From NCBI GenBank assembly GCA_905339345.1, contig CAJPFF010000054.1:1-34183 (forward strand): a stretch of 34,183 nucleotides of DNA, written 5' to 3'. This document shows positions 1-34,183 of the stretch, piece by piece. Origin of the DNA: Geobacteraceae bacterium. GTDB taxonomy: Bacteria; Desulfobacterota; Desulfuromonadia; Geobacterales; Geobacteraceae. The stretch's first letter is position 1; the number at the start of each line of letters is the position of its first letter. The translations under genes and the position numbers were made by a program. A model generated the notes under the pieces. It saw only the letters and a program-made list of their open reading frames with translations. It was not told the DNA's origin and ran no database searches.

Positions 1-1
1 G

Positions 2-190
2 GCGGTGTTCGGCTCCACGGACCATACGACCACATCGCCTTGGAGTGACCGGGCCGTCATCGTGCGCCGCGACACCGACTGCGCCCCGTGCCTTCTGCGG
101 GAGTGCCCCACGGACCACCGGTGCATGACGGCGGTGACGGTCGAGGACGTGGTGGGGGCCGCCGAGAAATTGCGGGAGATTGAATACTGA
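2..190 (+). CDS. waaF: Lipopolysaccharide heptosyltransferase (GT9), C-terminal end only
   Basis: The reading frame is open from the window edge to the TGA at 188-190, so only about the last 62 residues of a protein starting upstream are present. The pieces FGSTD and SPW followed by a C-x2-C-x4-C-x5-C cysteine cluster are typical of the end of ADP-heptose:LPS heptosyltransferases of glycosyltransferase family 9, most like heptosyltransferase II (WaaF). These add L-glycero-D-manno-heptose to the inner core at the cytoplasmic face of the inner membrane. The neighbouring LPS-core genes (waaG, waaP, waaC) support the call. Without the N-terminal half, heptosyltransferase II cannot be told firmly from other GT9 members. 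Confidence 0.72.
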   Translation, partial: AVFGSTDHTTTSPWSDRAVIVRRDTDCAPCLLRECPTDHRCMTAVTVEDVVGAAEKLREIEY

Positions 191-236
191 AAGGCATTGT
201 TTCGTTATTTTCTACTTTCCAGTTTGGCTCCGGTAG

Positions 237-262
237 AATGACGTGAAAATAAAGACGTCATT
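237..262. repeat. 8-bp perfect inverted repeat upstream of the FkbM gene
   Basis: AATGACGT at 237-244 and ACGTCATT at 255-262 are perfect reverse complements separated by 10 bases. The repeat lies between the end of the heptosyltransferase gene and the start of the AT-rich methyltransferase gene. It is not followed by a T run, so it does not look like an intrinsic terminator. It could be a regulator-binding site or a chance palindrome. Confidence 0.35.
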
Positions 263-289
263 GAATACACAATAATAGGATAATTACTC

Positions 290-1039
290 GTGAAAACAAA
301 CATGTTGAAAACAGTAAAAAAATGGATCTATCGGGATTATTTTACCCCAAAAACACGCATATTAAATCGATTTAATGCCAAATGGCTTCTGAGATACAGC
401 AATTATATCGATAGAAAATTAATATTGGGTGAATTATACGAGTGCAATCAGTTGGAATTTTGCAATATGCTAATTGCAAAAAATAACATATCGATATTTA
501 TAGACATCGGCTCAAACTTTGGCCTGTATTCAATAATATTGACAGTTAACAACCCAAATTTATCTAAAATATTTTCATTTGAACCAGATGTGGTTAATTA
601 TAACCATCTTTGCTCAAACATATTTTTGAATAATCTAAATCAAAAAGTAAAAACACATGCATTAGGATTAAGTAATCATAAAGGTGAAATAGAATTTCTT
701 AGAAACAAAGGAAATAGTACTGGACAGTCGAGGATAGCCGAAACTGCTCCCGACACGACCAAATCACAGAACTTTATAATAGAAAAAATCACTATAGACA
801 CTCTCGATGACTCATTAAATGCAATCAATGGAGAAAGAGTTCTAGTTAAAATAGATGTTGAAGGGCATGAAATGGAGGTTTGTGCTGGTGCAGTCAATTT
901 TTTTCAAAATAATCATTGTTATATCCAGATGGAACTATTGAATAATCACGAAAATAAATGCAACACCTTGTGTGAACAATATAATTTGAAATTAATTCAT
1001 AGAATAGAAAGTGATTTCTATTTTGAAAGCGGAGTTTGA
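290..1039 (+). CDS. FkbM family SAM-dependent methyltransferase
   Basis: The 249-residue product has the class I methyltransferase SAM-binding motif FIDIGSNFG (residues 70-78), an acidic residue at the end of the second strand (FSFEPD, E98) and the FkbM-type KIDVEGHE motif (187-194). FkbM-family enzymes are mostly O-methyltransferases; in polysaccharide loci they often methylate sugars, so methylation of an LPS or surface-glycan sugar is the inferred role. The start is a GTG at 290 with AGGA at 277-280; the ATG at 302 is an alternative. Codon use is strikingly AT-rich against the GC-rich genes around it, which points to recent acquisition. The acceptor cannot be read from the sequence. Confidence 0.8.
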   Translation: MKTNMLKTVKKWIYRDYFTPKTRILNRFNAKWLLRYSNYIDRKLILGELYECNQLEFCNMLIAKNNISIFIDIGSNFGLYSIILTVNNPNLSKIFSFEPDVVNYNHLCSNIFLNNLNQKVKTHALGLSNHKGEIEFLRNKGNSTGQSRIAETAPDTTKSQNFIIEKITIDTLDDSLNAINGERVLVKIDVEGHEMEVCAGAVNFFQNNHCYIQMELLNNHENKCNTLCEQYNLKLIHRIESDFYFESGV

Positions 1040-1156
1040 TTATAGCTTGATTAGTGACATATTGCATATGAAATGAAATGGGTAAGCCAATTAATAACTT
1101 GTATAGCAATAATTTACACTTTTTGTTTCAATTGTTTTTTTAGATCACTTGCGTCA

Positions 1157-1186
1157 TTTTCATAGAAATTATTTCTTTTCTATATA
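1157..1186 (+). promoter_or_regulatory. Possible sigma70 promoter for the GT4/waaG/waaP genes
   Basis: TTTTCA (1157-1162) and TATATA (1181-1186) are spaced 18 bases apart in the AT-rich gap before the GT4 gene. The match is modest, and AT-rich DNA gives such matches by chance. The 167-base gap 1040-1206 holds no other recognisable feature. Confidence 0.25.
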
Positions 1187-1206
1187 TTCAGTGTCAAGGT
1201 TTTTGA

Positions 1207-2361
1207 ATGATCAATGTGCTTCACATAATCCATAAGTACCGGGGAGATTACCCGCTGCTGAACCAGCAGGTAAATCTGGATCGGGAGAGATTCCGCACGG
1301 TAGTCTGCTATCTCAGCGGAAAAGCCGACGGAAAGAACGGGCTCGATGCCCTTGGCATCAAAACCATTTATCTGGGGCTCAAGCCGGACACGCTGCGCTT
1401 TTATAACGTGACCGTGCTCAGGCAGCTGAAGGACCTCATGGAATGTGAGGACATCCATGTAGTCAACTGCCAGCAGCATCGGTCAACCCCTGTCGGCGTT
1501 CTTGCGGCCCTGTTGGCTGCCAATCGTCCTTCGACCGTATCGACTCTGCATGGACTGGGATTTTCCAGAACTTTTCGGCGTAAGCTTCTGAACTGGTTGT
1601 TGTATAAAAACGTTTTCAGAATTATCGGCATCTCCCATGGAGTTTCCCGAGACGTTCTTAATTCCAACTGGCAGCTTCCGCAAGACAAGGTCGTAACGGT
1701 CCAGAATGGGCTTGTGTATGATCGATTTTTAACCACGGGTACACAAGAAGATGCCCGGCGTAAGATTCTTCCCGATTGTGCAAGTGGGTTCTGGTTTGGT
1801 ACGGCGGGAAGGCTTTCTGCGGTGAAGAACCACGAGACGTTACTTCTGGCATTTAAGAAGGTGGTTGAATTCATCCCCAAGAGCGTATTGATTATAGCCG
1901 GAGATGGCGAGCTCAGGGAGTCTCTTGTTGCTTTGACTGCTAAATTGAATCTTGGCGGCCACGTTCATTTTCTCGGTTTCAGGCGAGATATTCCTGACAT
2001 ATTGAAGTCATTGGATGTGTTTGTTCTCCCCTCGTTGAGAGAGGGTTTGCCTTTGGTGCTCCTTGAGGCCATGGCCTCTGGTCTGCCAGTTGTCGCTTCT
2101 GCCGTCGGCGGGATCCCTGAAGTCATCGGTGATGGTGATTTTGGCCTCCTCGTGGACCCCCATAGTCCTGATCACTTGGCTGAGGCCATGATCCGGATGG
2201 CTCAACTTCCTGCTGACCAGTTACGTGATCTTGGAATAAAGGCCCGCCAACGGGTTCTCAACGATTTTTCCGCCGAACGGATGATCCAGGATTACGAACG
2301 GGTCTATACGGAAGCGTTCAAGGATTGGAAGCAGAGGAACATGCATCGGATACAAGAATGA
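1207..2361 (+). CDS. Glycosyltransferase family 4 (GT-B fold)
   Basis: The 384-residue product has the two-domain GT-B layout of family GT4. There is an N-terminal acceptor domain with HIIHKYRGD near the start, and a C-terminal nucleotide-sugar domain starting near residue 196 (FGTAGRLS). The latter includes the E-x7-E signature EGLPLVLLE (279-287) and the glycine-rich GGIPEVI. Such retaining enzymes transfer a sugar from a nucleotide donor in the cytoplasm. The ATG at 1207 has AAGG at 1196-1199. Its stop overlaps the start of waaG (ATGA at 2358-2361), so the two are probably translationally coupled. The gene is GC-richer than the methyltransferase before it. An LPS outer-core role is inferred from context; donor and acceptor are unknown. 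Confidence 0.85.
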   Translation: MINVLHIIHKYRGDYPLLNQQVNLDRERFRTVVCYLSGKADGKNGLDALGIKTIYLGLKPDTLRFYNVTVLRQLKDLMECEDIHVVNCQQHRSTPVGVLAALLAANRPSTVSTLHGLGFSRTFRRKLLNWLLYKNVFRIIGISHGVSRDVLNSNWQLPQDKVVTVQNGLVYDRFLTTGTQEDARRKILPDCASGFWFGTAGRLSAVKNHETLLLAFKKVVEFIPKSVLIIAGDGELRESLVALTAKLNLGGHVHFLGFRRDIPDILKSLDVFVLPSLREGLPLVLLEAMASGLPVVASAVGGIPEVIGDGDFGLLVDPHSPDHLAEAMIRMAQLPADQLRDLGIKARQRVLNDFSAERMIQDYERVYTEAFKDWKQRNMHRIQE

Positions 2362-3488
2362 AACTGGCTTTTTGCCTTTTCAAATACTTCCCTTTCGGCG
2401 GACTGCAGCGGGATTTTCTTCGGATTGCAGAGGCATGTCAGCGTCGCGGTCATAGTATCGACGTGTTTACCACCTGTTGGGAAGGGGAAGTGCCGGCGGG
2501 TTTTGATGTGCACCTGCTGCCGGTGAGTTCTTTGACCAATCATGGTCGAAGCCTAGCCTTCGGCAAAGCTCTGAGCGAGCGTCTTGGCGTCGCGGCGTAC
2601 GATGCTGTCATCGGTTTTAATAAGTTGACCGGTCTGGATGTCTATTTTGCCGCCGATCCCTGCTTGGCTGCCAAGGTTCGTCACAAGCATGGTTTCCTGT
2701 ACCGTTTGAGTAATCGATACAGGATCTATGCCGCTCTCGAAAAGGCGGTTTTCGGCCCGGAGTCCGCAACGGAGATCCTGCTTATATCTGAAGTTGAAAA
2801 ACCGCACTTCATCGGTCATTACGGCACTGCTGAAAATCGTTTTCATGCATTACCTCCGGGGATTTGTCGGGACCGTAAGGCTCCGGATAACCCCCTCCAG
2901 GAACGGAATAATTTCCGCCGAGAATTCGGCTTCTCCGACGCTGCCCAATTGCTGTTGATGGTCGGCTCCGGGTTTAAAACAAAGGGGCTGGATCGATCCA
3001 TCCAAGCGTTGGCCGCGCTTCCCGAACTAACTCGCAAAAACGCCTTCCTGCTGGTAGTAGGACAAGGTGACGCCGCTCCTTTCCTGCGCCTGGCCCGCAA
3101 GCTTGGTGTTGACGATCATCTGAAATTTTACGGTGGCCGTAATGACGTGCCCCGTTTTTTGTTCGGCGCCGATCTGCTGCTGCAACCCTCCTACTATGAA
3201 AATACCGGGACGGCCATTGTCGAAGCGATCGTTGCCGGTCTGCCTGTGCTGGCAACAGCTAATTGCGGTTATGCCCATTATGTTACTGAAAGTAATGCCG
3301 GACTGTTGGCTCCAGAGCCTTTTGAACAGGAGCAATTCAACGAGTTGCTACTGCAGATGCTGACATCTTCAGGGCGGGAGGCTTGGCGGCGCAGTGCTCT
3401 TGATTTTGCATCCAGAGCCGATCTGTTCAGCCTGCCGGAAAAGGCCGCCGATATCATTGAATCGGTCGCCTTGCGGAGTCATCGATGA
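2358..3488 (+). CDS. waaG: LPS core glucosyltransferase I WaaG (RfaG)
   Basis: The 376-residue protein resembles Escherichia coli WaaG as remembered, along much of its length. Shared elements include FKYFPFGGLQRDF near the N-terminus, GFNKLTGLDVYFAAD, LPPGI, GRNDV, CGYAHY and a LPEKAADII ending. WaaG adds the first glucose to heptose II of the LPS inner core from UDP-glucose. The GT4 E-x7-E element is ENTGTAIVE. The reading frame is open upstream to 2325, but the ATG at 2358 is chosen because it gives the WaaG N-terminus and forms an ATGA overlap with the upstream stop. Its own stop overlaps the waaP start (ATGA at 3485-3488). The glucose specificity in this organism is inferred from similarity. 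Confidence 0.9.
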   Translation: MKLAFCLFKYFPFGGLQRDFLRIAEACQRRGHSIDVFTTCWEGEVPAGFDVHLLPVSSLTNHGRSLAFGKALSERLGVAAYDAVIGFNKLTGLDVYFAADPCLAAKVRHKHGFLYRLSNRYRIYAALEKAVFGPESATEILLISEVEKPHFIGHYGTAENRFHALPPGICRDRKAPDNPLQERNNFRREFGFSDAAQLLLMVGSGFKTKGLDRSIQALAALPELTRKNAFLLVVGQGDAAPFLRLARKLGVDDHLKFYGGRNDVPRFLFGADLLLQPSYYENTGTAIVEAIVAGLPVLATANCGYAHYVTESNAGLLAPEPFEQEQFNELLLQMLTSSGREAWRRSALDFASRADLFSLPEKAADIIESVALRSHR

Positions 3489-4312
3489 TCTGGCTCCGCG
3501 ATGATTTACAGGATCAGTTTCCCGGTAGCGACGCTTTTGATCGAATCCTGCACCTTGACGGCGAGGTGTTTCGGGAATTGGCCGGACGGCGTACGATAAG
3601 GTTTTTCTTAGAAGGGAAAGGCTATTTCGCTAAACTCCATTACGGGGTCGGCTGGAAAGAAATCTTCAAGAATTTGATCCATCTTCGGCTGCCGGTTCTC
3701 GGAGCGGGCCATGAATGGAAAGCCATCCGTCGTTTCGAAGAGTTGGGGGTGGAAACCATGACTTTGGCAGCCTACGGTCAGCGGGGGTGGAATCCGGCCT
3801 GCCAGGAATCCTTCGTCATTACCGAAGAGCTTGTCAATACCATCAGTCTAGAGGATCTTTGTCGGGATTGGCCAACGCAGCCGCCAGCGCCGTCCTTCAA
3901 GCGGGTTTTACTGCAAAGGGTCGCCGAGATCGCCAGAGTTCTGCACAATAACGGCGTCAATCACCGAGATTTTTACCTGTGCCATTTCCTGCTTGACCGT
4001 TCATGGCTTGACAATGCAAGTGGATGCGAAAAGCCGAAACTGCACGTTATTGATCTGCATCGTGTTCAACTGCGGCGGCATACGCCGAGTCGGTGGGTTG
4101 TTAAAGATTTGGCCGGATTGTTATTTTCAAGTATGGATACTGGTTTAACCAAGAGGGATTATTACCGTTTTATGAAATGCTATCGCAATAGACCCCTCCG
4201 CCAGATACTTGTACAGGAGAAATCTTTCTGGTTGCGCGTCGTCCATCGTGCCGTCAGGCTTTACCAACGTGAATTTGGCCATTCTCCACAGGTATCACTA
4301 CTCGCTATTTGA
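3485..4312 (+). CDS. waaP: LPS core heptose(I) kinase WaaP (RfaP)
   Basis: The 275-residue protein matches the WaaP family: GEVFREL and RRT-RF at the start, a candidate ATP-binding lysine (K50 in YFAKLH), LPVLGAGHEW, TISLEDLC, NHRD ending at D162, CHFLL, VIDLHR and the LLFSSMDTGLT segment. In E. coli, WaaP phosphorylates heptose I of the inner core, and an aspartate in the NHRD motif is the catalytic base. Phosphate groups on heptose bind divalent cations and stabilise the outer membrane. The start overlaps the waaG stop by four bases, the same pairing of genes as in enteric core loci. Length is close to the enteric enzyme (about 265). Confidence 0.92.
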   Translation: MIWLRDDLQDQFPGSDAFDRILHLDGEVFRELAGRRTIRFFLEGKGYFAKLHYGVGWKEIFKNLIHLRLPVLGAGHEWKAIRRFEELGVETMTLAAYGQRGWNPACQESFVITEELVNTISLEDLCRDWPTQPPAPSFKRVLLQRVAEIARVLHNNGVNHRDFYLCHFLLDRSWLDNASGCEKPKLHVIDLHRVQLRRHTPSRWVVKDLAGLLFSSMDTGLTKRDYYRFMKCYRNRPLRQILVQEKSFWLRVVHRAVRLYQREFGHSPQVSLLAI

Positions 4313-4322
4313 TGCGGTCATT

Positions 4323-5231
4323 ATGAAAAGTAACGATATTCTCTTTTCCATTATTATTCCTGCCTATAACTATGGCCATATGCTCGCCAGGGCAGTGGAG
4401 TCTGCTCTATCGCAAGAAGGCGATGATTATGAAGTGATTGTGATTGACGACGGGTCAACGGACGATACCCCTGCAGTCGTGGAAATGCTGGTTGAACGCT
4501 TTCCACAACGTCTCCGGACAATACGGCAACAAAATCAAGGCCCAGCCGCTGTCCGTAATCGTGGAGTTGCCGAATCTCTTGGAGAGTATCTCATTTTTCT
4601 CGACGCAGATGATCGGCTCCTGCCGGACGCACTTACAAAGTTTCGCAATTTTCTTGTGAATAGTGGCCAATTCGGTATGGTCTTCGCCGGACATCGTTCA
4701 ATTCACCCGGACGGACGTATTAAGGTTCATCGTGCCAAAAGCATCGGGAATGATCGGATGAAGAATTTTCTTGGCTATATCCGCAAGGATTTTGGCATTT
4801 CCAATGGCGCAACGATCATGGCACGTGAAGTTCTTTCAAAAATCCGCTATCCTGAGCACCTTCGCAATAGTGAGGATATTCCAGTTTTTGCCCAAGTATT
4901 AGCTTGTTGCAATTGCACTTCATTCCCTGATCCCGTTGTAGACATTTTCAAGCATGACGACAGCCTGCGTAACAATATCTCCCTGATAATGAAAACCGGA
5001 GCCCAAGTGGTGGATTGCCTTTTTGATCCTAAAGTTCTGCCGACGAATTTCATGAAATTTCGTGACGAAATGTATGCCCGGCAATGCCTGTCTCTCTTTC
5101 GGTCACTGTATCTGGTAGGACAATATGCTACGGCGCGCATCCATTTCCACCAGGCTGCACGGGTCTCTCCCGGGGTTATATGGCAGTGGTCTTTTGTATC
5201 CAAATACCTGCGCAGCTACTTTCGGGGATGA
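4323..5231 (+). CDS. Glycosyltransferase family 2
   Basis: The 302-residue protein has a GT-A fold N-terminal half: FSIIIPAYN (8-16), the nucleotide-binding VIDDGSTDD (40-48) and the metal-binding FLDADD (92-97). The C-terminal third is less conserved. It probably transfers a sugar to the LPS core in the cytoplasm. The frame stays open back to 4209 inside waaP, but the ATG at 4323 places the conserved SIIIPAYN at the usual distance from the N-terminus. No clear ribosome-binding site precedes it; only ten bases separate it from the waaP stop, so coupling to waaP translation is likely. The sugar and acceptor are unknown. Confidence 0.85.
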   Translation: MKSNDILFSIIIPAYNYGHMLARAVESALSQEGDDYEVIVIDDGSTDDTPAVVEMLVERFPQRLRTIRQQNQGPAAVRNRGVAESLGEYLIFLDADDRLLPDALTKFRNFLVNSGQFGMVFAGHRSIHPDGRIKVHRAKSIGNDRMKNFLGYIRKDFGISNGATIMAREVLSKIRYPEHLRNSEDIPVFAQVLACCNCTSFPDPVVDIFKHDDSLRNNISLIMKTGAQVVDCLFDPKVLPTNFMKFRDEMYARQCLSLFRSLYLVGQYATARIHFHQAARVSPGVIWQWSFVSKYLRSYFRG

Positions 5232-5313
5232 GTTAGGTTAACGGTTTGGAAGTAACCGGTACCAACTTTTCTCCAGTCACAAACGATGATTTTCTACACT
5301 TTCTTCGTATAAA

Positions 5314-6120
5314 ATGGCCCTGATTTCCGATAATACTCAAGTGATTCGCGACTGGAATAAGTTGGCCGCAAAATGTTTGCGAAGCAATGACCGCTTTGTC
5401 GCTGAACCTGCACATGGTTTTCAGACGTTTCGTCAGCGCACTGCTGTTGCAGACAGGTTGATGCACGTTCTGCTGCCTGACCCCGACCTCATTCTTGATA
5501 GCGGAGAAATCCTGCCGGGGCGAGGTAACAGCTGCCGCATCGCCAAGGTCGTAATTGATGGCACGACCTATGTGCTGAAGCGTTACAACCGCCGGGGGTG
5601 GCGTTATAGTCTGCGTCATGTGTTCAGACGCTCGCGAGCCCAGCGTACCTGGCTGGCGGCATGGAACTTTCTGGTGCGGGGGGTTAGGGTAGCCGAGCCG
5701 TTGCTGTGCCTGGAAGAGCGATCGTATCGTTTGCTGGGGCGTTCCTATGTTCTCATGGAATACCTGGAAAGAACGGAGCGACTCACCACGCTTTGGGAGA
5801 GGCTGTCACCGGAACAGAAGCAGTTTTTGATTGAGCAGGCTGCCTCACTGTTTGGGCAGCTTCATCGATCCGGCTGTATCCATGGTGATACCAATTGGGA
5901 TAATATTCTCCTGCGCCAAAACGAAAGCGGATTTGATTTTTTCTTGGTGGACCTTGATTGTACAAGGATTTTTTCTCGGGTTATGACCGAAAAGGCACAG
6001 CGGGATATCGGGCATTTTTTGCGCGATCTGGGTCGTCTCGAGCCGCCGAAAGGCGAGTTGCATCGACGTTTTGTCGACTGCTGGCGTGTTGCCATCGGTA
6101 ATTCAGGAGCATATTCATAA
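5314..6120 (+). CDS. Kdo/WaaP-family lipopolysaccharide kinase
   Basis: The 268-residue protein has a protein-kinase-like fold of the Kdo/WaaP group. It shows an ATP-binding lysine in YVLKRY (K89), the catalytic loop IHGDTNWDNIL (H190, D192, N198) and the metal-binding VDLD (D213). Family members phosphorylate Kdo or heptose of the LPS inner core. It is distinct in sequence from the WaaP at 3485-4312, so the locus encodes two different core kinases. Kdo kinase (KdkA-like) and a second heptose kinase (WaaY-like) are both possible. The ATG at 5314 has no good ribosome-binding site. The 82-base gap before it contains no recognisable terminator. Confidence 0.8.
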   Translation: MALISDNTQVIRDWNKLAAKCLRSNDRFVAEPAHGFQTFRQRTAVADRLMHVLLPDPDLILDSGEILPGRGNSCRIAKVVIDGTTYVLKRYNRRGWRYSLRHVFRRSRAQRTWLAAWNFLVRGVRVAEPLLCLEERSYRLLGRSYVLMEYLERTERLTTLWERLSPEQKQFLIEQAASLFGQLHRSGCIHGDTNWDNILLRQNESGFDFFLVDLDCTRIFSRVMTEKAQRDIGHFLRDLGRLEPPKGELHRRFVDCWRVAIGNSGAYS

Positions 6121-6206
6121 TGTCTCCCCGGGAAAATGGATTTGACCAAATTGCAATAGACCGAGCGGAAAATTCTCTCATCGCTGGACTCAAGGTGGAA
6201 GGGTAG
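6120..6206 (+). other. 28-codon ORF between kinase and GT2 genes, possible remnant or small protein
   Basis: An ATG overlaps the TAA of the kinase gene (TAATG at 6118-6122) and opens a 28-codon frame ending in TAG at 6204-6206, just before the GT2 gene at 6215. The predicted peptide is not of a recognised family. Re-initiation after the TAATG would let it be translated. It could be a genuine leader-like small protein, the worn N-terminus of a lost gene, or chance. Confidence 0.3.
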
Positions 6207-6214
6207 TAGAGTAG

Positions 6215-7126
6215 ATGCTAGTTTCCGTTATAATCCCCTCTTACAACCACAGAACTTACATCGCTCAAGCCATCGGGAGCGTTCTTGACCAGAGTTGGTC
6301 CCCTATCGACCTGATTGTCATAGATGATGGTTCCACGGACGGCAGTCCCGAAGTGATCGAACAGCTGCTCCATGAAAGGGGTGGATTCCGATTTGTGGCA
6401 AGGGAAAACCGGGGGCTTCTCAAGACGCTGAACGAAGGGCTGGCCTTAGCGCGCGGAGAGTTTTTCTGCGAGCTCGCTTCTGACGACTATTTTCCCCTTG
6501 AAAGTCTGGGAAAGCGGGCATGTTACCTCCTCGAGCACAGGGATTGCGTGGCGGTTTTTGGCGATGGGTTCAAAATAGTCAACGAGGCGGTTGTCTCTCC
6601 TTCACTCCTTGAGATGAAACATCGCCAGATGCTGTTGAGCAGTAACCCTATTCCAGAGATGTTGAAAGGTAATCTGCCGGTTTTTTCCACGGGTCTTATT
6701 CGACGGGATGCACTGCTGCAGATTGGTGGTTTCGATGATCAGACGTTTCGTTATTACGAAGACCTTGATACGCCGATCCTTTTAGCGTTGCAGGGGCCCT
6801 TGGGATTTGTCGACACTCAGGTGATTTGCCGCAGGGAGCACGAGACAAACGTTTCGAGATCTACCAATCATGTGCGCGTTGAAAAAGTCCTCTGTTATCA
6901 GAAATTTCTTTCCGACCCTCGTTTTGCAGAGCATAGAGGTCTTCTACGCATGAGGCTACGAAGGTCACTTCTTGCTTTGGGTCGTTATCTGGCAAATACG
7001 GGGAAAAGGTCAAAGCGCGAGGTTGCCGCGATGCAATTGGGGTGGAAATTTGCCTGGTACGATGTCGGTTTGCTTTGCCATTTGTTGAAGATCCGATTCA
7101 GTCGCTCAGGGAATTGTTTGGATTAG
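6215..7126 (+). CDS. Glycosyltransferase family 2
   Basis: The 303-residue product begins with the GT2 signature SVIIPSYN (4-11) and has the donor-binding VIDDGSTDG (35-43). At the metal site it has ASDD (88-91), where many GT2 enzymes have DADD. RNRD-like acceptor elements are not obvious. A basic C-terminal region (residues 235-300) may sit on the membrane. The ATG at 6215 has a purine-rich GGAAGGG about 12 bases upstream. It is similar in type to the GT2 at 4323 but not a close copy. A role in adding a core or surface sugar is inferred from context. Confidence 0.85.
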   Translation: MLVSVIIPSYNHRTYIAQAIGSVLDQSWSPIDLIVIDDGSTDGSPEVIEQLLHERGGFRFVARENRGLLKTLNEGLALARGEFFCELASDDYFPLESLGKRACYLLEHRDCVAVFGDGFKIVNEAVVSPSLLEMKHRQMLLSSNPIPEMLKGNLPVFSTGLIRRDALLQIGGFDDQTFRYYEDLDTPILLALQGPLGFVDTQVICRREHETNVSRSTNHVRVEKVLCYQKFLSDPRFAEHRGLLRMRLRRSLLALGRYLANTGKRSKREVAAMQLGWKFAWYDVGLLCHLLKIRFSRSGNCLD

Positions 7127-7165
7127 TTCCGTATCTCATTGAAAAATTACTATTCCAATTAAATT

Positions 7166-8746
7166 ATGGAAAGGTTGACAATATTGAAGTTCAAGGCATT
7201 GGACAGCATCGACTGGATCGACAGACTGGAAGCTCGAAGGGTAATCCCTCTCTTGGTGATTATCTCGTTAGTGATCAAGGTTTGCATCTGGAGCTTGTCA
7301 CCAGTTATTACTCCCGATGGACCTGTTTACATTTCACAAGCAGAGGAGTTTCTTCGCGGCAATTGGCAAAAAGGATTATCTTTACATCAGAACATGTTTT
7401 TATATCCGCTTCTTATTGCCGGTTTGGGCTACGCCGGTATGGATCTCGTATTCGCAGGGAATCTGCTTTCGTTGATATTTTCCGTTATGACGATTGTTCC
7501 GCTATTCTTGTTGACTTGCCAGCTGTTTGACGGGCGGGTGGCTTTATGGGCTGGCTTGGCCTTTGCTGTATCACCAGGTTTGAATGAGTTTTCCGTTTAT
7601 GTGATGCGTGACCCTGGATTTCTGTGCATGTTCGGATGGGCTGCTTATTTTTCTTCGCGATCTGTGTCTGAAAATGACTTTAAATTATTTTTACTGTCAT
7701 TATTTTTTTCGTTGTTGGCATTCCTTTTCCGGATTGAAGGGATTTTTTTGCCGATATTATTGTTTCTTTTTGTTTTTTTTCACGCAACTTTTTATGGTGA
7801 ATGGCGTACTGATTTTATAAAAAAATTACTTTTTCTTTTTTGTGTAGGGTTACTTACGATTGGTGGAGTGAGTTTTTATTATGGGAGGGATCTTGCTAAC
7901 TTCAATCGGCTTGGGTATGTGGTTTCTTCGACGGAAAAGGTTTTTAAAAAAGGAATCTTAAGTTACGACCCGCAGATAAGAGTTCAACTGCAGGAAATGG
8001 AAAGAAAAATTACTAATGGAAGTGTGGATAATGATTTTGCTGAGATAGCTAGAGAAAACGTTCGTAAGATTTACTTGTTAGGTTTGACAGAAAATATACA
8101 GAGGGTTATGTATCCTGCATTCTTTTTATTGTGTATTGTCGGATTGGTTCTATCCAGGCAGTATCGAAAGAATAATTTGTTGTTTTTATGGCTAGTGAGT
8201 GGCTATCTGTTTTCCAATTATTTTTATCTGCTGCACAATTCTTTTATTGAAAAAAGATATGTGTATGCGGCGATATTTTTGCTGTTCCCATGGGTTGGTT
8301 ATGGCGTGGACAGATTTTTCATCGGGCTTAAAAAAATCCATTTATTGCCCCAGGTTACGCCAATCTTGTTTGTTGCAGTTTTATTTATTATCCCAGCTGT
8401 CGATGCGGCGACTGATGTAAAGATGCAGCTGGTTTCAGCTAAGTTGGCAGGAGAGTGGATTGGCAATAACAAGGATTTTGCTGATATGAAAATCGTTTCC
8501 AATAATCGCGAAATTCCTTTTTATGCCAAACGAGGTTTGGATTTCATTGATGCTACCTATGTTGAAATGGACCAAATTACCGAGTTGGCAGAACGACAAA
8601 ATGCTCAATTGATTACATTTGTCAAAAAAATAAAAAAAGAGCCAGCAGAATTGAAGTTTGATAATTTTTTGTTGGTGAAAAAATTTACGGATAAAAATTG
8701 TGAAAGTTATATTTTTATAAAAAAAGGCAACTTTTCAGGAAATTAA
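7166..8746 (+). CDS. GT39/ArnT-type polytopic membrane glycosyltransferase
   Basis: The 526-residue protein carries about ten hydrophobic membrane segments spread over residues 25-410 and a soluble C-terminal part, the pattern of GT-C enzymes of the dolichyl-phosphate-mannose mannosyltransferase/ArnT group. The acidic site in the first periplasmic loop is represented by TPDGPVY (49-55), and FRIEG lies after a membrane helix as in many family members. Such enzymes use polyprenyl-phosphate sugars in the periplasm to modify lipid A, core or proteins. The second half of the gene is clearly AT-rich, with many A and T runs, unlike waaC downstream. No clear ribosome-binding site precedes the ATG. 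The acceptor is unknown. Confidence 0.75.
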   Translation: MERLTILKFKALDSIDWIDRLEARRVIPLLVIISLVIKVCIWSLSPVITPDGPVYISQAEEFLRGNWQKGLSLHQNMFLYPLLIAGLGYAGMDLVFAGNLLSLIFSVMTIVPLFLLTCQLFDGRVALWAGLAFAVSPGLNEFSVYVMRDPGFLCMFGWAAYFSSRSVSENDFKLFLLSLFFSLLAFLFRIEGIFLPILLFLFVFFHATFYGEWRTDFIKKLLFLFCVGLLTIGGVSFYYGRDLANFNRLGYVVSSTEKVFKKGILSYDPQIRVQLQEMERKITNGSVDNDFAEIARENVRKIYLLGLTENIQRVMYPAFFLLCIVGLVLSRQYRKNNLLFLWLVSGYLFSNYFYLLHNSFIEKRYVYAAIFLLFPWVGYGVDRFFIGLKKIHLLPQVTPILFVAVLFIIPAVDAATDVKMQLVSAKLAGEWIGNNKDFADMKIVSNNREIPFYAKRGLDFIDATYVEMDQITELAERQNAQLITFVKKIKKEPAELKFDNFLLVKKFTDKNCESYIFIKKGNFSGN

Positions 8747-8821
8747 ATGTTTAGTGACTGATAGAGTGGGTTTAGTTATCACGAAGCACTGCTCCCATAT
8801 CTTAAGAACAATTATAAGAAA

Positions 8822-8977
8822 ATGGATCCACAACCCTACATCAACTCATACAAAAATTCCCTGCGGTTTGTTGACAGTAACGTCGATGAAGTTCTGGCTG
8901 CTCTGGTATTTCAGAACTGCTTTGGTAACGAAATCGCTTCGCGCTCTTTGCTCGGCCGTCCCAGCCATTGCCGGTAG
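8822..8977 (+). other. 51-codon ORF in the gap before waaC, possible gene remnant
   Basis: The gap 8747-9027 is the longest gene-free stretch in the window. Within it an ATG at 8822 opens a 51-codon frame (start MDPQPYINSY) ending in TAG at 8975-8977. The composition is protein-like, but no family is recognised. The frame ends abruptly shortly before waaC, and base composition shifts from AT-rich to GC-rich across it. It is most simply the leftover of a gene broken at the junction of the AT-rich block; a small protein is possible. Confidence 0.3.
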
Positions 8978-9027
8978 GCGCTGACTGGCACGTACTTCTT
9001 AATTTGGATAACCTCAAGGGTTCGACC

Positions 9028-10095
9028 ATGCCGCTCCGTGTTCTTATTGTCAAAGTTTCCGCTCTGGGCGACGTGGTCCACGCCCTGCCGGTTCTCGATT
9101 ATCTCCACCAGGTTTCGCCCGGAATCGAGATCGATTGGGTGGTGGAAGAGGTGAACCGGGATATCCTTGAGGGGCACCCGCTGCTGCGCCGGCTCCATGT
9201 GATTCGGACGAAGGCATGGCGCCGTGATCCCCTCTCCGACACCACTCGCCGGGAAATAGCCGCAGTCCGCCAGGATTTGCGCGAGGCGGCATACGATATC
9301 GCCTTTGACCTCCAAGGGAACACAAAGAGCGGCATCATCACATGGCTTTCCGGCGCTCGGCGCCGCTATGGCTTTGACCGTGACGGGGTGCGGGAGTCAC
9401 TCAACCTTCTCTTTACCACCAATCAGGTGCCCCTCCGCCGCCAGGACTATCACATCTCGCACCGCTCTCTCCGGGTGGTTAGCGTCCCATTAGGTCGTGA
9501 CTATGCCGGGATGGTCGTCGGAGCCGACATTTTCACCTCCCCGGATGACGATGCCGCTGCCGAAGCGCTTCTGGCGATCCTCGACGACGGACTTGTTTTT
9601 CTCTTCCATAACGGCACCACTTGGACCACCAAACTCTGGAACGAGGAAGGGTGGATCGATTTGGGCAGGAGGGTGCTCAGCAGGTATCCCGATTCATCCA
9701 TACTCCTCTCCTGGGGAAACGAGCAGGAAAAAAAGGTCGCAGAGAATATTGCTGCCGGTATTGGCCGCGGGGTGCGGGTGTTGCCGAAGTTGACCCTCAA
9801 GGGGTTCTGCGCCCTCCTTAAAAAGGTCGACCTGGTGATGGGGGGGGACACCGGGCCGATCCACATGGCAGCGGCCGTTGGGACACCGACGGTCTCCTTC
9901 TATCGCGCCACCGATGGTAGCCGTAACGGCCCCCGGGGCGACCAGCATGTGGTCGTCCAGTCACCCCTCGACTGCACCGCCTGCCTTCGTAAGGCGTGCG
10001 ACAAGGATACCCCCTGCCGCGCCAGCATCACTACCGACGCCCTCATGTCAGGCATCGAGAAGCTCTTGGCGACCCCCTTTCCATCGGCGGGGTGA
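9028..10095 (+). CDS. waaC: LPS heptosyltransferase I WaaC (GT9)
   Basis: The 355-residue product is a GT-B glycosyltransferase of family 9. Its N-terminus RVLIVKVSALGDVVH contains the candidate catalytic base D15, IDWVVEE follows, and MGGDTGPIHMAAA around residue 272 is the ADP-heptose-binding element. These features match WaaC, which adds the first heptose to Kdo of the inner core. The frame is open back to 8968, but the ATG at 9028 has AAGGG at 9016-9020 and gives the standard N-terminus. Near the C-terminus are four cysteines with spacing C-x2-C-x4-C-x5-C, the same as in the heptosyltransferase fragment at the window start. Confidence 0.85.
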   Translation: MPLRVLIVKVSALGDVVHALPVLDYLHQVSPGIEIDWVVEEVNRDILEGHPLLRRLHVIRTKAWRRDPLSDTTRREIAAVRQDLREAAYDIAFDLQGNTKSGIITWLSGARRRYGFDRDGVRESLNLLFTTNQVPLRRQDYHISHRSLRVVSVPLGRDYAGMVVGADIFTSPDDDAAAEALLAILDDGLVFLFHNGTTWTTKLWNEEGWIDLGRRVLSRYPDSSILLSWGNEQEKKVAENIAAGIGRGVRVLPKLTLKGFCALLKKVDLVMGGDTGPIHMAAAVGTPTVSFYRATDGSRNGPRGDQHVVVQSPLDCTACLRKACDKDTPCRASITTDALMSGIEKLLATPFPSAG

Positions 10096-10152
10096 TGTGC
10101 TACACTGCACCACTTCTTTAATAACCCGATAAATCAGAAGGATAGCACATCA
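10093..10152. repeat. 10-bp perfect inverted repeat flanking the leader of the epimerase gene
   Basis: TGATGTGCTA (10093-10102) and TAGCACATCA (10143-10152) are perfect reverse complements, 40 bases apart. The left arm begins at the stop codon of waaC and the right arm ends on the first base of the next ATG. The ribosome-binding site AGAAGGA (10136-10142) abuts the right arm. In RNA the pairing would bring the start codon into a stem. Confidence 0.5.
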
Positions 10153-11162
10153 TGTCCACGGTTCTCGTCACCGGCGCAGCCGGTTTCATCGGATTTCACC
10201 TTTCTAAGAGACTCCTTGATCGGGGCGACCGCGTGGTGGGTCTCGACAATCTCAACGATTACTACGACGTAAACCTGAAGTTGGACCGGCTCCGACAGCT
10301 TGAAGGGCGCGAAGGGTTCCGCTTTGTCCGGGCAAGCCTGGCCGACCGGCCGGCCCTGGAGGAGCTCTTTGCCGGCGAGCGCTTCGACGTTGTGGTGAAC
10401 CTGGCCGCCCAGGCCGGGGTCCGTTACTCGTTGGAAAATCCCCACGCCTACGTGGAGAGCAATCTTGTGGGCTTTATGAATATCCTCGAGGGGTGCCGGC
10501 ATCATAGCGTGAAACACTTGGTGTATGCCTCGTCCAGCTCGGTTTACGGTGCCAACACGAAGATGCCCTTTTCGGTTCACCACAACGTGGACCATCCGGT
10601 CTCCCTCTACGCGGCCACCAAAAAGGCCAACGAGCTCATGGCCCACACCTATTCGAGCCTCTACGGCCTCCCCACCACGGGCTTGCGCTTCTTTACGGTC
10701 TATGGCCCCTGGGGACGGCCCGACATGGCACTCTTTCTCTTTACCCGTGCAATCGTGGAGGGGCGTCCCATCGATGTCTTCAATCATGGCAGGATGCAGC
10801 GTGACTTTACCTATGTTGACGACATCGTCGAGGGGGTGGTGCGGGTCATGGACCGGACACCGGAACCCAACTCCGTCTGGAGTGGCGACCGTCCCGATCC
10901 GGGGACGAGCTATGCTCCCTACCGAATCTACAACATTGGCAACAATAGCCCGGTTGAGCTCCTGACGTTTATCGAGACCATCGAGAAGTGCCTCGGGAAG
11001 ACGGCGGAGAAGAACTTTCTTCCCCTTCAGGCCGGGGACGTGCCGGCCACCTATGCCGACGTGGACGACCTGATGAACGATGTGGGGTTCAAGCCGGCTA
11101 CCCCCATTGGGGAGGGTGTTGCCCGGTTCGTGGAGTGGTATCGGGAGTATTATCATGTCTGA
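10152..11162 (+). CDS. UDP-glucuronate 4-epimerase (extended SDR)
   Basis: The 336-residue protein is an extended short-chain dehydrogenase. It has the NAD-binding GAAGFIGFH (8-16), LDNLNDYYD, the SSSSVYG active-site strand and the catalytic YAATK. NDYYD plus the [15 protein letters not shown] segment are characteristic of UDP-glucuronate 4-epimerases (GAE/LspL type), which interconvert UDP-glucuronate and UDP-galacturonate. Other 4-epimerases such as WbpP act on N-acetylated sugars and cannot be fully excluded. AGAAGGA precedes the ATG at 10152. galE starts 20 bases after its stop, so the two epimerases probably form one unit. It would supply uronic acid for LPS core or polysaccharide. Confidence 0.82.
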
Positions 11163-11181
11163 GGTCAGAAGGGGGGAAGGG

Positions 11182-12183
11182 ATGGCAGTTCTCGTCACCG
11201 GCGGCGCCGGATACATCGGGAGCCACGTGGTGCGGCAATTGTCCGAGGCGGGCTACACGGTGGTTGTTTATGACAATCTTTCCACCGGCTTTGCCGACGC
11301 TCTCGTCCACGGTGAGCGGCTCGTGGTGGGGGAGTTGGCCGATTCGACCCGGCTCGACGCCCTTTTCGTGGAGTACGGCTTTGCCACGGTGCTCCATTTT
11401 GCCGCCTCAATCGTGGCGCCAGAATCGGTGACCGATCCCCTCAAGTATTACGGCAACAACACGCGAAATACCCTCAACCTCCTTGGTGTCTGCGCGAAGC
11501 ACGGGGTCGAGCGGTTCATCTTCTCCAGCACCGCCGCGGTCTACGGCATGCCCGAGAGTGGCATCGCGGCGGAGGAAAGCCCCACGGTCCCCATCAACCC
11601 CTACGGCACGTCAAAGCTCATGAGCGAGTGGATGCTCCGGGACGTCTGTGCCGCCCACGGCATGCGTTCCGTGGCGCTGCGCTACTTCAACGTGGCAGGG
11701 GCAGATCCCCTGGCACGCATGGGGCAACGGACTCCGGAGGCGACTCACCTCATCAAGGTCTCCTGCCAGGCGGCCCTGGGGATGCGAGACAAGGTTTGTA
11801 TCTTCGGCACCGACTACCCGACCCCCGACGGCACCGGAATCCGCGACTACATACACGTGGAGGATCTGGCCTCGGCCCATCTGGCGGCCCTTGCGTATCT
11901 GGAGCGGGGAGGGGAATCAACGCGCATTAACGTGGGCTATGGTCGGGGTTCCAGTGTCCGCGAGGTGATCGAAATGGTACGTCGGGTGTCGGGAGTTCAT
12001 TTCCCGACAGAGGAAGCTCCGCGGCGCCCTGGCGATCCGGCTATGCTCGTGGCAAAGGCGGATCGGGCCAGATCGGTTCTCGGTTGGACCCCGCGCTATG
12101 ACGACCTTGAAACCATCGTTGCCGATGCATGGAGATGGGAAAGTAAACTCCGGGATCGAGGACCAGGGACCGGAGACCGGTAA
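11182..12183 (+). CDS. galE: UDP-glucose 4-epimerase GalE
   Basis: The 333-residue protein has the Rossmann motif GGAGYIGSH, YDNLSTG, LHFAAS, SSTAAVYG and the catalytic YGTSK, then RYFNVAGA and GIRDYIHVEDLA, a typical GalE pattern. It interconverts UDP-glucose and UDP-galactose, feeding galactose into LPS or capsule. Frame-compatible ATGs lie at 11080, 11155 and 11182; the last is chosen because it starts directly at the Rossmann fold and has AGAAGG (11167-11172) nine bases upstream. The last dozen residues, rich in Gly, Arg and Asp, are encoded by DNA that forms one arm of an inverted repeat (12160-12231), so the C-terminus may have been replaced or extended by repeat DNA. Confidence 0.9.
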   Translation: MAVLVTGGAGYIGSHVVRQLSEAGYTVVVYDNLSTGFADALVHGERLVVGELADSTRLDALFVEYGFATVLHFAASIVAPESVTDPLKYYGNNTRNTLNLLGVCAKHGVERFIFSSTAAVYGMPESGIAAEESPTVPINPYGTSKLMSEWMLRDVCAAHGMRSVALRYFNVAGADPLARMGQRTPEATHLIKVSCQAALGMRDKVCIFGTDYPTPDGTGIRDYIHVEDLASAHLAALAYLERGGESTRINVGYGRGSSVREVIEMVRRVSGVHFPTEEAPRRPGDPAMLVAKADRARSVLGWTPRYDDLETIVADAWRWESKLRDRGPGTGDR

Positions 12184-12231
12184 AAGAAAATACAAAATAC
12201 GAAGTATCGTGGGTTGGCTGGTCCCTGGTCC
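12160..12231. repeat. 12-bp perfect inverted repeat spanning the galE 3' end
   Basis: GGACCAGGGACC (12160-12171) inside the end of galE and GGTCCCTGGTCC (12220-12231) beyond its stop are perfect reverse complements separated by 48 bases, with further GGAGACCGG and CCGGCCCCC nearby. The arms resemble simple GGGACC-type repeats. The long loop and lack of a T run argue against a normal intrinsic terminator. It lies 21 bases before the yicC start codon. Confidence 0.6.
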
Positions 12232-12252
12232 CGGCCCCCGAACGGAGTTTAC

Positions 12253-13131
12253 ATGATAAAGAGCATGACAGGCTACGGCAAGGCCGTGGTCGAGACGGAA
12301 ACGGGGCGGACCACTGTCGAGATACGTTCGGTGAACCACCGCTACGGCGAGGTGTTCGTCAAGATGCCCCGCTCGTTCCTTGCCTTCGAGAACGACGTGC
12401 GCAAGGCGGTGGGTGATCGCCTGAAGCGGGGGAAAATCGAGGTTTTCGTTCAGCGCGAAGAGGGTACGGCCGGGCAGCATCGTCCTCTGGTGAATGTTGG
12501 CTTGGCCCGGGCCTATCGAGAAGCGTTCGATCATCTGCGTACCGAACTTGGGATTTATGACCCCGTGACACTTCCTCTCATTTTGTCGCAGAAAGATGTC
12601 CTGGCCTCCCATGAGGAAGGAGTTGACGAGGATATGCTGCGCGGAGAGATTCTCCAGGCTGTCCGTGGTGCGGTGGAAGCCATTGATTCTATGAGGGTGC
12701 GTGAAGGCGAGGCGCTTCTGGCGGATCTCACGGAACGCCGCCAGACGCTGGCAACGCTCATTGGCCGGGTAGCCGAGCGTGCGCCAGCAGTTATCGCCGA
12801 ATATGCCCAGAAGCTTCGCGAGCGTCTTGCGCAACTCCTTGCCGATACGGCCCTTGACGAAGCGCGGCTTGCCCAGGAGGTGGCGCTCTTGGCAGACCGG
12901 TGCGACGTCACCGAAGAACTTGTTCGCTTTAGAAGCCACCTGATCCAGTTCGACGAGACCATCGCCCTTGCGGAGCCGGTGGGGCGCAAGCTTGATTTCC
13001 TCATGCAGGAGCTGAACCGTGAGGTGAACACCATCGGTTCGAAGGCCAATGATGCCGGGATGGCCGCCATCGTGGTAGAGCTGAAGGCGGAGTTGGAGAA
13101 GATCCGCGAACAGGTTCAGAACATAGAATAG
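12253..13131 (+). CDS. yicC: YicC family endoribonuclease
   Basis: The 292-residue protein starts with the family hallmark MIKSMTGYGKA, followed by VEIRSVNHRY and ending in the conserved block LDFLMQELNREVNTIGSKAND before VVELKAELEKIREQVQNIE. YicC-type proteins of E. coli and Bacillus (YloC) are endoribonucleases affecting RNA turnover. The frame is open back to 12214, but the ATG at 12253 has GGAG at 12244-12247 and gives the canonical N-terminus. gmk follows after 17 bases, the same neighbour as in many bacteria (yloC-remA-gmk-rpoZ in Bacillus); the small remA gene is absent here. Confidence 0.9.
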   Translation: MIKSMTGYGKAVVETETGRTTVEIRSVNHRYGEVFVKMPRSFLAFENDVRKAVGDRLKRGKIEVFVQREEGTAGQHRPLVNVGLARAYREAFDHLRTELGIYDPVTLPLILSQKDVLASHEEGVDEDMLRGEILQAVRGAVEAIDSMRVREGEALLADLTERRQTLATLIGRVAERAPAVIAEYAQKLRERLAQLLADTALDEARLAQEVALLADRCDVTEELVRFRSHLIQFDETIALAEPVGRKLDFLMQELNREVNTIGSKANDAGMAAIVVELKAELEKIREQVQNIE

Positions 13132-13148
13132 ATCAGGCCGGGGTTACC

Positions 13149-13760
13149 ATGAAACGCGACGGGGTTCTCTATATAATCTCAGCGCCGTCGGGCGCGGGCA
13201 AGACCACGCTCTGCAAGGAAATAATTGACATCTTTCCGCACCTCCGGCATTCTGTCAGTTATACGACGCGGCAACCCCGACCCGGCGAAGTGCATGGTAA
13301 AGACTATTATTTCGTAACTCAGGACGAGTTCCGTCGCATGGTCGAAGAGGGTGAGTTTGCCGAGTGGGCGGAGGTTCACGGCAACTGTTACGGTACATCC
13401 ATTCGCACACTTGAGGAGTGTCGCACCATTGGTGTTGATCTCATCCTCGACATCGACATCCAGGGAGCGCGCCAGCTCAAGCAGCGCTACGAGGGTGGCG
13501 TTTTTATCTTTATTCTCCCCCCCAGCTACGAGGAGCTTCACCGTAGGCTCAACGGCCGCTCCTCCGACAGCGACGACGTTATCAGCCGGCGCATTGACGC
13601 AGCTGCCGGCGAGATCCGCGAATCCCGCTGGTACGATTACATCATCATTAACGATACGTTCAGCAGGGCGGTTGAGGAGCTCAAGTCGGTGGTCATCGCT
13701 GAGAAGTGCCGGACATCCCGGGTGCTGGAGGCGGTGACGGAGATATTCCATATCGGCTGA
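13149..13760 (+). CDS. gmk: Guanylate kinase
   Basis: The 203-residue product has the P-loop SAPSGAGKTT (11-20), the GMP-binding SVSYTTRQPRPGE and GKDYYFV, EWAEVHGN-YGTS, and DIDIQGA. It phosphorylates GMP to GDP with ATP in the cytoplasm, feeding GTP and hence the (p)ppGpp made by the RelA/SpoT enzyme encoded downstream. Length is as usual for bacterial Gmk. The ATG at 13149 has only a weak GGGG-type upstream signal. The gene sits between yicC and rpoZ in a conserved order. Confidence 0.96.
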   Translation: MKRDGVLYIISAPSGAGKTTLCKEIIDIFPHLRHSVSYTTRQPRPGEVHGKDYYFVTQDEFRRMVEEGEFAEWAEVHGNCYGTSIRTLEECRTIGVDLILDIDIQGARQLKQRYEGGVFIFILPPSYEELHRRLNGRSSDSDDVISRRIDAAAGEIRESRWYDYIIINDTFSRAVEELKSVVIAEKCRTSRVLEAVTEIFHIG

Positions 13761-13840
13761 GGCTTACGCGGGCGCGGGTTGCTAACCCTCATTAACCAGA
13801 CACCGGTTGAGAGATGCCGGGTTTTGAAAGGAGCATCACT

Positions 13841-14050
13841 ATGGCACGGGTAACAGTAGAAGATTGCCTTGAAAAGGTAGATAATCGGTTTCTCCTCGTC
13901 ATGCTTGCGTCGAGGCGTGTAAAGCAGCTCTACAAGGGGGCTCCACCCCTCATCGACAACAAGGCCGGCAACAAGAACGTGGTTGTTTCGTTACGGGAGA
14001 TCGCCGGAGGTAAGGTCGGGTACGAGCTGACGTCGCGCAAGGCCAAGTAA
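13841..14050 (+). CDS. rpoZ: RNA polymerase omega subunit
   Basis: The 69-residue product begins [20 protein letters not shown] and continues with ASRRVKQL and the [15 protein letters not shown] block, the standard omega sequence. Omega helps assemble RNA polymerase and, in E. coli, forms part of a ppGpp-binding site. The frame is open from 13814, but the ATG at 13841 is preceded by AAGGAG (13828-13833) at the ideal distance. An intrinsic terminator follows the stop after 14 bases. The position between gmk and a relA/spoT gene is conserved in many Proteobacteria. Confidence 0.96.
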
Positions 14051-14064
14051 TCAGCCTGACCACA

Positions 14065-14097
14065 GGGGCAGAAGCGTGAAGCTTCCGCCCTTTTTTT
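14065..14097 (+). terminator. Intrinsic terminator after rpoZ
   Basis: GGGCAGAAGC (14066-14075) pairs with GCTTCCGCCC (14081-14090), with one A-C mismatch, across a five-base loop, and seven T follow at 14091-14097. This is a strong rho-independent terminator shape. It lies only 11 bases before the relA/spoT start codon, so any read-through RNA would carry this hairpin directly before that gene. Confidence 0.8.
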
Positions 14098-14108
14098 GTC
14101 TTTTTTCT

Positions 14109-16259
14109 ATGATCAGACTTAACGATATCCTCGACAAGGTTGGTTCCTATAACCCCGCCCCGGATCTGGATATGGTCCGCAAGGCCTACGTCTATTGCGC
14201 CAAGGTTCATCAGGGGCAGACCCGGCTATCGGGCGAGCCGTACCTGGTTCATCCCATGGAGGTGGCGGGACTCCTGGCCGACCTCAGGCTCGATGTCCCG
14301 ACGGTGGTGACGGGGCTTCTCCATGATACGATCGAAGACACCCTGACCACCCGTGAGGAGCTGGAGGGGATGTTCGGCGCCGAAGTGGCCAACCTCGTCG
14401 AAGGCGTCACCAAAATCAGCAAGATTCACTTCAAGACCAAGGAAGAGAGTCAGGCGGAGAACTTTCGCAAGATGCTCCTCGCCATGGCTAATGACATCCG
14501 GGTCATCCTCGTCAAGCTGGCTGACCGCCTCCACAATATGCGGACCCTTCAGTACCAGCCCGAGCCCAAACAGCGCTCCATCGCCCGCGAAACCCTCGAC
14601 ATCTACGCTCCCATCGCAAATCGCCTCGGCATATCCTGGATCAAGAGCGAGTTGGAGGATCTTTCCTTCCGGTATCTTGAGCCCCAGGTCTATTACGACC
14701 TCGCTTCCAAGGTGACCAAGAAGAAAAAGGAGCGGGAGAGCTACGTTGATGAGGTGCGGAAGATCATCGTCGACAAGCTCGTGGAGCACGAGATTAAGGG
14801 CGATGTCTTTGGCCGGAGCAAACATCTCTACTCCATCTGGCGCAAGATGCAGAGCCGCAGCGTGGATATCGACCAGATCTACGACCTGATTGCCATCCGC
14901 ATCATGGTGAACGACATCCGCGAATGCTACGAGGTGCTGGGCATCATCCATTCCACCTGGAAACCGATCCCCGGCCGCTTCAAGGACTATATCGCCATGC
15001 CCAAGGGGAACATGTATCAGTCGCTTCATACGACGGTCATCGGTCCCCATGGCGAGCGGATGGAGGTTCAGATCCGCACCTCCGAGATGCACCGGGTGGC
15101 GGAGGCGGGGATCGCGGCCCACTGGAAGTACAAAGAGGGGAAGGGGTACGACGAGAAGGAGGTGAAACGTTTCGCCTGGCTTCGCCAACTCCTCGAATGG
15201 CAGCAGGAGCTCGAGGACTCCCATGAGTTCATGAGCACCGTCAAGGTTGAGCTCTTCCCCGAGGAAGTCTATGTGTTCACACCGAACGGCGACGTAAAGA
15301 GTTTCCCCAAGGGGTCGACACCCATTGACTTCGCCTACACCATCCACACCGACTTGGGCCACCGTTGCGTCGGCGCCAAGGTGAACGGCAAGCTCGTGCC
15401 CCTCAAGTACGAGCTCAAGAACGGCGACATCGTCGAGGTCATCACCTCCCCCCACCACACCCCCAGCAAGGACTGGCTCAAGATCGTCAAGAGTTCCCGG
15501 GCGCGAAACAAGATCCGGGCCTGGATCAAGACCGAGGAGCGGGTCCGGAGCATCTCCCTCGGCAAGGAGATAATGGAGAAGGAGTTCCGCCGCTTCTCCC
15601 TGAACCTGAACAAGCTCCAGAAGTCGGGGGAGCTGAAGAGGGTTGCCACGGAATTCGGCTATGTGGGCGACGACGACCTCATGGCCGCCGTCGGCTACGG
15701 CAAGCTCTCCTGCAACCAGGTGCTCGGCAAGCTGATACCCGAGGAGAAGCTCGCCGAGCGGCAGGATCTGAAGGAATCACGGATCGGCAAGGCCCTCGGC
15801 AAACTGACGGGAAAATCCACGAGCGCCATTCAGATTGGCGGCGTGGAGGATGTTCTCGTTCGCTTCGGCAAGTGTTGCAATCCGGTTCCCGGAGACGACA
15901 TCGTCGGTTTCATTACTCGGGGGAGGGGGGTGACAGTGCATACTGTCGACTGTCCGATAGCCCTGGAGAACGATCCCGAACGGCGGATTGCCGTTGACTG
16001 GAACCGGGAGCGCAAGGCTGCCCTGCCGGTGAAGATCAGGGTTTCCTGTCACGATCAGAAGGGGATTCTTGCCAACATAACCCTGGCCATCACCAACTGC
16101 GAGGCGAACATATCCAGTGCCTCGATTCAGAGCACCGTGGACCGGCGGGGGGTAAACATATTCGAGGTTGACGTCACGAGCCTTGAGCACCTGAACCGGG
16201 TCATGAACAATATCATGAAGGTCAACGGCGTCACCCATGTTGAGCGGATGAAGAACTAG
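14109..16259 (+). CDS. spoT: Bifunctional (p)ppGpp synthetase/hydrolase RelA/SpoT
   Basis: The 716-residue protein has the full long-RSH architecture. The HD hydrolase domain comes first (H34, H48, HDTIED at 72-77), then the synthetase domain with GRSKHLYSIWRKM, the RFKDY form of the RxKD loop and YQSLHT, the TGS domain (VYVFTPNGDVKSFPKGSTP), a CC-containing conserved cysteine region and a C-terminal ACT domain. RxKD rather than ExDD and an intact HDxxED site indicate both synthesis and hydrolysis. It makes and degrades the stringent-response alarmone from GTP/GDP and ATP. The frame opens at 14076, but ATG 14109 gives the family N-terminus MIRLNDIL. No Shine-Dalgarno sequence precedes it; the upstream bases are a pyrimidine run after the rpoZ terminator. 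Confidence 0.95.
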   Translation: MIRLNDILDKVGSYNPAPDLDMVRKAYVYCAKVHQGQTRLSGEPYLVHPMEVAGLLADLRLDVPTVVTGLLHDTIEDTLTTREELEGMFGAEVANLVEGVTKISKIHFKTKEESQAENFRKMLLAMANDIRVILVKLADRLHNMRTLQYQPEPKQRSIARETLDIYAPIANRLGISWIKSELEDLSFRYLEPQVYYDLASKVTKKKKERESYVDEVRKIIVDKLVEHEIKGDVFGRSKHLYSIWRKMQSRSVDIDQIYDLIAIRIMVNDIRECYEVLGIIHSTWKPIPGRFKDYIAMPKGNMYQSLHTTVIGPHGERMEVQIRTSEMHRVAEAGIAAHWKYKEGKGYDEKEVKRFAWLRQLLEWQQELEDSHEFMSTVKVELFPEEVYVFTPNGDVKSFPKGSTPIDFAYTIHTDLGHRCVGAKVNGKLVPLKYELKNGDIVEVITSPHHTPSKDWLKIVKSSRARNKIRAWIKTEERVRSISLGKEIMEKEFRRFSLNLNKLQKSGELKRVATEFGYVGDDDLMAAVGYGKLSCNQVLGKLIPEEKLAERQDLKESRIGKALGKLTGKSTSAIQIGGVEDVLVRFGKCCNPVPGDDIVGFITRGRGVTVHTVDCPIALENDPERRIAVDWNRERKAALPVKIRVSCHDQKGILANITLAITNCEANISSASIQSTVDRRGVNIFEVDVTSLEHLNRVMNNIMKVNGVTHVERMKN

Positions 16260-16283
16260 CAAAGCTGTGAGGAGACGTGTGTT

Positions 16284-16661
16284 ATGAAGGAGATTGTTTC
16301 CACTGACAAGGCGCCCAAGGCGATCGGACCCTATTCCCAGGCGGTGAAGGCGGGGGGCTTTCTGTTCCTCTCTGGTCAGATACCGCTCGACCCCGCAACC
16401 GGCGAGTTTGTGGCAGGGGAGATCAGGGAGCAGACCGAACGGGTCTTGGAAAATATTGCGGCGGTGCTGGCCGAGGCTGGCGTCGGGTTCGACGCCGTCG
16501 TCAAGACGACAATCTTTCTGACCGATCTGGCCAATTTCGGTGCGGTGAACGAGGTGTACGGGAGCCGTTTTTCCGCTGCTCCGCCGGCTCGTTCGACGGT
16601 GGAGGTGAAGGGACTTCCCCGCGGAGCGCTCGTGGAGATCGAGGTGCTTGCCCTCTGCTGA
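16284..16661 (+). CDS. ridA: RidA family enamine/imine deaminase
   Basis: The 125-residue protein has KAPKAIGPYSQAV at the N-terminus, LSGQIPLDP, TTIFLTDL, and the substrate-binding arginine in PPARSTVEV with ALVEIEVLAL at the end, all hallmarks of the YjgF/YER057c/UK114 family. RidA hydrolyses reactive 2-aminoacrylate and related enamines or imines produced by pyridoxal-phosphate enzymes. The ATG has GAGGAG (16269-16274) nine bases upstream. It lies 24 bases after the relA/spoT stop and is probably cotranscribed; this pairing is seen in many Proteobacteria. The region 16662-16740 downstream shows no feature. Confidence 0.93.
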   Translation: MKEIVSTDKAPKAIGPYSQAVKAGGFLFLSGQIPLDPATGEFVAGEIREQTERVLENIAAVLAEAGVGFDAVVKTTIFLTDLANFGAVNEVYGSRFSAAPPARSTVEVKGLPRGALVEIEVLALC

Positions 16662-16740
16662 CAGGTGCTGGCCCTATACGATTCGTTTCGTGCGGAGATG
16701 TGGTCGGGAGGGCGGGGTGGATTGCCGGAGATGATCATAC

Positions 16741-16784
16741 AATGACAAAAGCCGCACGCGTGGATGCGTTGCGGCTGAGTCATT
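16741..16784. terminator. Probable bidirectional terminator between ridA and rpmB
   Basis: A long imperfect palindrome has outer arms AATGAC (16741-16746) and GTCATT (16779-16784) and an inner GC-rich stem AGCCGCA/TGCGGCT around a short loop. On the - strand the stem is followed by a short T run (TTTTG), fitting termination of rpmB transcription. On the + strand ATTTG follows, weaker, for the converging ridA transcript. Confidence 0.65.
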
Positions 16785-16807
16785 TGTTGGGTGCAGCGTA
16801 AGGATGT

Positions 16808-16830
16808 CCGAGGGGCACTGCGCCCCCCGG
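16808..16830 (-). terminator. GC-rich hairpin directly after rpmB stop
   Basis: CCG-a-GGGGC pairs with GCCCC-c-CGG around a five-base loop, beginning three bases beyond the rpmB stop codon in the transcript. It lacks a T run and may act as a 3'-end stabilising hairpin ahead of the true terminator at 16741-16784. Confidence 0.4.
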
Positions 16831-16833
16831 CTC

Positions 16834-17025
16834 TTAAAGGGCCTTGGTAACGTGGCCGGAGCGGATGCAGCGGGTGCAAACCTTGATGGTCTGGATGCTG
16901 CCGTTCCTGACGGCCTTCACCTTTTGCAGGTTCGGGTACCACGTGGTACGGGTCTTGTTGTTGGCGTGGCTGACGTTGTTACCGAAACTGGGACCTTTGC
17001 CGCAGACTTCACATTTTCTCGACAT
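16834..17025 (-). CDS. rpmB: 50S ribosomal protein L28
   Basis: The 63-residue protein matches bacterial L28: [32 protein letters not shown] and a C-terminal [10 protein letters not shown]. Two CxxC pairs (CEVC and CTRC) mark the zinc-binding (C+) form of L28, whereas many bacteria in low-zinc conditions use a C- form. It is part of the large ribosomal subunit. The start at 17025 has GGGAG upstream in the transcript. A well-formed promoter precedes it, and two hairpins follow it. It is transcribed alone, convergent with ridA. Confidence 0.97.
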
Positions 17026-17061
17026 GGCTCTACTCCCTCTCTCTGGTTTCTGAAGCTCTCT

Positions 17062-17090
17062 CTTATAGCAGACGATACCTGATGATGCAA
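17062..17090 (-). promoter_or_regulatory. Sigma70-type promoter for rpmB
   Basis: On the - strand TTGCAT (17090-17085) and TATAAG (17067-17062) are separated by 17 bases, close to the sigma70 consensus. Transcription would start near 17055, about 30 bases before the rpmB ATG, leaving room for the GGGAG ribosome-binding site. Confidence 0.7.
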
Positions 17091-17116
17091 GTGAAATGTT
17101 TTGATAAGGTGGTGCA

Positions 17117-17728
17117 ATGGCGCTCTTTTTCCGTGGTCTGTTTTCGATTCTCGTGATTTTCCTGGTTGTGGTTGTAGTTCTCTTTGTTGACTTCGCCTAC
17201 AAGACCTTTTCCGTACGGCAGCGCGACATCCATGCTGATGCCATAGTGGTTCTTGCTGGTGGGCGGGGGAGGGTGGAAGAGGGGGTGCGTCTTTTCCGGG
17301 AGAAGAAGGGGGACTACCTCTTCCTGATCGGGGTTGACCCCGTGGTGCGGAAGCAGGATTTGTTCCGGGATCGGGAAGGGGAGGCACTTGCCGACCGGGT
17401 ATTCCTGGAGAAGGCGTCGCGTAACACCCTTGAAAACGCCCTCTACGGCCGGGAAATCATCGCCCGGAAGGATGTCCGTTCCATCCTTCTCATCACCTCC
17501 CGTTACCATATGAAGCGGGCAACTCTTATCTTCCGGAACACGCTCCCCCGGGACATCGCCATCTACCCCTATCCGGTTGATACGAAAAATCTCAAGGAGG
17601 CGTGGTGGAGTGACCGGGGTAGTTTCCGACTACTTTTCAGCGAGTTCTACAAGTACTGCCTGTTCAGGTTCTTTTTTGTGTTTGCTTCGGGAGAGTTGAG
17701 AACTCAAGCGATGGGAAACGGACAGTAG
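17117..17728 (+). CDS. YdcF family (DUF218) membrane-anchored protein
   Basis: The 203-residue protein begins with one hydrophobic helix (about residues 5-27) that would anchor it in the inner membrane. The DUF218 core follows: [20 protein letters not shown], a middle LFLIGVDP segment, [15 protein letters not shown] and [12 protein letters not shown]. Relatives such as SanA and ElyC of E. coli affect envelope integrity, and ElyC affects lipid-carrier use. The active-site function is not settled, so no reaction is assigned. The ATG at 17117 has AAGG seven bases upstream. The gene diverges from rpmB and converges on metG; a hairpin overlaps its stop. Confidence 0.82.
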
Positions 17729-17744
17729 GGGCTCGAAAGCCCCT
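17727..17744. terminator. Hairpin between converging ydcF-family gene and metG
   Basis: AGGGGCT (17727-17733) and AGCCCCT (17738-17744) form a perfect seven-base-pair stem closed by a CGAA tetraloop. It overlaps the stop codon of the + strand gene and lies ten bases beyond the metG stop on the other strand. There is no T run on either side, so it may be a weak or rho-assisted terminator serving both directions. Confidence 0.5.
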
Positions 17745-17753
17745 CGCGTCATT

Positions 17754-19289
17754 CTATTGCCGTTCTTCCTTGTCCTCGATCCGCGGGAACAGCGCCTCTG
17801 CCTTGGTGATTCGCGTGCCGGGGACGAGCTTCCCCCAGGCCAGGTCTTCTTCCTTGGGCGCTTCGGCCCATCCCAGATAGCCGAGGGCCTTGGCCGCGGT
17901 GCGCGGCATGAAGGCCGACAGCAGCAGATGCACGACCCGCTGGGCTTCCAGGAGGGTGTACATGATGGTGCCGAGCCGCTCCTTCTGGGCCGGGTCCTTG
18001 GCTAGGGTCCAGGGGGCGCTCTCGTCGATGTACTTGTTGCCGGCGGAGATTACCTCCCAGATCGCCTGGAGTGCCTTGCTGAAGGCAAGCTCGTCCATGC
18101 ATGCATCGAGTTGCGTAACCATCGTCTCGGTCTTGGCGCGGAAGGCTGCGTCCAGGTCGGTCATGGTGCCAGGCTGGGGGAGAACACCATCAAAGTACTT
18201 GTTCACCATGGCTGTGGAGCGGTTGAGGAGGTTCCCCAGGTCGTTGGCCAGGTCCGAGTTGATGCGGTGGACGAGGGCTGCGTGGGAGAAGTCGCCGTCA
18301 AGGCCGAAAGGAACCTCCCGCAGGAGGAAATAGCGGACAGCGTCGATGCCGTACTTGTCCACGAGCATGTTGGGTTCCACAACGTTCTGGAGGCTCTTGC
18401 TCATCTTTTGTCCCTCAACGGTCCACCAGCCGTGGGCAAAGACCTTCTTCGGCACTGGAAGTCCGGCAGCCATGAGGAAGGTGGGCCAATAAACCGCGTG
18501 GAAGCGGAGAATGTCCTTGCCGAGGAGATGGGCGTCAACGGGCCAGTATTTCGCGTACTCCCCCGTCTGCTCCGGGTAGCCGAGGGCAGTGATGTAGTTG
18601 GTGAGGGCATCGAACCATACGTAGATCACGTGCCGCTCGTTCCCTGGCACCGGGATCCCCCAGTTGAAGGAGGTGCGGGATACGGAGAGGTCGCGGAGCC
18701 CTTCCTTGACGAAGGAGATGATCTCGTTGCGCCGGCTCTTTGGCTGGATGAAGTCGGGGTTCGCCTCGATGTGGGCCAGGAGTTGCTCCTGGTACTTGCT
18801 CATCCGGAAGAAGTAGGACTCTTCCTTGAGCTTCTCAACGACCCGGTTGCAGTCGGGGCACTTGCCGTCGATGAGCTGGGTTTCGGTCCAGAAGGTTTCG
18901 CAGGGGGTGCAGTACCAGTCCTCGTACTCGCCGAGATAGATGTCTCCCTTTGCCATGACCTCCTGAAAGAGGTGGGTAACCCCCTTCTTGTGGCGCTCCT
19001 GGGTGGTGCGGATGAAGTCGGTGTAGGCAATATCGAGCTTCTCCCAGAGGGCCTGGAAGCGCTTCACCACCCGGTCGGCCAGCTCCAGCGGGGTCTCGCC
19101 GGCTGCGTTGGCTGCCTTCTCCACTTTCTGGCCGTGTTCGTCGGTGCCGGTAAGGAAGAAGACCTCGTATCCTTTAAGCCGCTTGTAGCGGGCCAGGACA
19201 TCGGCGGCAAGGGTCGTGTACGCATGGCCGATGTGCGGTACGTCGTTAACGTAGTAGATGGGGGTCGTGACATAGAACGTTCGGCTCAT
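17754..19289 (-). CDS. metG: Methionyl-tRNA synthetase, short form
   Basis: The 511-residue class I synthetase has PHIGHAY (18-24), a CP insertion with zinc knuckle cysteines C127, C130, C144 and C147, the GKDILRFHAVYWP block and KMSKS (295-299), then an all-helical anticodon-binding domain. It charges tRNA-Met with methionine. It ends without the EMAPII-like C-terminal domain that forms dimers in E. coli MetG. The ATG at 19289 overlaps the ricT stop (ATGA, 19289-19286), so translation is coupled. It is the last gene of the tmk-holB-ricT-metG operon. Confidence 0.95.
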   Translation of the reverse strand: MSRTFYVTTPIYYVNDVPHIGHAYTTLAADVLARYKRLKGYEVFFLTGTDEHGQKVEKAANAAGETPLELADRVVKRFQALWEKLDIAYTDFIRTTQERHKKGVTHLFQEVMAKGDIYLGEYEDWYCTPCETFWTETQLIDGKCPDCNRVVEKLKEESYFFRMSKYQEQLLAHIEANPDFIQPKSRRNEIISFVKEGLRDLSVSRTSFNWGIPVPGNERHVIYVWFDALTNYITALGYPEQTGEYAKYWPVDAHLLGKDILRFHAVYWPTFLMAAGLPVPKKVFAHGWWTVEGQKMSKSLQNVVEPNMLVDKYGIDAVRYFLLREVPFGLDGDFSHAALVHRINSDLANDLGNLLNRSTAMVNKYFDGVLPQPGTMTDLDAAFRAKTETMVTQLDACMDELAFSKALQAIWEVISAGNKYIDESAPWTLAKDPAQKERLGTIMYTLLEAQRVVHLLLSAFMPRTAAKALGYLGWAEAPKEEDLAWGKLVPGTRITKAEALFPRIEDKEERQ

Positions 19290-20287
19290 TTCGGCTCCTT
19301 TTTATCCTTGTCTCTGCCTTTGCCGCCGCGGCGGTCACGGCTTCCGCGGTCGTTCCGCTGCTGCTCCTGGTTTTTGGTGTTGTCGCGCTCCCGGGGTTTT
19401 TCCCGCCGTTCGGTGTCGGGGGCGTCCTTCTGATCCTTCTCCCGCTCCCTTGGGGCCCCCTCGCGGCGGGGAAGCTTGGGGCGTTCGGAGATATCCTCGG
19501 TCTTGATGTCCTCTCCCTTGAGCTCCACTACCCCGTCGTCGGTCTTGACAAGAACGGTCCCCTCCAGCACGTTCTGCTTGATGACTTCGCCCTCGGAATT
19601 GCCGCATTTCACCAGTTTACCGCACTTGGGGAGGCATTTCTTGAGGGAGCAGTAGGTTTCGTACTCGTAGCCGAGGCAGCAGAGCAGCCGCCCGCACTGA
19701 CCGGAGATCTTTGTGGGGTTGAGGGCCAGATTCTGCTCCTTGGCCATCTTGACCGATACGGGCTCGAACTCACGCAGAAACGACGAGCAGCAGAGTTCGC
19801 GGCCGCAGATGCCGATGCCGCCGATCATCTTCGACTCGTCCCGGACGCCGATCTGGCGCATCTCGATGCGGGTGTGGAACTGGTGGGCCAGATCCTTGAC
19901 CAGTTCCCGGAAATCGACCCGTCCGTCGGCGGTGAAGTAGAAAATTGCCTTGCTCCCGTCAAAGAGGTATTCCACCTTGACGAGTTTCATATCCATCCCC
20001 CGCTCCTTGATCTTGCGGAGGCAGAATCCGTGGGCTTCCTGTTCCCGGGTGGTGTTGCGGGCCGCCGAGGCGAGATCCGACGGCTCGGCAATCCGTATGA
20101 CGCTTTTAAGCCCCTCCGGGGCGTGGGCCTCTTCGAACTCCCGCGGGGGGGTGACCACAGTGGCGATACTCCGCCCCCGTTCGGTTTCGACAATGACCTT
20201 GTCGCCCGGCTTGAGGTCTAACTCGCCGGCTCCGAAGTCGTAGAGTTTGCCGGCGATATGGAACTGGGCTTTAACAATCTTTACCAC
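19286..20287 (-). CDS. ricT: PSP1-domain protein, RicT (YaaT) type
   Basis: The protein closely follows Bacillus YaaT/RicT: DMKLV-VEY-FD, IFYFTADGRVDFRELVKDLA, RIE-RQIGVRDE-KM-GGIG, CGRELCC, FEPVSVKMAK and LNPTKISGQCGRLLCCL. In Bacillus RicT joins RicA and RicF in an Fe-S complex affecting RNase Y-dependent mRNA maturation. Here ten cysteines lie between residues 161 and 228 of the 333-residue form. The frame is open to 20320, where an ATG overlaps the holB stop, but GTG 20287 is preferred: GGAGG lies five bases upstream and it gives the family N-terminus. The last 60 or so residues are highly charged (Lys, Arg, Glu, Asp) and probably disordered, absent from the Bacillus protein. The partner is not known. 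Confidence 0.88.
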   Translation of the reverse strand: MVKIVKAQFHIAGKLYDFGAGELDLKPGDKVIVETERGRSIATVVTPPREFEEAHAPEGLKSVIRIAEPSDLASAARNTTREQEAHGFCLRKIKERGMDMKLVKVEYLFDGSKAIFYFTADGRVDFRELVKDLAHQFHTRIEMRQIGVRDESKMIGGIGICGRELCCSSFLREFEPVSVKMAKEQNLALNPTKISGQCGRLLCCLGYEYETYCSLKKCLPKCGKLVKCGNSEGEVIKQNVLEGTVLVKTDDGVVELKGEDIKTEDISERPKLPRREGAPREREKDQKDAPDTERREKPRERDNTKNQEQQRNDRGSRDRRGGKGRDKDKKEPK

Positions 20288-20316
20288 GCTATCCTCCGAA
20301 AATATGCAAACGGTAT

Positions 20317-21273
20317 TCATCCCGCCAGACGCATCAGGAGCACGTCGAGGGTGAGCCGCGGGTTGGCGTTGCGCATGAGGGCCTGGCGGGCCTCCGTGGT
20401 GTGGTTGATCCGTTCGAGATTCCTCTCCCGGGACAGTCGAGCTGCTTCGTTTTCGAGGAGCGGCAGGATGTCGCGGTTGATCACGGCGTTGCTCCCTCCC
20501 TGAATGAGAAGGACGTCGCGCAAAAGCGATGTGAGCACTTCCAGTTGCTCCATGGCCTGTTCCCGGTCGGCGGCCATCTCTTCGGCGGCGGCGAAGAGGG
20601 AGGCGGTGTCGCTGAGGGAAAGGGTCCGGAGCCGCTCCAGAAGTCCTGCGCGATCAACCGTTACCCCCTCGTCCTCCTCCAGGGCCTTTCCCAGGCTTCC
20701 GCCGGCAAGGGATGCGGCAAGGCGGGCGGCTGCCTGGTCCCGGCCCGCGGCGATGAGCTGTTCTTCTATGAGCCGCTCCGGAAGTGGCGCGAAGCGCAGC
20801 AACTGGCAGCGGGAACGGACCGTGGGGAGCACGCCATCCAGGTTCGTGGTGAGAAGTATCATCAGGGCGTTGCCCGGCGGCTCTTCCAGAGTCTTCAGGA
20901 GGGCGTTGCCGGCGGCAGGATTGAGCCGGTCCGCGTCCCTTATGATGCAGGCCTTCAACGGGGTCTCGATGGGGCGCAGTACCAGTTCCCGCTGGAGATC
21001 CCGGATCTGGTCGATCTTGATGAATGCCCCGTCGGGTTCCACCAGGTGGAGGTCGGGGTGCTGGAGAGTCGCCATCTTCCGGCAGGAGGGGCAGGTGCCG
21101 CACCCGTCATCCCGATCGCAGAAGGCCGCCTCCACGAAGGCGAGGGCCGTGGTTCGCTTGCCGCACCCCTCGATCCCCTCGAAGAGATAGGCGTGCGCCG
21201 TCTTGCCGGAACGGAGTGCGCGCCGCAGAACGTCGACGGGAGTATCCTGGCCGATGACACGGGAGAATGGCAC
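20317..21273 (-). CDS. holB: DNA polymerase III delta' subunit
   Basis: The 318-residue clamp-loader AAA+ protein has an N-terminal FSRVIGQ, a degenerate P-loop GIEGCGKRT (Arg where Ser/Thr is usual, as is common in non-ATPase delta' subunits), a zinc module (CGTCPSC), NALLKTLEEPP and the VRSRC arginine-finger motif. Delta' is part of the clamp loader that places the sliding clamp on primed DNA. The open frame extends far upstream (to 21807) across tmk, but GTG 21273 is chosen because GGAGG precedes it by five bases and it starts at the conserved domain. It begins two bases after the tmk stop. ricT follows. Confidence 0.9.
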   Translation of the reverse strand: MPFSRVIGQDTPVDVLRRALRSGKTAHAYLFEGIEGCGKRTTALAFVEAAFCDRDDGCGTCPSCRKMATLQHPDLHLVEPDGAFIKIDQIRDLQRELVLRPIETPLKACIIRDADRLNPAAGNALLKTLEEPPGNALMILLTTNLDGVLPTVRSRCQLLRFAPLPERLIEEQLIAAGRDQAAARLAASLAGGSLGKALEEDEGVTVDRAGLLERLRTLSLSDTASLFAAAEEMAADREQAMEQLEVLTSLLRDVLLIQGGSNAVINRDILPLLENEAARLSRERNLERINHTTEARQALMRNANPRLTLDVLLMRLAG

Positions 21274-21275
21274 GG

Positions 21276-21929
21276 CTACCTCCGGGCGGGGCTTGTGGGA
21301 AGGCGTGACATGATCGCTTCTGTGACGCGGACCTCGGTCTCTTCGATGCCGCGGCTGCCGTCCAGGACCACGAACCGTCGGGGCTCCGCTGCCGCCAGGG
21401 AGAGGAAGCCGTCCCTGATCCGCTCGTGGAAAAGGAGTGACTCCTGCTCGAACCGCTCCTCCCGGGCCGTGCTGGCGGCACTGATCCGGGCCATGGCCCG
21501 GGCGAGCCCCACCTCGACGGGGCAGTCGAGGATAATCGTCAGATCCGGCCTGATGCTGCCGGCGGCCAGGGTATTGAGCCGGGCGATCAGTTCCCGATCC
21601 AGGTTGCGGCCATATCCCTGGTAGGCAAGGGTGGAGTCGGTGAAGCGGTCGCAGAGGACAACCTTCCCCGCGGTCAGGGCCGGTTCGACCACTTCGGCCA
21701 CATGCTGGGCCCGGGCCGCCCCATAGAGGAGGAGCTCCGTCATCGGCACCATGGCGCTGTTTCCTGCGTCGAGAAGTATTGCGCGGATGGCGTCGGCGAT
21801 GGGACATCCGCCGGGCTCACGGGTTACCACGACCCCATGACCGGCAGCGGTCAGCCGCTCGGCGGCCAGTCGCAGCTGGGTCGACTTGCCACACCCCTCG
21901 ATTCCTTCAAATGTGATAAAAAAACCCAT
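21276..21929 (-). CDS. tmk: Thymidylate kinase
   Basis: The 217-residue protein starts MGFFITFEGIEGCGKSTQ (P-loop 9-16), with TREPGG, CDRFTDSTLAYQG and DCPVEVGL. It phosphorylates dTMP to dTDP for DNA synthesis. The frame is open back to 22133, but the ATG at 21929 gives the standard start directly at the beta strand before the P-loop. The ribosome-binding site is poor: AGAAGGA is about 12 bases away. It heads the operon tmk-holB-ricT-metG under the promoter at 21966-21994. A similar tmk-holB-ricT order is found in Bacillus. Confidence 0.95.
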   Translation of the reverse strand: MGFFITFEGIEGCGKSTQLRLAAERLTAAGHGVVVTREPGGCPIADAIRAILLDAGNSAMVPMTELLLYGAARAQHVAEVVEPALTAGKVVLCDRFTDSTLAYQGYGRNLDRELIARLNTLAAGSIRPDLTIILDCPVEVGLARAMARISAASTAREERFEQESLLFHERIRDGFLSLAAAEPRRFVVLDGSRGIEETEVRVTEAIMSRLPTSPARR

Positions 21930-21965
21930 AGGGGATGCATTGTCCTTCTGTTTCGTAAAAGCTGA

Positions 21966-21994
21966 ATTATAGGGAAGTGACGGGTATAAATCAA
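21966..21994 (-). promoter_or_regulatory. Sigma70-type promoter for tmk-holB-ricT-metG
   Basis: On the - strand TTGATT (21994-21989) and a perfect TATAAT (21971-21966) are 17 bases apart. Transcription would begin near 21959, giving a leader of about 30 bases before tmk. It is the best promoter match noted in the window. Confidence 0.78.
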
Positions 21995-22024
21995 GGCAAA
22001 AATCCCCGCCAAGTCGCATAATTA

Positions 22025-22054
22025 TTGATAAATACGGCGGATTCGGGGTATAGT
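22025..22054 (+). promoter_or_regulatory. Sigma70-type promoter for rnc, likely leaderless
   Basis: TTGATA (22025-22030) and TATAGT (22049-22054) are 18 bases apart. The expected start point, about seven bases after the -10 box, is 22061-22062, directly at the rnc ATG (22063). The promoter is back to back with that of tmk. Confidence 0.6.
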
Positions 22055-22062
22055 GTCTGCCT

Positions 22063-22809
22063 ATGTGCAAGCCGGGCGAAGAGACCAAAAGTGAAGAGCA
22101 GTCGACGACGGATGAGCTGGAAAGCTCCATCAACTATCGCTTCGTGAATCGACAGCTCCTGGCCGAGGCCCTCACCCACCGCTCCTACGTGAATGAGCGT
22201 CGTGGGCACGAGAGGGTTCCGGACAATGAGCGCCTGGAATTCTTCGGCGATGCGGTTCTTGGCCTCCTGGTGGGGAAGATGCTTTTTACCCGATTTCCGG
22301 AGAGTCGCGAGGGGGTCCTCGCACGGATGAAGGCGTCGCTCGTGGATGAGGAGACCCTGGCGGGGCTTGCGGCAGCCATGGGACTCGGGCGCCATCTGCG
22401 TCTAGGGCGGGGCGAGGAGCGCAGCGGCGGCAGGGAACGACGGTCGCTCCTGGCAAACACCTACGAGGCACTCCTGGCCGCCGTCTATCTGGATGGAGGG
22501 AGCGAACCTGCCGAACGGATCGTGGAGCGGGACTTTGCCCCGCTTCTGGCCGGCATTGCCTCGGGCGCCTCTGGCCGGGACTTCAAGACCGAGTTCCAGG
22601 AAGCTGCCCAGTCCCGCTTCGGCACGGCACCCACCTACGCGCTGATCGCCACGGACGGCCCTCCCCACGACCGACGCTTCACGGTGGCGGCCTTTGTGGG
22701 CTCGGAGCAGATGGGGGAGGGGAGCGGTCGGAGCAAGAAGGAGGCGGAGCAGGCGGCTGCCCGGGAATGCCTGGCGCGGCTCGCCGGCGGTGTCGGCGCC
22801 GAAGGATGA
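22063..22809 (+). CDS. rnc: Ribonuclease III
   Basis: The 248-residue protein has the RNase III signature NERLEFFGDAVL (55-66), the second acidic site in NTYEALLAAVYLDGG and a C-terminal double-stranded RNA-binding domain (FKTEFQEAAQ, SKKEAEQAAARECL). It cuts double-stranded RNA, including rRNA precursors. The N-terminus is about ten residues longer than the E. coli enzyme and rich in Glu. No in-frame ATG or TTG, and no suitably placed GTG, lies further in. No ribosome-binding site precedes the ATG, and the predicted transcription start is within two bases of it, so a leaderless mRNA is likely. Its stop overlaps the next start (ATGA). Confidence 0.94.
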   Translation: MCKPGEETKSEEQSTTDELESSINYRFVNRQLLAEALTHRSYVNERRGHERVPDNERLEFFGDAVLGLLVGKMLFTRFPESREGVLARMKASLVDEETLAGLAAAMGLGRHLRLGRGEERSGGRERRSLLANTYEALLAAVYLDGGSEPAERIVERDFAPLLAGIASGASGRDFKTEFQEAAQSRFGTAPTYALIATDGPPHDRRFTVAAFVGSEQMGEGSGRSKKEAEQAAARECLARLAGGVGAEG

Positions 22810-23849
22810 AGCCGCTTATCATCCCCTTTTTCATCTCCCACCAGGGGTGTCCCCACCAGTGCGTTTTCTGCGACCAGGAGCGGATCTCCGGTCAGAGCGC
22901 CGGGCTTCCGGAACCAAGCGGGATGGTGGGTACGATCGACCGCTTTGCCGCGTCGGGGGGCGGGAGGCCCCTGGAAGTGGCCTTCTACGGCGGCACCTTT
23001 ACGAGCCTCCCGCGGATGGAGCAGGAACGGCTTCTGGAGCCGCTGCAACCCCTCCTGGCAACCGGGAGAATAACCCATGTTCGGCTCTCCACACGGCCCG
23101 ATGCGGTTGACGGTGAGACGGCCCGCTTCCTCCGGGCCCGGGGGGTGACCACCGTGGAGCTGGGGGTCCAGTCCATGGATGACCGGGTTCTCGAAGCGGC
23201 CGGCCGGGGCCACACGACGGCCCATGTGGAGCAGGCCTTTGCCGTCCTGCGCGAGGCGGGCATCAGGGTGGGTGCCCAGCTCATGCCGGGGCTTCCCGGT
23301 GACACCTCGGAATCGCCCCTCGGGTCTCTCGAACGGGTGCTCGCCCTCTCCCCGGCGTTTCTGCGCATCTACCCGACGGTGGTGGTGGCAGGGACCCGGT
23401 TGGCCGATCTCTGGCTCAACGGCGCCTATGCCCCTCTTGGCCTGGATGATGCCGTCACCCTCTGCGCGGCCATGCTTCGCCGGTGTCTCGTTGCCGGGGT
23501 GCCGGTGATCCGCATCGGACTCCAACCGACGGAGGAACTGGAAAGGCCGGGAACTGTCCTGGCCGGTCCGTGGCACCCGGCGTTTCGCCAGCTGGTGGAA
23601 AGCGAGCTTTTCTACGGGCTCCTCGAGCGGCTGGCTGCGGGTGTCCCACCCGGTACCAGCGTGGAGGCGGTCTGTGCCCCCCAGCGGGTGTCCGACGTGG
23701 TGGGCCAGCGGCGGCGGAATCTCGCGCGCCTTGGGGAGCAGCATGGCGTTTCGGTGACGCGTGTCACCGGCAGCGACCGGCTGTCCCCCTATGATCTCGA
23801 AATTGTTTACGCCGGCGGCACCATTGCCGGAAACCTGGTTGGTGCGTAA
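22806..23849 (+). CDS. Radical SAM protein, Elp3-like without acetyltransferase domain
   Basis: The 347-residue protein has the radical SAM cluster motif C15-x3-C19-x2-C22 (CPHQCVFC), a FYGGTFTSL motif, the [10 protein letters not shown] segment and PGLPGDT, a pattern of the Elp3/COG1243-type radical SAM group. It lacks the C-terminal acetyltransferase domain of true Elp3, so tRNA uridine modification by the Elp3 mechanism is not implied. The ATG at 22806 overlaps the rnc stop (ATGA). Similar proteins next to rnc are recalled from Clostridia. The context of RNase III and Era suggests an RNA- or ribosome-related role, but the substrate is unknown. Confidence 0.85.
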
Positions 23850-23857
23850 AAACGCAC
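23842..23857 (+). other. Small hairpin between radical SAM gene and era
   Basis: GTGCGT (23842-23847) and ACGCAC (23852-23857) pair around AAAA, overlapping the stop codon of the radical SAM gene. GTTT follows, which is too short for a convincing terminator. It might modulate expression between the two genes. Confidence 0.35.
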
Positions 23858-23878
23858 GTTTCACGAAAGGAGTTACCC

Positions 23879-24775
23879 TTGTCAGATACACCGTTCCGAT
23901 CCGGTTTCGTTTCCATCATCGGGCGCCCCAATGTGGGGAAGTCGACGCTTCTGAACCGGATCCTCGGGGAGAAGATCGTCATTACCTCGGACAAACCCCA
24001 GACGACCCGCAACCGCATCCAGGGAATCCATAACGTCCCCGGCGCCCAGATCGTCTTCATCGACACGCCGGGAATCCACCAGGCCCGGTCGCGTCTCAAC
24101 AAATACATGGTTGAAGTCGCCCTCTCCTCCATCAGGGAGGTGGATCTTGTACTGTTCCTGGTGGAGGCGAATCAGAAGCCGGGAGAGCAGGAGCAGGAGA
24201 TCATCGATGTCCTTGCCGGTTCGACGGCGCCGGTCTTCCTGGTCATCAACAAGGTGGATACGACGGAGAAAGGGGCGGTACTGGAGCGGATCGCCGCCTA
24301 CAAGGACCGCTACCCCTTCCGGGAGATCGTGCCGGTTTCGGCGCAGACGGGGGACGGGGTCGACCGACTCGTGGCGCTCGTGCGGGATGTCCTTCCCGAG
24401 GGACCGGTCTACTTCCCCGACGACATCCTGACCGATGTGCCGGAGCGCTTCATCGCTGCGGAGATCATCCGGGAGAAGGTCTTTCGCCTCACCCGCGACG
24501 AGGTTCCCTATGCCACTGCCGTGGAGGTGGACAGCTTCAAGGAGCGGGAAGACGGGGGGCTCGTCTCCATCGCCGCCACCATAACCGTGGAGCGGGATTC
24601 CCAGAAGGGGATCATCATCGGCAAGAAGGGGGCGATGCTCAAGCGGATCGGCTCGGCGGCCCGGGTCGAGATCGAGCACTTACTCAACACGAAGGTTTTT
24701 CTGGAGCTCTTCGTCCGGGTCCGCAAGGACTGGAGCGAAGATGCACGGATGCTGAAGGAGCTTGGATACACATGA
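23879..24775 (+). CDS. era: GTPase Era
   Basis: The 298-residue protein has the Ras-like GTPase domain (GRPNVGKST at 15-23, TTRNRI, DTPG, NKVD) and a C-terminal KH domain with [15 protein letters not shown]. Era binds the 3' end of 16S rRNA and aids 30S subunit assembly. The start is a TTG at 23879 with a strong AAAGGAG (23866-23872) six bases upstream. There is no better ATG. The stop overlaps der (ATGA). Grouping with rnc is conserved widely (rnc-era in E. coli). Confidence 0.96.
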
Positions 24776-26091
24776 TGCCACTCGTTGCCATAGTCGGCCG
24801 CCCCAATGTGGGCAAATCGACCCTTTTCAACCGTCTCGTGGGGCGCCGCAAGGCCATCGTCGACGATATGCCCGGCGTCACCCGTGACCGGAACTACGAA
24901 ACCGTCACCCGCTTCGACGTGCCGTTCATCCTGATCGACACCGGCGGTTTCGAGCCGGTGAGCCAGGACCGTCTGCTGCAGCAGATGCGGGAACAGTCCC
25001 AGTTGGCCATGGATGAGGCGGACGTCATCATCTTCCTCATGGACGGCCGGGCCGGGCTCACCCCCTCCGATGTGGAGGTGGTGGAAATGCTTCGCCGCGT
25101 GAAGAAGCCGGTCTTCTACGTGGTCAACAAGGTGGACGGCGAGAAGCTGGAGAACGACGCTGCCGATTTTTTCTCCCTGGGGGTCGGCACCCTCCACACC
25201 ATCTCCGCCGAGCACAACCGGGGGGTGAACGACCTGATGGATGAAGTGGTGGCTGCCCTCCCCCAGGACTCGGCCCGTCCCGACGACGAGGAGATCACCA
25301 GAATCGCCGTGGTGGGGCGCCCCAACGTGGGGAAGTCGTCCCTGGTGAACCGGCTCCTCGGCTTCGAGCGGGTGGTGGCCAACCCCACTCCCGGCACCAC
25401 GCGGGATTCCGTCGACACCCTGTTTGTCTCCAACAAGAAGCGTTACCTTCTCATCGACACGGCCGGCATCCGGCGCAAGGGGAAGACCACCCAGAAGCTG
25501 GAGAAGTACAGTGTGGTCGACAGCCTGCGCAGCATCGAGCGGGCCGACGTGGTCCTCATCGTCATCAATGCCGAAGAGGGGGTGACGGAGCAGGACGAGC
25601 GGATTGCGGGCTACGCCTACGAGGCGGGAAGGGCCTGTATCTTCGTAGTCAACAAGTGGGACAGCCTGGAGAAAAACAATACCACTCTCGGCAAGTTCGT
25701 GGACCAGATCAAAACCGAATTCAAGTATCTGGCATTTGCGCCGATAGTATTTGTATCGGCCAAAAGTGGGCAGCGGATCAACCGGATCATGGAGGAGGTG
25801 GATCGAGTCATGGTCCAATACACCAAGCGGGTCAGTACCGCCGACCTGAACCGGGTTTTCTCTGAAGCGGTGGAAACGCATCACGCGCCCCTTTCCCATG
25901 GTCGGCGGGTGAAGTTTTACTATGCCACCCAGGTGGGAACGAAGCCGCCGAAATTCGTCGTTTTCACCAATCAGCCGGAGGGGGTCCATTTTTCCTACGA
26001 GCGGTACCTGATCAACAAGTTCCGCGAGGCGTTCGATTTCACCGGCACCCCCCTGCACATCATCTTCCGGGGCCGGGATCGCCGGGAGTAA
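24772..26091 (+). CDS. der: GTPase Der (EngA)
   Basis: The 439-residue protein contains two tandem GTPase domains, each with its own P-loop (GRPNVGKST near residue 9 and GRPNVGKSS near 180), DTGG/DTAG, NKVD/NKWD, and a C-terminal KH-like domain ending FRGRDRRE. Der acts in 50S ribosomal subunit assembly. It starts ATGATG at 24772, overlapping the era stop. Having era and der coupled in one operon places GTPases for the small and large subunits under common control. Confidence 0.96.
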
Positions 26092-26097
26092 ACGTAC

Positions 26098-26127
26098 TTT
26101 ACTTGGACAGGGCGAGTAGTTTATGAT
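26098..26127 (+). promoter_or_regulatory. Possible sigma70 promoter for the chemosensory cluster
   Basis: TTTACT (26098-26103) and TATGAT (26122-26127) are 18 bases apart in the 84-base gap after der. The predicted start near 26134 gives a leader of about 40 bases. No flagellar sigma28 motif was seen. No intrinsic terminator separates der from this cluster. Confidence 0.4.
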
Positions 26128-26175
26128 GAGCGCCGTTTTCACCGCTGTTTTTCGGACTTTTGTCCCTTTTTGCCC

Positions 26176-27852
26176 ATGAGTCTCGTCGGGAGCCTAGAAG
26201 ACCTGGGACTGGGTGAGATCCTTCAGATCCTCAGCCTCTCATGCAAGTCGGGGATCCTGCGGCTTCACAGCAGGGGACGGGAGGGAACGATTGTCTTCCG
26301 CCTCGGCCAGGTGATCCAGGCCGCCTCCAGCACCCTCCAGGAGAATATCGGCGAGGTCCTGATCCGCAAGGGAAAGCTCGATCTCGGGACCCTGCGGGCC
26401 GCGCTGGCACAGCAGGAACGTGAAGGATACCAGGAACGGCTCGGCTCGATCCTGGTGCGAAGCTTCGGTTTTCCTCTCTCGGCCATCGACGAGGTGGCGC
26501 GGGAGCAGGTGGAGCGGGTGGTCTACACGCTCTTCGCCTGGGCCGAAGGGACCTTCGAGTTCGAACTTCAGGACAATGTCGCCCCGGCCGGCACCATCAG
26601 GATGGATCCCCTCCAGTTCATGCTGGACCAGGGGCTTAATCCCCAGTTTCTGGCACTGGAAGGGGCCAGGGTCGTAGAGAAGGAGCAAAGGGCAGAGTCC
26701 CTTCGCGAGGTTGTGCCTCCCGTTGAGTTCTCCGAGGAACTCCTGAATGCGGCCTTCCAGCCCGTCCCTGTTCCTGATGTCCCGTCACCGACGGCGGCGG
26801 AGCGTGGCACCCTGATCCTCGTGGATGACGACGGAGCTACCCGCGATGCCCTGGGGGTGCTGCTCGAGCGCAATGGTTACCAGGTCATCTCCCTCTCCCG
26901 GAGCGAGGAGGCATTCATCCAGATCGACTCCCTCTATCGGCGCGGCGAGCGACCCAGTGTTCTGGTGGACCTGATCATGCCGCGGATGGACGGATCGGGG
27001 ATTCTCGGCGGGCTTGAGCTTCTGGAGCTTGTCTGGAACACCTTTCCCGATCTGCGGGTTCTGGTCATGTCGGACCACTACAATGGCGATGCCGTGCGGC
27101 GGGTGGGGGAGTTGGGCTATTCCCACATTCTCAAACCGCGCCGGGCGCAGATCAGTGACCCCGTAACCATGGAGGATTTTGCTCCCTCGTTCCTGGCCGC
27201 CTTGGCGCGACTGGCGAGCGGTGCGGGGAGTTCAGCCCCGTCAGGGCTTATCAATCTGGGAGACGAGCTCCGTCTCGAGATGGGAGAGGAGTTCACGGGA
27301 ACCGCCGAGGGGGGGAGCGACCCGGGCAGCGGTATGACCCTTTTGCGGGGGATGCTCGAGGAACTCCACGATCCGGCCCTCGGTGGTGGTATTACGCTGC
27401 TGGTCCTGCGCTTTGCCGCGGAGTTCATGGAGCGTGCTGTCATCTTCATGGTGACGGGGGGAGAGGTTGCCGGGCTTGGCCAGTTTGGCCTCGACGACCG
27501 AGGAGACGCCGCCGACCAACGGGTTCGGCTGCTTCGCATCCCCCGAGGGGAACCATCGCTTTTCACTGGGATACTCGAAGCCAGGCATCCGGCGGTGGTG
27601 CGGCCCGAACCCAACGAATGGAACCGGTACCTCTTCGACCGCCTTGGCGGCGGGGTGCCCCACGAGGTTTTTCTCGGACCGATTGTCAGCGAGGGAGAGG
27701 TGGTCGCCATCCTTTACGGTGACAACCATTCCGATAGAAAACCGATTGCCGGGACGGAGGCACTTGAGATCTTTCTGTCCCAGGCGGGTAGGGCCATGGA
27801 AATGGCGCTTCTGGAACGCAAACTTATGGACAGCAGTCGGGGTGCAATGTGA
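26176..27852 (+). CDS. DUF4388, response-regulator and GAF-like multidomain protein
   Basis: The 558-residue product has an N-terminal DUF4388 (PATAN-type) domain, starting SLVGSLEDLGLGEILQIL with GREGTIVFRLGQVI. A receiver domain follows at about 211-328, with acidic DDD, phospho-aspartate D265 in VDLIMPRMDG and lysine K320. The C-terminal region (about 365-550) resembles a GAF domain, ending IVSEGEVVAILYGDN. DUF4388 proteins occur in gliding and type IV pilus signalling systems, where they may bind other proteins. It would be a phosphorylation target of the CheA encoded nearby. The start is ATG 26176; a TTG six bases earlier is possible. No clear ribosome-binding site is seen. The stop overlaps the next GTG. 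Confidence 0.78.
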   Translation: MSLVGSLEDLGLGEILQILSLSCKSGILRLHSRGREGTIVFRLGQVIQAASSTLQENIGEVLIRKGKLDLGTLRAALAQQEREGYQERLGSILVRSFGFPLSAIDEVAREQVERVVYTLFAWAEGTFEFELQDNVAPAGTIRMDPLQFMLDQGLNPQFLALEGARVVEKEQRAESLREVVPPVEFSEELLNAAFQPVPVPDVPSPTAAERGTLILVDDDGATRDALGVLLERNGYQVISLSRSEEAFIQIDSLYRRGERPSVLVDLIMPRMDGSGILGGLELLELVWNTFPDLRVLVMSDHYNGDAVRRVGELGYSHILKPRRAQISDPVTMEDFAPSFLAALARLASGAGSSAPSGLINLGDELRLEMGEEFTGTAEGGSDPGSGMTLLRGMLEELHDPALGGGITLLVLRFAAEFMERAVIFMVTGGEVAGLGQFGLDDRGDAADQRVRLLRIPRGEPSLFTGILEARHPAVVRPEPNEWNRYLFDRLGGGVPHEVFLGPIVSEGEVVAILYGDNHSDRKPIAGTEALEIFLSQAGRAMEMALLERKLMDSSRGAM

Positions 27853-28214
27853 AAAAGATCCTCATAGCGGAAGACTCGTCAACCATGCGGTCGCTTCTCG
27901 TGGCGACCATCGAGTGCCTCGGCGGGTATCAGATCGTTGAGGCCGCGAGCGGATTCGAGGCCCTTCGGCTTCTGCCGCGGGAACCGGTTGACCTGATCAT
28001 AACCGATATCAACATGCCCGACATCAACGGGCTGGAGCTTGTGAGTTTTGTGCGCGGGAGTGACAATTATAGGCACATCCCGCTTTTCATCATCTCCACC
28101 GAGGGGAGCGAGCGCGACCGGGAAAAGGGGCTTGCCCTCGGGGCGAACGAGTACCTGGTGAAACCGTTCGATCCGGCTCGGCTGCAGGAGTTGATCGTGA
28201 AGTACACGTCCTGA
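27849..28214 (+). CDS. cheY: CheY-like response regulator
   Basis: The 121-residue single-domain receiver has the acidic pair E8-D9, phospho-acceptor D53 (TDINMPD), T84 in IISTEG and lysine K105 in YLVKPFD, all residues needed for phosphotransfer. It has no output domain, so it would act by protein-protein contact when phosphorylated by CheA. The start is a GTG at 27849 that overlaps the upstream stop (GTGA), so translation is coupled to the DUF4388 gene. cheA follows after nine bases. Another CheY (31879-32250) is encoded in the cluster, with different surface residues. Confidence 0.92.
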   Translation: MKKILIAEDSSTMRSLLVATIECLGGYQIVEAASGFEALRLLPREPVDLIITDINMPDINGLELVSFVRGSDNYRHIPLFIISTEGSERDREKGLALGANEYLVKPFDPARLQELIVKYTS

Positions 28215-28223
28215 GGGTGACCC

Positions 28224-30287
28224 ATGGCAAACTCCCATGATACGTCCGGCAGGGCCGTGGAAGACTTTCTGGCCGAAGCCGAAGAGATTGTCGAACGACT
28301 GAGCACCGATCTGGGGACCCTCAGCGACTGCGCCGACAGCGGCGAGTGCGACCCGGATCTGCTGAACGCCATTTTCCGTGGCGCCCACTCCCTCAAGGGG
28401 CTTGCCGGCATGTTCGGTTTTACCGACATCCAGCAACTCTCCCACAACCTGGAAAACCTTCTCGATTCCCTCCGCCTCGGCAAGATCCCCCTCACTATCG
28501 CAACCATGAACGTCCTCTTCGATGCCATGGAACTCCTCGGTTCCGTGGTGCGGGGGCTCGGCACCGGCGAAACCTTCGCCACTGCCATTGCCGATATGAT
28601 TCAGCGGATCAACGACTGCGCCACCGCCCAGCAGGGGGACGGGGAATCGCCCCTTCAGAAGCTCGGTCTGCCGGACAAGGTTCTCAATTCCCTCACCGAA
28701 TATGAGGAACACCGGCTCGTGGAGAATGTGAAGAAGGGGCGGACGATTTTCTCCATCCACGCCTCCTTCAGTCTCATGTCCTTCGACCAGGACCTGGGTG
28801 AGATCACCGAGGCCCTGAAGAAATCAGGGGAGGTGGTGAGCACCCTCCCCAGCGCCAGCGTTACCCCCGAGTCGATGATCGACTTCGAGATCCTCTATGG
28901 CACCGACCTTGCCTATGACGAGGTTGCCGGTCTCATCGACCGGGAGAATGTCGAGATCACCCGGATCGGTGCGGCTGCCGCCGCTCCCCCTTCTGCCGCG
29001 ACATCCGGTACTGCAACGGCTGTCCCTGCGATATCGCAGGCGGCGGCTCCGGCCGAGGTCCCCGCACCGGCCGGCCAAGCCGACGACATGACCGCCAAGA
29101 GCATGAGCCAAACAGTGCGGGTCGACATCGGCAAGCTGGACGACCTCATGAACATCGTCGGTGAACTGGTCCTTTCCCAGTCCATCATTTCGACGCTGGC
29201 GACACGCATGAGGCTCGAAGGATTCTCATCCCTGGCCATCGAACTGGGCAAGGCGGCCAAGGGGCTCGACCGCAAGCTCACCGAGTTGCAGAAGGGGGTC
29301 ATGGAGATCAGGATGATCCCGGTGGGGCAGCTCTTCGAGAAGATGGCCCGCATCGTCCGGAAGGTTTCCCGGGAACAGGGGAAAAAGGTCGACCTCAAGA
29401 CCTTCGGCGCCGACACGGAGCTGGACAAGCTCATCATCGAGGATATCGCCGATCCCATGGTCCATATCATCCGCAACGCCATCGACCACGGCCTGGAGCC
29501 TACGGAAGAGCGGGTGGCCGCCGGCAAGCCCGAGCGGGGGACCATCAGGCTCTCTTCCTATCAGAAGGGAAACCACGTCGTCATTGAGGTGTCCGACGAC
29601 GGCCGGGGCTTCAATATAGAAAAGGTCAAGAAGAAGGCCCTCGAAAAGGGGCTCATCAAGACCCTTGAGGGGATATCCGACCGGGATGCCCTCGACTTTA
29701 TCTTTCTTCCCGGCTTTTCCACCGCCGACGCGGTGAGCGAGCTGTCGGGCCGCGGCGTCGGTATGGACGTGGTGAAGAACAACATCGCCGCTGTCTCGGG
29801 GATGGTGGACATCGAGAGCACGTTCGGCAAGGGGAGCAAGGTCATCATCACCCTCCCCATAACGCTGGCCATCATCAAGGCGCTGCTGGTTTCCACCGCC
29901 GGGCGTACCTATGCCATCCCGATCACCTCGGTGCTGGAGACGATCATCGTCACCGAAAACGACATCGACACCGTGGAGCGCAAGGAGGTCTACCAGCTCC
30001 GGGAGACGACCCTGCCGCTGGTGCGGCTGGAGCGCTTCTTCGGCATTCCGCGGACCAAGCCTGATTCCGCCGAGTTTTACGTGGTGGTGGTGGGGGTGGC
30101 GGAGAAACGGCTCGGGGTCATTGTCGACGACCTCATGGGGCAGCAGGATATCGTTATCAAGGCATTGGGCGATATGTTCAAGGGGTACCGGGGGATAACC
30201 GGTGCCGCGGATCTGGGGGACCAGCGGACGATCCTCGTGCTTGACGTGGGGGGGATCATCGGCGAGGCATTCCGGAGTGGAGGGTAG
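28224..30287 (+). CDS. cheA: Chemotaxis histidine kinase CheA
   Basis: The 687-residue kinase has an HPt domain with H55 in GAHSLKGL, an undefined globular segment at about 145-245, an Ala/Pro linker (250-285) and a dimerisation domain (295-355). The HATPase domain contains the N box RNAIDHG (N418), DDGRG (458-462) and GRGVGMD (509-515). The C-terminal CheW-like regulatory domain spans about 550-683. It would autophosphorylate H55 under receptor control and pass phosphate to the receivers in this cluster. The segment at 145-245 sits where the CheY-binding P2 domain is in E. coli but does not look like it. There is no fused receiver. The ATG at 28224 follows GAGGG; the stop abuts the next ATG. 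Confidence 0.95.
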   Translation: MANSHDTSGRAVEDFLAEAEEIVERLSTDLGTLSDCADSGECDPDLLNAIFRGAHSLKGLAGMFGFTDIQQLSHNLENLLDSLRLGKIPLTIATMNVLFDAMELLGSVVRGLGTGETFATAIADMIQRINDCATAQQGDGESPLQKLGLPDKVLNSLTEYEEHRLVENVKKGRTIFSIHASFSLMSFDQDLGEITEALKKSGEVVSTLPSASVTPESMIDFEILYGTDLAYDEVAGLIDRENVEITRIGAAAAAPPSAATSGTATAVPAISQAAAPAEVPAPAGQADDMTAKSMSQTVRVDIGKLDDLMNIVGELVLSQSIISTLATRMRLEGFSSLAIELGKAAKGLDRKLTELQKGVMEIRMIPVGQLFEKMARIVRKVSREQGKKVDLKTFGADTELDKLIIEDIADPMVHIIRNAIDHGLEPTEERVAAGKPERGTIRLSSYQKGNHVVIEVSDDGRGFNIEKVKKKALEKGLIKTLEGISDRDALDFIFLPGFSTADAVSELSGRGVGMDVVKNNIAAVSGMVDIESTFGKGSKVIITLPITLAIIKALLVSTAGRTYAIPITSVLETIIVTENDIDTVERKEVYQLRETTLPLVRLERFFGIPRTKPDSAEFYVVVVGVAEKRLGVIVDDLMGQQDIVIKALGDMFKGYRGITGAADLGDQRTILVLDVGGIIGEAFRSGG

Positions 30288-31091
30288 ATGTACCGGGAGT
30301 TCTACGGACTGAACGAAAAGCCGTTCTCAAAGACTCCGGACCCGCGCTACCTCTTTCTGTCGCCGGGGCACCGGGAGGCCCTTGCACGCTTGCAGTACGC
30401 AGTGGAGGAGCGGGAGCTGGCCCTTCTCACCGGCGACATCGGCTGCGGCAAAACCACCATCTCCCGGGCGCTCATGGATGCCGTGGGCAATGAGGGGTGC
30501 TTCTGCTTCATCGTCAATCCGCGCCTCTCGGCCGTTGAGTTTCTCCGCACCGTGGCCCGCAGCCTCGGGATTGCCGAGCCGGGCGGAGCCAAGGACGAGC
30601 TGCTGCGGCAGCTCACCGAGGCGGTCTACCGGCTCGAGGGGGAGAAGCGCTGCCCGGTCATCGTCATTGACGAAGCACAGCTGATCCCCGACCAGGAGGT
30701 GTTCGACGAGATCAGGCTCCTGACCAATTTCCAGCTGGACGACCGCAACCTCATGAGCGTCATCCTCATGGGGCAGCCGGAGTTGCGGCAGATCCTGGCC
30801 GATCCGGCCCATGAAGCCCTGCGCCAGCGGATCGCCATGCATTATCACCTCCAGCCCCTGACCCTTGAGGAAACCCTTGAATACATTGATTTTCGGGTGG
30901 AGGTGGCCGGCGGACCCCAGGGACTCTTCTCTCCTGATGCCATCCGGCGCATTTTCGAACTGTCGGGCGGTGTGCCGCGCAAGATCAATATCCTTGCCAC
31001 CAACGCGCTGCTGGTGGGGTTCGGGAAGGACGCCTCCTGGATCGACGCGTCGCTGGTGGAAGAACTGCGGGACGAAGCGAGCCTCTACTGA
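30288..31091 (+). CDS. ExeA/GspA-type AAA ATPase
   Basis: The 267-residue protein begins MYREFYGLNEKPFSKTPDPR, the N-terminal hallmark of ExeA-like ATPases, with LSPGHREAL-RLQYAV. It has Walker A GDIGCGKT (49-56), Walker B VIVIDEAQ and sensor LSGGVPRKIN. In Aeromonas, ExeA with ExeB helps assemble the type II secretion secretin through peptidoglycan. This one ends soon after the ATPase core and lacks a membrane helix or peptidoglycan-binding domain, so it is a cytosolic ATPase. It begins immediately after the cheA stop (TAGATG), within the chemosensory operon, which is an unusual place. Its role there is unknown. Confidence 0.85.
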   Translation: MYREFYGLNEKPFSKTPDPRYLFLSPGHREALARLQYAVEERELALLTGDIGCGKTTISRALMDAVGNEGCFCFIVNPRLSAVEFLRTVARSLGIAEPGGAKDELLRQLTEAVYRLEGEKRCPVIVIDEAQLIPDQEVFDEIRLLTNFQLDDRNLMSVILMGQPELRQILADPAHEALRQRIAMHYHLQPLTLEETLEYIDFRVEVAGGPQGLFSPDAIRRIFELSGGVPRKINILATNALLVGFGKDASWIDASLVEELRDEASLY

Positions 31092-31109
31092 GACAAAGGA
31101 TCGACGACC

Positions 31110-31835
31110 ATGATGGATATTGCCGAGATCAGGAAAAAGGCCCAGCGGGAGCGGGAAGGGCGCCGCGAAGAGCCACGGGCGGCACAGCCCCTTCCCGATT
31201 CCCCCTCCATGGAGCCGGAGGAGAACGATAACAGTCTCTACGACGAGTTCTTCCCCCGGCACGAGATGGTTTCATCCCCCCACCTCCCCGCGGCGCCGCG
31301 TGTGGTCCGCGACCCTCTGTCCGTCATTCTTGAAGGACGGAAGGCGGCTTTGGTTGATGAGGTCCTCCCTGTCGAGACCGATGCCGAAGTCTCCCTTGAA
31401 ACCGAAGCCGCCCTTGAGATTCTCTGCTTCCGGGTCGCCGATGAGATTTACGGCATCGACATCATGGAGCTGAAGGAAATCATCAAGCCCCGGGAGACGA
31501 CGGAGGTTCCCCATGCGCCCCCCTTCGTGGCCGGAGTTCTGTCGCTGCGCGGGATCATCATCCCCGTTTTTCTCCTCCGCGAGCGCCTTGGTCTTTGCAG
31601 GGAAGGGGGGGGAGGGAAAGAGCGCATCATCGTCGTGAAGAAGGGAGAGGGGCTCTGTGGTATCCTTGTGGACGAGGTGACCCAGGTGGTACGGATCGCC
31701 GCCGACACCGTGGAGCATCCGCCCGCGGTTCTCGATGGCATAGATCGTGAATTTGTTGCGGGTATCGGGCGGCACGACGGAAAGATCGTCATTCTGCTTA
31801 CGATGGAGAAGGTTCTCGACGTTGCGCTGTTCTGA
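31110..31835 (+). CDS. cheW: CheW-like coupling protein with long N-terminal extension
   Basis: The C-terminal 140 residues (from about 102, EILCFRVADEIYGID) form a CheW domain with MELKEIIKPRE, GVLSLRGIIIPV and GILVDEV. CheW links receptors to CheA in signalling arrays. The first 100 residues are charged and Pro-rich (REREGRREEPRAAQP) and contain YDEFF, with no recognised domain, so an added docking tail is likely. The start is the ATGATG at 31110-31115; AAAGGA lies about ten bases upstream. A second CheW (32297) lacks this extension. The gene lies 18 bases after the ATPase gene. Confidence 0.88.
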   Translation: MMDIAEIRKKAQREREGRREEPRAAQPLPDSPSMEPEENDNSLYDEFFPRHEMVSSPHLPAAPRVVRDPLSVILEGRKAALVDEVLPVETDAEVSLETEAALEILCFRVADEIYGIDIMELKEIIKPRETTEVPHAPPFVAGVLSLRGIIIPVFLLRERLGLCREGGGGKERIIVVKKGEGLCGILVDEVTQVVRIAADTVEHPPAVLDGIDREFVAGIGRHDGKIVILLTMEKVLDVALF

Positions 31836-31878
31836 GGTAGTCTCCGCTGAAGACACCATTTGTGAAAGGTTCCAGGCC

Positions 31879-32250
31879 ATGACGAAGAAAAAGATCCTGA
31901 TTGTGGAGGACGAGGAGAGCCTGCTCAAGCTGGAGAGTATTCTCCTTACATCCAGGGGGTATGACGTTACTGGCGTTGCCGACGGTGCGACTGCCCTCGA
32001 GCAGGTTGTCTCGGCCAGGCCCGATCTTGTTATTCTCGATATCATGCTTCCGGGCATGGATGGCTTTGAGGTCTGTCGACGCATCAAACAGAATCCCGAA
32101 ACGGCCCATATCCCGGTCATGATGCTGACAGCCAAGAAAAGTGCCCAGGACACGGAACGGGGGATGGCAGCCGGCGCGTCGGCTTACGTGACAAAGCCGT
32201 TCAAGTCGGCAAAGATTATCGAGATCATCCAGGAACTCCTCTCCCCGTGA
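31879..32250 (+). CDS. CheY-like response regulator
   Basis: The 123-residue receiver has E10-D11, phospho-acceptor D54 in LDIMLPGMDG, T84 in MLTAKK and K106 in TKPF, so it is complete for phosphorylation. It has no output domain. The frame is open back to 31747 in the end of cheW, but the ATG at 31879 gives the standard N-terminus TKKKILIVEDE with AAAGG at 31865-31869. It lies between two CheW genes. LDIMLPGMDGFEV is closer to OmpR-type receivers than to E. coli CheY, so it may be a sink or a regulator of another process. Confidence 0.92.
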   Translation: MTKKKILIVEDEESLLKLESILLTSRGYDVTGVADGATALEQVVSARPDLVILDIMLPGMDGFEVCRRIKQNPETAHIPVMMLTAKKSAQDTERGMAAGASAYVTKPFKSAKIIEIIQELLSP

Positions 32251-32296
32251 CGGGCGAGAAACCAGCACCAGACGCGCCACTCGCTGCCCCAGGGGG

Positions 32297-32794
32297 ATGA
32301 TGGTGGAAACCGACATTCAGGAAATACAGCTTGCCTGTTTCCGTCTGGGCGATGCAACCTTCGCCGCGGACATCATGAGGATCAAGGAGATAATCAAGCC
32401 CCAGCGGCTGACCAGGCTCCCCAAGACCCCTGCCTTCGTGGAAGGGGTCATCAACCTCCGCGGTTCGGTTATTCCGGTGATCGACCTGCGCATGCGGTTC
32501 GACCTCCCGGACCGTGCTCCGCTGGAGGAGTCCCGGCTCCTGGTGGTGGCCGTGGCGCGCCAGCTCGTGGGACTCGTGGTGGACGACGTGACCGAGGTTG
32601 TCACGGTCCATGCCCATGACATCAAGCCTCCCCCCCACGTGGCCGAGGGGATAAGCACCGAGTACCTGATTGGCGTCTGCCTCGTCCGCGACAGCCTCAT
32701 CATGCTTCTCAATCTCGACACTATTCTGACCAGCCGCGAGACATCGACGCTCGCAGGCTTCTCCCGGGTGACGGGCGCCGCTCCGGCCCGGTAA
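32297..32794 (+). CDS. cheW: CheW-like coupling protein
   Basis: The 165-residue protein is almost entirely a CheW domain: LACFRLGDATFAADI, MRIKEIIKPQR, GVINLRGSVIPVIDLR, LVGLVVDDVTEV and EYLIGV. It would couple chemoreceptors to CheA. It shares the KEIIKP and LRG motifs with the longer CheW at 31110-31835 but differs widely elsewhere, so the two are old paralogues. The start is an ATGATG preceded by AGGGGG, which may serve as the ribosome-binding site. The 46-base gap before it shows no feature. Confidence 0.92.
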   Translation: MMVETDIQEIQLACFRLGDATFAADIMRIKEIIKPQRLTRLPKTPAFVEGVINLRGSVIPVIDLRMRFDLPDRAPLEESRLLVVAVARQLVGLVVDDVTEVVTVHAHDIKPPPHVAEGISTEYLIGVCLVRDSLIMLLNLDTILTSRETSTLAGFSRVTGAAPAR

Positions 32795-32881
32795 CGCCGT
32801 GGGAGGATTCACCTCTCGTGCCCCGGCCCGTGTCGAATGACATGTCGGGAGCTTAACCCCTGCATTGCAAGGAGACCGTCC

Positions 32882-34183
32882 GTGGACGATCTTGAAACCA
32901 TAGGAAAACAACTGAATGCCCCTGACGAGGAAGAGCGCCGCCTGGCGGTGATCGGCCTTGCCCGCCACCCCCTCGGGAAAACCCGTGAACTCTTCTTTAC
33001 CGCCATGGGGGACGGGAGTTGGCGGGTGCGCAAGGAGGCGGTAAACACACTCCTCTCCATCTCGCTGGATGACGCTTCGGTGGACGGGCTCATCGGGCTC
33101 CTTGCCTCCTCCGAGAACGCGGGACTCCGCAACTCGGCGGTGGAGGCCCTGGAGCGCCTGGAGTCCCGGGGGGTGCCGCTCCTCCTTGGGCGTCTCAGGG
33201 ACCCGGACCAGGACGTGCGCAAGTTCGTGGCGGACATCCTCGGCAACATCGGCGACCGCTCAGCCATTCCGGCCCTCGTGGAAGCACTGCGGGACCCCGA
33301 CGCCAATGTCTCCGCCGCGGCTGCCGAGAACCTCGGCAAGATCGGCGATCCCCGGGCGGTCGCGGCCCTGGTTGAGGCTTTGGGAACGGGCGACGTCTGG
33401 TTCCGTTATTCGGTTCTCGGTGCCTTGACCCGGATCGGCGAGCCGGTTCCCTTTGCGGTCTTTGCTCCCCTTGTGTCCGATGTTCTCCTGAAGCGTCCCG
33501 TATTCGAATGCCTGGGCGCGGTGGGAGACCGCGATGCGGTGGCGGTGCTTATGCAGGGAGTCCAGGACCGGGTCCGGGCTGTCCGGGAAGCAGCGGCCTG
33601 TGCCCTGGTGCGTCTCCGGGGGAGGCTCCCCGCCGTGTACGCCCGGGAGGTGGACGATCTGCTGACGGGGCTCAGGGGGAAGCCGTGCGTGGAGGAACTC
33701 ATCGCTTCCCTCGATACCACGGAGCGACCGGTGAGGGAGGCCATCGTGGGGCTCCTTGCCCTGATCGGCGACGAGCGCGCGGCCCTGCCGCTCCTGGAGG
33801 GGTGTCGCGACGAGAGGCTGCGGCGCCTCTGTCTCCAGGGGGTCCGGTCCATGGGCGAAGGGGGAATGACTGTACTTCTCGCGGCCTTCTCCGACGCTGA
33901 CGATGAGGAAAAAACCTTTATCATACACCTTTGGGGTGAGATGGGTTTTGGCGGGGCGGCGCCATACCTTGGCGCGGCCATGGCGAGCAGCCGTTACACA
34001 GTTCGCCGTGCCGCAGTGGTGGCAGCCGGCAAGATCGGCCTGACCGGGCTTCTGGATCAGATCGGCGCGCTGCTCGACGACAGCGACCCTGACGTACGCG
34101 AGGGGGCCGTCGATGCCCTCGTGCGACTTGCCCCCACCGGCCGTGAGAAGGTGGCTGCCGTTGCGCGGATGCTCGCCGCCTCG
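32882..34183 (+). CDS. HEAT-repeat protein, 3' end beyond window
   Basis: The frame is open from the GTG at 32882 to the window edge (434 codons, no stop). AAGGAG (32869-32874) precedes the GTG at seven bases. The translation is built of about 30-residue helical repeats with the HEAT pattern DPD-x2-VR-x3-A-x2-LG-IGD, for example near residues 106-125 and 137-156, and again at the visible end. Such scaffolds bind other proteins. The first repeats are weaker than the later ones. It follows the second CheW after 87 bases with no terminator, so it is probably part of the chemosensory operon. The C-terminus and any extra domain are not visible. A link to CheA, receptors or methylation enzymes is inferred only from position. 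Confidence 0.85.
   Translation, partial: MDDLETIGKQLNAPDEEERRLAVIGLARHPLGKTRELFFTAMGDGSWRVRKEAVNTLLSISLDDASVDGLIGLLASSENAGLRNSAVEALERLESRGVPLLLGRLRDPDQDVRKFVADILGNIGDRSAIPALVEALRDPDANVSAAAAENLGKIGDPRAVAALVEALGTGDVWFRYSVLGALTRIGEPVPFAVFAPLVSDVLLKRPVFECLGAVGDRDAVAVLMQGVQDRVRAVREAAACALVRLRGRLPAVYAREVDDLLTGLRGKPCVEELIASLDTTERPVREAIVGLLALIGDERAALPLLEGCRDERLRRLCLQGVRSMGEGGMTVLLAAFSDADDEEKTFIIHLWGEMGFGGAAPYLGAAMASSRYTVRRAAVVAAGKIGLTGLLDQIGALLDDSDPDVREGAVDALVRLAPTGREKVAAVARMLAAS

Follow-up and report, generated by a model that had tools for sequence, protein, structure and literature searches.

ATPases that serve a chemosensory array by positioning it are already known from Vibrio (ParC, with its partner ParP) and from Rhodobacter (PpfA), and both ParC and PpfA are ParA/MinD ATPases. 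In ParP, the N-terminus binds ParC and is joined by a long, proline-rich linker to a CheW-like domain (PMC5706961), and partners of ParA/MinD ATPases bind through positively charged, disordered N-termini (PMC10241942). In transposition, TnsB attaches to TnsC through a hook of 15 residues at a disordered, flexible linker whose length is not conserved (PMC9371665). A chemosensory system of direct relevance here is the electrode sensing network of G. sulfurreducens. Tn-Seq during electrode growth gave scores of -2.4 for GSU2220 (esnB, CheW), -2.1 for GSU2221 ("ATPase", listed as needed for electrode growth) and -2.8 for GSU2222 (esnC, CheA) (Chan et al. 2017, PMC5585712). The deletions made in that study were those of esnA, B, C and D, not of GSU2221, which is neither named nor discussed there as an Esn component, and the CheW motif described below does not appear in it either (PMC5585712). 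An esnB insertion raises a cGAMP reporter as well (PMC8835794). Within the open-licence literature, no mention of GSU2221 was found outside PMC5585712.

The window, i.e. the whole stretch of 34,183 nucleotides analysed here, holds a che cluster (Table 1) whose cheA-ATPase-cheW order matches GSU2222-2221-2220 of the esn cluster. Gene order within the cluster as found across the order, with the locus tags taken from PMC5585712, identifies the window ATPase with GSU2221. Judged by its content, with neither an mcp nor an HD gene seen, the cluster probably corresponds to the beta group described by Tran et al. 2008, the text of which does not mention the ATPase (PMC2577667). The genome assembly that contains the window is 70.7% complete and comprises 290 contigs; its gene content and the che cluster shared across the family would fit relatives of Geobacter.

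Table 1. Features of the che cluster in the window, with the basis of each assignment.
Feature	Coordinates	Strand	Basis or remark
ExeA-type AAA ATPase, soluble, 267 aa	30288..31091	+	by gene order orthologue of G. sulfurreducens GSU2221
CheWa (esnB-like, GSU2220 position)	31110..31835	+	CheW domain at the C-terminus, behind a basic N-terminal motif and a variable acidic/Pro-rich linker
Putative docking motif for the ATPase, MDIAEIRKKAQ, at the N-terminus of CheWa	31113..31145	+	conservation and co-loss
CheA (esnC-like, GSU2222 position)	28224..30287	+	Hpt, dimerisation, HATPase and CheW-like domains
CheY-type receiver, cheY1 of the cluster	27849..28214	+	domain match, cluster order
DUF4388 (PATAN)-receiver protein, a conserved member of the cluster	26170..27852	+	domain match, cluster order
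CheY-type receiver, cheY2 of the cluster	31873..32250	+	domain match, cluster order
CheWb, the second CheW, lacking the N-terminal motif	32297..32794	+	domain match, cluster order
HEAT-repeat protein, cut by the window end	32837..34183	+	cheR and cheB come next in relatives

The ATPase reading frame is real and its ExeA-type assignment is confirmed; because the cheA-ATPase-cheW arrangement is kept across the class and beyond, it is not due to chance. The close packing reported in the earlier note is exact: the frame starts at the base right after the cheA stop (TAGATG, a gap of 0 bp), and the cheW ATG follows 18 bp past the ATPase stop. The protein matches Pfam AAA_22 above cutoff (E 5.9e-23) and scores below cutoff with NCBIfam TIGR03015, the XrtA/PEP-CTERM ATPase (235.5 bits vs 324.5). 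Both the Walker A (GDIGCGKT) and the Walker B (VIVIDEAQ) sequences are intact, and the N-terminal pattern MYxxFYGLxxxPFxxxPDPxFL is present as in the AAA_22-type domain of ExeA/GspA. The ATPase domain is common to this protein and to ExeA/GspA, including the XrtA/PEP-CTERM ATPase. Unlike these, the che ATPase has no transmembrane or C-terminal part and forms a clade with signature residues of its own. The same note had described the protein as lacking the membrane and peptidoglycan-binding parts of ExeA, and this is borne out: no transmembrane segment was detected (maximum 19-residue hydropathy 1.09), 267 residues leave no space for a peptidoglycan-binding part, and none is present in any orthologue (266-283 aa).

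When placed in a tree with 24 ExeA-type paralogues, most of them from the same genomes, the che ATPases formed one clade with support of 99/96. They are about 33-44% identical to these paralogues, some of which carry membrane anchors. The clade is marked by R34, D64, Q149, N154 and A237, and the paralogue hallmark S-N-x-E-T-x-x-x-K reads T-N-F-Q-L-D-D-x-N in it (E149Q, K154N). AlphaFold predicted the ATPase with block averages mostly above 94 pLDDT, and Foldseek placed MuB, archaeal Cdc6/Orc and TnsC as the nearest solved folds (MuB: E 1.3e-10, TMt 0.75, an AAA+ initiator-type fold). MuB and TnsC are only 15-19% identical to it in sequence, though, and have a transposase partner; the che ATPase is acidic and has none, as its neighbourhood consists of che genes only. 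Profile and fold searches gave AAA family matches only and no ParA/MinD-type domain; the protein belongs to another fold class than ParC and PpfA. Since it falls neither among the ParA/MinD ATPases nor among the transposition regulators, membership of either group is not claimed.

Absence from the same cluster in close relatives had been named beforehand as the finding that would count against a link to the che genes. An orthologue at 62% identity or more was found in 52 of the 58 genomes of the order (own genome included), with a clear gap down to the paralogues of the same search, which reached 44% at most. A survey of the class (277 genomes; E up to 1e-125 for CheA and up to 1e-62 for the ATPase) gave, by hand tally, CheA in 204 genomes, the ATPase in 200 and both in 195. 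Among the five genomes with the ATPase only, three (L114, L119, L120) have it at a contig edge with a cheA fragment and one (G106) is merely a paralogue match; the fifth is G061. The ATPase lies directly behind cheA in all 72 ATPase-positive loci read, and the cheA-ATPase-cheWa order is fixed in them, CheWa being beyond the contig end in one (L118). With small variations, the layout of the 72 loci is era-der-PATAN-cheY-cheA-ATPase-cheWa-(cheY)-cheWb-(zinc ribbon receiver)-HEAT-cheR-cheB-(GAF, cheY)-(multihaem cytochrome)-leuS. Outside the class, the cheA-ATPase-cheW core occurs in four more families of the phylum (sample of 395 genomes) at 51-57% identity. The order is kept even in L128, from another lineage of the phylum, though its CheA is just 28% identical. 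In plasmid records, ExeA-type matches were below 60% identity only.

CheWa consists of a CheW domain behind an A-, E- and P-rich N-terminal region of 65-181 residues (median 112), and the extension in the window measures about 100 residues. At its start stands the short, basic motif MDIAEIRKKA, preceded by one more Met; nearly all CheWa orthologues share the consensus M[NDE][LI]A[EDK]IRxKA. The motif was conserved at 84% on average, the linker at 27% and the CheW core at 63%, with the invariance of R and K in these figures partly built in because the pattern used for fetching required both residues. The tally on the main ATPase-positive and ATPase-less loci was made without that pattern. The motif was present in all 71 ATPase-positive loci with a readable CheWa start. 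Its codons vary synonymously between genomes, and the strict pattern gave at most one exact match per genome tested, always at CheWa. In L125 it reads MDLARARERAK, R replacing K, and in L128 it reads MAKIGEIRKKK despite a far-diverged CheW domain. The motif is new here and is not part of the published esn work. One locus (L105:8800-9200) shows a frameshift between motif and CheW domain, which may be an assembly error.

Nine clusters contain CheA and no ATPase: four from one genus (L090-L093), two each from a second (L110-L111) and a third (L112-L113), and L089. In the first eight, the motif is absent from all frames between cheA and the CheW domain. The ninth, L089, has a decayed motif (MNLAETRKKA, I to T) and, right after cheA, the scar FHGLREKPF, a remnant of the ATPase N-terminus, which marks the ATPase loss in L089 as recent. 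In the third genus, L112 and L113 keep HEAT, both CheY, CheR, CheB and a nearly unchanged CheA, so that ATPase and motif are the sole cluster losses, and their sister genome L114 has both. At the genome level, Fisher's test on an earlier count (69/0 vs 1/7) gave p ~3e-9; as genomes are not independent, the number of events is the fairer measure, and it stands at four independent ATPase losses, with the motif gone in three and the fourth (L089) fresh. CheA was kept after the ATPase loss in all four lineages, and therefore the array can do without the ATPase.

Synteny and the coupling to the CheW motif thus lend strong support to the earlier suggestion that the ATPase is made together with the signalling core, and we are highly confident that this Che system uses it as a working part. 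It would be an accessory of a single chemosensory system, namely that of the che cluster which in G. sulfurreducens forms the electrode sensing network (esnB, GSU2221, esnC). From conservation and joint loss, we infer that the ATPase probably docks on the CheWa motif: a basic peptide of about 10 residues on a long, flexible linker would recruit it to the CheA/CheW array. In architecture CheWa resembles ParP, with an N-terminal motif as the putative ATPase-binding part and a long linker, and the motif is lost together with the ATPase; ParP is a CheW-like domain protein, whereas here the proposed partner is a CheW with a tag. TnsB, with its short hook on a flexible linker, offers a design of the same kind. 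The ATPase has a pI of 4.9 and its orthologues are acidic throughout (pI 4.6-6.2), which fits a basic peptide; several paralogues are acidic too, however, and charge is therefore weak evidence for docking. In an AlphaFold model of the ATPase continued across its natural TGA stop into CheWa(1-45), the motif is a helix of about 75 pLDDT, no higher than in CheWa alone.

Once recruited, the ATPase would self-assemble in an ATP-dependent manner, with hydrolysis probably triggered by the CheWa peptide, and would thereby build, place or turn over the array. If it is indeed a working part that docks on CheWa, the chance that its job is array assembly or placement appears even or a little better. Taken as a whole, the account of a dedicated accessory that is recruited via the CheWa peptide and builds, places or turns over the array is slightly more likely than not to be right, and it is only by analogy with the described systems that we prefer assembly or placement to the two alternatives that come nearest.

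The first of these is that the ATPase, bound to the CheWa peptide, would act as a nucleotide-dependent switch that alters CheA activity or CheW availability by its ATP/ADP state, and would neither place nor build arrays. The recruitment evidence (motif, conservation and co-loss) fits it equally, and MuB/TnsC/Cdc6-type ATPases, to which the fold is matched, act as ATP switches (PMC9371665); it predicts no effects on localisation, and we regard it as possible but rather improbable. The second is the remodelling idea of the earlier note, in which the ATPase, like an unfoldase, would thread or strip CheW by its N-terminal tag and so remodel or dismantle arrays. AAA+ proteins commonly use a terminal tag on a flexible linker as their handle, and the CheWa motif would be one. 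However, the nearest folds are the scaffolding ATPases MuB, Orc and TnsC rather than Clp/FtsH unfoldases, and the motif residues are specifically conserved and not merely unstructured, which makes this mode of action unlikely.

The earlier note had also considered a coupling of the array to a secretion or pilus machine. In this reading the ATPase would connect the array with a machine for secretion, type IV pili or peptidoglycan, as ExeA does for type II secretion. The resemblance to the ExeA family and the membrane-anchored paralogues in the same genomes speak for such a link. Against it, no secretion or pilus gene was found in the conserved che neighbourhood, the orthologues form a separate clade, and none of them has a membrane or peptidoglycan-binding part; this part of the earlier proposal therefore finds no backing, and we consider it quite unlikely. 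That the ATPase is an operon passenger of unrelated function would agree with its being dispensable in four lineages and with nothing else, and is highly improbable in view of its class-wide retention at one position, its joint loss with the CheW motif and the shared Tn-Seq phenotype. DNA or nucleoid binding as for MuB is not the preferred reading, given that the orthologues are acidic throughout.

Two points count against the account preferred here: the array can do without the ATPase, and a polar effect on the downstream esnB may explain the Tn-Seq phenotype published for GSU2221. The present analysis suggests an overlooked component in a pathway whose necessity for electrode growth has been demonstrated, and the CheW handle of about 10 residues makes the role of the ATPase testable. 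In the open-licence literature, no chemosensory array with an ExeA-type ATPase was found. The expectation that an ATPase would be new for a chemosensory system accordingly holds for this kind of ATPase and not for ATPases serving arrays in general, as ParC and PpfA are known. We give an even chance to the reading that an AAA+ (MuB/Cdc6-type) rather than ParA/MinD array-organising ATPase, binding a CheW peptide, represents a previously undescribed class and a part of Geobacter electrode sensing that has gone unrecognised. If so, chemosensory arrays would have acquired array-organising ATPases on two or more occasions, from families unrelated to each other but with a partner of the same design, namely an ATPase-binding N-terminus, a long linker and a CheW-like domain. 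For metal-breathing Geobacter-type bacteria, a dedicated ATPase that is kept in the electrode-sensing cluster across the whole class and that probably grips the CheW tag suggests an unstudied route of array building or placing.

Several further features of the cluster were recorded. The DUF4388 (PATAN)-receiver protein (26170-27852) stands upstream of cheY-cheA in nearly all clusters. In L128, genes for a chemoreceptor-like and a HEAT-like protein and then cheB come behind the very diverged cheY-cheA-ATPase-cheW cluster. Many relatives have a multihaem cytochrome (Cytochrome_C7 repeats) between cheB and leuS, for example at L038:14740-16890 and L045:17013-19196. Of the four lineages without the ATPase, three also lack the HEAT-repeat protein; an obligate partnership of the two was rejected, as L112 and L113 keep HEAT without the ATPase. 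A search for CheA residues lost together with the ATPase was likewise negative, L112 and L113 differing at just two near-invariant positions (Y162F and I309V, L037 CheA numbering). Finally, a second helix is predicted in the CheWa linker at residues 69-79 (window 31314-31346), around DPLSVILEGR; a similar stretch is kept in several ATPase-less clusters and is a possible other binding site.
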